A stretch of 60,301 nt of DNA, from assembly GCA_016882195.1 (NCBI GenBank), contig VGLU01000006.1, positions 1 to 60,301 on the forward strand. The letters run 5' to 3'. Made by a program: the position numbers and the translations under genes. Below are positions 1 to 60,301 of the stretch, piece after piece; the stretch's first letter is position 1, and each line of letters begins with the position of its first letter. Source of the stretch: Thermoproteota archaeon (GTDB taxonomy: Archaea > Thermoproteota > Methanomethylicia > Methanomethylicales > Methanomethylicaceae). The notes under the pieces were generated by a model. That model was given only the letters and a program-made list of their open reading frames with translations. It made no database searches and was not told where the DNA came from.

Positions 1-165
1 ACCCTTGCGGGTAGGGTATCCGTTCACTAGACGTGCACCGATCTGGCGGTGTAGTGCTGTATCGGCTCCGCCGTCGCCTAGCATATGGATCGGTAGAGGG
101 TTCGTGGATTGAAGGCTAATAGAAAAAGAAGCGTGCGATTCATCCGCACCCTTGCGGGTGCGGTA
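1..165 (-). other. Left-edge stretch with GNRA-type hairpins; unidentified
   Basis: No recognisable gene. Read on the minus strand, positions 163-144 form an 8-bp perfect hairpin (CCGCACCC/GGGTGCGG) closed by a GCAA tetraloop. A second ACCC-GCAA-GGGT hairpin sits at 12-1, at the very edge. GCAA is a GNRA tetraloop, typical of structured RNA. The same strand also has an open frame of 28 codons from an ATG at 84 running off the edge, which I do not recognise. The block lies just downstream of the aminopeptidase stop, so the first hairpin could equally be a transcription or processing signal. It may be part of a non-coding RNA, a protein start or a terminator region. Confidence 0.3.
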
Positions 166-192
166 TTCTCGCAGCTTTTAATAAAATGAATG

Positions 193-1194
193 TCAGAGAA
201 GGGTGCCTTCCTTCATGGCAACGAAGCGGTTACCCTTCGCATCCGTCACCTCGACGGTCGGCTTGGATATCAGGAAGTCCATGTGAGTCGCCGAATTGTT
301 CGTTCCGCCCGGGTAGTCCGTGTTATGACCAAACGCCACGTGGACGGTACTCCCCACCTTCTCTGCCTCTAGAAAGTTTGCGGAGAGGCGGGCCTTCTTG
401 TTGAGGCCGAACGCGAACTCACCCACGTACCTTGCCATCCCGTCCACGCTCAGCGCAGACTCGATCCTCTTAAGCAGGTTCTTGTCGGAGCACTCGAAAC
501 GTACGGCTCTCCCGTCCTTGGCGGCAATCCTCACCGGGGAGGATATCGGCCCGATGCCACCCACCGCGAGGTCACAGACGAGCGTCCCGTTGAGGGACGT
601 CTCCACAGGGCCGACTATGACCTCGCCTGTCGGTAGGTTGCCCCACTTGTAGGTCTTCCAGTCGAACCTGGTGTCTGTGAAGAACTCCCTGCCGGCTACA
701 CTGAAGGAGATGTCTGTGCCGTTTGGGCTAGTAACACGTATGTCCTTCGCCCCGACCAACTTCGCCATCAACCTCTGGGCGGAGGACTGGATCCCTCGGT
801 GCTCCTCGGCGGAGAGGGCGAGGGCGCCCTCGGTGAGCATGTCCAAGGTGATGCCAGGGCAGTGGCCCAGCCTGTACTTTCTACAGCGGTGGATGAGATC
901 AGTTATCCTCACGCGGAAGGGGGTCTCCCTCTCGCTCTCCCTGAATATTGTCACGAAGAGGTCAGATGAGCCTGTGGCGACGACGTCAGATACCTCCGGC
1001 GGGATCTCGCGGCGCACATCTTTGCCTGGTCTTAGGATGACCAACCGGGTCCAGAGCCCGAGGTCCAGAGCCCCTTCCGCAAAAGCATCCCCAACTGGAA
1101 GGGATGGCTCGTCCACTATGATGGCTACCCTCTCATTTGGGATGGCTTCCAGCACATACTTTAGGGCGTTCTTGGTGGCCACAGAAGCTTGCAT
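193..1194 (-). CDS. M29-family aminopeptidase (aminopeptidase T/AmpS-like)
   Basis: Cytoplasmic metallo-aminopeptidase releasing N-terminal residues from peptides. Numbered from a possible GTG start at 1203, the metal-binding region of the M29 fold is visible: LPTGEV (Glu194), a GEF motif (Glu262), the FGHNTDYPGG segment around residue 291-300 (His293, Tyr297) and a THMDF motif (His307, Asp309). Length of about 333 residues is slightly shorter than the roughly 400 of bacterial AmpS, as in many archaeal members. The ATG at 1194 is chosen over the GTG at 1203 because nothing conserved precedes it. Family assignment is firm; substrate preference cannot be read from sequence. Confidence 0.88.
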   Translation of the reverse strand: MQASVATKNALKYVLEAIPNERVAIIVDEPSLPVGDAFAEGALDLGLWTRLVILRPGKDVRREIPPEVSDVVATGSSDLFVTIFRESERETPFRVRITDLIHRCRKYRLGHCPGITLDMLTEGALALSAEEHRGIQSSAQRLMAKLVGAKDIRVTSPNGTDISFSVAGREFFTDTRFDWKTYKWGNLPTGEVIVGPVETSLNGTLVCDLAVGGIGPISSPVRIAAKDGRAVRFECSDKNLLKRIESALSVDGMARYVGEFAFGLNKKARLSANFLEAEKVGSTVHVAFGHNTDYPGGTNNSATHMDFLISKPTVEVTDAKGNRFVAMKEGTLL

Positions 1195-1279
1195 ATATCT
1201 CACTGTTTTATAGCTACGATGGAGTTAAAAAGGTAAGTGATCCACGAAGACGCTCCGTATCTGCAAGATCTGATGGTTC

Positions 1280-2128
1280 CTACGCCCATACGGTGCCCCC
1301 GATCAGCAGAGAGATTATGACCGCGACTATTATTAGACCGAGCGTCTCCAATAAGGTGAAACGCCAGTGCACCTTAGTCTTCCGCGATCGATAACGAGTC
1401 AAGAAAATTCCGACGACCACACCAACGAAGCTCAAAGATATGATGATGTTGAAGGGGGGCGGCAACACCAGGTAGAACATTATCGGTATGCTACCAGAGA
1501 GAAATGTTGTTAGCCCGCAGATGGTGGCGGAGATGAGGTTGGATCGACCTATCGCCCTGCTCAATACGAGAAATAAGTTCTTGATCAACATCAGCGATGT
1601 GTCTCGCTCCTCTTTGTCAGGGATTGTGTGCAAACCATATTCCATCAGGGTTCTCAGATTGATTAGGTCTGCAATATCCTCTGTCTTTCCGCCCAGTATG
1701 AAGCTGGAGAAGTTGGTTACGGACACAGCGGCGAGGGTCAGGAATGCCGCGAAGAGCGTGGCTGGCGTGCCCAACCCTGCGAAGATTGCGGAGGTGATGA
1801 CTATTAAGCTAGTGATCGAACCGTCTGTCAGACCCGCAACAACCTCTATGATGGGCTCCTCCTTGAAGAGCAGGCTCTTGAATTCCTTGCGGAGTTTGGC
1901 ACCCTTCTCCGTCAATAGAACCTTGTCGCCCTCAAGGGTGAGGAGCCCCTCGCCCACCAGTTCGTTAATAGACTCGTCGAGGTCGCTCTTTTCAACACAT
2001 GGATAACACCCCAGAAACTTTTGGATGCGACCCGCGAGCTTTTCCTTCTCGCACACGCATGACCTGCCAAAGTTTATCAGCAGTATTACTCTTAATATGT
2101 CATGCAGTTCGCTCAGTCGGAATGCCAA
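1280..2128 (-). CDS. Winged-helix domain fused to VIT1/CCC1-like membrane transporter
   Basis: Residues 1-90 look like a winged-helix domain, ending in a charged wing and a TEKGAKLRKEF helix, with Cys24, Cys26, Cys41 and Cys44 in CVC and CYPC pairs. From about residue 95 there are five hydrophobic segments. The first carries AGLTDGSITSLIVITSA, which matches the start of the VIT1/CCC1 iron/manganese transporter family (G-x-x-D-G-x-x-S). The cytosolic metal-binding loop of plant VIT1 is not obvious. A metal-sensing or self-regulating transporter is an inference from the fusion and the paired cysteines. The start is TTG with a GAGG motif upstream. The gene stands alone, divergent from the mgtA region across tRNA-Glu. 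Confidence 0.7.
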   Translation of the reverse strand: MAFRLSELHDILRVILLINFGRSCVCEKEKLAGRIQKFLGCYPCVEKSDLDESINELVGEGLLTLEGDKVLLTEKGAKLRKEFKSLLFKEEPIIEVVAGLTDGSITSLIVITSAIFAGLGTPATLFAAFLTLAAVSVTNFSSFILGGKTEDIADLINLRTLMEYGLHTIPDKEERDTSLMLIKNLFLVLSRAIGRSNLISATICGLTTFLSGSIPIMFYLVLPPPFNIIISLSFVGVVVGIFLTRYRSRKTKVHWRFTLLETLGLIIVAVIISLLIGGTVWA

Positions 2129-2216
2129 CGCTTGGATGCCTCACGGAAGATTAGTGAAATAAATCTTTAAACTTTTGGTTAATCGGCATTGTTAGGTCAT
2201 GGACAATATAGATTGG

Positions 2217-2307
2217 TGCTCCGGACGGGATTTGAACCCGTGTCACTGGCTTTCTCTGCGGGAAGCTCGAGAGGCCAATATACTTGACCGGACTATACTA
2301 CCGGAGC
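2217..2307 (-). tRNA. tRNA-Glu(CTC) with 16-nt intron
   Basis: Minus-strand cloverleaf with acceptor GCTCCGG/CCGGAGC and discriminator A. The T-arm is CGGG-TTCAAAT-CCCG and the anticodon stem TTGGC/GCCAG. After removing the intron the loop reads C-T-CTC-G-A, giving anticodon CTC, and the body matches archaeal tRNA-Glu. The intron occupies 2252-2267, between tRNA positions 37 and 38, the canonical archaeal site. The mature length is 75 nt and CCA is not encoded. Confidence 0.93.
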
Positions 2308-2351
2308 CCGTCATACTTCGACTGAGATAGGCAATTAAAGTTTTCGCATGT

Positions 2352-2471
2352 CTGTCTAAGGATGCCATTACCATCAAGAAGCACTCGGGCACCATAGAAA
2401 TGATTATAGGACGCTCAAAGGTCGTCTATCTACGGGGTAACAAGAGGGCGAGGCTACGGCTCATACCGTGA
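2352..2471 (+). CDS. Possible small basic protein upstream of mgtA, start codon unclear
   Basis: A frame with convincing amino acid composition ends KKHSGTIEMIIGRS...RLRLIP and stops with TGA at 2469-2471. The stop overlaps the GTG of the downstream ATPase (GTGA), a typical translational coupling. Upstream the frame is open from just after a TAG near 2330, but it has no ATG, GTG or TTG before the internal ATG at 2400. Candidates are CTG at 2352, ATT at 2367, or ATG at 2362 if there is a frameshift. The given start is therefore a bound. I do not recognise the protein; the lysine/arginine-rich, beta-strand-like sequence would suit nucleic acid or ribosome binding, but that is a guess. Confidence 0.4.
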   Translation: MSKDAITIKKHSGTIEMIIGRSKVVYLRGNKRARLRLIP

Positions 2472-5041
2472 CGGATGAGGGACATATGACGGCCCAGTTT
2501 AAATCCTCTATGAGCACAGAGTCCATGCTAAGTCTCCCGAGCGAGGAACTGTTATCACTTCTAGAGACCTCAGAGGAGGGTCTGACTGTAGAGGAGGCTC
2601 AGAGGCGCCTAGAGACATACGGACTGAACGAACTCGCCAAGAGGAAGAGGAGGACCTCCCTTCTCCAGTTCATATTACATTTCAGTAGCCCCTTGGTTTT
2701 GATACTTCTTATTGCAGGCCTGATCGCGGCCTTCTTTGGGGAGGTGGTGACTGCGACCATAATCTTCACCATAATTTTCATGAGCACCATTCTCGACTTC
2801 TATCAGGAGTCCAAGGCAGAGAACGCCGCCAGGAAGCTGAAGGAGCAGGTCACGACCACGGCAACGGTTGTAAGGAACGGGCGCAGACAGGAGGTGAAGC
2901 TCTACCAGATCGTCCCCGGCGACATAATCAACCTCTCAGCTGGAGACATAGTGCCAGCAGACGCAAGGGTTCTAACTGCAAAGGACCTGTTCCTCAACCA
3001 GTCCGCACTGACAGGCGAGTCCTTTCCGGTGGAGAAGTCGGCTGAGCCGCCGCAGACCAAGGGTGGATCGATTGGAGAGTGGAGAAACTGCTTGCTCCTT
3101 GGGACCTCGGTCGTTAGCGGGACCGGGACCGCCGTGGTGTTAAAGACGGGTAATGCCACCGAATATGGCAAGATTGCCAAAAAGCTTGTTGCGAAGGGCC
3201 CTGAGACGGAGTTCGAGAGGGGGATCCACAGGTTCGGATACCTGATAATGGAGACCACCTTTGTACTCGTGATATTCGTCTTCTTCATAAATGCCCTCTT
3301 CAAGCGAGGCGTGCTCGAGTCGTTGCTCTTTGCCTTGGCGCTTGCGGTGGGCTTGACCCCTGAGCTCCTTCCAATGATTTTGTCCGTGAACCTCTCCAAG
3401 GGCGCCATGGCTATGTCCAAGAAGGGTGTCATCGTGAAGCGGCTTGCCGCGATCCAGAACTTCGGAAGCATGGACACCCTCTGCACCGACAAGACGGGCA
3501 CCCTGACGGAGAACAAGATAAAGCTCATCTTGCACGTGGACTTCGAGGGAAATGACGACGAGAAGGTGCTCCTTTACTCTTATCTCAACAGCCACTACCA
3601 GACCGGCCTGAAGAGCCCACTCGATGAGGCGATACTCGGGTACAGGGACGTAGTAATACAGGGATACCAGAAGATAGACGAGGTTCCGTTCGACTTCACG
3701 CGGAGGAGGGTATCAGTCGTCGTTAATCAGGGAAATGAACTCTTCGTCATATCGAAGGGAGCGCCAGAAGAGGTGGTAAAGGTCTGCAGCTTCATTGAGC
3801 AGGGAGGAAGAGTCCTCGATCTTAGCCCTGCCCACCGGGACGCCATCAACCAGAAGTATTATGATCTTAGCGCCGAGGGCTTTCGTGTCTTAGGCGTCTC
3901 CTACAAGAAATCCCACGAGCAGAAGCACACATATTCCATAAGCGACGAGGCGGAGATGGTCTTCTTGGGCTTCGTTGCATTTCTTGATCCGCCAAAGGAG
4001 ACCGCAAGGGAGTCCCTGCAGCTGCTGGGCAAGGCCGGGGTTGAGCTGAAGGTCCTCACGGGCGATAACGAGCTTGTCACCAAGATGACCTGCCAGCAGC
4101 TCGGATTCGAGGTCAAGGGCGTAGCCCTCGGGAAGGACGTAGCGCAGATGGACGACGATGCGCTGGAGAGGGTTGTCGAGGATACCAACGTATTCGCCAG
4201 GGTATCGCCGGCCCAGAAGGACAGGATAATGAACGCGCTGAAGAAGAACGGCCATGTGGTGGGTTTCCTGGGTGACGGCATCAACGATGCGCCCTCCCTG
4301 AAGACGGCAGATGTAAGCATCTCCGTGGATAATGCGGTTGATGTCGCCAAAGAGACGGCTGACATCATCCTTCTACGCAAGAGCCTGAGGGTTCTGAATG
4401 ACGGCGTTCTGGAGGGAAGGAAGACCTTCGGCAATACTATGAAATACATCCTCATGGGGACCAGCTCGAACTTTGGAAACATGTTCAGTGTGGCGGGAGC
4501 GTCCTTCTTCCTCCCGTTTCTGCCCATGCTCCCTATTCAGATACTGCTGAACAACCTCCTCTACGATCTCTCCGAGTCTACCATAACCACCGACAACGTG
4601 GATGAGGAGTACGCGGAGAAGCCGAAGAGGTGGGACATATCCCTGATCAGAAGGATGATGCTCTACATAGGGCCGATAAGCTCCATCTTTGACTTCCTGA
4701 CCTTCTTCATAATGCTTTACGTATTCAACGCAGCGGTACCACTCTTCCAGACCGCCTGGTTTATGGAGTCCCTATGCACTCAGACGCTGGTGGTTTTCAT
4801 AATAAGGACGAGACGGTCGCCCTTTTACAGGAGCAGGCCGAGCAGGCTCCTGACCTTCAGTAGCCTCTGCGTTACGGCCCTCGCGATAATCATACCCTTC
4901 ACGCCGCTGGGCGAGCTCTTTGGATTTGTGGAGCCGCCGCTCTCATTCTTCGCGGTGCTGGCCGGACTGATCGCCGCGTACCTCATAATAGTCGAGGTGG
5001 TCAAGAGGTGGTTCTACCGGCGGTACGTTTACCATGCGTGA
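2468..5041 (+). CDS. mgtA: MgtA-type P-type ATPase (magnesium transport)
   Basis: Membrane P-type ATPase of the P3B (MgtA/MgtB) class, which imports Mg2+ by ATP hydrolysis. Visible signatures are TGES (residues 182-185), VGLTPELLP in transmembrane helix 4 (294-302), the phosphorylated Asp in DKTGTLT (341-347) and GDGINDAP near 601. The C-terminal helices carry SNFGNMFSVAG and LLNNLLYDLSE, typical of MgtA. Length of 857 residues fits. Translation could start at GTG 2468, coupled to the small upstream ORF, or at ATG 2486, which has a GAGGG just before it. No Mg2+ riboswitch was seen in the short upstream gap. Confidence 0.92.
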   Translation: MTDEGHMTAQFKSSMSTESMLSLPSEELLSLLETSEEGLTVEEAQRRLETYGLNELAKRKRRTSLLQFILHFSSPLVLILLIAGLIAAFFGEVVTATIIFTIIFMSTILDFYQESKAENAARKLKEQVTTTATVVRNGRRQEVKLYQIVPGDIINLSAGDIVPADARVLTAKDLFLNQSALTGESFPVEKSAEPPQTKGGSIGEWRNCLLLGTSVVSGTGTAVVLKTGNATEYGKIAKKLVAKGPETEFERGIHRFGYLIMETTFVLVIFVFFINALFKRGVLESLLFALALAVGLTPELLPMILSVNLSKGAMAMSKKGVIVKRLAAIQNFGSMDTLCTDKTGTLTENKIKLILHVDFEGNDDEKVLLYSYLNSHYQTGLKSPLDEAILGYRDVVIQGYQKIDEVPFDFTRRRVSVVVNQGNELFVISKGAPEEVVKVCSFIEQGGRVLDLSPAHRDAINQKYYDLSAEGFRVLGVSYKKSHEQKHTYSISDEAEMVFLGFVAFLDPPKETARESLQLLGKAGVELKVLTGDNELVTKMTCQQLGFEVKGVALGKDVAQMDDDALERVVEDTNVFARVSPAQKDRIMNALKKNGHVVGFLGDGINDAPSLKTADVSISVDNAVDVAKETADIILLRKSLRVLNDGVLEGRKTFGNTMKYILMGTSSNFGNMFSVAGASFFLPFLPMLPIQILLNNLLYDLSESTITTDNVDEEYAEKPKRWDISLIRRMMLYIGPISSIFDFLTFFIMLYVFNAAVPLFQTAWFMESLCTQTLVVFIIRTRRSPFYRSRPSRLLTFSSLCVTALAIIIPFTPLGELFGFVEPPLSFFAVLAGLIAAYLIIVEVVKRWFYRRYVYHA

Positions 5042-5045
5042 GGGC

Positions 5046-6179
5046 TCAATTCCCGTTTAACCTTGGTAGCCTGAAGGAGAGAGCTGCAGCCAATAGGGCC
5101 AAGAATGCAGCAAAGACATAGATCATCTGGGGGGCTATGTCGATTATGTAGCCCCCGACGGTAACGCTTACGATGCCGCTCAGCATCCCGATCGAGAGGA
5201 GGAGACCGTAGGAGGTGCCTATAATCTTGCCGGAGGTCGCCTGACTCATCAGGAAATACAGGGCGGGATACAGCCCCACCGAGACCAAGCCGACGAGCGC
5301 GACCATCAGGGTCGCCAGGAGAACGGGGTAGGTTGGGTACATCATCAACAACACCGCGGCGGTCGAGGCGAAGAGGAGGAAGGTTACCCTCCTGCCGCCG
5401 TACCTGTCCAGGAGCCTGCCGCTGATTATTCCTCCCACTATGCCAGCCCCGATGAAGAGTGCGGTTATGGCGTCTGCGGTGGTTATGTCGATTCCTTGTA
5501 TGAAGAAGAGCGTCGGGAGATAGGTGTTCAGGACCCGCACGACCGCGCCGAGGAGGGCGAAGAGGATCATGATCAGGATCGCCTCCCTCTTTCTAAGAAC
5601 GGAGAAGTCACGCGAGGAGGGAGGTGCCTGTGCGGAAGATCCCTCCTCTTTGAGCATGAACGACGAGAGGAGGAAGGCGACGATTCCCATGACGCCCCAG
5701 ACCATGAAGGTTGCCCGCCATCCCCCGATGATGGCAATCGGACCCGCGGTAAGGAATGCAAGGAGGATGCCGATATCGCCGGAGCTGACCTGCAGACCAA
5801 GGGCGGCCCCGCTGTTGCTGTTCCTCACGATCTTAGAGGTGTAGGCGTAGCCAACAGGGTGGTAGAAGCTGCCGCCTATCCCGAGCAGAAACATCGACGG
5901 GATGAAGAGCCAGGGCACAAGAGCCACCAGCAGCGATCCAACGGCCACCAAGAGCATTCCCGACCTGAGAAGGAGGGCGCTCGACATCCTGTCAGATACT
6001 CTACCAATTGGAGTTTGGAAGACGCCAAGGCAGAACGGTATTATGGCGCTAATGAAGCCCGCGGTGCTGAAGGAGAAGCCGTATTCCAACACGATCAGGG
6101 GTAGCACCGATGGGAGCAGGAAGGTGGTGCCGTCGTTCATAAGGTGAAGCATCAGGTTGGCATGGTAACGCAGGTCCAT
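5046..6179 (-). CDS. MFS exporter, fosmidomycin-resistance (Fsr)-like
   Basis: Twelve-helix major facilitator of about 377 residues. The first helix contains HLMNDGTTFLLPSVLPL, resembling the H-x-x-N-D-G motif of Fsr-type drug exporters. The loop 2-3 signature appears as GRVSDR, and a second copy, GRLLDRYGGRR, lies in the C-terminal half. ATG at 6179 is chosen because the upstream extension is low-complexity and not hydrophobic. The gene converges on mgtA with a 4-base gap and is divergent from the helicase gene. Substrate is unknown; sugar-phosphate or drug efflux are family precedents. Confidence 0.8.
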   Translation of the reverse strand: MDLRYHANLMLHLMNDGTTFLLPSVLPLIVLEYGFSFSTAGFISAIIPFCLGVFQTPIGRVSDRMSSALLLRSGMLLVAVGSLLVALVPWLFIPSMFLLGIGGSFYHPVGYAYTSKIVRNSNSGAALGLQVSSGDIGILLAFLTAGPIAIIGGWRATFMVWGVMGIVAFLLSSFMLKEEGSSAQAPPSSRDFSVLRKREAILIMILFALLGAVVRVLNTYLPTLFFIQGIDITTADAITALFIGAGIVGGIISGRLLDRYGGRRVTFLLFASTAAVLLMMYPTYPVLLATLMVALVGLVSVGLYPALYFLMSQATSGKIIGTSYGLLLSIGMLSGIVSVTVGGYIIDIAPQMIYVFAAFLALLAAALSFRLPRLNGN

Positions 6180-6316
6180 CTTCAAGCACAACACTCCGTT
6201 AGAATGCAGACATATAAAATAATCTATATTTTGAGAGATCATTATCTTTATAGGGAGTCTGCGGTGGCGGATATCTGTAGACCCGCAGAATGGATTAAGA
6301 TTAACAGGTGCATGCC

Positions 6317-7951
6317 ATGCCCGTAGAAGGCTGGAAGAGATATCTTGAGTTCCTGGACGACAGCCCATACTCGATGCAGCTCCTCACCTCAAATCTGGCA
6401 CCCAAGAGCCCGATAGAGAGGGTGCAGGCCTTCAGGATCGATAGGCTGAACTATACCCTCTTCCCGTTCCAGCAGAAGATCCTCAACAGGGTCGGCGGAG
6501 ATGCGCTCATCGTCGGGCTGCCCACGGGGCTCGGGAAGACCTACCTGGCGGGGGCTTTCATAGCGCGGGAGTCTGCCCTTAACCCCTGCAGGATACTCTT
6601 CCTGACCCCCTCTGTGCCGCTCGGGGTCCAGCAGACTCTCTTCGCCCGGCGCATGCTGAACCTGAAGGACGCCTACTTCATATCTGGGAGCATCCCGCCG
6701 GAGAGGAGGAGGGCGCTGAACGTCTGGAATGCAGGCTTCGCGGTCACCACCCCTCAAACATTCTACAACGACATTCTGTCTCGATTCGCTTCCAAGATCG
6801 ATAGCGCCAAGAGGGAGGGGGACCCGATAGGGTATCTGGCGCAAATCTTCAGGGAGAAGGGGTTCACCTTCCCCTACAGCCTCGTCATAGCTGACGAGTG
6901 CCACGGGTACATTGGGGAGACCGATGGCTACTCCATCCTCCTGGCGGCTAAGGCGTGCGGGAGCCAGATCTTGGCGTTAAGTGCCACCCCCCAGCTACAC
7001 GCGCCCGGGCGCCTCCAAGAGCTGAAGAAGGTCTTCGGACAGATCGAGGTCTTCTCGGTCGAGGAGCCGGAGATAAAGGTGCATATGCCCGAACGCGTCA
7101 TCGCCCTCGTCAGCGTCTTCGCGCCCCCCAAGCTCCTTGCTGTGTATTACCAGCTCGACAAGGTGATCCGCGTCTATCGGGACAGGGTAAAGAAGGCGTA
7201 CGGATCCCAGCACCTTAGGGGCTACTGCAGGAATAGGAGTCACTGGCTATGCGTCTGCCTGCTGGCGTTGAGGATCATGAAGTCGAGGATCGTGGAGGAC
7301 GGGGCGAGCAGCGTGCTCAACTATGGTATATGGAAGCTCAGGGAACTGAGGCAACCCGTGGCGGAGCTGGGCGGAAAGAGCATCTATGACACTTACAGGG
7401 AGATTCTGAGGGGCGGATTCAACCACAAGATCACGGCAACAATGAACATTCTGAGAAGAAGGGAGTTCGAGAAGGCCATCGTGTTCGTCGAGTCGGTTGA
7501 GGCGGCCAAGCAGATTGGGGTCATGCTTCAGAAGGATTACGGCGTGGAGAGGGTGGCGGTCCTTGTGGGCAAGGGCGGAATGACTATGGAGCAGCAGGCC
7601 TCGGCCCTCCTCCAGTTCAGGGATAAGGCAGGCATTTTGGTCTGCACGAGCATCGGCGAGGAGGGGCTCGATGTGCCAGTCGCGGACATAGAGGTATGGA
7701 TGGACCCGCCGGGCAACCCGAAGAAGTGGATCCAGAGGTTCGGGAGGATACTGCGCCAGTCGGGCGGGAAGAAGGTGGCAAAGACCTACGCGCTCGTGAG
7801 TGTGAAGACACACGAGAGGAACAAGCTGCTTGGGACAAAGAGGAGGGTAGAGGGGATCTACGGATTCACGCAGAACTTGGTTGAGGAGGAACCCCCCAAG
7901 GCGCCGGCTAAGGGTCAGAGAACCTTGAGTCACTTTATGGGAGGGGGTTAG
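6317..7951 (+). CDS. Hef-like superfamily 2 DNA helicase without nuclease domain
   Basis: A 544-residue SF2 helicase related to the helicase half of archaeal Hef and eukaryotic FANCM, which remodel stalled replication forks. Walker A reads GLPTGLGKTYLA near residue 66, motif II is DECH near 193, motif III is SATP, and motif VI is QRFGRILRQ near 472. An insertion lies between the two RecA domains, as in Hef. It ends KGQRTLSHFMGGG, and the QRTLSHF stretch resembles a PIP-box (sliding clamp binding), which is an inference. No XPF nuclease follows, as in TACK archaea where the two activities are on separate genes. ATG 6317 is preferred because CAGGTG is well placed before it. Confidence 0.82.
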   Translation: MPVEGWKRYLEFLDDSPYSMQLLTSNLAPKSPIERVQAFRIDRLNYTLFPFQQKILNRVGGDALIVGLPTGLGKTYLAGAFIARESALNPCRILFLTPSVPLGVQQTLFARRMLNLKDAYFISGSIPPERRRALNVWNAGFAVTTPQTFYNDILSRFASKIDSAKREGDPIGYLAQIFREKGFTFPYSLVIADECHGYIGETDGYSILLAAKACGSQILALSATPQLHAPGRLQELKKVFGQIEVFSVEEPEIKVHMPERVIALVSVFAPPKLLAVYYQLDKVIRVYRDRVKKAYGSQHLRGYCRNRSHWLCVCLLALRIMKSRIVEDGASSVLNYGIWKLRELRQPVAELGGKSIYDTYREILRGGFNHKITATMNILRRREFEKAIVFVESVEAAKQIGVMLQKDYGVERVAVLVGKGGMTMEQQASALLQFRDKAGILVCTSIGEEGLDVPVADIEVWMDPPGNPKKWIQRFGRILRQSGGKKVAKTYALVSVKTHERNKLLGTKRRVEGIYGFTQNLVEEEPPKAPAKGQRTLSHFMGGG

Positions 7952-8021
7952 CAACAGCTACAAGAAAATGTATATAAAAATATACATTCCTAGAAACGGT
8001 AATGAAAAGTCTGCATTATGA

Positions 8022-8290
8022 TACAAACATCGACGGATACCCATTGGGCGGAAGAGGTATGGCATAGTTGCGAAAAAGGTGGCGGAAAGGGAAAGGCTTG
8101 AACAGGAGGGTTACATTGTTGTTGATTTGGGGGAGATTGCAGCGCCGTTATGATAAAATGGGACGTGGTTGATGCGCTTGCCTGTCGAGTTTGAGTTCGA
8201 GATGTACGGGGAGAATGAGGTGAGGATGCAACACTTCACGGGGCACGTTGCCGGGATTGTTTTTCAGATTCGCCCCTCTCTCCAGATCTT
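8022..8290 (+). pseudogene. Fragmented small ORFs, possibly a broken gene pair
   Basis: The frame 8022-8153 encodes a basic, coding-like tail (GIVAKKVAERERLEQEGYIV, then VDLGEIAAPL) but has no usual start codon. Its TGA overlaps ATG 8150 (ATGA) of a second frame, MIKWDVVDALACRV, which stops after 14 codons. The sequence then resumes in another frame from 8172 as LPVEFEFEMYGENEVRMQHF. This looks like two linked small genes, the second frameshifted. No family was recognised. Confidence 0.3.
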
Positions 8291-8472
8291 TACAACACCC
8301 ATCCCAGCGGTCCTGCCTCCTCTTACATTGCTGTATTCTGCGAAAGTCAACAGTGAGTCTGGCGTACTTCTCATCTCCCAAGATGTAACTCACCCAACCC
8401 ACGAATCCTGCCCTCGTCGTCCATATCAACGATTACTCCCACCGCCTGCCCCAACTGTATTTCAGCAGGCTG
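8264..8472 (-). pseudogene. Remnant resembling DUF2283 plus a small overlapping ORF
   Basis: On the minus strand, 8472-8371 reads QPAEIQLGQAVGVIVDMDDE followed by GRIRGLGELHLGR and a stop. The VIVDMDDEGRIRGL core resembles the conserved tail of DUF2283 proteins, small proteins often found near toxin-antitoxin loci. It lacks the usual N-terminal half and a start codon. ATG 8374 overlaps its stop (GATGA) and opens a 36-residue frame ending at 8264, not recognised. Treated as a remnant. Confidence 0.3.
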
Positions 8473-8594
8473 TAAAATTTTAGCTTAATGATTGCGTTCG
8501 AGAGGAAGGCGTTCGATCCTTACCCGGCTATGGCGCCCCGGTCTTTCCGCCTTGCATTTTTAAGCTCTTTCTGTCTGTTGCCGATGCCCGAATA

Positions 8595-8605
8595 ACCTTA
8601 TATAG
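8595..8605 (+). promoter_or_regulatory. TATA box for vapBC
   Basis: AACCTTATATAGG is a good archaeal TATA box. A start of transcription about 25 bases downstream (near 8627) leaves a leader of about 12 bases to the VapB ATG at 8639. This argues against the longer GTG start at 8606. Confidence 0.55.
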
Positions 8606-8638
8606 GTGGCATGTCTCATGTATGATGGTGAATGTAAC

Positions 8639-8878
8639 ATGAAAGTGGTGCAAACGGAGCTCAACGATGCAGAGTACCGCATCCTTCTGGAGTACGCCAG
8701 GAGAAGCGGGTGCACGATAAAGGAGGCCCTGCGGGAGGCCGCGCTGAAGCTGACCATATCAGATTCCGTTGACCCAAACGATCCGGTATTCTCCGAGCCC
8801 CCCTCGGCTAAAAGGACTGGGAAGCAGGAGAGGACCTCTGCGGAGCACGACAAGGTCCTTTACGGTGAGGTGCGTTGA
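8639..8878 (+). CDS. VapB-like antitoxin
   Basis: A 79-residue protein in the antitoxin position of a VapBC pair. The N-terminal half (VVQTELNDAEYRILLEYARR followed by SGCTIKEALREAALKL) has the strand-helix-helix pattern of ribbon-helix-helix DNA-binding proteins. The charged, flexible C-terminal half would wrap the toxin. It is expected to neutralise VapC and repress its own promoter. Its stop overlaps the TTG of the toxin gene (TTGA). The start is set by the TATA box and a GGTG ribosome binding site. Confidence 0.75.
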   Translation: MKVVQTELNDAEYRILLEYARRSGCTIKEALREAALKLTISDSVDPNDPVFSEPPSAKRTGKQERTSAEHDKVLYGEVR

Positions 8879-9279
8879 TCTTCGTGGACACTGGGGCCTG
8901 GTACGCCCTCGAGGACGAGGACGACGAGAACCACAGGGTAGCGCTCAGCTTCAAGGAAGACCTGAGGAAAGGGCGCCATGGCTCGCTGCTGACGACCGAC
9001 TATGTCCTCAACGAAGCCATAACGCTTCTGAGGCTGAGGAAGGGTGCTGAACCCTCTTCGGCATTCGCAAAGAAGGCGCTCGGCAGCAGAAGCGTCACGG
9101 TCGTCTGGATCGACAGGGGCCTCTTCGATGCCGCACTGAGCCTGATGGAGGAGAGGCGTGACAAGAGGTGGAGCCTCACCGACTGCACGAGTTTTGCGGT
9201 GATGAGCCAGCTCAGAGTGAAAGAGGTATTTGCGTTCGACAAGAACTTCGAGCAGGCTGGGTTTGTGACGTTACCATAA
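8875..9279 (+). CDS. VapC-like PIN-domain ribonuclease toxin
   Basis: A PIN-domain endoribonuclease of 134 residues that would cleave tRNA or rRNA when freed from its antitoxin. The acidic metal-binding residues are in place: Asp5 (FVDTG), Glu47 (LNEA), Asp103 (LTDC) and Asp122 (FDKNF). It begins at TTG, overlapping the antitoxin stop by 4 bases, so the two are translationally coupled. The catalytic set is complete, so it is probably active. The RNA target is not predictable. Confidence 0.88.
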   Translation: MIFVDTGAWYALEDEDDENHRVALSFKEDLRKGRHGSLLTTDYVLNEAITLLRLRKGAEPSSAFAKKALGSRSVTVVWIDRGLFDAALSLMEERRDKRWSLTDCTSFAVMSQLRVKEVFAFDKNFEQAGFVTLP

Positions 9280-9332
9280 CGCCTCGGCCCAGCTCTTCGT
9301 GCCCTCCCCCGTTCATTGGCAGCAAAAGGTGG

Positions 9333-9434
9333 TGGACCGGACGGGATTTGAACCCGTGGCCTCCCGCACTTTGGTGCGGTGGCTGCTCGCCCGCAATGCC
9401 AAGCGGGCGCTCTGCCAGTCTGAGCTACCGGCCC
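9333..9434 (-). tRNA. tRNA-Ala(GGC) with 28-nt intron
   Basis: The acceptor GGGCCGG pairs with CCGGTCC, giving the G3:U70 pair that identifies alanine tRNA. The D-arm is GCTC/GAGC and the anticodon stem CCCGC/GCGGG, with spliced loop TT-GGC-AT. The T-arm is ACGGG/CCCGT. A 28-base intron at 9369-9396 sits at the canonical 37/38 position. It repeats part of the anticodon stem, so an unspliced reading would misplace the variable loop. The mature length is 74 nt and CCA is not encoded. Confidence 0.92.
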
Positions 9435-9478
9435 TCAGACCATTAGACAAAATACTCTTTTAAAAAGTTATTCTCGCA

Positions 9479-9748
9479 TCACTGCTTCGCTGGCATGGCA
9501 CCCTCTATCTTTTGGAGCATGGCTTCAACGGCGCCCTTTATCTTTTCCCATTCAGCCTTTCTGTTTATCTCGAACTTGTGCTTCCTCTTCCACGTGCCTT
9601 GGCTGTAGGTCCAAAGGTAGAGTGCAACGCTTTTTCTTCCGTAGGCTTCGGTGAGAACGACCGCCGACCACCACTTCGATGACTTGGAGATCGTTACGTG
9701 ATCCAATACCCTATAGAACTCTGAGAGAGGAAGCTTCTCCTCAGACAA
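9479..9748 (-). CDS. Conserved hypothetical protein, last gene of lsm-rpl37e operon
   Basis: An 89-residue soluble protein I cannot name. The centre (WWSAVVLTEAYGRKSVALYL, then a WTYSQGTWKRKHKFEINRKAEW stretch) alternates strands and ends in a helix. This is loosely like the PC4/p15 single-stranded nucleic acid binding fold, a weak resemblance only. It follows the L37e gene by 16 bases on the same strand, so it is probably co-transcribed with ribosomal and RNA-binding proteins. The start is TTG at 9748. Confidence 0.6.
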   Translation of the reverse strand: MSEEKLPLSEFYRVLDHVTISKSSKWWSAVVLTEAYGRKSVALYLWTYSQGTWKRKHKFEINRKAEWEKIKGAVEAMLQKIEGAMPAKQ

Positions 9749-9764
9749 TTCGATAACTCTCCAA

Positions 9765-9908
9765 TCAGTCTCTCATCTTTGGAGTCTTTCCGTAACCGCA
9801 GGCACTGCAGAATTTCTTGCGCACGTTGAAGCTACGGCGGCCGCATCGCCTGCAGGAGATGTGGGTTATGCCCCTGCTTCTGCGACCGAACGAGGTTGTG
9901 CCCTTCAT
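9765..9908 (-). CDS. rpl37e: 50S ribosomal protein L37e
   Basis: A 47-residue zinc-ribbon protein of the large ribosomal subunit. It begins [20 protein letters not shown], close to the family consensus. Two CxxC pairs (Cys19/Cys22 and Cys34/Cys37, the latter in CSACGYGKT) bind zinc. It starts 5 bases after the LSm gene stops. The LSm-L37e pairing is a widely conserved archaeal operon. Confidence 0.95.
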
Positions 9909-9913
9909 CTCGT

Positions 9914-10150
9914 TCACCTCGGGGATGGAGAGACGATTACTACGTTGTCGCCCCTAACGATGATCGTTCCAAGCTTCTTCGGTTCCTTGTCCGGTATAAG
10001 CTCCTCTGCGTTCTCAAGGACCAGGTTCAGGTGCTGGTCGAAGCTCTTCATCATGCCGCGCACCTCTCTGCTGCCCTTTAGCTTTACGAGAACGAAGGAG
10101 CCCAAGGATTCGCTCAGTATTTCTGTTGCGCCAGAATCGCTCATATTCAT
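9914..10150 (-). CDS. LSm (Sm-like archaeal protein)
   Basis: A 78-residue Sm-fold protein that forms heptameric rings on U-rich RNA. The Sm1 motif is seen as [20 protein letters not shown] followed by [11 protein letters not shown], and the Sm2 motif as [13 protein letters not shown]. Length fits SmAP1. The residues contacting uridine (D-x-H-x-N in FDQHLNLV, and R-G-D/N in VRGDN) are present. It is first of three genes with rpl37e and a hypothetical gene. Confidence 0.95.
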
Positions 10151-10222
10151 TCCTGCCGTAAAGGTTAATTAGCAATCTCGGTTTATGAGAGACGTTATTT
10201 AAGTTTATCGGAGACCGCAAAA

Positions 10223-10720
10223 TTGCTCATAAAGAAGAGGCACCCGCTCAGTTCGAAGGATTTGAAGAGCCTTTTGGAGGAGGCGAAGCATGTCTGCCCC
10301 AGCCTCGTTGACCATATCAACAAGAAGAAGGAGATAGAGCTTGTCGAGGTGGCAAGTGGGGAGAGGATCTACCTCCAGGATGGAAAGCCCATACTCGTAG
10401 GGCTTGAGAGGAGCGTCATGCCCTCGCTGGCGATGTCTCAAGCCCTCCTCGACGCGATCCCGAAGGTCGTTGTGGACATGGGGGCAGTACCGTTCGTGGT
10501 GAACGGGGCGGACGTCATGGCCCCGGGGATCAGGTCTGTAGATGATAACGTGAAGGTGGGGGATGTCGTCCTTGTCGTTGACGAGAAGTACTCCAAGGGG
10601 CTGGCGGTGGGGATCCTGATAATGGACAGGGAGGAGATCCTTCAGAGAAGGAAGGGCAAGGCAATAAAGAACGTTCACCACGTCGGGGATGATGTCTGGA
10701 ACTGGACCAGATCGGTCTGA
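10223..10720 (+). CDS. PUA-domain RNA-binding protein (MCT-1/Tma20-like)
   Basis: A 165-residue protein with an N-terminal alpha/beta domain and a C-terminal PUA domain. The PUA region is recognised by PFVVNGADVMAPGIRSVDDN and the following VKVGDVVLVVDEK. The layout matches the archaeal counterparts of MCT-1/Tma20, which act in translation on ribosomes or initiator tRNA. It starts at TTG with GGAG 8-10 bases upstream. The gene converges on fttA. The molecular role is inferred from eukaryotic relatives. Confidence 0.8.
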   Translation: MLIKKRHPLSSKDLKSLLEEAKHVCPSLVDHINKKKEIELVEVASGERIYLQDGKPILVGLERSVMPSLAMSQALLDAIPKVVVDMGAVPFVVNGADVMAPGIRSVDDNVKVGDVVLVVDEKYSKGLAVGILIMDREEILQRRKGKAIKNVHHVGDDVWNWTRSV

Positions 10721-10750
10721 TGGCTAATAATGTTCTCTGGCAGAGAAGGG

Positions 10751-12673
10751 CTACTTTACCCTAAGCCTGTCCCCGACGCTCGGCGCCACGGCATCGACCC
10801 TAAAGAACCGCCTGACAGAGTCCGCCATCCCCACGCACTTCGACTCCTCACCGTGTACGATTATTACCTGCTTGGGGCGGGGTGAGATGTTGTTCACGAA
10901 CCTCAGGAGCTGCTTCCGGTCGCTGTGGCCCGAGAAGCCGTCCACCGGCTTGACATCCATCTTGACCTGCACGACGCCTATCTTCCCCACGGAGTCGCTT
11001 ATCGGTATCTCCCTTAGGCCACGGAGGATGGATCTGCCCAATGTGCCCTCAATTTGGTAGTTCACGAAGATCATTGTGTTGTTGGGGTTCGGAGCAAGAA
11101 GCTTGAAGTACTCTACCGCGGGACCGCCCGTGAGCATGCCGGAGGTGGCCATTATCACACAGGGTGCCCCCTCGGCGATATCGGGCCTCGCACTCTTGTC
11201 GTCCACGCTCACGAAGTGCTCGGAGAGGAAGGGGTTCTCCCCCTTGTGGAATATCCTGTTCTTAATCTCCCGCGCCAGCTCCTCCGGGTAGGCGGTGTGG
11301 ATGGCCGTGACCTCCTGGAGCATGCCCTCCACGTATATCGGGATCTGCGGGATCGAGCCGAACTTTATGGCCTCGTCAAGTACGAGCATTATCTCCTGCG
11401 CCCTGCCCACGGCGAGGATGGGTATCAGGACCTTCCCTCCCCGGTGGATGGTGGCCCTCACGCAGTCCAAGAACTGCCGCTCGGTCTCCTCCCGCGTCGG
11501 GACGACATCGTTGGGGGCGCCGTAGGTGCTCTCCATGATAAGGGTCTCGGCCCTCGGGAAGGATGATGTTGCCGGCTCGAGGAGACGCGTCCTGGCATAC
11601 TTGAAGTCGCCCGTGTAGACGATGTTGTGCAGCCCCTCTCCCACGTGGAGGTGAACCATGGCGGAGCCCAGAATGTGCCCGGCGTTGTGCAGCGTCAGGC
11701 GTATGTCGGGAGAGATGTCCGTCACCTCGCCGTACTCCAAGGTGATGGTGTTTAGGAGCTCCCTCTTGACCTCCTTCAGGCCGTAGGGTGTGGGCTTGCC
11801 CTCCTTCACGGCAACGTCCAGGTAGTCGAGCTGCAGGAGGGTCATCAGGCTCTTGGTCGGTTTTGTGCAGTAGACCGGCCCACCGTACCCGTACTTGAAG
11901 AGGAGCGGGGCGAGTCCGCAGTGGTCAAGGTGTGCGTGGGTGATTATGACGGCATCCAGCTCCTGGACGTCGAACTCTGCCAGATCCAGCCTTGGGAACT
12001 CGTCGAACGGGTACTGCGCGCCTGGCCTGACGCCGCAGTCTATCAGAACCTTGCTGTCAAGCGTCTGGACGAGTATGGCCTGCCTCCCCACCTCCCTGAA
12101 GCCCCCGAGGGCTGAGATGGTTATCCAGCCGTTTTTGTATACGTTGGGGCGGTGGATCCGCCTCCCGACCCTTCTGAGGAAGTCGAGGCGGTAGTCGCGC
12201 TCCTTGTTCAGGTGATATAGGCTCTGCTCGATGATCCTCGACTTCAGGGGGGGCGAACGGACTATCGTGGACCGCCAGCCGGTGGACGAGGCTATGTCCC
12301 TCAGGGTCGATCCGCCCTTGCCTATGACGAGACCGGGCTTCTTGGCAAGGATGGTCACCTCGCCCGTGCCCTCGTCGAAGTTCATCTCGGTTATCTCTGC
12401 ATCCTTGGGTATGATCTCCTCGATAATCTTCTTGGCCTCACCCGTATTCTTCCTTGCGCTGGGATCGGCCCTAATTATCACCCGTTTCTTGATCTCGCGG
12501 ACTATCCGCTTTATGGGCTCGCTGTTCTCCAGCAGGACGTTCGGGTTATCAGCGTAGATTATTATGGCGGGGCCCTCGAACTCGACCTTGGTGAGCCTTG
12601 CCTCCGCAGGTATCTCCCGTGCTATGATCCTCCGGATCTCACCGAATGTGTCTACAGTACCTGAAGTTGCCAT
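10751..12673 (-). CDS. FttA/aCPSF1 transcription-termination ribonuclease
   Basis: A beta-CASP metallo-beta-lactamase ribonuclease that cleaves nascent RNA to terminate archaeal transcription. Two N-terminal KH-like domains cover about residues 1-145, the second with VIGKGGSTLR. The metallo-beta-lactamase core has the HAHLDHCG zinc motif near residue 245, and beta-CASP motifs follow (GHSDR late in the protein). Length of 640 residues matches aCPSF1. ATG 12673 is preferred to two preceding TTG codons. It follows psmB by about 33 bases on the same strand, linking proteasome and RNA end processing in one likely operon. Confidence 0.94.
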   Translation of the reverse strand: MATSGTVDTFGEIRRIIAREIPAEARLTKVEFEGPAIIIYADNPNVLLENSEPIKRIVREIKKRVIIRADPSARKNTGEAKKIIEEIIPKDAEITEMNFDEGTGEVTILAKKPGLVIGKGGSTLRDIASSTGWRSTIVRSPPLKSRIIEQSLYHLNKERDYRLDFLRRVGRRIHRPNVYKNGWITISALGGFREVGRQAILVQTLDSKVLIDCGVRPGAQYPFDEFPRLDLAEFDVQELDAVIITHAHLDHCGLAPLLFKYGYGGPVYCTKPTKSLMTLLQLDYLDVAVKEGKPTPYGLKEVKRELLNTITLEYGEVTDISPDIRLTLHNAGHILGSAMVHLHVGEGLHNIVYTGDFKYARTRLLEPATSSFPRAETLIMESTYGAPNDVVPTREETERQFLDCVRATIHRGGKVLIPILAVGRAQEIMLVLDEAIKFGSIPQIPIYVEGMLQEVTAIHTAYPEELAREIKNRIFHKGENPFLSEHFVSVDDKSARPDIAEGAPCVIMATSGMLTGGPAVEYFKLLAPNPNNTMIFVNYQIEGTLGRSILRGLREIPISDSVGKIGVVQVKMDVKPVDGFSGHSDRKQLLRFVNNISPRPKQVIIVHGEESKCVGMADSVRRFFRVDAVAPSVGDRLRVK

Positions 12674-12706
12674 CAACAACGCCTTTCCATTCTTTTAGAG
12701 GTTTGA

Positions 12707-13357
12707 TCACGTTAGAAGTTTGGATATCTCCTCGTCGGTAAGCTCCCTGATGCCCTCCCTTCGCAGGGTGATAACGTCGATCCCCTCGCCGCTCCCCGGG
12801 TCACGCTCCATCGCCGACTTGACGGCCTTGGCGATGACGGGCAGGGCCTCGGAGACGGACGGGTTCTTCTTCAGTGTTGCCTCGAGAGCCCCCACCGCGT
12901 AGGGGGAGCCCGAGCCCGTTGAGACGAACTTCTCCTCTGTCAGGGTACCGAACCAGTCGAGGACATAGATCCTTGGTCCGGTCTCGTCGACCCCGGCTAC
13001 TATAAACTGAACTATGTAGGGGTAGTAGCGGGAACTGAACAGCACGTTCGAGGTGAACGTGGCCAGGGTCTTGGTTGATACAGGTCCACGGTTTGAGAGC
13101 TTCAGCAGGTTTACCTGAGACTTGAGGAAGTCCATTATTATCTGGGCATCCGCAACTAGACCTGCGATCGTCGCGGCCTTATTATCGTCAAGGATGAATA
13201 GCTTCCTTCCCCTCTTGTGCGCAACGTAAAGACCGGAGGTCACGCGCCTGTCCGCTGCCAGAACTACGCCGTCTCTGCACACTACTCCAACGGTGGTTGT
13301 TCCCTTCTTCAGTTTCTCGTATAATGCCGCTTTGTCATTGATGTCCTGTGGCAACAA
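12707..13357 (-). CDS. psmB: Proteasome beta subunit, catalytically competent
   Basis: A beta subunit of the 20S proteasome. A 19-residue propeptide ends in KKG before TTTVGV, so processing leaves Thr20 as the catalytic Thr1. The Asp17 region (RDGVVLAADRR), the Lys33 region (HKRGRKLF) and the TGSGSPYA segment of the Ser129 region are intact, as is SGEGIDV near the C-terminus. It is expected to supply peptidase activity, in contrast to the second beta subunit at 24896. Start is TTG 13357, or the adjacent TTG, with GGAGG upstream. Confidence 0.95.
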   Translation of the reverse strand: MLPQDINDKAALYEKLKKGTTTVGVVCRDGVVLAADRRVTSGLYVAHKRGRKLFILDDNKAATIAGLVADAQIIMDFLKSQVNLLKLSNRGPVSTKTLATFTSNVLFSSRYYPYIVQFIVAGVDETGPRIYVLDWFGTLTEEKFVSTGSGSPYAVGALEATLKKNPSVSEALPVIAKAVKSAMERDPGSGEGIDVITLRREGIRELTDEEISKLLT

Positions 13358-13562
13358 TGCCAGTGCCTCCGCAATAGTAAAGAATGAGCGAAGTCAATTG
13401 TAATGACAAATATCCATATATTTAAGGCTGACGTAGAAAAGGGCGTAGAAAACTCACTTCCTTGGGATAGGGCGGTTCCAAAGGGCTGCAAATAGCGACA
13501 GTATATTTATAATGATGGTGGATAATGTCTATCGAGGCGTGTGGTAGAGGCGGTATATCATT

Positions 13563-14615
13563 ATGTCCATCCACGCGATTAATTTACCAAGGTTCGTTAT
13601 AGTCGGCTCCAATGTGCTGCCGAAGGTCAAGGAAGTCCTCATAAGGTTGAGCGTGAAGGGAGACGTGCTCCTCGTGAGCGGCGAGACCTACACCAAAGAG
13701 CCCGCTGAACTTGTTAAGGACAGTATAGAGGAACTCGGCCTGACCGTTCACACGATAGGCGTAAAGGACGCCTCAGAGGCCTCGGTCGGGGCCGTTGAGT
13801 GTAGAATAGAGGAGTCGGGGGCGTCCATGGTCATCAGCGTGGGAGGGGGGAAGACGATCGACATCGCCAAGCTCGCCTCCAACAAGCAGAACGTCCCCTT
13901 CATAAGCGTCCCGACCTCTGCGGCGCATGACGGGATTTCTTCTCCTGTAGCATCGGTCAAGACCAAGAACGGCTCGACCTCGATAATGGCCCAGCCGCCC
14001 ATAGCCCTACTGGCGGACACGGACATCATAGTGAAGTCCCCGAGGCGGTATATCATAAGCGGTGTCGGGGACATAGTCGCGAAGTACACGGCCGTCAGGG
14101 ACTGGGGGCTCGCCCACAGGCTGAGGGGGGAGTACTACGGGGAGTACTCGGCCTCGCTGGCGCTCATGTCGGCCGAACTGATAACCGAGAACATAGACCT
14201 CGTGGCGAGGGGGCTCGACGCCGGCATCCGCGTGGTCATTGAGGCGCTCATCAGTTGCGGCTACGCGATGTGTATAGCGGGGAGCAGCAGACCCTGCAGC
14301 GGCTCTGAGCACCTATTCGCACATGCCTTGGATAAGAACTGCGCCGGGAAGGCGCTCCACGGCGAGAGGTGCGGTGTGGGAACCATTATGATGATGTACC
14401 TCCACGGCGGGGACTGGAAGAACGTCAAGAACGTCCTCTCGAGGGTTGGTGCGCCCACGACCGCAAAGCAGCTGGGGCTGAAGGATCAGCAGCTCGTGGA
14501 CGCGCTGACCATAGCCCACACCATAAGGCCCGAGAGATACACGATCCTTGGCGAGAAGGGAATCACTCCAGAGGCGGCTGAAGACCTGGCCAGGATAACC
14601 GGTGTAATAGATTGA
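13563..14615 (+). CDS. egsA: sn-glycerol-1-phosphate dehydrogenase
   Basis: Makes sn-glycerol-1-phosphate from dihydroxyacetone phosphate with NAD(P)H, the first committed step for archaeal ether lipids. At 350 residues it has the usual length. The nucleotide-binding SVGGGKTIDIAKLAS, the PTSAAHDGISSP segment and the zinc ligands (Asp in GVGDIVAKY, His in SEHLFAHAL, His in LHGERCGVG) are all visible. GAGGCGG precedes the ATG. It overlaps the next gene (UPF0179) by 4 bases in TTGA, so the two are coupled. Confidence 0.96.
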   Translation: MSIHAINLPRFVIVGSNVLPKVKEVLIRLSVKGDVLLVSGETYTKEPAELVKDSIEELGLTVHTIGVKDASEASVGAVECRIEESGASMVISVGGGKTIDIAKLASNKQNVPFISVPTSAAHDGISSPVASVKTKNGSTSIMAQPPIALLADTDIIVKSPRRYIISGVGDIVAKYTAVRDWGLAHRLRGEYYGEYSASLALMSAELITENIDLVARGLDAGIRVVIEALISCGYAMCIAGSSRPCSGSEHLFAHALDKNCAGKALHGERCGVGTIMMMYLHGGDWKNVKNVLSRVGAPTTAKQLGLKDQQLVDALTIAHTIRPERYTILGEKGITPEAAEDLARITGVID

Positions 14616-15121
14616 AGAGGAGAGAAGCGACGAAGGAGAAGGCCGCGCGGACGAAAGGGGCGAACCCGTCGAGGGAGGTAGTGACCCTTGTCGGGGAGGG
14701 GCAGGCTTCAAAGGGATTCAGGTTCGTAGCCTCTCGGCCGCCGGATGTGTGCAGGAGCTGTAAGATTTTCATCGTATGCATGGGCAGGCTCGTGCCCGGC
14801 AGGGCATATGAGGTGGTCGAGGTGAAGGACAAGCAGCATTACTGCGCCCTTTACGAGGACAAGGTGAGGGTTGCCAAGGTAGTACAGTCGCCCATCGAGC
14901 TGCTGGTAAAACCGCAATACGCGGTCGAGGGCGCGACAGTTACCTTCGCCATCGAGGAGTGCACAGAGAAGAGCTGCCTCCTAGAGAATTTGTGCAGGCC
15001 GGAGGGCATCAAGAGGGGGGAGAAGATAAGGATAGAGAGGGTCTTGGAGGACGTCTCGGAGATGGCCCTCTGTGGGAGGAGGTACAGGAAGGCTACAGCC
15101 CTTGTGGTTGAGCCTTCTTAG
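14612..15121 (+). CDS. UPF0179 family cysteine-rich protein
   Basis: An archaeal protein of unknown function, 169 residues, recognised by its cysteine pattern. There is a VCRSCKIFIVC cluster at 47-56, a HYCALY motif near 79, and a CTEKSCLLENLC cluster near 115-126. Seven or more conserved-looking cysteines suggest a metal or iron-sulfur site, which is an inference. It starts at TTG overlapping the egsA stop. Its last 29 bases overlap the 3' end of the convergent FKBP gene. Confidence 0.82.
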   Translation: MKRREATKEKAARTKGANPSREVVTLVGEGQASKGFRFVASRPPDVCRSCKIFIVCMGRLVPGRAYEVVEVKDKQHYCALYEDKVRVAKVVQSPIELLVKPQYAVEGATVTFAIEECTEKSCLLENLCRPEGIKRGEKIRIERVLEDVSEMALCGRRYRKATALVVEPS

Positions 15122-15947
15122 ACCTGTCGCCCTTTGTTTCGGTCTCAGCGACCGCTGATTCCTCAGCTTTTGCCTCTTCCTTGGCAGCCTGCACGGGGGC
15201 TTCGGCCTTCTGCTCCGCCGCAGGCTTCTCCTCAGCCGGTTTTACCTCTGGCTTTGCCGCCGGCTTCAGGATGTGGGACTCGATGAACTGCACCGTTGCA
15301 ACCTCTGGCAGGTACCTCCCGATCTCCTTAGCCAGCCCCTTCTTGGCGAACTGGATGTCCTCAAGCGTGAAGGACTCCTCTGGCAGTTCGATGGTCACGA
15401 GGTTTCCGAGGTTTGAAATGATGAACTTGTCCTTCGAGATGTTGCGGATCCTTCTGTGGACCAGCTCGCGGATCCTCTCCACGGGATCGGATACGATCTT
15501 CCGGATGTATATCTTTGCAGAGAGGACCTTGCCCGCAAGCGGGTGGTTGTAGTCGATGGTGACCCTACCACTGCCGACGCTCCTTATGGTTGCGAGTGCG
15601 CCGCCGACCTCTATCCTCGCACCGGGCCTCGGGGTGACGCCCTGTCGCGTAAGCTCCCGGGCTGGGACTATCCTAACCTTTGTGCCATCCCTCTCGCCGA
15701 AAGCCTTCTGGGGGGCCATCTCCAGCTCCTTCTCCTGCCCCTCCTCGGCGCCAACGAGCGCCTCGTCCATGCCCTTGAGCATCCACCCCTGCCCAACCAT
15801 GATGAGGTGGGGCTCGTAGACCTGCTCCGGGCTGTATGCGTTGGCGGCCTTTGCCTGATCCTCCATCGTTACGTCGAAGACCTCGTTACTGTCCTTGACC
15901 CTTAATACGTAATCTATGAGGACGAAATCTCCATTTTTTATAGGCAT
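15093..15947 (-). CDS. FKBP-type peptidyl-prolyl isomerase, long archaeal form
   Basis: Prolyl isomerase and chaperone of about 284 residues. The FKBP core starts MPIKNGDFVLIDYVLRV and contains a SlyD-like insert-in-flap region ending in the VTIDYNHPLAGK signature. A C-terminal extension after residue 160 holds an additional alpha/beta domain. The tail is an Ala/Glu/Lys/Pro-rich, probably disordered linker (KPAEEKPAAEQKAEAP). ATG 15947 is preceded by GGTGGT on the minus strand. No signal peptide is seen, so it is cytosolic. Confidence 0.92.
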   Translation of the reverse strand: MPIKNGDFVLIDYVLRVKDSNEVFDVTMEDQAKAANAYSPEQVYEPHLIMVGQGWMLKGMDEALVGAEEGQEKELEMAPQKAFGERDGTKVRIVPARELTRQGVTPRPGARIEVGGALATIRSVGSGRVTIDYNHPLAGKVLSAKIYIRKIVSDPVERIRELVHRRIRNISKDKFIISNLGNLVTIELPEESFTLEDIQFAKKGLAKEIGRYLPEVATVQFIESHILKPAAKPEVKPAEEKPAAEQKAEAPVQAAKEEAKAEESAVAETETKGDRSKKAQPQGL

Positions 15948-16093
15948 TAATGGTACACCACCCAATCGGAAGATTAACAATCTATGCTTCTTTAAAATCT
16001 TTTCCTTTAGGGGTATCATTCACGCAGACAGGAAAACTTCATTTTGCTGGGGCGGTAAGGGTATGCCAGAGCCAACAGATTGGTGATCGAACC

Positions 16094-16672
16094 TTGACAG
16101 GAGAGGTAGAGGTTAAGGCAAGAATTGAAAGCAGAGAAGAGCTGGCACGAACGATAAAGAGGATCGGCGGTAAATTCGTGAGGGAGGTGGTCCAAGAGGA
16201 CCTTTACTTCACGCACCCCTGCAGGGACCTGAAGGAGAGGGACGAGGCCCTCAGGCTAAGGAGGGAGGGGAAGAATTACACGCTCACTTTCAAGGGGAGG
16301 AGGGTTGGGAAGGGCGCGAAGATTAGGGAGGAGTTGGAGGTCAGGGTGGGCGATTTTGACAGGACTGCCACGCTCCTCGAGAGGTTGGGATTCGAGAAGG
16401 CGTTCATTATAAAGAAAAGGAGGAAGGAGTTCGTGCTCGATGGGGTAACGATCGCTCTGGACTCCGTTGAGGGGTTGGGGGAGTTCGTCGAGGTAGAGGT
16501 TGTGACAACCGCCGGGAAGGGCAGAAGAGGTGGGCTTCAGAGGATGGAGTCCTTCAAGAACAGGCTCTTCAGTATGGCAGACGGGCTAGGAATACCGAGG
16601 GAACGCCTCACCACCGAGTCCTATTTGGAGTTGCTGACGTCCAAGAGCTCCTCCTCCAAGCCATTGAGGTAG
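16094..16672 (+). CDS. CYTH-domain protein (class IV adenylate cyclase/thiamine triphosphatase-like)
   Basis: A triphosphate tunnel metalloenzyme. The N-terminal E-x-E-x-K motif is seen in EVEVKARI. Tunnel-wall Arg/Lys-rich strands follow, with ALRLRREGKNYTLTFKG, IREELEVRV, and an FVEVEV acidic pair near residue 137. Archaeal members are annotated CyaB, but the true substrate (ATP, thiamine triphosphate or inorganic triphosphate) is undecided. TTG 16094 is chosen because GGTGAT lies 7 bases upstream and nothing conserved precedes EVEVK. The 3' end overlaps the convergent HD gene by 52 bases. Confidence 0.8.
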   Translation: MTGEVEVKARIESREELARTIKRIGGKFVREVVQEDLYFTHPCRDLKERDEALRLRREGKNYTLTFKGRRVGKGAKIREELEVRVGDFDRTATLLERLGFEKAFIIKKRRKEFVLDGVTIALDSVEGLGEFVEVEVVTTAGKGRRGGLQRMESFKNRLFSMADGLGIPRERLTTESYLELLTSKSSSSKPLR

Positions 16673-17232
16673 TGCTCCAGGGCGGACATCCTGCCCTTGG
16701 CCATCTTCTTTGCGGTCTCCGTGTAGAGGAGCGCCTCAAGCTTGAGGAGCTTCTCCCTTATGTGCTGGGCCACCCTCCTGGCTGGGTAGCAGTGCTCCAG
16801 GTTGTACTGCACTGTCCTGTAGATACCCATGGCACCCATGGCGTCTAGACGGTCGGCGTCCGACAGAGCCTTGGCCTCTGTGGAGTTCGCCGCCCTGCCG
16901 GCTGAGAAGCTGTGGGCTGCTATCGCCTCGTTTACTCTTGCGCAGAACTCCGGGTCGAAGCCCATCAGTGGCAGGACCGTGTCTGCAAACTCTGCGCTCT
17001 CGAGGGCGTGGTCATTGCCCGCCCTCATGGTGTCGTGGAAGAGGGCGGCGACGTCCAGTATTATGGGGTCTGCTCCCTCGCTCCTTCCGATCCTCCTGCA
17101 GAGCAGACGGACCCTCTCCACATGCTCCCAGCCGTGGGATCCTACATCCTCGAACCCTGCGCGGCAGATCTCCTCCATCCTCTGGAGGTTGCGCCTGTAG
17201 CAGTCGCGTCTAGACCGTTCCAAGGGCGACAT
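16621..17232 (-). CDS. HD-domain phosphohydrolase
   Basis: Metal-dependent phosphohydrolase of about 203 residues. The HD signature is seen as an H in GWEHVERV, the AALFHDTM pair, and a later LSDADRLDAMG motif containing the last Asp ligand. It resembles the YedJ/uncharacterised HD group acting on nucleotides or phosphate esters; the substrate is unknown. ATG 17232 overlaps the end of the upstream metallophosphoesterase gene by 23 bases. The two hydrolases are therefore likely co-translated. A GTG or TTG start further upstream is possible. Confidence 0.78.
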   Translation of the reverse strand: MSPLERSRRDCYRRNLQRMEEICRAGFEDVGSHGWEHVERVRLLCRRIGRSEGADPIILDVAALFHDTMRAGNDHALESAEFADTVLPLMGFDPEFCARVNEAIAAHSFSAGRAANSTEAKALSDADRLDAMGAMGIYRTVQYNLEHCYPARRVAQHIREKLLKLEALLYTETAKKMAKGRMSALEHYLNGLEEELLDVSNSK

Positions 17233-17902
17233 TGGCGTTCTCACCCTCAATCTCGACTAGGGCGTATCTCCCCCTAAAGGCAGGTCCAGGATTGAAGACC
17301 ACGCTCCTACCTATCCTCTCCACCCCTGGAGCCTCGTGGATGTGTCCGCACTGGACCAGAAGGGGGGAGGACTTTAGGATAAGGTCCCTGAGCCTCTTGC
17401 TCCCGGCGTGGAGCCCTGTCCTCAGTCTGTCAACCACCTCGCCGCGCGGGGGGTTGTGGATAAGCAGCATCACGAGCCCGGTACAACCGCTTCCACGGCA
17501 TTCGGATATGCTCCGAGCGACGTTCCCCACGATCTCGTCCTCGCTCACCTCGAAGGGGGTGCCGAATGGCGTAGGGGTAGCCCCTCCCGACCCGATAATG
17601 TTTATCCCTAAGAATGTGCCGCATTTTGACTCCAGGCACTTCCCGCCAACGTTCACCCCGTTGCGGAACTCTATGGGGTCGCAGTTGCCTAGGATGTAGC
17701 AGAATGGGATGCCTGTCTTTTCTATAAGGCGGAGGATGCGCGCAACATCCTCGCCACTTCCGAAGTTGGATACATCGCCCGAGACCGTTATGAGATCGAC
17801 CTGCTTCTCCCTCAAAACAGAGTCCAGGATGCTTGTCAGCGAGGAGGCTTTGTCGTGTATGTCCGTTATAGCAAGTATTTTGAGAGCCGTAGGCACCACC
17901 AC
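17210..17902 (-). CDS. Calcineurin-like metallophosphoesterase
   Basis: A 230-residue phosphoesterase with the full set of two-metal motifs: TDIHDKA (D-x-H), SGDVSN (GD), LGNCDP (GNxD), LIHNPP and GHIHEAPG (GHxH). It resembles the archaeal YfcE/MJ0936-like group. Substrate is unknown; cyclic nucleotides or phosphodiesters are family precedents. It is first of a two-gene unit with the HD hydrolase and diverges from hypC across a 53-base promoter region. Confidence 0.85.
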   Translation of the reverse strand: MVVPTALKILAITDIHDKASSLTSILDSVLREKQVDLITVSGDVSNFGSGEDVARILRLIEKTGIPFCYILGNCDPIEFRNGVNVGGKCLESKCGTFLGINIIGSGGATPTPFGTPFEVSEDEIVGNVARSISECRGSGCTGLVMLLIHNPPRGEVVDRLRTGLHAGSKRLRDLILKSSPLLVQCGHIHEAPGVERIGRSVVFNPGPAFRGRYALVEIEGENANVALGTV

Positions 17903-17955
17903 AAAGTTTTAAGACTACTAAGAGGTTATGATCCTTACTTTTTAAGGTGATCGAT

Positions 17956-18195
17956 TTGTGCCTAGCCATCCCAGCCAAGGTGATCAAGTTAGACGGGGAG
18001 AGGGCAGAGGTTGAGATCGGCGGAATAAGGAAGGAGGCGTCCCTTGCCCTCGTGGCGGACCAGGGCGTGGGTATAGGGGATTACGTGCTCATCCACACGG
18101 GCTATGCGATAACGAAGATAGACGAAGTGGAGGCGGAGTCTATCCTCAAGACGTGGAGGCAGGTAATGGCTGCCGAGAAGGGAGAGTCGCTGTAG
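17956..18195 (+). CDS. hypC: Hydrogenase maturation factor HypC
   Basis: Small (79-residue) chaperone that carries the Fe(CN)2CO unit with HypD for [NiFe]-hydrogenase maturation. The start was set at TTG 17956 rather than the upstream GTG 17947. HypC function needs Cys as residue 2, and TTG-TGC gives MCLAIPAKV, the family N-terminus. AGGTGAT sits 6 bases before this TTG. GDYVLIHTGYAI is the conserved second motif. It is followed by hypD after 4 bases. Confidence 0.94.
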   Translation: MCLAIPAKVIKLDGERAEVEIGGIRKEASLALVADQGVGIGDYVLIHTGYAITKIDEVEAESILKTWRQVMAAEKGESL

Positions 18196-18199
18196 CGGG

Positions 18200-19285
18200 A
18201 TGGGGTTTTTGCTCGCTCAGTTCAGGGATAGGGAGCTGGTGGGCAGAGTCGCCAGCGAGATCGCAGAGGCCTCAAGGGGGAAGAGGCTGAAGATAATGCA
18301 CGTCTGCGGGACCCATGAGTGGACCATAACCCACTTTGGCATCAGGGACATGCTCCCCGAGAACGTTCAGATCGTGGCTGGACCTGGCTGCCCTGTGTGT
18401 GTCACGCCCGGGAACGAGATAGACGCCATCGCGGAACTGTCCATGATGAAGGGAATGGCGGTCACCACCTTCGGGGACGTGCTGAGGGTTCCGGGAAACA
18501 GGACATCACTCTCGGAGGCGAAGGCAAACGGGGGCGACGTTCGGGTCGTTTACAGCATAGCGGACTCCATAAGGATGGCTAAAGAGGAGAAGGGAAAGGA
18601 GGTCGTTCACTTCTCCATAGGGTTTGAGACCACCGCGCCCATGGCTGCCGTGGAGATAATCAGGGGGGCGCCGGAGAACTTCAGCATCTTCTCCGCTCAC
18701 AAGCTGATACCCCCTGCCATGGATTTCCTGCTGAGGGCGGGCGTGAACCTGGACGGATTCATTTGCCCGGGCCACGTCTCGACCATAATAGGCGTAAGGC
18801 CCTACAGAGGTCTGGCTGCAAAGTACAGGAAGCCCATGGTCATCGCAGGGTTCGAGCCTCTGGATGTGGTGCTTGGCATCAGGAACATAGTGAGGCAGGT
18901 GGTAGCCGGTACCCATCTGGTGGGCAACGAGTACAAGAGGGCAGTGAGGGACGGCGGGAACGAGATAGCGCTACAGACCTTGGATAAGGCGTTTGAGGTC
19001 AGGGACGCCTACTGGAGGGGGGTAGGGAAGATTCCTGCATCTGGGATGTTACTGCGCAGGAAGTACAGAGGTTTCGATGCCGCGTTGAAGTTCGGCATAG
19101 AAGTGGGCAAGGAGGATCGCATGCCTGCTGGCTGCAGCTGCGGGGAGGTTCTGAAGGGCATGATGGCGCCAGAGGAGTGCCCGCTCTTCGGAAGGAGCTG
19201 CACACCGGAGCACCCAATCGGACCGTGCATGGTCAGCATAGAGGGGACGTGTGCCATAGTCTACAAGTTCAGAAGAAAAAAATAA
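18200..19285 (+). CDS. hypD: Hydrogenase maturation factor HypD
   Basis: Iron-sulfur protein that assembles the Fe(CN)2CO group on the HypCD complex. Signatures are MHVCGTHEWTI near residue 34, GPGCPVCVTP near 62-71, IGFETTAPMA and FICPGHVSTI. A C-terminal cysteine set (AGCSCGEVLKG and CPLFGRSC) binds the [4Fe-4S] cluster. Length of 361 matches the family. Together with hypC it implies that the organism makes a [NiFe] hydrogenase, whose structural genes are not in this window. Confidence 0.96.
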   Translation: MGFLLAQFRDRELVGRVASEIAEASRGKRLKIMHVCGTHEWTITHFGIRDMLPENVQIVAGPGCPVCVTPGNEIDAIAELSMMKGMAVTTFGDVLRVPGNRTSLSEAKANGGDVRVVYSIADSIRMAKEEKGKEVVHFSIGFETTAPMAAVEIIRGAPENFSIFSAHKLIPPAMDFLLRAGVNLDGFICPGHVSTIIGVRPYRGLAAKYRKPMVIAGFEPLDVVLGIRNIVRQVVAGTHLVGNEYKRAVRDGGNEIALQTLDKAFEVRDAYWRGVGKIPASGMLLRRKYRGFDAALKFGIEVGKEDRMPAGCSCGEVLKGMMAPEECPLFGRSCTPEHPIGPCMVSIEGTCAIVYKFRRKK

Positions 19286-19288
19286 AAA

Positions 19289-20440
19289 TTACAAGTCGCT
19301 CAGGAGCGGAATGGCCGCCCGTAAGCCCTCTCCTAGGGTGCCAGGATAGCCGAGCTCGTGCAACGACCCCTCGACAGCAGATACCGTAGTGATCACTTCC
19401 CTCGGCGTCACTATGCCCATGTTACCGATCCTGAAGATGGCGTCCTTCAGGTTACCGAACCCGCCGGCCACCACCACGCCGTACTTCTTCCGCAGTTTCT
19501 CCCTCAAGTCCTTCGCGGAGATCTTCGGGGGCATATTTATTGCAAGGACCACGTTGGATCGGCTCCTCTCCTCGGCGAAGAATGAGAGGCCCATGCCCTT
19601 GAAGGCGGAGTAGTAGGCGCGGGCCGCCTTCTTGTGCCTGCCTATCCAAGCCTCCATGCCTGTCTCTAGGATCATCTGGAAGGCCTCGTCGAGCGCAAAG
19701 AAGAGGTTTACTGCGGGGGTGAATGGGGTCTCCTTCTTCTCGTCCCTGAACTTCCTGTACTTGATGAGGTCGAAGTACTCGGTTCTAGGCTTACTCCTCT
19801 CGATCACCCTCCATGCGTCCTTGCTGACAGATACAAGCGCGAGCCCAGGCGGCGTAGCCAGGCACTTCTGGCTTGCGGTGATGCACACGTCAACTTCCCA
19901 CTTGCCCACCGGAAGGTCGTCACCGCCAAGAACGGATATGGCATCCACTATGAAGAGCGCCCCGTTCTCCTTTGCAACCTTGCCTATCTCGGGCAGGTCC
20001 CTGACGGTGGTGCCTGTGGAAGTCTCGTTGTAGATTACGGCGACCGCTTTCACGTCCTTCTCTCTTCGCAACGCCTCGCGGACCTGGTCTGTGGTCGGGG
20101 CACTGCCCGTCTCCACTTTCAGATCGACAACGTTTGCGCCGTACACCCTGAAGGCATCGGCCAGCCTCTCGCCGAAGGTCCCACCCACTGGGACCAGTAT
20201 CTTCTCTCCCGGCAACAGGAGGTTGCTCGCGGCGCACTCAACGCCGCCCGTGCCAGAGGACGTGAGAACGAAGAGGTCGCTCTCAGTCTGGAATACCTTC
20301 TTGGCATTCTCAAGTAGGCGAGGATAAAGCTCATGAAACTCCGCCCCTCTGTGGTTTATCATGGGCTTGCACATGGCGGCGTATACCCTAGGCGGGACGT
20401 TTGTAGGCCCAGGGAGCATGATGAGCTGAGGCAGGCTCAT
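19289..20440 (-). CDS. Class V aminotransferase (alanine--glyoxylate / serine--pyruvate type)
   Basis: PLP enzyme of 383 residues. It begins MSLPQLIMLPGPTNVPPRVY, typical of the alanine--glyoxylate/serine--pyruvate/phosphonopyruvate-type subgroup. The phosphate and ring-binding segments are SSGTGGVE and VDAISVLGG, and the PLP lysine is in ITASQKCL. ATG 20440 is preceded by GGTGAGGTG. Likely physiological reactions are Ser, Ala and glyoxylate interconversion; the exact donor and acceptor cannot be told. It converges on hypD with a 3-base gap. Confidence 0.87.
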   Translation of the reverse strand: MSLPQLIMLPGPTNVPPRVYAAMCKPMINHRGAEFHELYPRLLENAKKVFQTESDLFVLTSSGTGGVECAASNLLLPGEKILVPVGGTFGERLADAFRVYGANVVDLKVETGSAPTTDQVREALRREKDVKAVAVIYNETSTGTTVRDLPEIGKVAKENGALFIVDAISVLGGDDLPVGKWEVDVCITASQKCLATPPGLALVSVSKDAWRVIERSKPRTEYFDLIKYRKFRDEKKETPFTPAVNLFFALDEAFQMILETGMEAWIGRHKKAARAYYSAFKGMGLSFFAEERSRSNVVLAINMPPKISAKDLREKLRKKYGVVVAGGFGNLKDAIFRIGNMGIVTPREVITTVSAVEGSLHELGYPGTLGEGLRAAIPLLSDL

Positions 20441-20513
20441 AGATTTGCACCTCACCAAGATATCAAGGAGAGTTATTATATAGGTTTCGACGAGTGCAAG
20501 GTGGGTGTGAGCC

Positions 20514-22430
<1,917 letters not shown>

Positions 22431-22484
22431 TTAAGGTCCCCCAATATGCTTAAATCAAATACCAAGATAAGTTTGATTGGTCCT

Positions 22485-23549
22485 ATGTCTTTAGAGATCG
22501 ATGGATCCTATGGCGAGGGGGGAGGTCAGGTCCTGCGGGGGGCGGTCGCGCTGTCCTGCCTCACTGGAAAGGCGGTAAAGGTTTTTAACATAAGGGGGAG
22601 GCGCCCCAAGCCAGGACTTCAGCCGCAGCACCTCATCAGCCTGCAGGCGGCGGCATCGGTCTCGGGGGCGGAGGTCAAGGGCTTGGATGTGGGCAGCGCA
22701 ACCGTCACCTTCAGCCCCAAGACCATCAGAGGCGGGAAGTACACCCTCGACATAAAGACGGCCGGAAGTGTGACCCTCGTGATCCAGACGCTGCTCCCCA
22801 TCCTCTCATTTGCCGGCGAGCCCGCCGAGGTGAGGATCATCGGTGGCACGGATGTGCCGTGGAGCCCGCCCATCGACTATATGAGGCACGTGGCGTTTCC
22901 AGCGCTGCGAGCCTTCGGTGTCGATGCGGGCCTTGACCTGAACAGGAGGGGGCACTACCCAAAGGGAGGGGGAGAGGTCGTGCTCAGGGTCGGTCCGGTC
23001 AGGACGATAGCACCTTTCAGGGTTCTGGAGCGGGGCCCCATTGAGGCGATAAGGGGCGTCTCCAACTGCACCAACCTGCCTGGGCACGTGGCTGCGAGGC
23101 AGGCATCCTCTGCCGCCAAGGTCCTCAGGGAGAAGGGGCACACCAACGTCAGGATAGCAGAGGAGCAGACCGCCGGCGAGGGACCTGGCAGCAACATAGT
23201 TCTCTGGGCAGAGATTGGAGGCGGCATCAGGATCGGCGCGGACGCGCTGGGGGCGAGGGAGAAGAGGGCGGAGGATGTGGGAAGGGAGGCTGCTGAGAGG
23301 CTGCTGGCTGAGCTGCAGACAGGGATGGCGGTCGACAGGCACCTCGGGGACATGATCATCCTCTACATGGCTCTCGCCAACGGCACCTCTGAGGCGAGCA
23401 TCTCTGCGCTCACCATGCACTCTGAGACGATGATGTGGCTCTCCAAGGCTTTCCTTAATGTTGAGTGGCAGGTAAGAAAGGTAGAGGGCGATGCTGCGAT
23501 CATAAAGGTCGATGGTGCAGGGCTGAAGAACGTACGAATTCAGGCTTAG
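22485..23549 (+). CDS. rtcA: RNA 3'-terminal phosphate cyclase
   Basis: Converts RNA 3'-phosphate to a 2',3'-cyclic phosphate with ATP. The start MSLEIDGSYGEGGGQVLRGA is the family signature. RGRRPKPGLQPQHL and the C-terminal EEQTAGEGPGSNIVLWA with the catalytic-His region HLGDMIILYMALA are present. The length of 354 residues is standard. Its 3' end overlaps the convergent GTPase gene by 4 bases. The adjacent minus-strand gene at 24584 also belongs to an RNA-repair-associated domain family. Confidence 0.94.
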   Translation: MSLEIDGSYGEGGGQVLRGAVALSCLTGKAVKVFNIRGRRPKPGLQPQHLISLQAAASVSGAEVKGLDVGSATVTFSPKTIRGGKYTLDIKTAGSVTLVIQTLLPILSFAGEPAEVRIIGGTDVPWSPPIDYMRHVAFPALRAFGVDAGLDLNRRGHYPKGGGEVVLRVGPVRTIAPFRVLERGPIEAIRGVSNCTNLPGHVAARQASSAAKVLREKGHTNVRIAEEQTAGEGPGSNIVLWAEIGGGIRIGADALGAREKRAEDVGREAAERLLAELQTGMAVDRHLGDMIILYMALANGTSEASISALTMHSETMMWLSKAFLNVEWQVRKVEGDAAIIKVDGAGLKNVRIQA

Positions 23550-24550
23550 ACGCTTGGAGAATTTTGGACGCTGGCACGCCTCAACGCTCCCTCTACCTTT
23601 TTGAGCATCGTGCCGAGGCCATCACCCTTTGCGGCCGAGAGCCTGTCGCATGGACCAAATAGGGCCTCGGCCTCACTTACCTGAGATGGATTAGCCAGAT
23701 CGATCTTGTTGAAGAATGTCAGGATCTCGCTGCCAGAGAAGGTTGCCCTGACGTCGTCGTAAAGGTGCTTTTGGCTGGCGATTGAGAAGCCGTTCGCCTC
23801 AGAGACGTCCACTATGAACGCTATCACGTTGGATAGGTGACCGAGCGCCGATATGGCCAACAGCTCGGTCTTGCTCCTCTCTGCCAGCGGCCTGTCCAGT
23901 ATGCCCGGGGTGTCCACCATCTGTATTCGGGTGTTTCCGACGGTGACGTGACCTATTATGATCTCCCTCGTGGTGAAGGGATAGGACCGGATCTCTGGCT
24001 TGGCGGAGGAGACGGCCTTTACGATCGTGGACTTGCCCACGCCGGGGTAGCCCGCGAGGACCACCGTCGGAACGGACGGATCAGCGGTGGGCAGATCCTT
24101 CATCTTCTCCCTGAGGGTCGAGATGAGGGTCAGATCATCGCCGGCCTTCCTTATGATCGACGACGTCCTCCCGAAGCACGCCCTCCTTGCCCTAGCGGCG
24201 GCCCCCGGGTTCCGGGCATCCCTTAGCTGGAAGTGGGCGGCCTTGCCCGCCTCGTGGATTATCCTCGCGGCTCTGCTCAGCCGCCCGAGTGCAGCCTTTG
24301 CTGTGGCCTCGCCGACGAGGATCTCCAGCATCTCCCTGTAGAAGGGGTGGACGTTGTCGATGGTCGGCACGGACTTGACGAGGGACTCAAGATACGCCGC
24401 GGTTATCTTCTCGACCTCCCTTATCCTGGCAGCCTCCCTCTTCTTCGCCTTGATGATGGGGGGTAGCTTGCCCGGCAGTTCGATCTCAAGCCTCGTTGAG
24501 GCTAGGAAGGCCTTGTTGATTATCTCCTCTGCCGTCAGAACCGTTGGCAT
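23546..24550 (-). CDS. NOG1-like GTPase
   Basis: GTPase of the Obg/NOG1 group implicated in large-subunit ribosome assembly. The N-terminal helical domain (to about residue 150) precedes the G domain with GYPGVGKST (G1), the DTPG motif in VDTPGILDRPLAE (G3) and NKID (G4). Length of about 334 is typical of archaeal NOG1. ATG 24550 gives MPTVLTAEEIINKAF, the conserved start. It lies 34 bases downstream of the DUF504 gene on the same strand, so the two probably form one transcript. Confidence 0.93.
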   Translation of the reverse strand: MPTVLTAEEIINKAFLASTRLEIELPGKLPPIIKAKKREAARIREVEKITAAYLESLVKSVPTIDNVHPFYREMLEILVGEATAKAALGRLSRAARIIHEAGKAAHFQLRDARNPGAAARARRACFGRTSSIIRKAGDDLTLISTLREKMKDLPTADPSVPTVVLAGYPGVGKSTIVKAVSSAKPEIRSYPFTTREIIIGHVTVGNTRIQMVDTPGILDRPLAERSKTELLAISALGHLSNVIAFIVDVSEANGFSIASQKHLYDDVRATFSGSEILTFFNKIDLANPSQVSEAEALFGPCDRLSAAKGDGLGTMLKKVEGALRRASVQNSPSV

Positions 24551-24583
24551 CCTCTCGAATGGCTGCTGCACCTTTCGCTCCCC

Positions 24584-24829
24584 TTACCTCTTCTGCCAGA
24601 GAGGAACGTTGCCTCTCCTTATTACCTTGACGCGGTGGTAGGGGATCACAACCTCCTCCCCGTCCTCCTCCATGATTATCGCCCTTGGAGCGATGTCCTT
24701 GATGGCAGCTCCTTTGATGGTCCTGACATCGCCGGGCGCCCCCCTGTGGACTATGACGATCTCGCAGTCGTCCAGTCCATGTCCAGAGGACCACCTGATC
24801 TTGTTAAGAACGTCCCTGATCGTGGGCAT
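24584..24829 (-). CDS. DUF504/UPF0248 RNA-repair-associated domain protein
   Basis: An 81-residue archaeal protein recognised by RDVLNKIRW, IVIVHRGAPGDVRTI and the C-terminal IPYHRVKVIRRG. This domain (MJ1316-type) is found alone in archaea and fused to RNA ligases or 2H phosphodiesterases elsewhere, suggesting a role in RNA end metabolism. It precedes the NOG1-like gene and faces the psmB2 promoter. Molecular function is unproven. Confidence 0.85.
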   Translation of the reverse strand: MPTIRDVLNKIRWSSGHGLDDCEIVIVHRGAPGDVRTIKGAAIKDIAPRAIIMEEDGEEVVIPYHRVKVIRRGNVPLWQKR

Positions 24830-24895
24830 AAACATCCATCGGGTAAAAGTTTATTTAATTCGCCATTCAACCTTTGAATGTTAAGGAGGTTTTAA

Positions 24896-25513
24896 ATGTT
24901 GCCTGGGGCGCAGATTGGATACCCGGAGATGGGTGCGACCACCGTCGGCATATCGTGCAAGGACGGGGTCGTTTTAGCTTCGGAGAAGAGGATCTCTTAC
25001 GGATACACCATCATGAGCAAGGCGGGTAAGAAGGTATTTCTGGTTAACGGGAGGATAGGCATCGCCTTTGCCGGCCTTATCTCCGACGCGCAGGCCATTC
25101 TGAGGCGGCTCAGCGCGGAGGTAAGGCTCTACGAGCTGGACTATCACACGAAGATGACCGTCAAGTCGGCGGCCAAGCTTCTCTCCAACATTCTCTACTC
25201 CCAGAGGGGCTTCCCCGCATTCGCTGAGACGATCGTGGGCGGCGTGGACCAAGAGGGGCACAGGCTCTTCGTACTCGACCAGCTCGGCTCCTTGATCGAG
25301 GACAAGTTTGCGGCCCTCGGCACGGGCGGGGCTCTGGCGATAAGCGTCATCGAGCAGGAGTACAAGGACGAGATTACGGTGAAGGATGGAAAGGAGCTGG
25401 CGGTCAAGGCCGTCAAGGCGGCGATATCCAGGGACGTGGCCTCCGGGGACGGCGTTGACGTCGTCATCATCTCCAAGGAAGGGGCGAAGGAGGAGTTCTT
25501 CCCCGTGAAGTAG
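24896..25513 (+). CDS. psmB2: Proteasome beta subunit lacking the catalytic threonine
   Basis: Second beta subunit of the 20S proteasome, 205 residues. The start of the mature fold is MGATTVGISCKDGVVLASEK, so Ala occupies the position of Thr1 seen in active subunits (G-TTTVG). The TGSGS motif of the active paralogue (13357) is TGGA here, while SGDGVDVV is kept. This resembles the unprocessed, structural beta subunit of other TACK archaea. AGGAGG precedes the ATG. The gene is followed by taw1 after 12 bases. Confidence 0.93.
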   Translation: MLPGAQIGYPEMGATTVGISCKDGVVLASEKRISYGYTIMSKAGKKVFLVNGRIGIAFAGLISDAQAILRRLSAEVRLYELDYHTKMTVKSAAKLLSNILYSQRGFPAFAETIVGGVDQEGHRLFVLDQLGSLIEDKFAALGTGGALAISVIEQEYKDEITVKDGKELAVKAVKAAISRDVASGDGVDVVIISKEGAKEEFFPVK

Positions 25514-25525
25514 TGGCGGGTACTT

Positions 25526-26470
25526 TTGCCGGTTTCAGAACCCTTCAGGATCATGATGCCCCAAGGATACCACATAGTGGGCAGGCACTCCGCGGTGAAG
25601 ACCTGCCTATGGGTCAAGAACTCCCTGACCAAGGGCAAGGTCTGCTACAAGGAGAAGTTCTACGGGATAAAGAGCCACAGGTGCCTGCAGATGAGCCCCG
25701 CGGTGGCCTACTGCGTAAACAGGTGCCTCTACTGCTGGCGGCTGATGCCTGGGGAGCGCGGGCTGAACTGGGAGGGGGAGCGTATGCCGGAGGAGGATGA
25801 CCCGAGGGAGATAGCGGAGGGGGCACTGAAGGCGCACAGGAGGGCGCTCAACGGGTTCAAGGGCAACCCGCTGGTGCCGAGGGAGAGGTGGGAGGAGGCG
25901 ATAAGGCCGAGGCACGTTGCCATAAGCCTGAGCGGTGAGCCGACCAACTACTCGAGGCTCGATGGGCTAATCGAGGAGTTCGGAAGGAGAGGGATGACGA
26001 CGTTTCTGGTCACCAACGGCACGAACCCCGGGGTGCTGAAGAGGATAAGGGAGCCTACCCAGCTCTACGTCTCCCTGAGCGCACCCACGGAAGAGGCGTA
26101 CAGGCGCGTATGCAGGCCCACGGCTGAAGGGAACTGGGTGAGGGTGATGGAGTCCCTCTCGCTGCTCGGCGGATTCAGCTGCCCGACTGTGATCAGGATT
26201 ACGGCGGTGAAGGACCTGAACATGTTTGACCATGACGCCTACTCGAGGATAATATCCAAGAGCAACCCGACCTATGTGGAGGTCAAGGCTTACATGCACG
26301 TGGGCTTCTCAACCGGAAGGCTTGGATTCGAGAGTATGCCCAGCCATAGGGAGATCCTCGGCTTCGCCAGGGAGCTGGCGGAGAGGACCGGGTACGAGCT
26401 TGTGGATGATGTGCCCATTAGCAGGGTCGCGCTCCTCAGTCGAATAGGCAAGCCTAAAAATATCACTTGA
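25526..26470 (+). CDS. taw1: TYW1/Taw1 tRNA-4-demethylwyosine synthase (radical SAM)
   Basis: Radical SAM enzyme that condenses pyruvate onto 1-methylguanosine-37 of tRNA-Phe to build wyosine. HIVGRHSAVKTCLW is the archaeal N-terminal signature. The SAM cluster is VNRCLYCW (C-x3-C-x2-C), and additional Cys residues at about 27, 40 and 53 would hold the second cluster. ISLSGEPTNYSRL and RITAVKDLNM are conserved TYW1 segments. Start is TTG 25526 or ATG 25550; the choice affects only eight residues. It shares a unit with psmB2 and the translin gene. Confidence 0.94.
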   Translation: MPVSEPFRIMMPQGYHIVGRHSAVKTCLWVKNSLTKGKVCYKEKFYGIKSHRCLQMSPAVAYCVNRCLYCWRLMPGERGLNWEGERMPEEDDPREIAEGALKAHRRALNGFKGNPLVPRERWEEAIRPRHVAISLSGEPTNYSRLDGLIEEFGRRGMTTFLVTNGTNPGVLKRIREPTQLYVSLSAPTEEAYRRVCRPTAEGNWVRVMESLSLLGGFSCPTVIRITAVKDLNMFDHDAYSRIISKSNPTYVEVKAYMHVGFSTGRLGFESMPSHREILGFARELAERTGYELVDDVPISRVALLSRIGKPKNIT

Positions 26471-26494
26471 TTTCATGTAGAATTGGTGGGTCCT

Positions 26495-27124
26495 TTGGGG
26501 CTTGATAAGATCATGTCGGACGTTGACGCGGTGCTCAGGGCAAAGGACGGGAAGAGGGAGAAGGCCATCTCGTACTCTAGGGAGATAATAAGGAGATCTG
26601 GCAGCGCGATCCTGGCGATCCATAAGAAGGAGGAGAAGGGCGCCAAGGAGAACCTTGATGCCGCACGTAAGGTGCTTGAGTACTCGCTGGAGATCTGCAA
26701 GGAGCAGCCGGAGTACTACTTCACCGGACCCCTGCCGCAGGCATTTCAAGAGTTCGCGGAGGCCTCCGTCGTCCTGGCGCTGGTCAAGAGGCGGAGGGTT
26801 CCCTCTCCGCAGGAACTGAAGGTCCCCGTGGAGTCGTACATCACGGGGCTTGCCGACGCCGCGGGGGAGATGCGGAGGTACGCGCTTGACTCGCTCAGAA
26901 AGGACGAATTTGAGGAGGCTGAGAGGGCGCTCGAGGTGATGGACGAGGTCTACACCGCGCTGAAGAGTTTGGATTATCCGAGGGCGGTTGTCCCCAACCT
27001 CAAGAGGAAGGTGGACGTCATCAGGAGGCTGGTGGAGGAGACGAGGGGGGACGTTACTCTGGCCCATCAGGGACGGCTCATAAGAAGTCGCATTGACAGA
27101 GCTTTGAAGAAGGGGAGGAAGTAG
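26495..27124 (+). CDS. Translin-family protein
   Basis: All-alpha protein of about 209 residues matching archaeal translin. The SYSREIIRRSGSAILAIHK helix, the YYFTGPLPQAFQEFAEA motif and GLADAAGEMRRYALD are diagnostic. Eukaryotic translin and trax form an RNA-binding and RNase complex (C3PO); archaeal members are trax/translin-like octamers. TTG 26495 follows GGTGG by 5 bases and is preferred to TTG 26483. It sits between taw1 and sepS in a run of tRNA genes. Confidence 0.85.
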   Translation: MGLDKIMSDVDAVLRAKDGKREKAISYSREIIRRSGSAILAIHKKEEKGAKENLDAARKVLEYSLEICKEQPEYYFTGPLPQAFQEFAEASVVLALVKRRRVPSPQELKVPVESYITGLADAAGEMRRYALDSLRKDEFEEAERALEVMDEVYTALKSLDYPRAVVPNLKRKVDVIRRLVEETRGDVTLAHQGRLIRSRIDRALKKGRK

Positions 27125-27143
27125 AGGAGGGGAGGAGGCGGGT

Positions 27144-28712
27144 TTGCGTCTAAACATAAAGGACATACTTGCGAAGGCTGACAAGGATTTTGAGGCGGCG
27201 TGGAGGGAGACAGGGTCGCTCGTGGGAGGGAAGGGTGCCTTTGTCAAGGGCAGAAAAGGGGCGACACACGTCCTTGTGGAGGCGACGAACCTCCTCAGAG
27301 GCATATACCTCGATCTCGGCTTCGACGAGGTCGTCAACCCGATGGTAGTCGACGAGGCGGACATCTACAAGCAGTACGGCAACGAGGCACCGGCGATACT
27401 GGACAGGTGCTACTACCTGGCGGCACTGCCCAGACCGGACATAGGCATAGGCGCCAAGGAGATAGCCGCCATAAAGAGGCTGGGCGGACCCACGGACGAG
27501 AGGAGCCTCTCCAAGCTGAAGGAAACCTTTCACGACTACAAGAAGGGAAGGATAGAGGGCGACGACATGGTCGAGAGGATCGCCGATGCCTTGGGGGTCT
27601 CCGACGTCCTGGCGCTCAAGATACTGAACACGGCGTTTCCACAGCTCAGGGGGCTTGAGGCCGTCCCGACGAAGCTCTTGTTGAGGTCGCACATGACCAG
27701 CGCCTGGTTCCTGACCTGCGCGGCGGTGCAGCACAAGCTGGAGATGCCGATCAAGCTCTTCTCGGTGGCGCTGAGGGCGAGGAGGGAGCAGCAGGAGGAC
27801 GCCTCGCACCTAAGGTTCCACCACGCGGCATCCTCGGTGATAATGGACGAGGAGGTCTCCATCGAGGATGGGAAGGCTGTTGTGCAGGAGATTCTGAAGA
27901 GGCTCGGATTCAAGGAGATCAAGATCGAGATGAAGAAGGTGACCGCCAAGTACTACGCCCCGGAGACGGAGCATGAGGTCTTCGCGAAGGTTGAGGGGAG
28001 CGGGTGGTTCGAGGTTGTGGACTTCGGGCTTTACGGACCCATCGCCCTTGCCAAGTACGGGATAGAGTACCCGGTGCTCAACATAGGCATGGGCGTTGAG
28101 AGGATAGCAGCGCTGCTTCACGGCTATTCGGATATCAGGGAGCTCGCCTACCCCCAGTTCTACGGCGAGTGGGTGATCTCGGATGCCGCCCTCGCCAAGC
28201 AGGTATCCTTCATCGAGGAGCCAAAGACCGAGGAGGGAAAGGCGGTGGAGAGGGCTATCGTCAAGACTCTAATGGAGAAGAGGGACGCGGACAGCCCGTG
28301 CGAGTTCGTGGCCTACGAGGGCAGGGTGGGGGGCAGGAAGGTAAAGGTGAAGGTCTTCGAGCCTGATCCGAACGTCAAGCTCGTTGGTCCAGCGGCCTTC
28401 AACGAGGTTGTGGTATTGAACACAAACGTCCTTGGCATTCCGGAGAAGGGAATGGAGAAGGTCGAGATCGTTAGGGAGGCAAGGGAGAGAGGGATCAGAA
28501 CGGGGATAAGGTACCTGGACGCGGTCGCCAAGGCAGCCGCCTCAAGGATCGAGAGGGAGGGCAAGGCGGAGATCAGGGTGAGGATGGCAAAGCTGCCGAG
28601 CGACATCAACCTGAAGGTATCAGATGTTGGGATCAGGTTCGTCTCGAGCAGGCAGGGCAAGATAGACGTCAGGGGTCCGATCTTCATAGGGATCTATTCT
28701 GAGATCTGTTAA
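27144..28712 (+). CDS. sepS: O-phosphoseryl-tRNA synthetase (SepRS)
   Basis: Class II synthetase that charges tRNA-Cys with phosphoserine, the first step of tRNA-dependent cysteine synthesis. Family landmarks are GFDEVVNPMVVDEADIYKQY, LDRCYYLAALPRPDIG, LLLRSHMTSAWFLT, the motif 2 region RREQQEDASHLRFHH and motif 3 GMGVERIAALL. The C-terminal SDINLKVSDVG and IDVRGPIFIGI also fit. Length of 522 is normal for SepRS and unlike PheRS alpha. TTG 27144 has an excellent GGAGGAGGCGG upstream. The partner SepCysS is not in the window. Confidence 0.95.
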   Translation: MRLNIKDILAKADKDFEAAWRETGSLVGGKGAFVKGRKGATHVLVEATNLLRGIYLDLGFDEVVNPMVVDEADIYKQYGNEAPAILDRCYYLAALPRPDIGIGAKEIAAIKRLGGPTDERSLSKLKETFHDYKKGRIEGDDMVERIADALGVSDVLALKILNTAFPQLRGLEAVPTKLLLRSHMTSAWFLTCAAVQHKLEMPIKLFSVALRARREQQEDASHLRFHHAASSVIMDEEVSIEDGKAVVQEILKRLGFKEIKIEMKKVTAKYYAPETEHEVFAKVEGSGWFEVVDFGLYGPIALAKYGIEYPVLNIGMGVERIAALLHGYSDIRELAYPQFYGEWVISDAALAKQVSFIEEPKTEEGKAVERAIVKTLMEKRDADSPCEFVAYEGRVGGRKVKVKVFEPDPNVKLVGPAAFNEVVVLNTNVLGIPEKGMEKVEIVREARERGIRTGIRYLDAVAKAAASRIEREGKAEIRVRMAKLPSDINLKVSDVGIRFVSSRQGKIDVRGPIFIGIYSEIC

Positions 28713-28737
28713 CCTCCGATTTAGGGAGGGCCTGAGT

Positions 28738-29370
28738 ATATTTGACCTGAAGAAGGCGAGGGCCGCGCAGGAACTCTTATCGAAGAAGGTGTTAGAGGAG
28801 CATACAGGCAGGGCTGTCAAGATGGTGTGCGGCATGGATGTCTCTTACCGCGGCGTGAGAGGAGCGGGTGCCGCGGTGGTGCTCTCCTACCCTGACCTTA
28901 AGATTCTCGAGAAGAAGGTCGCGTTTAGGTCCGTTGTAGTTCCTTACACCCCTACATTTTTGGCGTTCCGAGAGATGCCCTTCTTCACAGCCCTGATGCG
29001 CCGATTAGAGATGCGCCCCGACGTCTTCATGATCGATGGGCACGGGACATACCACCCGGTTTTTTGCGGATCAGCCTCCCACTTCGGGGTCGTCTTCAAC
29101 GTGTCCACAATAGGTGTAGCCGGCGGACTGATGGGGCTGGAGGGCGAGGTAAAGGATGGAGGGACGATACTGCTGAAGGGAAGGAGGGTCGGGATGGCGA
29201 TCAGGGATGGTAAAAGAGGAGTTTATGTGAGCGTGGGCCACAAGATGAGCCTTGACCTGGCCGCTAGCATCGTGAGAGGTTGCATCAGGGGGCACAGGAA
29301 GCCAGAGCCTTTATTTCTAGCCGATTCGATCTCTAGAGGGGCGATCAGGGGCGAGTTGCATGGACAGTGA
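28738..29370 (+). CDS. nfi: Endonuclease V, apparent non-AUG start
   Basis: DNA/RNA repair nuclease acting at deaminated adenine (inosine). Catalytic residues are seen as Asp in CGMDVSY, Glu in FREMPFF and Asp in MIDGHGTYHP. SHFGVVFNVSTIGVAG and YVSVGHKMSLDLA are conserved. Homology extends upstream of the first standard start (GTG 28789) through FDLKKARAAQELLSKKVLEE, the usual N-terminal helix. That region has no ATG, GTG or TTG in frame. GGGAGGG at 28724-28730 is correctly spaced for AUA 28738, used here; CTG 28747 is an alternative. The 3' end overlaps ribK by 11 bases. Confidence 0.88.
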   Translation: MFDLKKARAAQELLSKKVLEEHTGRAVKMVCGMDVSYRGVRGAGAAVVLSYPDLKILEKKVAFRSVVVPYTPTFLAFREMPFFTALMRRLEMRPDVFMIDGHGTYHPVFCGSASHFGVVFNVSTIGVAGGLMGLEGEVKDGGTILLKGRRVGMAIRDGKRGVYVSVGHKMSLDLAASIVRGCIRGHRKPEPLFLADSISRGAIRGELHGQ

Positions 29371-30031
29371 GGCTTGGTTCGCGCTCCTCCAGCTGTTCAA
29401 GATGGGAGGGCACAAGAGGCAGATATTTTTGGGCACCAATGACTTCGGCAAGATGATCGGAACCTCGCAGCAGACGGCCTCCAGGAGGCTCTTGGAGCTC
29501 GTGAAGGAGGGGTACGTAACGAGGGAGCTGACGCCCAAGGGGCAGAACATCGCCATAACCGAGAAGGGGCTTGCGGCGCTGAGGGAGGTTTACCACGCCC
29601 TCAAGATGGGGCTCGAGGAGGCGGCTCACATCGTCTTCCTGAACGGCGTCGTCTTCACCGGCTTCGGGGAGGGGGCATACTACGTCACCAAGAGCGGCTA
29701 CAAGGAGCAGTTCGTCGAGAAGCTGGGATTTCGCCCCTACCCTGGCACGCTGAACCTGAGGCTCAGGTCTATGGCGGATATCAAGGCAAGGAAGGAGTTG
29801 GAGGCACTCCCCGGGATGGTGATAAAGGGGTTCATGAACGGCGAGAGGAGCTACGGGGACGTCAAGTGCTTCAAGGTGCTCGTCAACGAGAAGGCAGACG
29901 GGTTTATAGTGATGATACACAGGACGCACTACGGGCAGGATGTGGTTGAGGTCGTGGCCGAGGGCTCGCTAAGGAAGAAACTCAGGCTCAAGGACGGGGA
30001 TCTTGTCCAGCTGAAGGTTTTGCTTGCTTGA
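29360..30031 (+). CDS. ribK: CTP-dependent riboflavin kinase with N-terminal winged helix
   Basis: Phosphorylates riboflavin to FMN using CTP, as in methanogens. Residues 1-88 form a winged-helix domain (GTSQQTASRRLLELVKEGYV), which in some archaea represses riboflavin genes. The kinase barrel follows, with GEGAYYVTKSGYKEQF, GFRPYPGTLNLRL and a YGDVKCF segment. The two-domain form is common in TACK and Euryarchaeota. The ATG overlaps the endonuclease V stop region. The 3' end overlaps ribL on the opposite strand by 44 bases. Confidence 0.94.
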   Translation: MDSEAWFALLQLFKMGGHKRQIFLGTNDFGKMIGTSQQTASRRLLELVKEGYVTRELTPKGQNIAITEKGLAALREVYHALKMGLEEAAHIVFLNGVVFTGFGEGAYYVTKSGYKEQFVEKLGFRPYPGTLNLRLRSMADIKARKELEALPGMVIKGFMNGERSYGDVKCFKVLVNEKADGFIVMIHRTHYGQDVVEVVAEGSLRKKLRLKDGDLVQLKVLLA

Positions 30032-30455
30032 ACTGTTTTTTGTTGGCGGAGTATATCAGACTCCTTATCATCGAGGAGCTCACGTCGCCGTACTTCTTCA
30101 GGCGGACGACCTTCCCTCTCCCGCCCTGCCTCGCGATCAGCTCGGCGATGTCCCCCTGGTCGTAGCCGAGGGCGATTATGTCCGGCTTCACCTTTTGAAT
30201 TACCTTGGCGGTGTTGAGGTCCACCCCGCCGAGGATCGCCTTATCCACTGGCTTCAGCGCCTCCACGAGCGCCCTCCGGTGCTCCTCCTTCATGACGGGG
30301 AGCCGCCCTTTCCTCTTCAGGACGGTAGAGTCCCTGGCAACCACGACTATGAGTTCGGCGCCATCGCCGCCCAGCCTCTTGGCCTCCTCCAGATACTTGA
30401 AATGACCGTAGTGGAGCAGGTCGAAGACGCCGGCCGCCAGCACCCTCTTGCTCAT
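29988..30455 (-). CDS. ribL: FAD synthetase (archaeal cytidylyltransferase family)
   Basis: Adenylates FMN to FAD. The nucleotidyltransferase motif is GVFDLLHYGHFKYL (HxGH as HYGH) and the second motif is SSSMIRSLI. Length of 155 fits RibL. ATG 30455 gives MSKRVLAAGVFDLLHYGH; the upstream extension overlaps the next gene without similarity. It is the convergent partner of ribK, so FMN and FAD steps are adjacent. It forms a minus-strand cluster with the DUF357 and dphB genes. Confidence 0.94.
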   Translation of the reverse strand: MSKRVLAAGVFDLLHYGHFKYLEEAKRLGGDGAELIVVVARDSTVLKRKGRLPVMKEEHRRALVEALKPVDKAILGGVDLNTAKVIQKVKPDIIALGYDQGDIAELIARQGGRGKVVRLKKYGDVSSSMIRSLIYSANKKQFKQAKPSAGQDPRP

Positions 30456-30472
30456 ATCAGTACGCCCCCGCC

Positions 30473-30751
30473 CTACTTGAATATCCACTCATATTTGAGC
30501 CACCCCATGTTCCTGCACGAGTCGATCAGGCCCTCACAGTAGGCGATACAGACGAGGGCGGTAATAAAGTCGCCCTTGCTCATGTAGTGCTTGCTGTCCT
30601 CGAGGTACTGCTTTGAGAGGGAGATGTTCTCCTCAAAGGCTTTCTTGAGTTCCACGTCCGCGGGCGGCTTTACCTCCATCTCCCTGAAGGCCCTCTCGGT
30701 GCCCTGTATGTACCTCTCCAGCTTCTTCTCGGCCTCCTCCTCTAAGATCAT
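30473..30751 (-). CDS. DUF357 family protein
   Basis: An archaeal protein of 92 residues, mostly helical: SLSKQYLEDSKHYMSKGDFI then TALVCIAYCEGLIDSC, the DUF357 signature. Function is unknown. It lies between dphB (4-base overlap) and ribL, an arrangement suggesting a shared transcript. A TPR-like helical hairpin is likely. Confidence 0.85.
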   Translation of the reverse strand: MILEEEAEKKLERYIQGTERAFREMEVKPPADVELKKAFEENISLSKQYLEDSKHYMSKGDFITALVCIAYCEGLIDSCRNMGWLKYEWIFK

Positions 30752-31539
30752 AGGTTCCTCTCCACCAGCTCTTTGTCCGCCCCCGCAAATAACACGAGGG
30801 CCTCTGCCTCCATGAAGTGCAGCCTGCCCGGCACTATTATCGCGTGGGGAGGATCGCCGAAGTCCACGGACAGGAGGTCCTGTGCCCTCCCAGCCTTCAC
30901 GAACTGCTCAGGACCGCCGGCCCTAGCCACCCCTATGAGGAGGAGATCCTTGTTTATGATGCCTTCGCCGCGCCGGTGCTCCATCACCATCAGTAGCCGG
31001 ATGCCTTCGCCGACGGACATGAAGTGCTTTTCTTCAGTTCTTAGGTCGAGGAAGAAGAGGGTGTGGAGCCCCGCAGCCCTGTTGAGCTTGAGCGTGTCGT
31101 ACGGCACATCGGAGTACGGCATTGGGAAGGTTATGGTGCAGGACCTGCCGAACTTGTAGTTCTGGAGGCCCACTGCGCCTGGTGCGACCGATATTATGGA
31201 GGGGGCGTTGACCACCTCCACCGGTATCCCTTGCTTAACCGCCCTCATCCTGAGATCCACGTGGGTGGTAGCGACGAAGGGATCGCCCGCCACCAGCAGG
31301 GCAATGTCCTTCTTGGATGCCGAGGACAGGATCTCCTTCCCATCCTCCAAGTACTTGCGGTCGACGACCCTGACCTTTTTCCCAAGAAGTTTTTCAAGGG
31401 AGGCGATCTTGAGACCGGGAAGCATGTTGGTGTAGCCCTCCAGCAGAACCTCATCTGCCTCCTTGGCCCTCTCAAGACCGTAGATGCTTATGCCCTTCTC
31501 GTTGTAGAGGCCCAGACCTATGAAACTAAGGGATCCCAA
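30748..31539 (-). CDS. dphB: Diphthine synthase
   Basis: SAM-dependent methyltransferase of the tetrapyrrole-methylase fold that trimethylates the elongation factor 2 histidine precursor of diphthamide. Signatures are LSFIGLGLYNEKGISIYGLE, VAGDPFVATTHVDL, NAPSIISVAPGAVGL and the PYDTLKLNRAAGLHTL stretch. TTG 31539 begins the conserved part and follows a G-rich ribosome binding site. Length of about 263 is standard. It is divergent from the tRNA-Lys gene. Confidence 0.94.
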   Translation of the reverse strand: MGSLSFIGLGLYNEKGISIYGLERAKEADEVLLEGYTNMLPGLKIASLEKLLGKKVRVVDRKYLEDGKEILSSASKKDIALLVAGDPFVATTHVDLRMRAVKQGIPVEVVNAPSIISVAPGAVGLQNYKFGRSCTITFPMPYSDVPYDTLKLNRAAGLHTLFFLDLRTEEKHFMSVGEGIRLLMVMEHRRGEGIINKDLLLIGVARAGGPEQFVKAGRAQDLLSVDFGDPPHAIIVPGRLHFMEAEALVLFAGADKELVERNL

Positions 31540-31603
31540 ACCAAACCCCAACAACTATTCAGCGTAACTCTTAAATTACTGTTTCTTGAACCAAAAAGGA
31601 GGA

Positions 31604-31697
31604 GGGCCTGTAGCTCAGTACGGTAGAGCGGCGGATGTGAAAACAGCCGAGGCTCTTAACCCGTTGGCCAAGGGTTCAAATCCCTTCAGGCCCGCCA
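31604..31697 (+). tRNA. tRNA-Lys(CTT) with 17-nt intron at a non-canonical position
   Basis: The acceptor is GGGCCTG/CAGGCCC with G discriminator and encoded CCA. The D-stem is GCTC/GAGC and the T-arm AAGGG/CCCTT. Removing 31635-31651 joins GCGG to GCTCTTAA-CCCGT, giving stem GCGGG/CCCGT and loop CT-CTT-AA, a lysine anticodon. The intron therefore lies within the 5' strand of the anticodon stem (30/31, or 29/30 because one base is repeated), not at 37/38. The gene is the attachment site of an integrated element, and the last bases are repeated at 33834-33853. Confidence 0.9.
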
Positions 31698-31701
31698 CCT
31701 T
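31682..31701 (+). repeat. attL: tRNA-Lys 3' end, left copy
   Basis: CCCTTCAGGCCCGCCACCTT, covering the end of the T-arm, the acceptor, CCA and four bases beyond. It recurs identically at 33834-33853 in the same orientation, bounding a 2.15-kb segment. Confidence 0.75.
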
Positions 31702-31706
31702 CTATT

Positions 31707-31925
31707 TTGCGGTCAATACTCCATCACCCCAAGGCTTTGAGGATCTGGCTCGCCAACGAGATGGACCGGCTGGGCGTCCCGGACAGGTTCATAGATGCCC
31801 TCCAGGGGAAGATGCCCCGATCGGTGCTGGCGAGACACTACACTGACTACTCTTTAGAGAACCTGAGGCAGATTTACGATAGGGCGGGGATGAAGGTCCT
31901 AAGTTTGACCGATGCGCTTAATTGA
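31707..31925 (+). pseudogene. Integrase (tyrosine recombinase) C-terminal remnant
   Basis: The frame reads HHPKALRIWLANEMDRLGVP, then DRFIDALQGKMPRSVLARHY and TDYSLENLRQIYDRAG. This is the end of an archaeal tyrosine recombinase: an H-x-x-R-like box (HPKALR), the lQGk-p-svlarHY segment with the nucleophilic Tyr, and the closing iYdrA helix. The first catalytic Arg and the N-terminal domain are missing. It begins inside the duplicated tRNA-Lys end, as expected when an integrase gene carries the attachment site (SSV-type), but no N-terminal half was identified. It is non-functional alone. Confidence 0.75.
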
Positions 31926-31953
31926 GGTTTTAAAATAGGCGTTAGTGGTGTAT

Positions 31954-32037
31954 ATGCCAAGATTTGTGTCAAGAATTATAACGTTCCTTATAATCTTAGT
32001 AATACTTTACGTAATTTTGATCGCCCTCGGATATTAG
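31954..32037 (+). CDS. Single-span membrane peptide
   Basis: A 27-residue frame (MPRFVSRIITFLIILVILYV then ILIALGY) that is almost entirely one transmembrane helix with two N-terminal arginines. GGTG ends 3 bases before the ATG. It lies in the tRNA-Lys element, just before another membrane protein. Small size makes the call tentative. Confidence 0.4.
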   Translation: MPRFVSRIITFLIILVILYVILIALGY

Positions 32038-32057
32038 AAGAAGGTAAGGTTAGGGAC

Positions 32058-32417
32058 ATGCACGAGTTTTTCAAAACGCTAGGAGCCAGCGCATTTGTTG
32101 AGGCGATATTCGTTCCGAAAGAAGAGTCTATAAATGAATACATCATGAATGCTAGAACTAATTCTTTGTTGGAACCGAAATATGTTTGGGGCAGAAAAGA
32201 AAGGGTGCCAATGTTCATTGATGCGAAAAGACTAATGTTATATGGTGAGCCGGGCATGAGAAAGTGGGCCGGCGGATGGTACTTATTAGTTTGGGTCGTC
32301 TTGGGGTTTCTGGCGCTCTTAAGTGGGGTTATTTCAGGAAATGCTGTTACGATGATCGTTGGAACAGTTATAGTGTTTGCGGCTACGTTGGCTTATCCCA
32401 CCTCCTACGTTGAGTGA
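32058..32417 (+). CDS. Hypothetical protein with two C-terminal membrane helices
   Basis: A 119-residue protein not recognised. The first 75 residues are soluble and charged. Two hydrophobic helices follow (GGWYLLVWVVLGFLALLSG and AVTMIVGTVIVFAATLAYP), so the N-terminal domain is probably anchored in the membrane. Its base composition is clearly more AT-rich than the flanking core genes. It lies in the element inserted at tRNA-Lys. ATG is preceded by a GTTAGGGAC stretch. Confidence 0.55.
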   Translation: MHEFFKTLGASAFVEAIFVPKEESINEYIMNARTNSLLEPKYVWGRKERVPMFIDAKRLMLYGEPGMRKWAGGWYLLVWVVLGFLALLSGVISGNAVTMIVGTVIVFAATLAYPTSYVE

Positions 32418-32454
32418 ACATAGAGTAAAGAAGGCTTTGGAAGTGATCCCATAA

Positions 32455-32652
32455 ATGAGCGTATGTTGGGATTCAGTAGATTTTCCGGATAGTTTTAGAA
32501 CTGCAATTATAAAAGGGATTAATATTATCAAAGAAAGTAAGTCACTTCAAGATGCCCTTGCCAACCTAGACGAATCGAAGGCATTGTGGGCATTAGTCCA
32601 CCCCCTTGAAAACCATAAGGGCGGGGAAGACGACTGCCCAGAGGAAGAATAA
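32455..32652 (+). CDS. Small hypothetical acidic protein
   Basis: A 65-residue frame (MSVCWDSVDFPDSFRTAIIK...) with an amphipathic helical centre and a GGEDDCPEEE acidic end. No family recognised. It follows the membrane protein gene by 37 bases within the tRNA-Lys element. AT-rich like its neighbour. It could be a small accessory or antitoxin-like protein, without direct support. Confidence 0.45.
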   Translation: MSVCWDSVDFPDSFRTAIIKGINIIKESKSLQDALANLDESKALWALVHPLENHKGGEDDCPEEE

Positions 32653-32670
32653 CAGAGCATCGATCATCGA

Positions 32671-32763
32671 TCATCCCTTCCCCTTGAACTTGTCAGCACA
32701 GGCGGAGCAGTAGGTCACGAGCACTTCCTGCCCGTCTATTCCAGACCTTCCTAGCTTGGACAT
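32671..32763 (-). CDS. Very small CxxC protein
   Basis: A 30-residue frame, MSKLGRSGIDGQEVLVTYCS then ACADKFKGKG, on the minus strand with a strong AAGGAGGTCGATGAGG ribosome binding region just upstream. One CxxC pair (Cys19/Cys22) suggests zinc binding, perhaps as a dimer. It is divergent from the winged-helix gene across the operator region at 32788-32905, so the two are probably co-regulated. Confidence 0.5.
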   Translation of the reverse strand: MSKLGRSGIDGQEVLVTYCSACADKFKGKG

Positions 32764-32787
32764 TCCTCATCGACCTCCTTTATTTCG

Positions 32788-32905
32788 CTTTTCGCTTCAC
32801 GAAGTACTGTATATCAGGGTATCTAATATCGCTTTTCGAAATTCGTAAAGCATAACGAATAACTCATATTCATAGGTTAGATATTGAATATCGAAGTGCG
32901 AAAAC
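32788..32905. promoter_or_regulatory. Divergent promoter with repeated TTTTCG palindromic operators
   Basis: Between the CxxC gene and the winged-helix gene, the palindrome GCTTTTCGAAATTCGTAAAGC lies at 32831-32851. A related CGCTTTTCGCTTCACGAAG is at 32786-32804. An inverted copy (ATCGAAGTGCGAAAAC) at 32890-32905 abuts the winged-helix ATG. Three related sites around a regulator gene suggest autoregulation, probably by the protein at 32906. Confidence 0.5.
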
Positions 32906-33163
32906 ATGGAAGCGCTAGAACAAACTGGTTCTATTCGAGTAATGCTTGTGCTCAAAAGAAAGGGTGCTCTAACACTTACTGGTCTAAAAAACGAAGTCGG
33001 ATGCAGTCTAGCGGCTGTTTATAATGCCCTCCCTAAACTCAAGAGCGTCGGTCTAATTCAGGAGGATCTCGAGGACACGTTCCCCCGAAGGAGGCTGATC
33101 TCGCTCACCGGGAAGGGAAAGAGAGTGGCCGAGAAATTGGAGGAAATAGAGAGGATATTGTGA
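32906..33163 (+). CDS. Winged-helix transcription regulator
   Basis: An 85-residue DNA-binding protein consisting of one winged-helix domain. The recognition helix region is CSLAAVYNALPKLKSVGLIQ, and a wing and dimer helix (GKGKRVAEKLEEIERIL) follow. It resembles PadR/MarR-like minimal archaeal regulators. The ATG directly follows an operator half-site, fitting autorepression and an almost leaderless mRNA. It is carried by the tRNA-Lys element. Confidence 0.7.
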   Translation: MEALEQTGSIRVMLVLKRKGALTLTGLKNEVGCSLAAVYNALPKLKSVGLIQEDLEDTFPRRRLISLTGKGKRVAEKLEEIERIL

Positions 33164-33327
33164 GGTGTTTTATACACCTGTTTCTTTGGCCACAAGCTTT
33201 ATGCAGTTTGTGTTTGTAAAAACCTCCAGTCCGTCACCCACCTCGGCCGTTGTATTTTGCATATCGACCTTTAACTTTTTAGACCTTTGACAAATGCATT
33301 ACTCGTTAATAAAAGGCCTCGCAGGTT

Positions 33328-33489
33328 TTACTCCAGCACGCCCAGCTCTTTCCTCAGCCTCTCGAACTTTTTTTCCTTGACCAGCGCCAGGACCGCCTCC
33401 ACCGCCTCCCGGCACTCCTCCGCCGTCCTTGCCCCCTTCATCTTCAGCAGGACGAGCTCCAGGACGTCCTCGCACTCGCGCCAGCCCAT
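33328..33489 (-). CDS. Small helical hypothetical protein
   Basis: A 53-residue protein starting MGWRECEDVLELVLLKMKGA and continuing through TAEECREAVEAVLALVKEKK, predicted to be two or three amphipathic helices. GGAGGG lies 5 bases before the ATG, and its ATG overlaps the stop of the next upstream ORF (TGATG), so the two are translationally coupled. Not recognised; GC-rich, unlike the left half of the element. Confidence 0.5.
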   Translation of the reverse strand: MGWRECEDVLELVLLKMKGARTAEECREAVEAVLALVKEKKFERLRKELGVLE

Positions 33490-33617
33490 CAGGATCCCTC
33501 CGTATGCCGCACATCGTCCCGCGTGACCTCGTCTACCAAGACCCCGTGCCTCTTCCTCAGGCGGATGGACGGCCCGGCCCAGGAGGGGCGCCACTTCCCG
33601 CACCCCAGAACCTGCAC
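33489..33617 (-). CDS. Small basic hypothetical protein
   Basis: A 42-residue frame from GTG 33617: MQVLGCGKWRPSWAGPSIRL then RKRHGVLVDEVTRDDVRHTE. The GGTGAAG before the GTG acts as ribosome binding site. It ends in TGATG with the following helical gene. A further 40-codon ATG frame (33679-33557, MPSKRPVLKDLGEEVSGGKV) overlaps it in another frame. The two could be one gene split by a frameshift. No family recognised. Confidence 0.4.
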   Translation of the reverse strand: MQVLGCGKWRPSWAGPSIRLRKRHGVLVDEVTRDDVRHTEGS

Positions 33618-33833
33618 TTCACCTTACCGCCAGATACCTCTTCCCCAAGGTCCTTCAGTACCGGTCGCTTTGATGGCATGTCCCTTCCCTCGACTCCCTA
33701 TTAGAAGAGGTGGGGCAAAAAAATATGCGAAATGATGGTTCCTGGAGGGGAGGTTGAAAAATGTTTCATAAGGGAATGTGGAGTGGTTTGGGGGGAGAGT
33801 TTCTTCAAGAAAGTTGAAGAAAAAAGTTTAAGC

Positions 33834-33853
33834 CCCTTCAGGCCCGCCACCTT
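33834..33853 (+). repeat. attR: duplicated tRNA-Lys 3' end
   Basis: Exact 20-bp copy of 31682-31701 without the rest of the tRNA. Bases just upstream (GTTTAAGC) still resemble the T-loop (GTTCAAAT). This marks the right end of the inserted segment; ordinary chromosomal genes resume with the CBS protein. Confidence 0.72.
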
Positions 33854-33890
33854 TGATGCCCAAATCCTTAGTTCGTTTAAAAAAGGGGGG

Positions 33891-34313
33891 TCACTTCTCC
33901 TTCGTCAACTCGGTGAGCGTTGCCTGTAGCATATCGAATTCCCGCCCTATTGCTATCATAAGGTCGTATGAAGTGAACATTCCGACAAGCTCTGCCCCCT
34001 TTAAGACTGCAAGCCGCTTTATTTTGTGTTGTCGCATCAAAGAGGCAGCTTCCTCTAAACTACACTCGGGTGCACAGGCTACAATGGGCTTGGACATTAT
34101 ACTCCTGACTAAGGTCTTTGTCGGATCGTCCTTCTTTGAGATTACTCGTCTAATGACATCTCTCTCGGTAATTATACCCACGGGCACCTTGTTTTCCAGT
34201 ACGACTAGGCTCCCTATGTTTTTCTCGGTCATAACACATGAGGTTTCGTAAATGGAGGCTTCAGGAGAGGTGGTGACCACATTTTGGGTCATGAATTCGC
34301 TGACCTTGGGCAT
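33891..34313 (-). CDS. CBS-domain pair protein
   Basis: A 140-residue protein of two CBS motifs, which bind adenine nucleotides as energy sensors. Each repeat shows the pattern: VSEFMTQNVVTTSPEASIYE with GIITERDVIRRV, then VRSIMSKPIVACAPECSLEE with GMFTSYDLMIAI. No effector domain is attached. Its partner is unknown. It is the first ordinary gene after the tRNA-Lys element. Confidence 0.88.
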   Translation of the reverse strand: MPKVSEFMTQNVVTTSPEASIYETSCVMTEKNIGSLVVLENKVPVGIITERDVIRRVISKKDDPTKTLVRSIMSKPIVACAPECSLEEAASLMRQHKIKRLAVLKGAELVGMFTSYDLMIAIGREFDMLQATLTELTKEK

Positions 34314-34376
34314 ACGGTTAAGCCCAAGATTATATTTCGATCAGCTGGCTAATAAAGCAAATGCTAATGCATTTGC

Positions 34377-36134
34377 CTAGCCTCTGATCAGCCTCTCAAA
34401 GGCCCTTACCCCTTCCCACAGCTCCTCCTCCTTTAACATCCCTTGGGGAGTCGGGATCTCGGTTATCCTCTTCGGGATCCTCAGGCGGTCGAAGGAGAAC
34501 CCCTCCCTGAACTTGAAGGCATGCTTCTCCTTGAGTATCTCCTCTCCCTTCCTCCTCAGGTTCTCTGGGGCGAGGCTCTTCCCGAAGGCAGCGAAGCACC
34601 TGCTGACCATCTCTGGGGTGTAGACCCCTCTGGCAAAGAAGCAGACGACGAGGCTTGAGAGGACCTGCCTCCAAGCCTCCTCCTCGAAGATGAGACGCGC
34701 CGCCTCCGCTGGAGCTGGTCTCCTCCCCTCCGCATTCGTCTTCTGGTCGATGGAGTAGCCTGCGTTGTCGAGGTGGCTGTGCCTGGCGCCCACCAAGTGG
34801 CCGAGGTGCGAGGCCAGACCGGTGTGGTAGCCGGGCATCTCATTCCCGCCGAAGGCAAGCGCAAAATCCCTGCCGCCGTACTTGGAGGAGGCGTACTCGA
34901 CCCCCCTCGCGAGGGCCTTATAGAACTCGTTCCTCTGGGAGACTATCCTCTCGGCCGCCTCCATGTACGCCTTGTAGTCGCCCCACCTGAGAGAGAGGCC
35001 GGCGGTCTCGGCCAGACCTATCAGCCCCCTCTCCATGGCCTCGGTTGCCCAGGAGAGGACGACGCCGGTGCTCATCGCGTCGAGGCCCAGCTCCTCCACC
35101 GTGTCCATAAGCTTGAGGTAGCCCTCCACCGACCTTATGTCGAGCATGGATCCGAGGGCGTAGATGGGCTCATAGTCGTAGGAGATCATCTTCGTCTTGT
35201 AGAAGTATGGCTCGGACTCGTAGGGTACCCTGAGCGCGGCTATGTGGATGCAGCTTACAGGGCAGTGAGCGCACGCGGTCCTCCTGCCCAGATACCTCTC
35301 CAGTATGGCCTCGCCGGAGAGGACCTCGGCGCCCCCGAATTGGGCGAGCTGGAGGTTCTTGGACGGAAGGGTCTTGGTCGCGTTGAGGGGGAGGACGTTC
35401 ATGGGGGTTCCAAGTTCATGGTACTTCTTCATGAGTGGTGACTTCGTTAAGGTCTTGAAGAGCTCGTCGTAGAGCTCCCTGTAGAGCTTGGGGCTCTTGA
35501 AGGTCAGGCTGTCCCTGCCGGAGATCATTATTGCCTTGAGCCTCTTGCTGCCGAAGACGGCGCCGAGACCGAGCCTGCCGAAGTGCCTGTAGGTCTCTGT
35601 GATGACGCAGGCGTAGGAGACGAGTCTCTCCCCCGCCTTTCCTATCCTCATTATGGACCTGAGTCCGGCGCCGCCCTCGTTCTCCCTGATTATCCTGCCC
35701 ACCGTGGAGCTTCCGGTCATCCCCCACAGGGTGGATGCGTCCCTTATCTTCACATCGCCATTCGTAATAGCAAGGTAGACGGGCCCCTCGCTCCTCCCTT
35801 TAATCACGATGGCACCGTAGCCAGCCATCCTTTGGGCCACGCCGAACCTTCCACCACCGTGGCTCTCGCCCAGGTTGCCGGTGAGGGGGGACTTGAACAT
35901 GGCTATGGCTTTCGATCCCAGTGGGAAGACGCCGTCGAAGTATCCTACAGTAAATATGATCGGGTTCTCTGGACCGAGCGGATCCGCGCCGGTAGGGCAC
36001 TCCTCCCCCAGCAGCCGGATGCCGACGCCTGCCCCGCCGAGAGACTCCTCGAAGAGCTCTGGTCTCTCCTTTGCCCAGTGCCTCCTCCTGCTGAGATCGA
36101 TGTAGAGGATCTTGGAGAGCATGCCGGCATCCAT
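34377..36134 (-). CDS. Tungsten aldehyde:ferredoxin oxidoreductase family enzyme
   Basis: A 585-residue AOR-family enzyme that oxidises aldehydes to acids with a tungsto-bispterin cofactor and one [4Fe-4S] cluster. The N-terminal domain includes PLTGNLGESHGGGRFG and a GLGAVFGSKRLKAI pterin-binding segment. CAHCPVSC near residue 295 provides three cluster ligands, and the fourth would be a Cys late in the protein (VVCFFARG). The ATG overlaps the stop of the ferredoxin gene (TGATG), so the two are coupled. Substrate is unknown; glyceraldehyde-3-phosphate and amino-acid-derived aldehydes are family precedents. Confidence 0.92.
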   Translation of the reverse strand: MDAGMLSKILYIDLSRRRHWAKERPELFEESLGGAGVGIRLLGEECPTGADPLGPENPIIFTVGYFDGVFPLGSKAIAMFKSPLTGNLGESHGGGRFGVAQRMAGYGAIVIKGRSEGPVYLAITNGDVKIRDASTLWGMTGSSTVGRIIRENEGGAGLRSIMRIGKAGERLVSYACVITETYRHFGRLGLGAVFGSKRLKAIMISGRDSLTFKSPKLYRELYDELFKTLTKSPLMKKYHELGTPMNVLPLNATKTLPSKNLQLAQFGGAEVLSGEAILERYLGRRTACAHCPVSCIHIAALRVPYESEPYFYKTKMISYDYEPIYALGSMLDIRSVEGYLKLMDTVEELGLDAMSTGVVLSWATEAMERGLIGLAETAGLSLRWGDYKAYMEAAERIVSQRNEFYKALARGVEYASSKYGGRDFALAFGGNEMPGYHTGLASHLGHLVGARHSHLDNAGYSIDQKTNAEGRRPAPAEAARLIFEEEAWRQVLSSLVVCFFARGVYTPEMVSRCFAAFGKSLAPENLRRKGEEILKEKHAFKFREGFSFDRLRIPKRITEIPTPQGMLKEEELWEGVRAFERLIRG

Positions 36135-36550
36135 CAGGTCTCCACCTCCTCGATCTCCTCGAGGCGTATCACCCCGTAGGGGCAGTAGGAGGCGCAGTAC
36201 CCGCAGTGGACGCAGATGACCGGCTTGTCTATGGTTGTGTCCCACTGCACAGCCCCTACTATACAGCCCTTTACGCAGTTGCCGCAAGCGATGCACTTGG
36301 TGTAGTCGAGCAAAACTCCCCCATCCTTCCTCTTGGATATGGCGCCCGACGGGCAGACCTTGAAACACGGAGGGTCTTGGCAGGCCCTGCAGACCTTAAC
36401 AATGAAGCCGTGCTCAACCCCGCCCACGGATTGGACGTGTATGGCTGACCTCGCGACACCAGCCTCGGCGAACCGCCTGTTGCAGGCAAACATGCAGGAC
36501 TGGCAACCCACACAGAGGTCAACGTCTATAACGGATAACTTCTTGACCAT
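36134..36550 (-). CDS. Four-cluster ferredoxin subunit (HycB/AOR-linked)
   Basis: A 138-residue iron-sulfur protein of the DMSO reductase beta-subunit/HycB type. Sixteen cysteines form four [4Fe-4S] sites: CVGCQSCMFAC, a VCRACQDPPCFKVCP group, CIACGNCVKGC and CVHCGYCASYCP. It is the natural electron acceptor for the AOR enzyme encoded 1 base downstream. No signal peptide, so it is cytoplasmic. Start MVKKLSVIDVDLCVGC is standard. Confidence 0.92.
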   Translation of the reverse strand: MVKKLSVIDVDLCVGCQSCMFACNRRFAEAGVARSAIHVQSVGGVEHGFIVKVCRACQDPPCFKVCPSGAISKRKDGGVLLDYTKCIACGNCVKGCIVGAVQWDTTIDKPVICVHCGYCASYCPYGVIRLEEIEEVET

Positions 36551-36663
36551 TTGTGATTCAGCCCACGATTCGTTTTCTGCCTCAATACCCCTTGCATCAC
36601 TATCCGCATGTTTACATCTTTTATAAGACTTTTCATAGGTCAGCTGATTTAGAGTAATTGCTA

Positions 36664-37428
36664 TTAAGCGAGAAACAGCAATACCAATAGCCCTGCAGGG
36701 AAGCAGTAGATTGCAAAGAGGTAGAATCTCTCAGACAGCAATACTTTTTGAACGATCTTTATCGCGACGTAGCCTGAGACAGCGGCTATGGCAGCCCCAA
36801 CAACGGCGTATAGCCCCAGATCAGAGAGAGCTAGCCCCTTATACTCAAGAACGGTCGCCCCGAGTATTGCCGGTATGGAAAGTAGGAAGGAGTACCTGAA
36901 TGCCTCATCCTTGTTGACGCCGCTGAGCAGACCGGCCGAAATGGTCGATCCGCTCCTTGATATGCCGGGTGCTATGGCGATTCCCTGAAAGATGCCCATG
37001 ATCAGCGAACTCAGCCAGCCAAGATTCTTCTGGCCTTTTCTCAGTTTCGAGGACAGGAGCAGGGCACCGGTTATTAGAAGGCCAACCCCAACGGCTCTTC
37101 CACTTGAGAAGAGGGACTCGAAGAATTGCAGAAATAGGAGACCAATGACCGCTGTGGGGATGGTTCCGATAATGATGTATATGAGCAGTTTGAAGTTGGC
37201 ATCCTTCGTATTGAGGGTCAGTAGCGATCTCAGGATATTCGCGATGTCCCTCCAGAAGTATGTAATAACCGCTACCAATGTCCCGAGGTGCAGGAAAATG
37301 TCAAACACCACCGGAACTGACAGGCCCATTAGTGTCTGGGCTACTACGAGGTGACCAGAGCTGGAAATGGGCAGCCACTCTGTGAGTCCCTGCACCAGAG
37401 CTAGGACTATAGCCTGAAGCAAATCCAT
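36664..37428 (-). CDS. uppP: Undecaprenyl-diphosphatase family protein (UppP/BacA)
   Basis: Membrane phosphatase of 254 residues with about eight helices. Both signature regions are present: QGLTEWLPISSSGHLVV near the N-terminus and PGISRSGSTISAGLL around residue 155. In bacteria it recycles undecaprenyl diphosphate. In archaea it presumably acts on dolichyl or other polyprenyl diphosphates for glycosylation. ATG 37428 is preferred to GTG 37437. Confidence 0.93.
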   Translation of the reverse strand: MDLLQAIVLALVQGLTEWLPISSSGHLVVAQTLMGLSVPVVFDIFLHLGTLVAVITYFWRDIANILRSLLTLNTKDANFKLLIYIIIGTIPTAVIGLLFLQFFESLFSSGRAVGVGLLITGALLLSSKLRKGQKNLGWLSSLIMGIFQGIAIAPGISRSGSTISAGLLSGVNKDEAFRYSFLLSIPAILGATVLEYKGLALSDLGLYAVVGAAIAAVSGYVAIKIVQKVLLSERFYLFAIYCFPAGLLVLLFLA

Positions 37429-37482
37429 GATGTACACTACAGGGTTGGATTATTTAATAATGACTACGTGCGGCAGACTTGA

Positions 37483-37917
37483 CTAGCAGCTGTGGACGAC
37501 GAGGACGAGGCAGGGGGCGTTATTGACGACGGTGTTCGCAACGCTACCCATCAGGATCTCCCTTAGCCTGCTCTTCCCCTTCGCGCCTATGATTATGAGG
37601 TCTGTCTGATCGGTCTCCGCCTTCTTGACGATCCTCATGCCTGGGTTGCCCACAGAGAAGTCCATCTCCACCTTTGGTTTCAGGCCGCACGCCTCGGCCA
37701 TCTGCCTGGCATCATCAAGGATCCTGGTACCCGCCTCCTCGAGTTGCTTTGAGGCCGCCGGGATACCGCCTATGTCCGAGGAGATGGGCATAGCGACGAC
37801 GTGCAGGATGGTTACCTCCGCGCTGAAGGTCTTTGCGAAGCTACAGGCCCACTCGACCTCCTTCTTCATGTAGTCCGAGCCGTCGACGGGGAGGAGGATC
37901 TTCCTGATAACGTCCAT
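37483..37917 (-). CDS. Universal stress protein, UspA family
   Basis: A single USP domain of 144 residues. The N-terminus (KILLPVDGSDYMKKEVEWAC) and the ATP-binding motif GAKGKSRLREILMGSVANTV (G-x2-G-x9-G-S) show it belongs to the ATP-binding subgroup. Function in stress signalling is inferred from the family. It stands alone between uppP and a radical SAM gene. Confidence 0.92.
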   Translation of the reverse strand: MDVIRKILLPVDGSDYMKKEVEWACSFAKTFSAEVTILHVVAMPISSDIGGIPAASKQLEEAGTRILDDARQMAEACGLKPKVEMDFSVGNPGMRIVKKAETDQTDLIIIGAKGKSRLREILMGSVANTVVNNAPCLVLVVHSC

Positions 37918-37950
37918 ACCTAATTTAAAGGGTAAAAGGAGGATTAAAAC

Positions 37951-39657
37951 TTATGTGAAGTCCGTCAACGGGATAAGCGGGTCAACAATCTGCGGGTCAT
38001 CGATGCCTTTTCTCAGGTCTTCCGCGCTTCGAAATGGCCTCGCCCTCAATAGGCCAGCCGCCCTCCTCGCGCCTATCCCCGGTATGGACTCCATCTCCCT
38101 CATGCTGAGGCTGTTGATCTTCAGGGGGAAGGGCAACGCGCTCACGGAACGTGGACCGTGGGACGTCACTACAGCATCCGTGAACACCCCTATGGGCATC
38201 GCCCTTGGAATGCCGACCAGTATGGGATACGAGCCTATCTGCCGTGACCAGGTCATGTTCCCCTCCGCCAGCTCAGTCCTGACACCCCGCAGGACCGTCC
38301 AGGTTGGCACGACCCTAGCCAGCATGGGCGCATCGACCTCCGACCGCATCCGCATCTTGTGCCTTATGAAGAGGGATCTGTGCTTTCTTACGAGGTGGTC
38401 GCCCACGGATGCCATCCTCGTGGAGGGCATGATCATCACCTGGCGCATGTTTATCCGCCTGACCAGGAGCCCCATCTCCAGCACCCTCTTCATGAACTCT
38501 AGGTTTGCATCGAGGGTGTGCTTTGTCTCACCCGGAAGACCGTAGACGAAGTTTATCCCTGGCAGGAGGTGGGGGAGCCCGTTCTCGCCCCTTTCTTGCC
38601 CTATGTCGTTTATCAGCGCAATTGCAAAGAGGGCACCTGCAGGGTACACCTTCAGGTTGTTCTTGCGAATCACTTGCTCGTCCACCGACTCCACACCCAT
38701 CGCGGCCACATCGCCGGGCGTGTGGTACTTCACTATCTCCTTCAGTGCCTCCTCTGAGGCGTCTGGGTGGTTGAATATTGTTGCGGGGTTTACGTTGTCG
38801 ATGTGCAGAACTTTCAGGGACGGCGCTGCCTTCCTCACGGAGGAGAGGAGCCTCCTGATGGCGCCGGGGTTGGGCTCTGGTGTCTCGTTGTTGTCCTCGG
38901 AGCCGTATATGAGCAGGTCGGGCTGCCTCCCGAGCCGGAAGTTCACAGCACCCGCAGAGGAGAGCGCCGCGACCTCCCTTGAGATGCCTGCCACGGACCG
39001 GTAGTCCGGCGTGCCGTGAAGGGGCTCCGTGCAGAAGGAGCAACCGCCCCTCAGGGACCTCGGGCAGCCCCGGAAGGTCTCGATCTCGCAGATCAGCCCG
39101 GCTGGATAGTAGGGGTGCTGTTGAATTATCCTCGCTCCCCGGGCGGCGAAGTCGTTGACGGCGTTCTCGCACGACCTTTCTGTATCCATCTCCGTTGAGG
39201 GGGCGAAGTTCCTCCTCAGCAAGTTATATATGACGATCTCAGGATCGCCTGGTATGACAAAGGTGTACAGGGACCCGAGACCCTTCGGTATGACTGTCAT
39301 GCTACCACCGCCGTGACCGAAGCCGAACCGCACCGCCGGTCCGCATATGGCGGTGTGCTTTGATCGAAGGAGTTGCGGTAGAGAGAGGGCGTCCTTGACG
39401 GTCGCAGGCGCGCCTCCGAGGTACTTGCCGGGAACGGTGACGCCCGCAACGAACACAGAGAGGTCCGATGAGGAGGATAGGCGCTTCACCTTATCGGGAT
39501 CGCGCCGAACCTCATCGATCGTCATGTAGAATACATCGGCGTGAGGATCGTGGCGCCACACAGCGCCAGCTATGTAACGCGGGTAGACATCAATGTAGGG
39601 CGGGACGCCGAGTCCTGCTGGTTCATCCGTGTAGCCGTCTATAAGCAGTACCATCAA
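37951..39657 (-). CDS. Radical SAM protein of the COG1031 type with C-terminal helix-hairpin-helix
   Basis: A 568-residue protein conserved in archaea without known function. Residues 1-190 form a B12-binding-like N-terminal region. The cluster motif is spread as CPRSLRGGCSFC (C-x7-C-x2-C), unlike the usual C-x3-C-x2-C spacing. SAM-domain strands follow (VLHIDNVNPATIF, GINFVYGLPGETKHT). The last 70 residues contain a helix-hairpin-helix (SMREMESIPGIGARRAAGLL), suggesting nucleic acid contact. An RNA or DNA modification role is inferred only. Confidence 0.8.
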   Translation of the reverse strand: MMVLLIDGYTDEPAGLGVPPYIDVYPRYIAGAVWRHDPHADVFYMTIDEVRRDPDKVKRLSSSSDLSVFVAGVTVPGKYLGGAPATVKDALSLPQLLRSKHTAICGPAVRFGFGHGGGSMTVIPKGLGSLYTFVIPGDPEIVIYNLLRRNFAPSTEMDTERSCENAVNDFAARGARIIQQHPYYPAGLICEIETFRGCPRSLRGGCSFCTEPLHGTPDYRSVAGISREVAALSSAGAVNFRLGRQPDLLIYGSEDNNETPEPNPGAIRRLLSSVRKAAPSLKVLHIDNVNPATIFNHPDASEEALKEIVKYHTPGDVAAMGVESVDEQVIRKNNLKVYPAGALFAIALINDIGQERGENGLPHLLPGINFVYGLPGETKHTLDANLEFMKRVLEMGLLVRRINMRQVMIMPSTRMASVGDHLVRKHRSLFIRHKMRMRSEVDAPMLARVVPTWTVLRGVRTELAEGNMTWSRQIGSYPILVGIPRAMPIGVFTDAVVTSHGPRSVSALPFPLKINSLSMREMESIPGIGARRAAGLLRARPFRSAEDLRKGIDDPQIVDPLIPLTDFT

Positions 39658-39684
39658 GCCATGAGCCTCGTTGTCGTGTTTATT

Positions 39685-40680
39685 TCATTTCAGGTGCTCC
39701 CAGCCCCTGCTTGGGATCGGAGTTTCTTTTGAGTCCTTGATCAGAACCACCTTCTTTTCGGAGACGACTCCCCCGATCCTTATCAGATCGCCGCCAACAC
39801 ATCTTGCTGCCCCCAGAGCCCTTTCCCACGCGCCCTTTTTCACGGTGACGACGATCTCGTACTCCTCGCCACCGAATAGGGCAAGGTCCTCGGGGGAAAG
39901 CTCGTTAAGAGAGGCAAAATCCCTGGCAGGCTTGGATATTGGAAGGCTATCGATGACAAAGCCAACGTCGCTTGATCTTGCCAGCTCGTTTAAGGTGAAG
40001 GCCAGCCCGTCGCTGGAGTCCATGCTCGAGGTAACCAGCCCGGACTCCGCAAGGGCTATGCCGAGCTCAAGCCTCGCTCTGGGCTCATAGACGCTCCTGC
40101 AAAGGGTCTTTCTGAGCGGTTGGGGCGCCTTCATTCCTTTGAGCAGGATCTTGTGGGCAGCGGCGGTGTCCCCGAACGGACCGGTCACGGCGACGATATC
40201 GCCAGGGGAGGCACCAGACCGCTTCACGAGGTTAGATGAGAAGCCGACGGCAAAACCAGCCACGATCAGATCCCTCGCCTCGCCCACGTCCCCGCCAAGA
40301 ACTGGGGCGCCGTACTCGAGGGCGGCGGCATTTATGCCAGCTACAAGGGAGCGCACGTTGCTCTGCTTGTAGTTCCTCGGGAGACCGAGCGAGAAGAGGA
40401 ATGCAAACGGCCGCACGCCTTTGGCAGCCAGGTCGCTGATGTTAATAGTGACTGCCTTCATACCCATCTGGTGGTGGCGCATGCCCTTTGGGGCGTCGGT
40501 CCGCCTATTGAACATGTCCGTCTTGAGAATGAGGTGGCGGCCGTCCTCGAGCCTCACCGCGGAGGCGTCGTCCGAGGGCGGGAGGGCCATATCCTTTAGG
40601 CGCTGTGCACCTCCCTCCTCCCTTATTATTGACCAGATGAGGTCGATTACGCCCCTCTCGCCCAGCTGTGATACCTTCAT
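39685..40680 (-). CDS. thiL: Thiamine-monophosphate kinase
   Basis: Phosphorylates thiamine monophosphate to the diphosphate cofactor. Recognised by LGERGVIDLIW, the ATP/Mg motif DDASAVRL, the MGMKAVTINISDLAAKGV stretch, APVLGGDVGEA and MDSSDGLAFTL. At 331 residues it matches archaeal ThiL. Its stop lies 28 bases upstream of the radical SAM gene start, on the same strand. Confidence 0.93.
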   Translation of the reverse strand: MKVSQLGERGVIDLIWSIIREEGGAQRLKDMALPPSDDASAVRLEDGRHLILKTDMFNRRTDAPKGMRHHQMGMKAVTINISDLAAKGVRPFAFLFSLGLPRNYKQSNVRSLVAGINAAALEYGAPVLGGDVGEARDLIVAGFAVGFSSNLVKRSGASPGDIVAVTGPFGDTAAAHKILLKGMKAPQPLRKTLCRSVYEPRARLELGIALAESGLVTSSMDSSDGLAFTLNELARSSDVGFVIDSLPISKPARDFASLNELSPEDLALFGGEEYEIVVTVKKGAWERALGAARCVGGDLIRIGGVVSEKKVVLIKDSKETPIPSRGWEHLK

Positions 40681-40776
40681 ATTCCGACGATCCTCAATGG
40701 TATTGGGGCTTTGAGGGATTTAGTATTTTTGGAGGCGGAAAAGGATTTATCTGTATTTTCTATTAGAACCAGTGAT

Positions 40777-40853
40777 GCCCCAGTGGCTCAGCCCGGTAGA
40801 GCGACGGTTTCGTAAACCGTTGGTCAGGGGTTCAAACCCCCTCTGGGGCTCCA
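40777..40853 (+). tRNA. tRNA-Thr(CGT)
   Basis: Acceptor GCCCCAG/CTGGGGC, discriminator T, encoded CCA. The D-arm is GCTC-AGCCCGGTA-GAGC, the anticodon arm ACGGT-TTCGTAA-ACCGT, and the T-arm AGGGG-TTCAAAC-CCCCT. No intron. It is nearly identical to the TGT isoacceptor at 47601. Confidence 0.96.
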
Positions 40854-40880
40854 TTCTGCATTGTAAACTAGATTGTTCGA

Positions 40881-41279
40881 TCAGGCTTGAAGCATTTTGT
40901 TTTCTTTTAATATTCCAAGCGCCCTATCCAAGTATTCTTCCTTAACGAATATGTGGTCTGTTGAATAAGAAGAGACGACAAAAATGGGAATGTCTTCTCT
41001 TGAAAGAAGGCTTGAGATGTGGGAGAGGAACCCCGAAAGGTCAAAGGGAAGGTTAACATTGAAGGTTATTAATCTGAAAAATTTTTCCTCCGAGACGGAT
41101 CTGAGATCGGTGCCCTCTCTTGCTATAGCGGTAACCTCATTTTTGTCCTTTATTATTGAGAAAATTCCTTGGGAGAATTTTGGAACCTCTTCCAGCTTTG
41201 CTATCACATACCTGTTTTCATCCACGGCGAACTTGATTTTTACTTTCTTTTTAAATTCTACAAACTTCACACAATCCAC
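40881..41279 (-). CDS. ACT-domain protein (CASTOR/COG3603-like)
   Basis: A 132-residue protein that appears to be two ACT-like halves: ENRYVIAKLEEVPKFSQGIF with SIIKDKNEVTAIARE, then RLITFNVNLPFDLSGFLSHI with FVVSSYSTDHIFVKEE. The second half closely follows the amino-acid-binding pattern of CASTOR-type ACT domains. Small-molecule sensing is likely, ligand unknown. Start is GTG 41279. AT-rich compared with neighbours. Confidence 0.78.
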   Translation of the reverse strand: MDCVKFVEFKKKVKIKFAVDENRYVIAKLEEVPKFSQGIFSIIKDKNEVTAIAREGTDLRSVSEEKFFRLITFNVNLPFDLSGFLSHISSLLSREDIPIFVVSSYSTDHIFVKEEYLDRALGILKENKMLQA

Positions 41280-41314
41280 TTCCTTATGGTAATGCTTTTA
41301 GACGGATAGAAGCT

Positions 41315-41638
41315 CTACTGATGAAGCTTTTTGCCGCAGTTGTGGCAGAAGCTGACGTCTTTTAGATTCTTTTCTCCGCATTGCGGACAGACGACTGTTC
41401 TTCTGTTGGCCGATTCTCGAATGTTCGCTCTTGTGGTTTTGAAGGCTGCTTCCATCTCCTTCGCCGCTATCTGGAACGCCTTCTCCATCTCCTGTCCGGC
41501 TTTGTGGAACGCCTCCTTCCACTCGTCCACTGGGATCGAGACGCCTGCCTCTACGCCTTTTATTGTCCTAACGCCGCAGTAGGGGCAGAAGTATGCTTCC
41601 TCAGGAAGTTGCCTACCGCACCTAGTACAGAACCCCAT
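41315..41638 (-). CDS. Double zinc-ribbon protein
   Basis: A protein of about 107 residues with a zinc ribbon at each end: FCTRCG...YFCPYCG at residues 4-23 and VCPQCG...SFCHNCGKK at the C-terminus. An amphipathic helix rich in Ala, Glu and Lys lies between them. Such proteins often serve as scaffolds or membrane-proximal adaptors; no specific role is supported. ATG 41638 follows an in-frame GTG. Confidence 0.72.
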   Translation of the reverse strand: MGFCTRCGRQLPEEAYFCPYCGVRTIKGVEAGVSIPVDEWKEAFHKAGQEMEKAFQIAAKEMEAAFKTTRANIRESANRRTVVCPQCGEKNLKDVSFCHNCGKKLHQ

Positions 41639-41751
41639 AAACGCCACCGATTTCAGAGATGGGCGAGAACGATTTAAAGTTACCTTTGAACGATGCCGTC
41701 AGATCGCCTCAAATGAAGGGCGCCGATCTAAAGTCTCTTAAGTGCAGGTAT

Positions 41752-42291
41752 TCAGATGAAGATGGCTACCGCGATCACGCTTGTCCATAAGCCGTCCTTA
41801 TTGCCCTCGGCGGATTGAACTGTATGCATTGTCCTGATTATGTGGCCGCTTGCCTTGTAGATTTGTTCCCTCTCCTCCCACGCCTGATTTGGATCGAAGG
41901 GGATGCCGAGGGTCATTGCCAGCATGGTTGCCGCAAGGTCCTCGGCGTACTCCCCGGCGAGCTCCCCCTTCTCACCGAAGGCGTGGTGCTCGGCGAGGTA
42001 GCCGTATATGGTCCTGTCGTGGGGGATGGCAAGACCGATGGCAGCGGATACGAGCCTGTTCGGCTCGTTCGTCTCGTTTCTGGCCATGACGCAGAATATG
42101 ATCTGGCCTGGGCTCAGCTGTTTGAGGCCATCCTCCTTGCTGATTATCTGACAGTTGGGAGGGAAGATGCTCGAGACGTATACTAAATTGAACTTCTCTA
42201 TTCCGGCGTCCCTGAGTGCAAGCTCGAAGGAGGCCAGCCGCTCTTTGTGTACGCCGACCCCTTTTACGAAGAATATCTTTGTTGGAGTCAT
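41752..42291 (-). CDS. pdaD: Pyruvoyl-dependent arginine decarboxylase
   Basis: Makes agmatine from arginine for polyamine and agmatidine synthesis. The proenzyme self-cleaves at the serine pair in [12 protein letters not shown] (about residue 40) to give a pyruvoyl group. [20 protein letters not shown] and [11 protein letters not shown] are active-site and trimer segments. At 179 residues it fits PdaD. ATG 42291 starts [11 protein letters not shown]; the longer frame upstream runs into the TnpB element end. Agmatine is also the source of agmatidine in tRNA-Ile2. Confidence 0.93.
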
Positions 42292-42395
42292 GGATCGAAT
42301 TATGATATTACCGGGCGAAACAATTAAATCTTTTGGAGAAGGGTGCGTTTGCAAAAAAAGAACGGTTTTGCGGTTCGTGCGATTGATAACTGTTG

Positions 42396-42437
42396 TGACG
42401 TCCTCTCCACGGCTAAAGCCGGGAGCTTCCCGCTTCT
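42396..42437 (-). repeat. Right end hairpin / reRNA scaffold of the TnpB element
   Basis: Directly after the tnpB stop the minus strand reads GAAGCGGGAAGCTCCCGGCT then TTAGCCGTGGAGAGGACGTC. GCGGGAAGCTCCCG and CGGCTTTAGCCG are the imperfect hairpins typical of IS605-type right ends, which also form the 3' part of the guide RNA used by TnpB. Sequence just beyond (starting AACAGTTATCAATCGC) would be the guide. Confidence 0.55.
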
Positions 42438-43664
42438 TCACACAGGCTTGCCATCCTTCTTAAGGACGGTAGAGGCCCAGGCTCCATGGGCGTTTTCACC
42501 ACCCCCCCACACCCCCACACCCCGTCCGGGGGCATAGCCCAGCCATAAGAGGCCGAGCCTCCTTATTATTTTAGCAGAGTTCTCGTCCCTTTGGAGGCCG
42601 ACACCGCAGTTCGGGCACCTGTGTTCCCTCTCGCTCAGGTCTTTCGGGACCCACTCAAGGCAGTTGTGGCAGAGTTGCGTGGTGCCCCATGGGTCCACTG
42701 GGACGAACCACTTTCCCAGAAGATCGGCCTTGAACCTCACCTTCTGGACAAACGCCCCGAACGCGGCGTCCTGGAGGCTCTTTGCCAAGCAGTGGTTCCT
42801 TAACATATTATCGACGCCCAGCTTTTCAAGGACAACAACGTCGTTCTCCCTGAATAGGGATGCCATGGTTTTGTTCTGGTAGTCCTTTCTTTGGTTGAAT
42901 ACACGGCGGTGGAGCCTAGCAAGCCTCAGTGCGAGTTTCCTGAAGTTTTTTGAGTTAATTTTCGCCCTTGAAAGGACCCTCTGGAGTCTCTTTATCTTCT
43001 CCTCGCTCTTTCTGAGGTACCTCGGGCAATCTGTAAAGCGACCGTCGGAGAGCGTTAAAAACCTTATCAGACCGAGGTCGCCCCCTTTAATGTGGTCTTC
43101 AGGGATCCCTTCAATGGGCACCTTTGGCTGATCCGGCAGCCCGCAGACGAATATGGTGTACCATTCGCCGGCATCGTACTTGACGATTAGATTCTTGATC
43201 CTTCCCTCTAGTGGCCTGTGCATGAATACCCTGAGGGAGCCTACCTTTGATAGGTAAAACCTCTCCTTCTCAATAAGCTCCGTTTTGTTCTTCTTCTCAA
43301 CGACCTCACCACACAGCCTGAACCCTGACTGAGGGTACGTGAGCGACCTGTACCTCCTCTCTTTCTTCCGCTTTGGGAACCTCGCCCTCCCCTTGAAGTA
43401 GTTCTTGAATGCCGTGTAAACTCTGGTGGCCACGTTCTGGACGACCTGGCTGTGTATCTCTTGAAGCCCCTCGTCCCTTTTGCATATGTCAAGGGCGGCC
43501 TGCCTTAATTCGTTCTCTGAGAGGCTGGCGTGCTTCTCCTTCCATGTGTTAATCTTCAGATCCCTCAGCTCATTGTACAGCGCGCAGAGCTTGGACAGGT
43601 GGCTCTTCAACGGCCTCCCCTGCCCTGGCTTGGGGTAGATCCTGTACCTGAATGCGGCGAGCAC
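42438..43664 (-). CDS. tnpB: TnpB, RNA-guided nuclease of an IS200/IS605-type element
   Basis: A 408-residue TnpB. RuvC motifs are visible: Asp196 in [10 protein letters not shown], Glu280 in VVVLEKLGV, and Asp360 in [12 protein letters not shown] zinc finger with CHNC (332/335) and CPNC (350/353) lies before the last motif. All catalytic acids are present, so nuclease activity is plausible. The first RuvC motif has Gly where Ile is usual. No tnpA is adjacent, so this is an IS1341-like element moved by a transposase elsewhere. GTG 43664 is preferred to GTG 43682 because of a GGTGG upstream. Confidence 0.88.
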
Positions 43665-43713
43665 GCCGGCCACCACAATCACAATCAGGGAGAATATTTA
43701 AAGCCCATTCATT

Positions 43714-43731
43714 CCAGAGTTAAAACTCTGG
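43714..43731. repeat. Left-end hairpin of the TnpB element
   Basis: CCAGAGTTAAAACTCTGG is an inverted repeat with 7-base arms and a 4-base loop, about 50 bases before the tnpB start. Subterminal hairpins of this kind are recognised by the Y1 transposase TnpA. Confidence 0.55.
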
Positions 43732-43746
43732 GTTTTCTGGGCACGC

Positions 43747-43756
43747 CCTTATAAAT
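43747..43756 (+). promoter_or_regulatory. TATA box of mscL at the TnpB element boundary
   Basis: CTTATAAATT lies about 39 bases before the chosen mscL start. It coincides with the left boundary of the TnpB element, whose target motif on the other strand would be TTTAT. The upstream promoter sequence is therefore element DNA. Confidence 0.45.
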
Positions 43757-43786
43757 TTGCGGGCTAAAGAGATTCTCGGTGATTGT

Positions 43787-44161
43787 TTGACCAAAGAAGA
43801 TGAGATAGTAAATGAGCTGAAGAGCATACGAATGCTGTTGGAGCCAAAACCAGCACCGCCCGCACCCCCGCCGCCCAAGGGAATGATGAACGAGTTCAAG
43901 GCATTCATCGAAACATACAAGGTCATGGGAATGGCCGTCGCCTTCATCCTTGGTTTGTATATCGGCGCTCTGGTTCAGGCGCTGGTTAATGACCTGATAA
44001 TGCCAATCATTCAATTCGCAACGCCGGGGGTGGTGTGGGAGGCAATATCGGTAGGCCCCTTCCGCGTCGGCCACTTCACAGGTAGCCTCATCACATTCCT
44101 GATAGTGGCATTCGTGATCTTCATAATGGTAAAGATGACACAGAGGATGGGCATCAAGTAA
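43787..44161 (+). CDS. mscL: Large-conductance mechanosensitive channel MscL
   Basis: Pentameric membrane channel that opens on osmotic downshock. Unusually, about 30 residues precede the usual N-terminus: a helical start (MTKEDEIVNELKSIRMLLEP) and a proline-rich linker (KPAPPAPPPPKG). Then come the conserved helix MNEFKAFIETYKVMGMAVAF, TM1 (ILGLYIGALVQALVNDLIMP) and TM2 (SLITFLIVAFVIFIMVKM). TTG 43787 is preceded by GGTGATT and fits a start of transcription near 43778 from the TATA box at 43748. Confidence 0.88.
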   Translation: MTKEDEIVNELKSIRMLLEPKPAPPAPPPPKGMMNEFKAFIETYKVMGMAVAFILGLYIGALVQALVNDLIMPIIQFATPGVVWEAISVGPFRVGHFTGSLITFLIVAFVIFIMVKMTQRMGIK

Positions 44162-44253
44162 AACGGCACGCGACCGTAGCACCGGCTTTTTTCCCATTTT
44201 TTCATTTTAAAGCTTAATTATATGCTCAAGACCATTAATCAAGTGGTGAGGGT

Positions 44254-44949
44254 ATGACTTCAGCCACCAGCAAGAGGAGGGCGGCCGAGGCGGCTCTGGC
44301 GGAGGTAAAGGACGGCCAGATCCTGGGATTAGGCACAGGTTCAACGGTTGCCATTTTCATCGAGTTGTTGGGTGAGAAGATCAAAAAGGAGGGGTGGAAG
44401 ATCCTCGGCGTGCCCACATCGTACCAGTCGGCATACCTTGCGGCTGAGAACGGGATCCAGCTGACCACCCTCGACGAGCACCCGGTCCTGGACCTGGCGG
44501 TTGACGGGGCGGACGAGCTGGACAAGAGGCTGAATCTCATCAAGGGGGGCGGGGCAGCCCTGACGAGGGAGAAGATCGTGGACTCCTCCGCCAAGAGGTT
44601 TGTCGTTATAGCAGACGGGGCGAAGCTGGTAGAGAGGCTCGGCACAAAGACCCCGGTCCCGATAGAGGTGCTGCCGGTCGCGAGGAGGACCGTAGCAAAG
44701 AGGATCGGCCTACTGGGAGGGAAGCCCAAGCTGAGGGACGCTGGGGACAGGAAGGACGGACCCCTGATTACAGATAACGGGAACCTCATAATAGACGCGG
44801 ACTTCGGGGCGATAGACGATCCCCAGGCTTTGGAGTTCGTGCTGAAGAGGATACCTGGGGTGGTTGAGGCGGGGCTGTTCATCAACCTGGCCCACACGGC
44901 GTATATCGGCAGCGAGAAGGGCGTGAAGAGGATAGACCGAAGGTATTAG
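44254..44949 (+). CDS. rpiA: Ribose-5-phosphate isomerase A
   Basis: Interconverts ribose-5-phosphate and ribulose-5-phosphate. Diagnostic segments are GLGTGSTVAIFIELL (residues 25-39), GVPTSYQS, LAVDGADELD with the catalytic region, and LIKGGGAALTREKIV. The C-terminal IPGVVEAGLFINLAHTAYIG is also conserved. Length of 231 is standard. The gene is monocistronic with an AGTGGTGAGGGT leader. Confidence 0.95.
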   Translation: MTSATSKRRAAEAALAEVKDGQILGLGTGSTVAIFIELLGEKIKKEGWKILGVPTSYQSAYLAAENGIQLTTLDEHPVLDLAVDGADELDKRLNLIKGGGAALTREKIVDSSAKRFVVIADGAKLVERLGTKTPVPIEVLPVARRTVAKRIGLLGGKPKLRDAGDRKDGPLITDNGNLIIDADFGAIDDPQALEFVLKRIPGVVEAGLFINLAHTAYIGSEKGVKRIDRRY

Positions 44950-45028
44950 ACCGAGACCCGATTTTGCAACGCCCCTAAAGCGCCCGATGAGGATAATATA
45001 TCTGTTGAGTTATTAGTTGCTGAGGCTT

Positions 45029-45781
45029 ATGCCATACGATCCCGTAAGACTGGCGCACGAGATTGAGAGGGTTGTTGTCAAAGGCAACCTTAAAAAATAC
45101 TATAGAACGGCGAGGGCTGGTAGATGGTACGGTGGCATCGCCACTGCTGACTGCTGCGGCTGCTGCTTAAGATGCGTGTTCTGCTGGAGCGGGGCGCCGA
45201 GAGATAGCCCTGAGTCAGTCGGGAGATTTTATTCGCCTCAACAGATATTCAACGGGCTGATGGCGTGTGCAAAAAGGTTTGGATACGGGCAAATAAGGGT
45301 AAGTGGCAACGAGCCCACGATAGGCAGGGAGCATCTTCTCGAGCTGCTTGAGTTGATCGACCAGACACGCTACAAATTCGTCCTAGAGTCTAACGGGATG
45401 TTGATAGATCCAGAATACGCGGAGCGGCTCTCCAAGTTTAAACGTGTTCACGTCAGGATCTCGGTCAAAGGGACAAACCGCGAGGAGTTCTCACTACTCA
45501 CGGAGGCTGTGCCAGAGGCCTTCGACTTGCAGCTGAATGCGATACGAAATCTGCTGGATGCCGGTGTGTCTTGCCACCCTGCCGTTATGCTCTCCTTTAG
45601 CGCTGAGAATAATCTTGAGGTATTGAAGCGTCGGTTGCGAGAGATAAATGCGAGGCTGGTGAGTGGGGTGGAGGAAGAGTACGTTTTCCTTTATCCCCAT
45701 GTTGTTAGGCGGTTGAATAAGGCTGGAATCGAGCCAAGAATAGCCTATAGCCCCGACAGGATACCTAGAGAGTTGGTTTAG
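45029..45781 (+). CDS. Radical SAM protein of unknown substrate
   Basis: A 250-residue radical SAM enzyme. The cluster motif lies in GCCLRCVFCW (C-x3-C-x2-C) near residue 50, followed by GYGQIRVSGNEPTIGREHLL, the GNEPT motif that binds SAM, and FVLESNGMLI. It resembles pyruvate-formate-lyase-activating-like archaeal proteins. No substrate-specific partner is adjacent. ATG 45029 is preferred to TTG 45017 because TGAGG precedes it. Confidence 0.82.
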   Translation: MPYDPVRLAHEIERVVVKGNLKKYYRTARAGRWYGGIATADCCGCCLRCVFCWSGAPRDSPESVGRFYSPQQIFNGLMACAKRFGYGQIRVSGNEPTIGREHLLELLELIDQTRYKFVLESNGMLIDPEYAERLSKFKRVHVRISVKGTNREEFSLLTEAVPEAFDLQLNAIRNLLDAGVSCHPAVMLSFSAENNLEVLKRRLREINARLVSGVEEEYVFLYPHVVRRLNKAGIEPRIAYSPDRIPRELV

Positions 45782-45870
45782 TGGAGGTCAGAAAACGGCC
45801 AAATTAGCAATAGCGGTGTAGCGCTATGTTATTTGGACCAACATGAGTCCGTGGCTTGATGTCTGCTGTT

Positions 45871-46554
45871 CTATCCCTTTATGCCCACAACGATCTCTAT
45901 AGGTAAACCAAATAGTTTTGCCCTCTCCCTATGCTCTACCTCAAAGCCGGCATCTCTTACAGATCGCTCGAGATAGATTGGTCTGCAATCCGCATACTTT
46001 GGAAATTTTTTATGAACCCACTCATATGATCTTAACATTCTAGAACCCCCATTTTCTTTCGACAGGCTTACAAAACAGATCCTTCCATTTGGTTTCATTA
46101 CCCTTCTGATCTCTCCAAGAACTACTGGGATCTCGAGGGTGTCAAATAACTCGATGGTGAAGGAGGAGAACACGGCATCAAACTTATTATCTTCGTAGGG
46201 CAAATGAGTGGCGTCCCCACAGTATAACTCTGCCGTGAGTCCTGCCTCCTCCAGCCTCTTTTCTGTTATTTTGCACATCCCTGAAGAGATGTCCACACCA
46301 TAGGCCTTTCCAGTTCTTCCGACCCTTTCGGCTATTTGTTTCAGGCCATGTCCTGTTCCAAAACCAACTTCCAAAGCCATCTCGCCCTCCTTGACATTTA
46401 GAAGTTTTAGTGCCGTATACCAGTATTTGCTCTCAAACGGCCTAGAAATGAGGTCATAAAATTTGCTGAGTCTATCATAACTTCTCTTTGCGTCCTCCTT
46501 GATCCTGCAGACTCTCAACACGTCCTCAGATCCGTTCCTATTTCCCAATTCCAA
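45871..46554 (-). CDS. Class I SAM-dependent methyltransferase (UbiE-like)
   Basis: A 227-residue methyltransferase with motif I EVGFGTGHGLKQIAE, motif II GVDISSGM, the acidic segment YCGDATHLPYEDNKFD and a motif IV-like FSSFTIELFDT. It begins with helices typical of UbiE/arsenite-type small-molecule methyltransferases. Substrate unknown. The start is TTG 46554. The gene is somewhat AT-rich and sits between two radical SAM/tRNA loci. Confidence 0.82.
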   Translation of the reverse strand: MELGNRNGSEDVLRVCRIKEDAKRSYDRLSKFYDLISRPFESKYWYTALKLLNVKEGEMALEVGFGTGHGLKQIAERVGRTGKAYGVDISSGMCKITEKRLEEAGLTAELYCGDATHLPYEDNKFDAVFSSFTIELFDTLEIPVVLGEIRRVMKPNGRICFVSLSKENGGSRMLRSYEWVHKKFPKYADCRPIYLERSVRDAGFEVEHRERAKLFGLPIEIVVGIKG

Positions 46555-46625
46555 GGCCTCTTCTTATCGTCTCAGCCCAGTAGTATCTTTGCTTAGGGAT
46601 TCCAAATCCCATTTCGTAGCGTTGG

Positions 46626-46736
46626 TGCCGGGGGCGGGATTCGAACCCGCGATTTCCGGATATCTCATCGGAAGAGCGCCTGGTCCATTTTTCAGATTAT
46701 GAGTCCGGCGCTCTAGCCAGACTGAGCCACCCCGGC
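46626..46736 (-). tRNA. Elongator tRNA-Met(CAT) with 36-nt intron
   Basis: Acceptor GCCGGGG/CCCCGGC with discriminator A. The D-arm is GCTC/GAGC and the T-arm GCGGG-TTCGAAT-CCCGC. The anticodon stem is CCGGA/TCCGG with spliced loop CT-CAT-AA. The acceptor and body match archaeal elongator Met; Ile2 is an unlikely alternative. The 36-base intron at 46662-46697 is at the canonical 37/38 site, with up to 3 bases of ambiguity from a repeated ATC. The mature length is 75 nt. Confidence 0.9.
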
Positions 46737-46800
46737 TTCGAAGATTTTTATAGCGATCGGATATTTAATCCTTCTTAACATTTGAAGAGACATGCCGGTC

Positions 46801-47076
46801 CTAAATCTTTAGAACCTCTTTGATATGGTCTACAATCACGCTTTTTCTGGCTGGGTTCAGTGATATGGCGCCTCCTCCTTTGTGCGGCAATACATAACCT
46901 TCATTGGCGAGCTCTTTGACGGCTTTTTTTATCATCCTCCCATTATTCTTAACCACATGGGAAAGTTTGTTGACGATCGTGTCTAATGGAAAGTAGTGGG
47001 CGCCCCATCTTCCGTGGCGCTCCAGCCAGTCCAGTATCAAAGCTCTGACTTCGGAGCCGGAGTAATCTCTTCTCAT
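46801..47076 (-). CDS. Hypothetical protein, winged-helix-like
   Basis: A 91-residue protein starting MRRDYSGSEVRALILDWLER. The pattern of helices followed by KKAVKELANEGYVLPHKGGG, with a Gly-rich turn and strand, suggests a winged-helix fold. It shares a 63-base AT-rich divergent promoter with the winged-helix gene at 47140. Function unknown. Confidence 0.62.
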   Translation of the reverse strand: MRRDYSGSEVRALILDWLERHGRWGAHYFPLDTIVNKLSHVVKNNGRMIKKAVKELANEGYVLPHKGGGAISLNPARKSVIVDHIKEVLKI

Positions 47077-47139
47077 TCAGGTACACTAATGATACCTTTA
47101 AACGGTTAAAAATAAATACTTTTAGTCGCAAAACAGACT

Positions 47140-47493
47140 ATGATGGAAATGGAGAAATGCGATTCGCTCTTAATCAGGGCCTTGGGCAACTCGCCCAAGC
47201 TAAGAATCCTAGACTATTTGCTAGATTACAAGCTGAACGACTTCACCAAGAAGGAGATCGTAGAGGCTTTAGGAATGAGCAAGCTCACATTTTACAAATA
47301 TTTCGGAGACTTAGAAGAACTCGGGCTAGTCGCAACATCGAGGAAGATCGGAAGGGCAACATTGTATAAGATAAACTTGGACAACCCGATGGTAAAGATG
47401 CTCATCGAATACGAAACAGGGCTCTCCTTAGAGATAGCAGATCAAGAGGGGGATAAGATGAAGGAGTCGATAGCGACAAGACCTTCATATTGA
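47140..47493 (+). CDS. Winged-helix transcription regulator
   Basis: A 117-residue protein with an ArsR-like winged helix: LLIRALGNSPKLRILDYLLD, recognition helix MSKLTFYKYFGDLEELGLV and wing SRKIGRATLYKINLDNP. A short tail follows. It has no metal-binding Cys pair of the ArsR type. TATA-like TTAAAAATAAAT at 47106-47117 places transcription at or just before the ATG, so the mRNA is probably leaderless. Confidence 0.75.
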   Translation: MMEMEKCDSLLIRALGNSPKLRILDYLLDYKLNDFTKKEIVEALGMSKLTFYKYFGDLEELGLVATSRKIGRATLYKINLDNPMVKMLIEYETGLSLEIADQEGDKMKESIATRPSY

Positions 47494-47600
47494 ATTGTTC
47501 TAAAATATTCTAGCCAGAGCATCAAAATAATGTCAGGTTTGGTGGAAGAGGACATAGATAAATTTTTAAATCATCCTCTGTTAAGAGAGTGCGAAAAGAT

Positions 47601-47677
47601 GCCCCAGTAGCTCAGCCCGGTAGAGCGACGGTTTTGTAAACCGTTGGCCAAGGGTTCAAACCCCTTCTGGGGCTCCA
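47601..47677 (+). tRNA. tRNA-Thr(TGT)
   Basis: Acceptor GCCCCAG/CTGGGGC, discriminator T, encoded CCA. The D-arm is GCTC-AGCCCGGTA-GAGC, the anticodon arm ACGGT-TTTGTAA-ACCGT, and the T-arm AAGGG-TTCAAAC-CCCTT. No intron. The 3' 37 bases (47641-47677) recur exactly at 49651-49687, showing that the gene served as an integration site. Confidence 0.96.
47641..47677 (+). repeat. Left copy of a 37-bp direct repeat (tRNA-Thr 3' half)
   Basis: Runs from the 3' strand of the anticodon stem through CCA (CCGTTGGCCAAGGGTTCAAA...). It is identical to 49651-49687 and in the same orientation, so the 2,010-bp unit between copies looks like an element integrated at the tRNA. Confidence 0.8.
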
Positions 47678-47695
47678 TTAATTATGATTCGATCT

Positions 47696-49456
47696 TTAAA
47701 AGGAACCTATAGTCTGTTCAAGTGTTTCTAAGATCCTCCGTATTTTTTTGTACGAAGGAATGATTAATAGGAACAATAGACATATCATAACTGCGAAAGT
47801 AATCAAGTCGGCTGTTGCTCCTTGAAAATACCCCTTGAAAACATTCCTGATTAAGACAGTGACATTGAGTAGCATTACTAAAGAAATGATGGAAATGATC
47901 AGTGTGTAGAAAATATTTTTGACGAGACTTCCAACCTTCTGCCTAGCAGCCTCATTGTAAGTAGATGCTAGCATCCTAGAAAATCGCTCAAGATCCCCTG
48001 TGGCCATTGCGACCTCAATTAATGAGAGAGCCAACATCAAGGTTATGATTAGTGCTCCAATTATTTCGAACAGCTGTTGAGGTATTGACAAGTAATAAAG
48101 AAGTTGAATTGCGAGAGTTCCTGTCATCACTATTACCATGATTGCAACAGTCTTCTTCAAAATAGCAAGTAAGACTTCCCTATAACGCCCCATCGAAAAG
48201 AGTTTTTTGAACGAAGCTATGAACCACGTGGTTACATTTTCTACTTTTTTCTGAGCCTCGTGAGGGATTATCGAGGCTAATTTTGTTGCCACCTTCTCAT
48301 CATGTTCGATCAGTTTTGATGCCATAAATGCAGATATGATTACAACAAAAATAGCCGTAGTAAATATGTTTTGATCCACAATGCCGTAATTGTATGCTTC
48401 CCTAGCTACTATGAACGCTAATTCGCTTATGGGGATCATAAAGATCCCCATCTTTAACGCTTCTCTCAACGTATTCCCGCTGAACCACGCAGCCGAAGTG
48501 GAGGATATGAATTTTATTGATATAATGATAAGTGCAAGAAGCAATATCGTAATGATACTGGCGTAATCTGTGATTTTAGGGGTAGACATTCCAATAGAAG
48601 TAAAGAAGACTATCGCAAAAAGATCTCTCAGCGGCTTCATATTTGTAGTAATTTCTTCCGATGCTGTTGAAGAAGAGACTATAAGTCCTGCTAAAAAGGA
48701 ACCCAATGCAAAGGATACGCCTAAAATTGAACCCAACCAACCATATCCCAACGCAATAGCCAAAGTTATTATGATGCTTATTTCCGTCTCCTTGGTTTTA
48801 TTCACGAAATTCAAAATTTTTGGAAGAACCAAGACTCCGATTACCAGCATTACAAGAACCATAAGGACAACTTCAGATATTGATAACATTGCTTCTAGAA
48901 AATTAAATTGCCCGAGTTGGGAGAAAGCAGGTATGAGCGATATTCCACATATTACTACGAAGTCTTCAATGGTAGCAACAATAAAGATTATGATGGAAGA
49001 CCGCTGATTCAATATTCCCTTTCCCTCAAGGAATTTGAATGCCATTACTGTGCTCGTATTCACCGCTATTAAAAACAACACGACTATTGTTAATGGTCGC
49101 ATGCCTGCCGATAACCCGACAAGGGTCGAAAGGATCATTATGAATAATAATTCAAGACCTGAAATTAGCAGTATATTTTGCCCATAGCGCTTTAGAAGCC
49201 CCAATTTTGCTGTTAATCCGATTTGAAAGGATATGAGGGCTATTCCTATCTCGCTGAATAGCTTAACCGTATCAGAATTTGGATCGACAAGACTAAGCCC
49301 AGGACCTATTACTAGACCTGCGATTATATATCCTGCTATAGGAGCGAACCCTAGTTTTCTTAGAGGGACTGCTATCGCAACGGCTAGAAGAAGAAGCAGA
49401 ATAAATGTTAGGATGACGTCCATTTTTTTATCAAACCGTTTTCCAAAAACAAACAT
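47696..49456 (-). CDS. CPA2-type cation:proton antiporter (Kef/NapA-like)
   Basis: A membrane protein of 586 residues. Residues 12-390 form a 12-helix monovalent cation:proton antiporter-2 domain: LRKLGFAPIAGYIIAGLVIG, EIGIALISFQIGL, FLIAVNTSTVMAFKFLE, GSFLAGLIVSS and FFTSIGMS. The last 190 residues hold four more helices and replace the TrkA-N/RCK regulatory domain of KefB. The role would be K+ or Na+ exchange for protons. It is AT-rich relative to flanking core genes and is the only gene between the two tRNA-Thr repeats, which points to transfer. Confidence 0.85.
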   Translation of the reverse strand: MFVFGKRFDKKMDVILTFILLLLLAVAIAVPLRKLGFAPIAGYIIAGLVIGPGLSLVDPNSDTVKLFSEIGIALISFQIGLTAKLGLLKRYGQNILLISGLELLFIMILSTLVGLSAGMRPLTIVVLFLIAVNTSTVMAFKFLEGKGILNQRSSIIIFIVATIEDFVVICGISLIPAFSQLGQFNFLEAMLSISEVVLMVLVMLVIGVLVLPKILNFVNKTKETEISIIITLAIALGYGWLGSILGVSFALGSFLAGLIVSSSTASEEITTNMKPLRDLFAIVFFTSIGMSTPKITDYASIITILLLALIIISIKFISSTSAAWFSGNTLREALKMGIFMIPISELAFIVAREAYNYGIVDQNIFTTAIFVVIISAFMASKLIEHDEKVATKLASIIPHEAQKKVENVTTWFIASFKKLFSMGRYREVLLAILKKTVAIMVIVMTGTLAIQLLYYLSIPQQLFEIIGALIITLMLALSLIEVAMATGDLERFSRMLASTYNEAARQKVGSLVKNIFYTLIISIISLVMLLNVTVLIRNVFKGYFQGATADLITFAVMICLLFLLIIPSYKKIRRILETLEQTIGSF

Positions 49457-49935
49457 CTTTAATAAAGTTTTTCAAAGCGAAAAATGCTGAATGCAGATGT
49501 TTCCGCAGTTTAATAACTATCATACTATTCTTTCATCATTAGATATTGATCGATATGTTCTTAGATACTACCCAATATTGTAGCAAAATTATTTTTGTAA
49601 CTTTCACTTCTCTAACGGTTTTTGAATCTTTCGGGTGAATTAACTTAAACCCGTTGGCCAAGGGTTCAAACCCCTTCTGGGGCTCCACGAACATTCTTTG
49701 AGTTGATTACCCCGGCTTGAGCATACGGTCTTGAAACTCGGAACGGGCCGATGTTGCCCCACATCATAGCAAAAAGCTGGAAGAGATAGACGGTTGATTC
49801 GATGGTTGAATGCCACCAATGCGTTCGGCACTTACCATAAGAGACCATAGATGTTAACTGGATATGGTAGCGAAGCATTGAAACGATCGGTCGTATGAAA
49901 ACCATATTATTTGCAGTAGCCCTCGGTTTAGTTCT
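49457..49935. other. AT-rich gap with the right tRNA-Thr repeat; no gene seen
   Basis: Contains the upstream region of the antiporter (49457-49640) and the right repeat (49651-49687). After that come about 250 bases holding only short frames without family resemblance. No integrase fragment was found on either side of the repeat. Confidence 0.5.
49651..49687 (+). repeat. Right copy of the 37-bp tRNA-Thr repeat
   Basis: Exact copy of 47641-47677 without the 5' half of the tRNA. It is preceded by TTAACTTAAAC, which does not match tRNA-Thr. This is the att site left at the distal end of the inserted unit. Confidence 0.8.
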
Positions 49936-51063
49936 TCAATTTTTGCGTTCCTTTGAACTATCCTTTTTTCGTATTTTCTTAATCCCGCGCAACGTGTCAT
50001 CATTCCATAAGAATTTTAGCCTTGGACGCCCATCGTGGATCCCTTTCTGCAGTATGTAGCCGACGATGAGGGGGAGTATAATCGTAGCCTCACCATAAAC
50101 GGTGGATCTATGCGCTTTAGTTGAGACTTTGCCCCACGATTTTGCTTCGTCCAGAGTGCTTCCAGAAAGGCCGCCCCATTGAGGAGAGGCTGTGGTGATT
50201 TGAAATGCGTAGGTATGCCCCTTGGTATAGTCGAACATGATCGCGGCGTCATTTATGTAGTTCTTTGGAACGCCCCCTCCTACGTATATGGCCCCAGTCT
50301 TCTTTGATGTCAGTACTATTTGCCCTATTTCGTAGTTATCTTTTATAGTGTCTATCATTACCGGCGAAACTTTATTCGCCTTTGCACTCCTGTAATGAAG
50401 CACAGCACCTATGCCTACCGAACTATCGGCAATCGCAGGACAGTATACGGGGACATCGTACCTGTATGCGTTGTAGAGGACGGAGTGTTCGTCATTGAGG
50501 GTTGATCCGAGTTTATAGAAGAACTCCCTAGTTGAGTATCTCTTTGGTTCCAAAGTATTGCAAAAATTCGCTATGTATTCGTCGCATTCAACGAAGCCAA
50601 TTTCGTCCACGTAGGTATCATATATGCGGTTTATGTAAAGGGCGTGCAGCTTTGAGTCGTCTGCATAGGGAGACCCTCTGGAGTGGGCATAGCCCTTTGC
50701 GGCATAGTAATCTTGGTAAAGAATTGCACCGGTTGAGACGACGACATCAACTAAGCCCTCGGAGATCATATCGCTAAGAACTTTCCTAAGACCGCCTGCG
50801 ATAAGAGCCCCAGAAATACCGAGCATCACGGTGGGCCTATCCTTGTCTAACAGCATGCTTTCATAGACTTTGGCGCACTCTGCCAACTTTCTTGACTGAA
50901 GCCCACATTGACCCCAAGAGTCGACCAAGTCTTTTAGTGTAGTCACTTCTGTAATATTGACTGGTCGTATTTTTTCTCGCAATAAGGAGGCTCGTTTCTT
51001 TTCGTTCTTAATGGAACTATTCTTGAACAGGTGTATACTTTTATTCTTGTTTTTGCTGTACAC
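49936..51063 (-). CDS. dys: Deoxyhypusine synthase
   Basis: Transfers the aminobutyl group of spermidine to a lysine of aIF5A. The 375-residue protein has DLVDSWGQCGLQSRKLAECA, the NAD-binding VVVSTGAILYQDYYAAKG, the VGGGVPKNYIND motif and the catalytic lysine in LDEAKSWGKVSTKA. It is a divergent member: the canonical TAxEFDGSDSGA segment reads TTASPQWGGLSGST, so a homospermidine-synthase-like or substrate-shifted enzyme is possible. GTG 51063 has GAGGTGGG upstream. A 160-base structured leader precedes it. Confidence 0.87.
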   Translation of the reverse strand: MYSKNKNKSIHLFKNSSIKNEKKRASLLREKIRPVNITEVTTLKDLVDSWGQCGLQSRKLAECAKVYESMLLDKDRPTVMLGISGALIAGGLRKVLSDMISEGLVDVVVSTGAILYQDYYAAKGYAHSRGSPYADDSKLHALYINRIYDTYVDEIGFVECDEYIANFCNTLEPKRYSTREFFYKLGSTLNDEHSVLYNAYRYDVPVYCPAIADSSVGIGAVLHYRSAKANKVSPVMIDTIKDNYEIGQIVLTSKKTGAIYVGGGVPKNYINDAAIMFDYTKGHTYAFQITTASPQWGGLSGSTLDEAKSWGKVSTKAHRSTVYGEATIILPLIVGYILQKGIHDGRPRLKFLWNDDTLRGIKKIRKKDSSKERKN

Positions 51064-51223
51064 ATTATCCCACCTCTTGAGCCGGCATCCTGGGAAAGCA
51101 GCGGGGAAGTTGATGGTTTACCCCGATAGTGGGTTGCCTGTACTACCACCGTCGTCTGTGGCAGGCATGACGACACGCGCAGGTGCGGATGTATGCAAGT
51201 GCGACTATGTTTCCCAGTATGCG
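51064..51223 (-). promoter_or_regulatory. Long structured 5' leader of deoxyhypusine synthase, possible riboswitch
   Basis: From a TATA box at 51246-51253, transcription should begin near 51223. The RNA then contains a closing helix CUGGGAAA (51217-51210) with UUUCCCAG (51097-51090). Inside are hairpins UGCCUG/CAGGCA stacked on CCAC/GUGG (51167-51135) and CGGGG/CCCCG (51125-51102). The hairpin loop carries GACGAC (51156-51151), complementary to GUCGUC (51174-51169) just upstream, giving a pseudoknot or an alternative hairpin. CCCAC (51133-51129) can pair with GUGGG of the ribosome binding site (51073-51069). No known riboswitch class was recognised. A free-standing ncRNA is the alternative. 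Confidence 0.5.
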
Positions 51224-51245
51224 TTATAATTTTGGAACAATCATC

Positions 51246-51253
51246 ATTTATAA
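51246..51253 (-). promoter_or_regulatory. TATA box upstream of the deoxyhypusine synthase leader
   Basis: The minus strand reads AACCCTTATAAATGATG. TTATAAAT is a strong archaeal TATA box and lies 183 bases before the GTG start, which predicts a long leader in an organism whose other leaders look short. Confidence 0.5.
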
Positions 51254-51361
51254 GGGTTATCATCAGTTACAAGTTTCAAACTTCTTCTGCGGCACCGGGT
51301 TCTCAATAAGCGCTTTTACAGCTAGAAAAATATTAGCAAGAGTCCGTGTATAATATAAATC

Positions 51362-51697
51362 ATGCGCGGTCTCTTGAAAACGCTAACTATTGGTTTCGTC
51401 GCAGTTAATGTTATCACATTCGCCCTCGCCTACCTATTTCCAGTGGGTAAAGGGCTCGTGGATACGTTCTCCCTGATCCTCTTCTTCGAGAGCGCGATGA
51501 TAATGGTTTTTGGAGGGTTGCTCGGGACGTTCCTAGGGAGGATCATATTCTACACCCCTTTCGGATATTTTAAGGCAAGGGACACAACAGGAAAGGATGA
51601 GTCGGACGAAAAACGGACCGATGCCGGCATCCCCTTAGTTGTGCTGGGCATTATCCTAATAGCAGAATCAGTTCTACTAGCCGCTCTTTCAATATAG
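51362..51697 (+). CDS. Small membrane protein, three helices
   Basis: A 111-residue integral membrane protein: TIGFVAVNVITFALAYLF, LILFFESAMIMVFGGLLGT and GIPLVVLGIILIAESVLLAA, with a charged loop (ARDTTGKDESDEKRTD) between the second and third. No family recognised. AATATAAATC immediately upstream of the ATG and further AT-rich sequence suggest a short-leader transcript. Confidence 0.65.
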   Translation: MRGLLKTLTIGFVAVNVITFALAYLFPVGKGLVDTFSLILFFESAMIMVFGGLLGTFLGRIIFYTPFGYFKARDTTGKDESDEKRTDAGIPLVVLGIILIAESVLLAALSI

Positions 51698-51724
51698 TCC
51701 TGAGTATAATCGGAGACGCAAGAG

Positions 51725-52609
51725 TCAATATAATGGATAGTTGTAGATTACATACTCGTAAATGCGCCCCCTGCCATCGCCCTTGCAGGAGATCTGCCTC
51801 GCCGCCAAAGTCTTAAGGATGTTACCACGGTCGATGTATTCCTTGTACAAATCATCGATGAGTGGATTGTATGAGTTGCTTAAGAGGAGTTTGCAGCCCC
51901 TTTTGTCGAGGGTTTTAAACGTTTCAGCCAACTTGCGTTGGTCTTCCTCTGTGAACGAGCTTGGGGTGTACTGGGTGAACCACGATGTCGCGCTTACGGG
52001 TTGATAGGGGGGATCGAGGTAGACAAAGTCGTTTTCTTTGGCGGCCGCGACGGCAAGGTCGTAGCCACAACACCTCAGCGTTATCCTGCTGTCGCTCAAT
52101 GCCTTGCTGACTTTCCGTATGTTCCCCTCGTCGTATATTCGAGGGTTCTCGTACCTCCCCCAAGGGACGTTGAACTCGCCATCTGAATTTACCCGATAGA
52201 GCCCGTTGTAACAGGTCTTGTTGAGGTACAGCAGGAGGGCCGCCTTCGCCACGTCCCCATCCAAACCGGTTCTCAGCCGGATCTTGTTGAACTTTGGCCT
52301 AGCGACCTCGTAGTAGAACTCCTTCTCGCTGGCGTGTTCCTGTAGCAACTCCAGCTCGGTCAGCAGGGCCTCCGTGTTGTCCCTTATCGCCACGTAGCAG
52401 TTCATGAGATCCTTATTGGCGTCGGAGAGGATTGCCCTCCGGATTCTCCCCATGGAATAGAGCTTAAAGAACAACGCACCCCCGCCCAAGAAGGGCTCAT
52501 AATATGTGCCAAAGGTCTGAGGGGCGCATTTGATCAGCACGTTCAGGAGTTGCGACTTTCCGCCCGCCCATTTTATGAAGGGGGAAGGACCAATAGGCAC
52601 TTGAACCAC
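51725..52609 (-). CDS. Adenine-specific DNA methyltransferase, D12/Dam class
   Basis: N6-adenine methyltransferase of 294 residues. The order of motifs is that of the Dam/D12 class: SPFIKWAGGKSQLL (SAM-binding), YYEPFLGGGALFF, ILSDANKDLMNCYVAI and the catalytic VYLDPPYQP near residue 197. No restriction endonuclease is adjacent, so it may be a solitary methylase or a piece of a mobile restriction-modification set. The target (GATC or another) cannot be read. Confidence 0.9.
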   Translation of the reverse strand: MVQVPIGPSPFIKWAGGKSQLLNVLIKCAPQTFGTYYEPFLGGGALFFKLYSMGRIRRAILSDANKDLMNCYVAIRDNTEALLTELELLQEHASEKEFYYEVARPKFNKIRLRTGLDGDVAKAALLLYLNKTCYNGLYRVNSDGEFNVPWGRYENPRIYDEGNIRKVSKALSDSRITLRCCGYDLAVAAAKENDFVYLDPPYQPVSATSWFTQYTPSSFTEEDQRKLAETFKTLDKRGCKLLLSNSYNPLIDDLYKEYIDRGNILKTLAARQISCKGDGRGRIYEYVIYNYPLY

Positions 52610-52700
52610 ACTTTCTAATCAGAAATACTACTATAAGAGTATTTGACACTGCGCTCAGACAAAATCTTCTGCAAGATCAATCACGCACCTAATAATAATT

Positions 52701-52728
52701 GTTAACCTAAAATTTAAATATGGTTAAC
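52701..52728. promoter_or_regulatory. BirA-type biotin operator
   Basis: GTTAACC-N14-GGTTAAC is a perfect inverted repeat of the sort bound by biotin protein ligase/repressor BirA. It covers the TATA element ATTTAAATA (52711-52719), so occupancy would block bioY transcription when biotin is sufficient. Confidence 0.7.
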
Positions 52729-52755
52729 TATGATGAGTACGTCAACGTGGCTAAC

Positions 52756-53286
52756 ATGGCAGAGGCTGTCAGAGGATTCAGTAGGGCAAGGAATCTGGCT
52801 TTGTCAGCCGTCTTTGCAGCGATGACTGCGGCGGGCGGGCTGATATCCATCCCGTTCTTCCCGGTCCCGCTCACGCTGCAGACATTCTTCGTGTACCTGA
52901 GCGTCCTCACCCTCCGCAGGTCGGCGGCTCTGAGCCAGATAATTTACCTGGTGATGGGTCTCGTGGGCCTGCCGGTCTTCGCCAGGGGCATGTCCGGCTA
53001 CGCTGTGCTTGTGGGGCCTACTGGCGGATTCCTGTTCGGCTTTCTGGTCGGCACGTTCTGCTCAGGTTTTCTGCTCGACAGAATGAAGGGGCGGCGCTAT
53101 GCAGGTGTACTCTCGCTGCTTCTTTGCGCCGTTATTGTATTTGGGCTCGGGTGGGTCTGGCTGGCGTACTGGCTGAATTGGGACTTCGTCATGGCGCTCT
53201 GGCTTGGGGTTCTGCCCTTTCTCCCGGGCGATGCGGTAAAGGCGGTCCTTGCGCTGGCAGTGGGCAAGAGGATCAGGTTAAGTTAA
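52756..53286 (+). CDS. bioY: BioY biotin transporter
   Basis: Substrate-binding membrane component of ECF-type biotin uptake, about 176 residues with six helices. FFPVPLTLQTFFVYLSVLTL and GRSSG-like GPTGGFLFGFLVGTF are the BioY motifs. ATG 52756 is chosen rather than ATG 52720. The earlier ATG lies inside the operator and before the transcription start expected from the TATA box (near 52741). No ECF ATPase genes are adjacent, so it works alone or with shared subunits. Confidence 0.9.
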   Translation: MAEAVRGFSRARNLALSAVFAAMTAAGGLISIPFFPVPLTLQTFFVYLSVLTLRRSAALSQIIYLVMGLVGLPVFARGMSGYAVLVGPTGGFLFGFLVGTFCSGFLLDRMKGRRYAGVLSLLLCAVIVFGLGWVWLAYWLNWDFVMALWLGVLPFLPGDAVKAVLALAVGKRIRLS

Positions 53287-53329
53287 TTTGCCCCCCACAC
53301 AACAAAAACACTAGTCATTCGAGGTGTGT

Positions 53330-54268
53330 ATGATGAAAGCTGCAAGAAACTTCTTGGAGATGATAGGGAATACCCCTGTCTTGAGGCTGACCAAGGTCAT
53401 CCCGTCCGACGTGAAGGCCGAGATCTGGGGCAAGTGCGAGTTCACGAACCCCAGCGGGAGCGTCAAGGACAGGATAGCCGTGTGCATGATCAGGGCGGCG
53501 GAGAGTAAGGGCCTGAGGAGGAGCCAGACCCTGCTCATACCCACCACGGGGAACACCGGCATCGCCTTCGCGTCGGTGGGGGCGTACATGGGCTACAAGG
53601 TTGCAATTGTGATGCCGGAGGGGATGAGCGAGGAGAGGAAGAAGATCATGAGATCCTACGGTGCGGAGATAATGTTCACCCCTGGCTCCGAGAGCGACGC
53701 GGATAAGTCCATGAACCTGGCGGTGAGGCTGGCCAAGGAGCAGCCGGAGAGGTACCACCTATTCGATCAGTGGGACGACGAGGCGAACGTGCAGGCGCAC
53801 TACGAGACCACCGGTAAGGAGGTATTGGAGCAGATAGGCAAGGTAGACCTCATCGTTGCGGGGATAGGAACCGGCGGGACGCTGGTAGGAACGGCGAAGA
53901 GGCTGAAGGAGGCGAACCCCAAGACCATTGCAATTGCCATGGAGCCCAAGGAGTGCCCGTTCTTCGCAGAAGGCACATCGGGTTCGCACGAGATAGAGGG
54001 AATAGGCGACGGCTTCATCCCCAACATAGTGAAAAGGTACAGGCACCTCATAGATGGCTCCGCGCTCGTGAGCAGCAAGGACGCCATCAGCTGGGCAAAG
54101 AGGCTCGCCAGGGAGGAGGGGCTCTTCGTCGGGATCTCCTCTGGCGCCAACGTCCTGGCGGCGATAAATATGGCGAGGAAGTACGAGCTCGGCGAGGGTA
54201 CAAAGGTCCTGACTTTCCTCGTGGACTACGGGGCGAGGTACCTGAGTACCAGGCTAGTCGCGCCTTAG
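53330..54268 (+). CDS. Cysteine synthase (PLP-dependent, CysK/CysM type)
   Basis: Beta-replacement PLP enzyme of about 312 residues that makes cysteine from an activated serine and sulfide. The PLP lysine is in TNPSGSVKDRIA (Lys46). TTGNTGIAFA replaces the usual TSGNTG, and GTGGTLVGTAK binds the PLP phosphate. CBS or O-phosphoserine sulfhydrylase activity is possible. GAGGTG precedes ATG 53330. The 3' end overlaps threonine synthase by 15 bases. It offers free cysteine beside the SepRS route at 27144. Confidence 0.9.
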   Translation: MMKAARNFLEMIGNTPVLRLTKVIPSDVKAEIWGKCEFTNPSGSVKDRIAVCMIRAAESKGLRRSQTLLIPTTGNTGIAFASVGAYMGYKVAIVMPEGMSEERKKIMRSYGAEIMFTPGSESDADKSMNLAVRLAKEQPERYHLFDQWDDEANVQAHYETTGKEVLEQIGKVDLIVAGIGTGGTLVGTAKRLKEANPKTIAIAMEPKECPFFAEGTSGSHEIEGIGDGFIPNIVKRYRHLIDGSALVSSKDAISWAKRLAREEGLFVGISSGANVLAAINMARKYELGEGTKVLTFLVDYGARYLSTRLVAP

Positions 54269-55504
54269 TATTCTTTCGAACTGCTCAGGGATGGGCTCTA
54301 TGGTGGGAACCCTCCTGGCCTCTTTCTCTATCACGCTAGTGTCCTTGAGCCCGCTTCCGGTCACTGGAACAACGACGCGGTCGGTCTTTTCGATTGCGCC
54401 GCTGTCTAGGAGGCTCATCACTGCTGCGAAGCCAGCCACCCCGCTTGGCTCCCCGAAGATGCCCTCCCTTGAGGCGAGGAGCCTCTGTGCCTTTAATATC
54501 AGCTTGTCGGGCACCGCCACGCACGTGCCGTCCGTCTCCCTTACCGCCTGTAAGGCCGCATCCCCGTCCCAGGGGTAGGGATCCGAGAGCCCTGTAGCCA
54601 CGGTATTGGGCCTCTCCCACGGCGATATGTCGTGCCCAGCCCTTCCAGCGACGTATGCCCTGACTATGGGGGCGTTACCGGTGCTCTGGACCACCACAAG
54701 CCGGGGCATGGAGGCGGTAAGCCCCAGCTCCTTGAAGTCCCTGAAGCCCTTCCAGAGCCCGGCCATCAGGCAGCCTGAGCCCGAGGGGACGAGGACCCAG
54801 TCGGGCACCCTCCAGCCCAGTTGCTCGACCATCTCGTAGGCCATGGTCTTGGGCCCCTCCACCTGGTACGGGTTGAAGGGACCGAAGGAGGGGCAGGGGT
54901 ACCAGTTGAACTTGTCCATGGTTGCGAGCATCATCTTCACCGTCGGGTCCTCCCTGCCTAGACCCTTTACCTTGACAACCCTCGCGCCGTAGTTTATGAG
55001 CTGAGATATCTTGCTGGGGGATGCGAACTCCAAGACGAAGGCTGTGCATTCCAGACCGGCTGCGGCGGAGTGTGCAGCGAGGGCAGCGGCTGCGTTGCCC
55101 GATGATGCGGTAACGGTACAGGTGTACCCCAGCTCCACAGCCTTGGCAACGCCCACGACCATGCTCCTGTCCTTGAATGACCCGGTGGGGCCCCTGGTCT
55201 CGTCCTTGACGAAGAGCTTTGTGGAGTTCAGGGACTCGCCGAGCCTCTGTGCCTTTATGAGAGGGGCACTCCCGCCCTCGAGCTTGGGGGCGTGGGACTC
55301 CTCGGCGGGCAGGAGCTCGCGGTACTTCCAGATGCCGCCGCGCCGCTCCTCAAGTATGCTTCTGCTGAGGACCTCCTTTATTTTTTCATAGTCGTAGATG
55401 ATGTCGAGCCTTCCGTAGTCCCTCTTGGGGCAGAGAAGGAGCCCCTCGGAGGGGGAATGCTCCTCCTCGCACTTTGAACATTTAAGGAGTTTTATGTGTG
55501 TCAT
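54254..55504 (-). CDS. thrC: Threonine synthase
   Basis: PLP enzyme converting O-phosphohomoserine to threonine. The N-terminal zinc-ribbon (KCSKCEEEH, LLLCPKRDYG; Cys9, Cys12, Cys25) is typical of archaeal ThrC. The PLP lysine is in GPTGSFKDRSM (Lys111), and the ring-binding segment is TASSGNAAAALAAH. Length of 416 is usual. It lies 6 bases downstream of the dCTP deaminase gene on the same strand. Confidence 0.92.
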   Translation of the reverse strand: MTHIKLLKCSKCEEEHSPSEGLLLCPKRDYGRLDIIYDYEKIKEVLSRSILEERRGGIWKYRELLPAEESHAPKLEGGSAPLIKAQRLGESLNSTKLFVKDETRGPTGSFKDRSMVVGVAKAVELGYTCTVTASSGNAAAALAAHSAAAGLECTAFVLEFASPSKISQLINYGARVVKVKGLGREDPTVKMMLATMDKFNWYPCPSFGPFNPYQVEGPKTMAYEMVEQLGWRVPDWVLVPSGSGCLMAGLWKGFRDFKELGLTASMPRLVVVQSTGNAPIVRAYVAGRAGHDISPWERPNTVATGLSDPYPWDGDAALQAVRETDGTCVAVPDKLILKAQRLLASREGIFGEPSGVAGFAAVMSLLDSGAIEKTDRVVVPVTGSGLKDTSVIEKEARRVPTIEPIPEQFERILRRD

Positions 55505-55510
55505 ATTCGT

Positions 55511-56032
55511 TTAGCCGTGGTTCAGCTTCTTCCTCAGCCAGATCTTTGAGAGGGCCTCGAAGTTGGGGATGGTCCTCTTGAGTATTGGCAGGTAGGCGTC
55601 TATCTCGTCCTTGGTCATGTACTGAAATTGGTACTCCCCGTCGTAGGTGGACGGCGCGCCCTCCCTCTTGATGAACTCGATGTGCATGAAGTGGTCGCCC
55701 GCCTTTATGGTGATGGGGTGCCTGTCGTTGCTCAGGTTCACTATCTCCAGCGCCAGGCGGCCGCAGAAGCCGCTGTGCACCTTCGCGGCGTTCAGGAAGG
55801 AGAGGCCCATCCTGCCGTACCTGCTCTTTGCCGTCAGGTAGGCCACGCAGTCGGGCGGCGTGAACACGATCTCCTTGGAGATCACGTTCTGGTGCTCGAG
55901 GTACTGGAGAGTCGTGTCCTCGCCCACCGTCAGAATGTAGCCGTCCCCGTCAAGCTGGGATTCCTGGAACGGAGTAAGTATTCTGTATTTCTTATTCATC
56001 TCAATGAGCCGATCTTTACCTAAAACGCACAT
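55511..56032 (-). CDS. dCTP deaminase family protein, divergent
   Basis: Trimeric dCTP deaminase/dUTPase fold of about 173 residues. The nucleotide site segments are AKSRYGRMGLSFLNAAKVHS and GFCGRLALEIVNLS, with the Glu of LALE in the catalytic place. The N-terminus MCVLGKDRLIEM replaces the usual MILSDRDI, and the Ser-Ser/Arg of KSRYGR is a variation on GRSSLAR. Deamination of dCTP or dUTP cleavage is probable but not certain. ATG 56032 is preferred to GTG 56041. Confidence 0.78.
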   Translation of the reverse strand: MCVLGKDRLIEMNKKYRILTPFQESQLDGDGYILTVGEDTTLQYLEHQNVISKEIVFTPPDCVAYLTAKSRYGRMGLSFLNAAKVHSGFCGRLALEIVNLSNDRHPITIKAGDHFMHIEFIKREGAPSTYDGEYQFQYMTKDEIDAYLPILKRTIPNFEALSKIWLRKKLNHG

Positions 56033-56122
56033 GGAAACCACTTAACTCATTTTGGGGACATCTATTTTTAAGCTTAACCGAACAATTATAGAGGTGTTTG
56101 GGCAGAGCGGAGGGTAACAGCC

Positions 56123-57019
56123 ATGCTTACGGAGGAAGAGGTGGATAAGCTGCTGAGGGCGGGCAAGATAGTCAGGGCGGTGAGGGAAATGGTCCCTGCC
56201 TTCGTATTCGAGGGCGCCATGGTGTCCGAGATCTGCGAGAGGGTGGAGAGCGAGATAAGGAGGCTAGGCGGAGAGCCAGCGTTCCCGTGCAACGTAGGCA
56301 TAAACAGCGTCGGCGCGCACTACACGTCGCCGCCGGACGACACCACCGTGGTGCCGGCTGAGGCGCTGGTCAAGATCGATCTAGGGGCGCACATCGACGG
56401 GTACGTCGCCGACTCTGCCATAACGATTTCTGTGGACTCTGAGTACGAGGACATGATAAGGGTCGCCGAGGAGGGCCTGGAGAGGGCCTTGCAAGTTGTA
56501 ACTGTTGGAGGTAGGATCTCGGACGTGGGATCTGTCGTGGAGAAGACGATAAGATCAAGGGGGTTCAAGCCCATAAGCAACCTCACCGGGCACCAGATAT
56601 CCCGGTACACCATCCACGCAGGGGTGAGCATCCCCAACGTGAGCGCCATAGAAGTGGGTGGAGGTGGCAGGTTCCAGCAGTGGTCCGTATATGCCATCGA
56701 GCCCTTCGTGACGCTGTCCGTAGCGGCTGGGGAGGTAAGGAACGGGCCTCTGGGGAACATACTGCACATAGTGAAGCTGAAGGGCCCCAAGGACGCTGAG
56801 AGCCGCAGGTTCTTTGACGAGCTCTATAAGAGGTACAAGACCCTGCCCTTCGCGAGGAGGTGGGCCTCCAAGATAGACGGGTACGGATTGGCAAAGTTTC
56901 TGGAGGCGGAGAGGACGCTCTACGAGTACCCCGTGCTGGTGGAGGCGACGGGGAAGACCATAGCCCAGGCTGAGCACACGATAATGACTACGGATAAAGA
57001 GGTAATAGTCACCACGTGA
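56123..57019 (+). CDS. map: Methionine aminopeptidase, type II
   Basis: Removes initiator methionine. The metal ligands appear in order: ALVKIDLGAHIDGYVADSAI (two Asp), TGHQISRYTIHAG (His), AIEPFVT (Glu) and the last Glu in LVEATGKTIAQAEHTIM. The type II insert between the last ligands is present (helical KRYKTLPFARRWASK). Start ATG is preceded by GGGTAACAG. Length of 298 is normal for archaeal enzymes. Confidence 0.95.
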   Translation: MLTEEEVDKLLRAGKIVRAVREMVPAFVFEGAMVSEICERVESEIRRLGGEPAFPCNVGINSVGAHYTSPPDDTTVVPAEALVKIDLGAHIDGYVADSAITISVDSEYEDMIRVAEEGLERALQVVTVGGRISDVGSVVEKTIRSRGFKPISNLTGHQISRYTIHAGVSIPNVSAIEVGGGGRFQQWSVYAIEPFVTLSVAAGEVRNGPLGNILHIVKLKGPKDAESRRFFDELYKRYKTLPFARRWASKIDGYGLAKFLEAERTLYEYPVLVEATGKTIAQAEHTIMTTDKEVIVTT

Positions 57020-57031
57020 GACCTTGGTCGG

Positions 57032-57664
57032 TTATTGTTTTAGTCCATGTTCCAGATCTTCCAGCCGCGGAAGCTTGTCCTTCAGCCTGCTCTCGGCGAC
57101 GGTTGCAGCCTCCTTGAGGATCTTATCGGCCTCCTCGGTGTTGGACGCCATCAGGGAGGTGTCTCCGAATATTTTTGAGAAGGAGACCATGGTCTCGGAC
57201 ATTATGTTGGAGAGCTCGCCTACAGCGGTGCTGGAGGCGGGCAGGAAGTCGGCAAGCGTCCCCTTGACATTCTTCAGTATCTGGTTGATGGGAGCCATAG
57301 CCGCGGCGATGTCGCCGAAGTCCTTCGCCACCTCGATCTTCGTGTAGGCCTTCTCGAGGGCGTACTTTCCGAACTGAGTCTTGCCCTCCACCTTCCTCAG
57401 CTCGGCAAGCTCGTTCGCCAGGGAGGTTGCCCTTGCGGTATCGTGATCCTCGTAGGCCTTTACCAGCGCCTGATAGAGGTTCTTGTCCTTCGTCTCAAGC
57501 CTGTCGGAGATCCTGTCGAGCGACTGGATCTCTTGCGATAGCTTCCTCTTCGCAAGCTCGAGCCGCTGCCTCAGGGGCTCCGGTGGGACCACCTGCTCCC
57601 TTATCTTTTCGGGAACGGATCGCTTCTCTTCCGGCTGCCACTTCTTGGTGAGGTCTTCTGGCAT
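57032..57664 (-). CDS. cdvB: ESCRT-III/CdvB-like cell division protein
   Basis: Snf7-domain protein of 210 residues, mostly coiled coil: PLRQRLELAKRKLSQEIQSL, ALVKAYEDHDTARATSLANE and the helix following KYALEKAYTKIEVAKDF. The Cdv division system occurs in TACK and Asgard archaea. No winged-helix domain or clear MIM2 tail is visible, so it is closer to the paralogues CdvB1/B2 than to full CdvB. cdvA and cdvC are not in the window. Confidence 0.85.
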   Translation of the reverse strand: MPEDLTKKWQPEEKRSVPEKIREQVVPPEPLRQRLELAKRKLSQEIQSLDRISDRLETKDKNLYQALVKAYEDHDTARATSLANELAELRKVEGKTQFGKYALEKAYTKIEVAKDFGDIAAAMAPINQILKNVKGTLADFLPASSTAVGELSNIMSETMVSFSKIFGDTSLMASNTEEADKILKEAATVAESRLKDKLPRLEDLEHGLKQ

Positions 57665-57723
57665 TAGGCATCCACAAATAATAGCTGGGATTTATAGTAA
57701 TATTAAACTTGCTGGTGAAGGGT

Positions 57724-58383
57724 ATGGATGCCCAGACCGTATTAAAGGGTGTAAGGAGCGCGCTGGGGGAGGACTCCTGGACGGCGCTTGCTGAGATCAG
57801 CAGGGACGACGGCCCGGAGAACCCGTTCAAGGTGCTCATAGGCACGATCCTCTCCCACAGGACGAGGGACGAGAGGACGGCGGAGGCCACGGAGAGGCTC
57901 TTCAGGAGGTTCCGGAGCGCCGAGGAGCTGGCGAAGGCTCGGCAGGAGGAGGTGATGGCGCTGATAAGGGGGGTCGGCTTCTACCGCGTCAAGAGCCCTA
58001 GGATTATAGAGGTCGCGAGGATCATAAAGGAGCGGTACGGCGGGAGGGTCCCCGACACCCTCGAGGAGCTGCTGAAGCTGCCATCGGTCGGGAGAAAGAC
58101 CGCCAACTGTGTGCTGGTCTACGGCTTCAGGAAGGAGGCGATTCCGGTGGACACACACGTCCACAGGATAGCCAACAGGCTGGGCATAGTCCATACGGAG
58201 GAGACCGAGGAGACCGAGGCGGGACTGAGGGGGTTCTTCCCCAAGGAGGACTGGATAGAGATAAACGACCTATTCGTGAGGTTCGGAAAGACCGTCTGCA
58301 AACCGGTGGGACCAAGGTGCAGGATATGCCCGCTGAGAGAGGGCTGCGAGTACTATGAAAAGGTTGTAAAAATTAAGAAATGA
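57724..58383 (+). CDS. nth: Endonuclease III
   Basis: DNA glycosylase/AP lyase for oxidised pyrimidines, 219 residues. The helix-hairpin-helix LPSVGRKTANCVLVYG, the catalytic Asp in IPVDTHVHRIANRL and the [4Fe-4S] motif CKPVGPRCRICPLREGC (C-x6-C-x2-C-x5 spacing) are present. The catalytic Lys would be expected in the helix-hairpin-helix (GRKTAN), as seen. ATG 57724 has GGTGAAGGG upstream. Confidence 0.94.
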   Translation: MDAQTVLKGVRSALGEDSWTALAEISRDDGPENPFKVLIGTILSHRTRDERTAEATERLFRRFRSAEELAKARQEEVMALIRGVGFYRVKSPRIIEVARIIKERYGGRVPDTLEELLKLPSVGRKTANCVLVYGFRKEAIPVDTHVHRIANRLGIVHTEETEETEAGLRGFFPKEDWIEINDLFVRFGKTVCKPVGPRCRICPLREGCEYYEKVVKIKK

Positions 58384-58401
58384 TAACAAAAAGAAACGTT
58401 A

Positions 58402-58584
58402 TTACTCTTTAACCTCGATGGCCTGTTTCGCGCACTGAGCCACACATGCCATGCAGAGTATGCAGTCCTGCTCCCTTACGACCACCGCCTTGTCATTCTT
58501 CAGCTCGAAGACGCTGGTTGGACAGATGGACACGCAGACGGCGTCGCCGTCACACTTCTCGAGATCGACCTTAACAGTGACCAT
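58402..58584 (-). CDS. Two-cluster ferredoxin with Asp in cluster I
   Basis: A 60-residue ferredoxin. The first site is CDGDAVCVSICP, where Asp takes the second of four ligand positions (C-x2-D-x2-C-x3-CP). The second, CILCMACVAQCAK, is a complete [4Fe-4S] motif. Asp at this place is known from Pyrococcus ferredoxin, which has a [4Fe-4S] cluster easily converted to [3Fe-4S]. Likely electron carrier for oxidoreductases such as the AOR enzyme or hydrogenase, an inference. Confidence 0.88.
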   Translation of the reverse strand: MVTVKVDLEKCDGDAVCVSICPTSVFELKNDKAVVVREQDCILCMACVAQCAKQAIEVKE

Positions 58585-58648
58585 TTTGATTACCTAACCC
58601 AAAAGGTTCATAGAGGTTTTTAATAAAGTTTTCCTGAAGTAAGCTTTT

Positions 58649-58999
58649 TTATTTGCTCTTGTGCGCCAGCCCCTCGAGAACCTCAAGATCCTCTTCCGTA
58701 AGATCCATGTTGTGGAGCTTAATTAGAGCAGATCTCTTCCTTGTCTCGAATATGCCCTTTTCTAGTGCCCAATAGACCGCCCTGCCGCCAACGATAGAGA
58801 AAGAGAGCTCGCCCCGCTTTACCAGGGCGCCGACATCCACGGCTAGCTGATCTAGGTCCTCCTTGTATCCCAACCTCTTGAGTTTCTCTAGGAGAATATC
58901 CATGGGAATGGCGGAAGACTCGTCGCGAGGGAGCGACTTCACAATTAGGTTGAACCGGTGACCGCTCCTCCTTATGAACTCCTCAGACGGTTTGGCCAT
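58649..58999 (-). CDS. Hypothetical protein, winged-helix-like
   Basis: A protein of about 116 residues, not recognised. The middle has helices DILLEKLKRLGYKEDLDQLA and a strand-rich GELSFSIVGGRAVYWALEK, compatible with a winged helix. The C-terminal helix is LTEEDLEVLEGLAHKSK. Start is ATG 58999. It lies between the ferredoxin and rubrerythrin genes on the same strand, so a redox-linked role is possible but unsupported. Confidence 0.55.
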   Translation of the reverse strand: MAKPSEEFIRRSGHRFNLIVKSLPRDESSAIPMDILLEKLKRLGYKEDLDQLAVDVGALVKRGELSFSIVGGRAVYWALEKGIFETRKRSALIKLHNMDLTEEDLEVLEGLAHKSK

Positions 59000-59071
59000 A
59001 CGCATCAGTTTATAATACACCGATCTGTATAAAAAATGGTTCGGGGATCCCGGACAGGGATCCGTTTTGGC

Positions 59072-59641
59072 TCAGTACTCGTCGCAGAGTCTCTGGAAGA
59101 AGCTCTGTTCGTGGCCGCAGGAGGGGCATTTCAGTGGTGCTTCCTTGCCTGTATGGACGTAGCCGCACTTTCTGCAGACCCAGGTGACCTCTTTGTCCCT
59201 CTTGAAGAATTCGCCCTTCTCCGCCAGTTCCAGCAGTTTTTTGTAGCGCGCCTCGTGGTGAGCCTCCACCGACCCGATCGCCCTTAACCTTGCGGCTATC
59301 TCGTCGAGGCCCTCCTCCTCTGCCACCTTGGCAAATTCAGGATACATCTCGGTGGTCTCGTAGTGCTCGCCTGCTATTGCCGCCTTCAGGTTCTCTGCAG
59401 TTTTGCCGAGCGTCAGCGGGGCCGCGGCCTCCACCCTCAGCTCCTCTTCCTTGCCCTTGAGCCTCTGGATGAACTTGAACTCCGTCTCTGCGTGCTCCTT
59501 CTCGTTCACCGCGGTCTCCTCGAAGATGGCTGCTATGGCCTCGTAACCCTCCTTCCTTGCAACGCTCGCGTAGAATGTGTACCTGTTTCTTGCCTGGCTC
59601 TCGCCTATGAAGGCCTTTATAAGGTTCTCTAGGGTTTTCAT
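59072..59641 (-). CDS. Rubrerythrin
   Basis: Non-heme diiron peroxidase of anaerobes, 189 residues. Diiron ligands appear in [19 protein letters not shown], the [13 protein letters not shown] pair and [15 protein letters not shown] plus [14 protein letters not shown]. The C-terminal rubredoxin domain has [10 protein letters not shown] and CPSCGHEQ. Complete and probably active against hydrogen peroxide. Supports an oxygen-sensitive lifestyle. Confidence 0.95.
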
Positions 59642-59723
59642 AGCCCTCCTTCTCAGCCCGACATTATATAAAGATTATAGTGAAGGCTCCAGAAAAAAGG
59701 CCGTTGCCGCTGCACAGAAAAGA

Positions 59724-60158
59724 CTACTGAATTCTTTTACCTGCGTTGGGGCCGGACTTCACGTCGTAGATCTCTTCGACTTTCACCAAGACTATCGCCT
59801 TTGCGGGAAGGTTGGGGTTCGCCGCCTTGACATCAGCCTTTATTTTCTCGTACAGCGGTCCAGAAGGCTCGATCCTTGCCTTCCCCTTTATCTGATACGC
59901 TTCCTTGGTGACGAGTTTGCCCTCCTTCTCCTCCATGTCCCAGAAGGAAACGGTAACCTGCGGGTTCTCCTCAAGGTTCTTTCTGGTTTTCAGGAAGTAG
60001 TTGTCAACGAGAATCAGGGTTTCCTCGTCCAAGATGCGAACGTTGGTCATGGGAACGGCGTTCGGCACGCCTGCCTTTGAGGCGGTCCCGGCAACGAGTC
60101 TCCGGCTTTTAAGCGCCATGTTTAGAGTAGCCTTTACATTGTCAGAGATCTTCATCAA
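59724..60158 (-). CDS. PNPOx-like flavin-binding protein
   Basis: A 144-residue split-barrel protein of the pyridoxamine-5'-phosphate oxidase-like family. MALKSRRLVAGTASKAGVPN with AVPMTNVRILDEETLILVD and TRKNLEENPQVTVSFWDM form the FMN-binding strands. Function could be FMN- or F420-dependent reduction or flavin storage; it is not a true PdxH. Start is ATG 60158. It lies upstream of rubrerythrin, perhaps part of an oxidative-stress group. Confidence 0.82.
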   Translation of the reverse strand: MMKISDNVKATLNMALKSRRLVAGTASKAGVPNAVPMTNVRILDEETLILVDNYFLKTRKNLEENPQVTVSFWDMEEKEGKLVTKEAYQIKGKARIEPSGPLYEKIKADVKAANPNLPAKAIVLVKVEEIYDVKSGPNAGKRIQ

Positions 60159-60223
60159 GATACACCTGATTATCGTTATTGATCTGATTTAATTTAACCT
60201 TTGTCAAAAAGTTCATAGCGAAA

Positions 60224-60301
60224 TCAGGTGGTTCGCTTTACTATTCGCAAGGCCAGAAGGGTAATCCACCTTGAAGGCTCCTCCTTTTGCCCAAAGTCAA
60301 A
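60224..60301 (-). CDS. Partial gene at right edge, C-terminal 25 residues
   Basis: The minus strand enters the window in an open frame reading FDFGQKEEPSRWITLLALRI and VKRTT, then stops at 60224. The composition (Arg/Lys/Leu helical tail) looks like real protein. Too short to assign; the remainder lies outside the window. Confidence 0.5.
   Translation of the reverse strand, partial: FDFGQKEEPSRWITLLALRIVKRTT

What the first reader, a model, noticed from the sequence alone, without database searches (positions are those of the whole stretch)
51064..51253. Pseudoknot-capable 160-nt leader before deoxyhypusine synthase
Seen: TATA box TTATAAAT at 51246-51253 on the minus strand, 183 bases from the GTG. 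An 8-bp perfect closing helix (51217-51210 with 51097-51090) encloses two hairpins. Loop GACGAC (51156-51151) complements GUCGUC (51174-51169), making either a pseudoknot or a competing hairpin. CCCAC (51133-51129) complements GUGGG of the ribosome binding site. Inference: an archaeal riboswitch or thermosensor on a polyamine-dependent enzyme, perhaps sensing spermidine or agmatine-derived metabolites. I matched it to no known riboswitch class. The alternative is an unrelated ncRNA gene at this place.
Basis: partly seen in the sequence, partly recalled or inferred. Interest (0 to 1): 0.78.

Follow-up and report, generated by a model that had tools for sequence, protein, structure and literature searches.

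The report
Structured leader before polyamine-enzyme gene
In three genera of methanogen-related archaea (Methanomethylicales), one duplicated copy of a polyamine-enzyme gene carries a long RNA leader whose first bases fold back to just before the gene's start, which suggests but does not prove a control element; nothing shows that it senses polyamines.

Summary
On its own the window leader is unremarkable (fold z -0.10; Rfam silent). What lifts it above chance is comparison. The gene is not the genome's canonical deoxyhypusine synthase (that copy is on another contig) but a DS-family paralog. Orthologs of this paralog occur in only two other held genomes (Ca. Methanomethylicus mesodigestus; Ca. 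Methanosuratincola), form a clade with it, and both also have a TATA box about 31 nt before a conserved GCAU, a 160-175-nt leader and a returning GRUGC just before an identical ribosome site. The sister paralog has its TATA about 30 nt before its ribosome site. The closing helix is re-formed with different inner sequences (combined shuffle P about 1e-4; two compensatory pairs). The ~107-nt interior is not alignable, so the pseudoknot and CCCAC:GUGGG pairing are unsupported and a conserved ligand pocket is unlikely. The same GCAU can instead pair with the start codon in all three (P about 3e-4), a possible two-state switch. Best reading: a lineage-specific structured leader controlling translation start. 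Polyamine sensing is untested; the thermosensor idea gets no support. Only three sequences exist in the data held.

The parts
51246..51253 (-). TATA box of the leader transcript
   Evidence: Sequence; a TATA-like box at the same distance (first base to GCAU 32/30/31 nt) in both orthologs. Transcription start itself not measured.
51219..51222 (-). Conserved GCAU at the predicted 5' end: outer closing-helix strand, and alternative partner of the start codon
   Evidence: GCAU(A/C/C) in all three leaders while the interior is not alignable.
51210..51217 (-). Inner closing helix (P1), 5' strand CUGGGAAA
   Evidence: pairing position kept with different sequence in L039 and L040.
51098..51209 (-).
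   Evidence: Pairwise global alignment against shuffles P 0.58, 0.86, 0.03.
51090..51097 (-). Inner closing helix (P1), 3' strand UUUCCCAG
51085..51089 (-). GAUGC, returning outer closing-helix strand (GRUGC in all three), 7-11 nt before AGAGGTG
51068..51079 (-). CAAGAGGTGGGA block with Shine-Dalgarno GAGGTG (51076-51071)
   Evidence: Identical in the three orthologs; AGAGGTGGGAWRATGTG is found without mismatch only at these three places in 22 family genomes.
51061..51066 (-). AATGTG: GTG start of the gene (51063-51061) overlapping an out-of-frame ATG (51065-51063); start-side partner of the 5' GCAU
   Evidence: ATGTG in all three; pairing.
49936..51063 (-). DS-family (PF01916) paralog, 375 aa; not the genome's canonical deoxyhypusine synthase

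Best explanation
The 51222-51064 stretch (minus strand) is the 5' leader of the mRNA of a duplicated DS-family polyamine-type enzyme. The predicted RNA starts at or just before GCAU; its 5' end folds back about 130 nt downstream to form a long closing helix ending 7-11 nt before the ribosome binding site, with a fast-evolving interior. Inferred mechanism: the 5' GCAU(C) strand has two exclusive partners, GRUGC before the SD (start codon free) or the AUGUG at the start codon (start closed), so the leader sets or switches translation initiation of this paralog, while the short-leader sister paralog lacks this control. Shown by computation: promoter geometry, closing helix, restriction to one paralog clade. 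Inferred: transcription start, two-state behaviour, regulation. Unknown: the signal, if any.
For: Three orthologs only (window, L039, L040), a clade with 92/93 support apart from 20 short-leader copies. TATA-to-GCAU spacing 32/30/31 nt; GCAU to end of GTG 162/172/177 nt; the sister paralog mostly has its TATA roughly 30 nt before its SD (read by eye). Closing helix in the MFE of all three GCAU-to-SD segments; end duplex P 0.079, 0.006, 0.002, Fisher about 1e-4, inner helix alone about 5e-4. Sequence changes keep pairing: GGGCGCG:CGCGCCC in L039, GAGCGCA:UGCGCUC in L040 (two compensatory pairs), CUGGGAAA:UUUCCCAG in the window. 5'-end/start-codon pairing P 0.031, 0.116, 0.001, Fisher about 3e-4, in 93-100% of ensemble samples with a few nt of coding sequence included; one compensatory A-U/U-A change between L039 and L040 and one A-U/C-G between window and L040. 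No conserved uORF inside the leader.
Against: Only three sequences; GCAU, GRUGC and AUGUG may be shared by descent, so the tests are not independent. In the window itself the structure is hardly above chance. Start-codon pairing is lost in the window when about 30 nt of coding sequence are included, and two of its pairs are mismatched there. Interior not conserved. No RNA data.
Confidence: 0.5

Rival explanations
1. Ligand-sensing riboswitch for a polyamine or agmatine derivative.
For: The gene belongs to a family whose members use spermidine, putrescine or agmatine (PMC10981699 for an agmatine-coupling member); a pyruvoyl arginine decarboxylase gene lies in the same window at 41755-42288 and about 1 kb from the ortholog in G021. 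Spermidine riboswitches exist in bacteria (PMC10853860).
Against: No conserved core in ~107 nt between genera whose proteins are 64-66% identical; no Rfam match, including the SAM-I family from which the bacterial spermidine riboswitch derives.
Confidence: 0.12
2. RNA thermosensor that opens the SD on heating.
For: SD is partly paired at 37 C in all three.
Against: Predicted SD unpaired probability hardly moves from 37 to 70 C in the window (0.51 to 0.56) and in L040 (0.18 to 0.18); only L039 rises, 0.31 to 0.51.
Confidence: 0.04
3. Independent small RNA gene that happens to sit before the gene.
For: A closed RNA with paired ends would suit a free sRNA.
Against: No U-run between helix and SD; spacing to the SD conserved; present only with this paralog; no Rfam match.
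Confidence: 0.08
4. Chance or a DNA-level element: a long leader left by promoter displacement, with a coincidental helix; GCAU is a promoter initiator or a DNA operator half-site.
For: Window leader alone does not beat shuffles; outer arms GCATC/GRTGC are a sequence-conserved inverted repeat, as a looping operator would be; a pattern of the outer architecture finds mostly unrelated places, only about twice as many as its control.
Against: The inner helix re-forms with different sequences in each genus; length and spacing kept in three genera.
Confidence: 0.26

Closest known systems
Spermidine riboswitch (SAM-I variant, bacteria; PMC10853860)
   Same: Leader upstream of polyamine genes
   Different: No SAM-I match here (Rfam silent), no terminator, no conserved core
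Archaeal and bacterial ribosomal-protein leader candidates (PMC7247131)
   Same: Lineage-restricted structured 5' leaders found by comparison
   Different: Downstream gene is a metabolic enzyme; no known protein ligand
Translation control by fold-back of upstream bases onto the start codon (general mechanism, own knowledge)
   Same: 5' bases complementary to the start codon region, with an alternative partner
   Different: Here predicted only, from three sequences, in an archaeon

Membership tests
Known Rfam RNA family | Covariance-model score above the gathering cut-off | tested here: not met
   only chance-level hits, different in each leader
Metabolite riboswitch | Conserved aptamer core across homologs | tested here: not met
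   interior not alignable between genera
Metabolite riboswitch | Ligand-dependent change of structure or expression | not testable with these tools
   Needs in-line probing or reporters
RNA thermosensor | SD released over a physiological temperature range | tested here: inconclusive
   flat in two of three leaders; computed only
Structured cis-regulatory leader | Helix kept by compensatory changes in homologs | tested here: met
   with three sequences only
Structured cis-regulatory leader | Leader and gene on one transcript | not testable with these tools
   No RNA data; promoter geometry fits
Deoxyhypusine synthase (downstream gene) | Passes a curated DHS model | tested here: not met
   best PRK00805 336.4 bits against a cut-off of 434; TIGR00321 284.3 against 304.25; the G000:C1 copy passes PRK01221 (441.5 against 350). 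It does pass Pfam's broad DS family
1,9-bis(guanidino)-5-aza-nonane (caldomycin-type) synthase | Passes NF002699 | tested here: not met
   304.1 bits against 500

The most novel reading that the evidence does not exclude
A new class of archaeal translational switch in which the transcript's own 5' end alternates between a partner before the ribosome site and the start codon, controlling a polyamine enzyme, possibly in response to its product.
Probability: 0.12. Interest if true: 0.75.

Novelty: new member of a known kind. Interest (0 to 1): 0.42.

Why it matters
Few archaeal cis-regulatory RNAs are known, and my searches of the papers held turned up none for polyamine genes in archaea. A leader kept on only one of two paralogs, with the short-leader sister acting as a natural control, makes a clean test of RNA control in a little-studied lineage.

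Tried and rejected
Rfam at gathering and permissive thresholds: nothing. BLASTN of the leader in 60 relatives: the only places that match at the orthologous position are the SD ends of the two orthologs. Search for more orthologs in the family (22 genomes), class (40), genome contigs and viral contigs: none beyond the two; L010/L039 and L011/L040 are the same contigs, counted once. uORFs: none conserved inside the leader. Leu at the human Asp316 position as a sign of an agmatine enzyme: dropped, because a solved archaeal enzyme annotated as probable deoxyhypusine synthase (8put) has it too. Architecture pattern in three genomes: 12 places, of which 3 are the known leaders, against 4 for the control pattern; the others were not examined one by one. 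A covariance model was not built: three sequences with an unalignable interior would carry little information.

Full report
What was checked. All coordinates in the finding are right on the minus strand. The closing helix is longer than reported: GCAU (51222-51219) pairs with AUGC (51088-51085) outside the 8-bp CUGGGAAA:UUUCCCAG, with one A/G mismatch between. Taken alone the window leader is not special: MFE z -0.10 for 51225-51061, z -1.66 for the GCAU-to-SD part, and 15% of GC-matched upstream regions have an end duplex as strong. Rfam gives nothing.

Where it comes from and what the gene is. The window is one contig of a 1.45-Mb genome; its nearest named relatives in genome contigs are Ca. 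Methanomethylicus mesodigestus (L039) and Ca. Methanosuratincola (L040). The genome has three PF01916-type genes. The copy on C1 passes NCBIfam's deoxyhypusine synthase model; the window copy and the C3 copy pass none, scoring below cut-off for deoxyhypusine synthase and for 1,9-bis(guanidino)-5-aza-nonane synthase. They keep the catalytic-lysine motif SWGK. So the gene is best called a DS-family paralog, probably a polyamine-coupling enzyme in the manner of the agmatine-coupling enzyme described in Thermus (PMC10981699); its substrate is not shown.

The comparison. Of 22 genomes held for the family, 21 carry a DS paralog of this kind and only three carry the window type besides it. The class has only 40 held genomes and gave no further case. 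The three window-type copies form a clade (92/93) beside 20 C3-type copies (98/98) (the C3-type copy of G013 was left out of the tree because its frame was read wrongly in that script). C3-type genes, read by eye, mostly have a TTTAAAT-like box about 30 nt before the SD, that is, almost no leader. The three window-type genes have a TATA-like box, then 30-32 nt to a GCAU, then 162-177 nt to the end of the GTG, with CAAGAGGTGGGA identical. AGAGGTGGGAWRATGTG occurs without mismatch nowhere else in 22 genomes.

The helix. In all three the 5' end and the stretch before the SD pair in the MFE structure of the GCAU-to-SD segment; duplex P against dinucleotide shuffles 0.079, 0.006, 0.002, Fisher about 1e-4. 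The inner part differs in sequence: CUGGGAAA:UUUCCCAG (window), GGGCGCG:CGCGCCC (L039), GAGCGCA:UGCGCUC (L040), with two compensatory pairs between the last two; inner helix alone Fisher about 5e-4. The outer GCAUC:GRUGC has one one-sided change (A to G, keeping a U-G pair) and one mismatch in the window. The pair tallies rest on hand-aligned helix arms, not on an automatic alignment.

A possible switch. With only a few nt of coding sequence after the GTG, 93-100% of ensemble samples put the 5' GCAU on the start codon AUGUG instead; the pairing beats shuffles in the window and L040 but not in L039 (0.031, 0.001; 0.116). It shows A-U/U-A and A-U/C-G exchanges, but also mismatches in the window and L039. 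With about 30 nt more of coding sequence it vanishes in the window and stays in L039 and L040. This is a lead found after the fact, not a demonstration.

Rivals. A ligand riboswitch is unlikely given the unconserved interior, though not excluded. The thermosensor is not supported by computed SD opening. A separate ncRNA lacks a terminator and has a fixed spacing to the SD. Chance or a DNA-level element remains a serious rival because there are only three sequences.

Verdict. Observation confirmed; interpretation partly supported; the defensible claim is a lineage-specific structured leader on one paralog, likely acting on translation initiation. Interest is moderate.

Noticed in passing
window 47638-47677 and 49648-49687 (+): The last 40 bases of tRNA-Thr(TGT) (47601-47677) are repeated at 98% identity 2.0 kb downstream, flanking the sodium/proton antiporter gene 47696-49456: looks like attachment-site copies left by an integration, though no integrase was seen between them.
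   Followed up: partly
window 51061-51065 (-), and the same place in L039 and L040: The GTG start overlaps an out-of-frame ATG (ATGTG) in all three orthologs, with SD spacing 7 and 5; the ATG frame runs 40, 47 and 23 codons. Possible competition between starts.
   Followed up: partly
window 49936-51063; G000 C3:49851-50861; C1:217232-218173: Three DS-family genes in one 1.45-Mb genome, two of them 69% identical.
   Followed up: yes
window 41755-42288 (-): Pyruvoyl-dependent arginine decarboxylase (PF01862), the agmatine maker, in the same window; about 1 kb from the ortholog of the leader gene in G021.
   Followed up: partly
window 46626-46736 and 9333-9434 (-): tRNA genes found by Rfam but missed by ARAGORN, 102-111 bases long, so probably with introns; the tRNA at 31604-31697 gets an odd 4-base anticodon from ARAGORN.
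   Followed up: no
window 51725-52609 (-): D12-class adenine DNA methyltransferase (PF02086) next door; no restriction gene was looked for.
   Followed up: no
window 49936-51063 (-), residues 294-301 of the protein: The motif PQWGGLSG has Trp where the two solved archaeal enzymes aligned have Asp (DGSLSG), in both non-canonical paralogs; may mark a change of substrate.
   Followed up: partly
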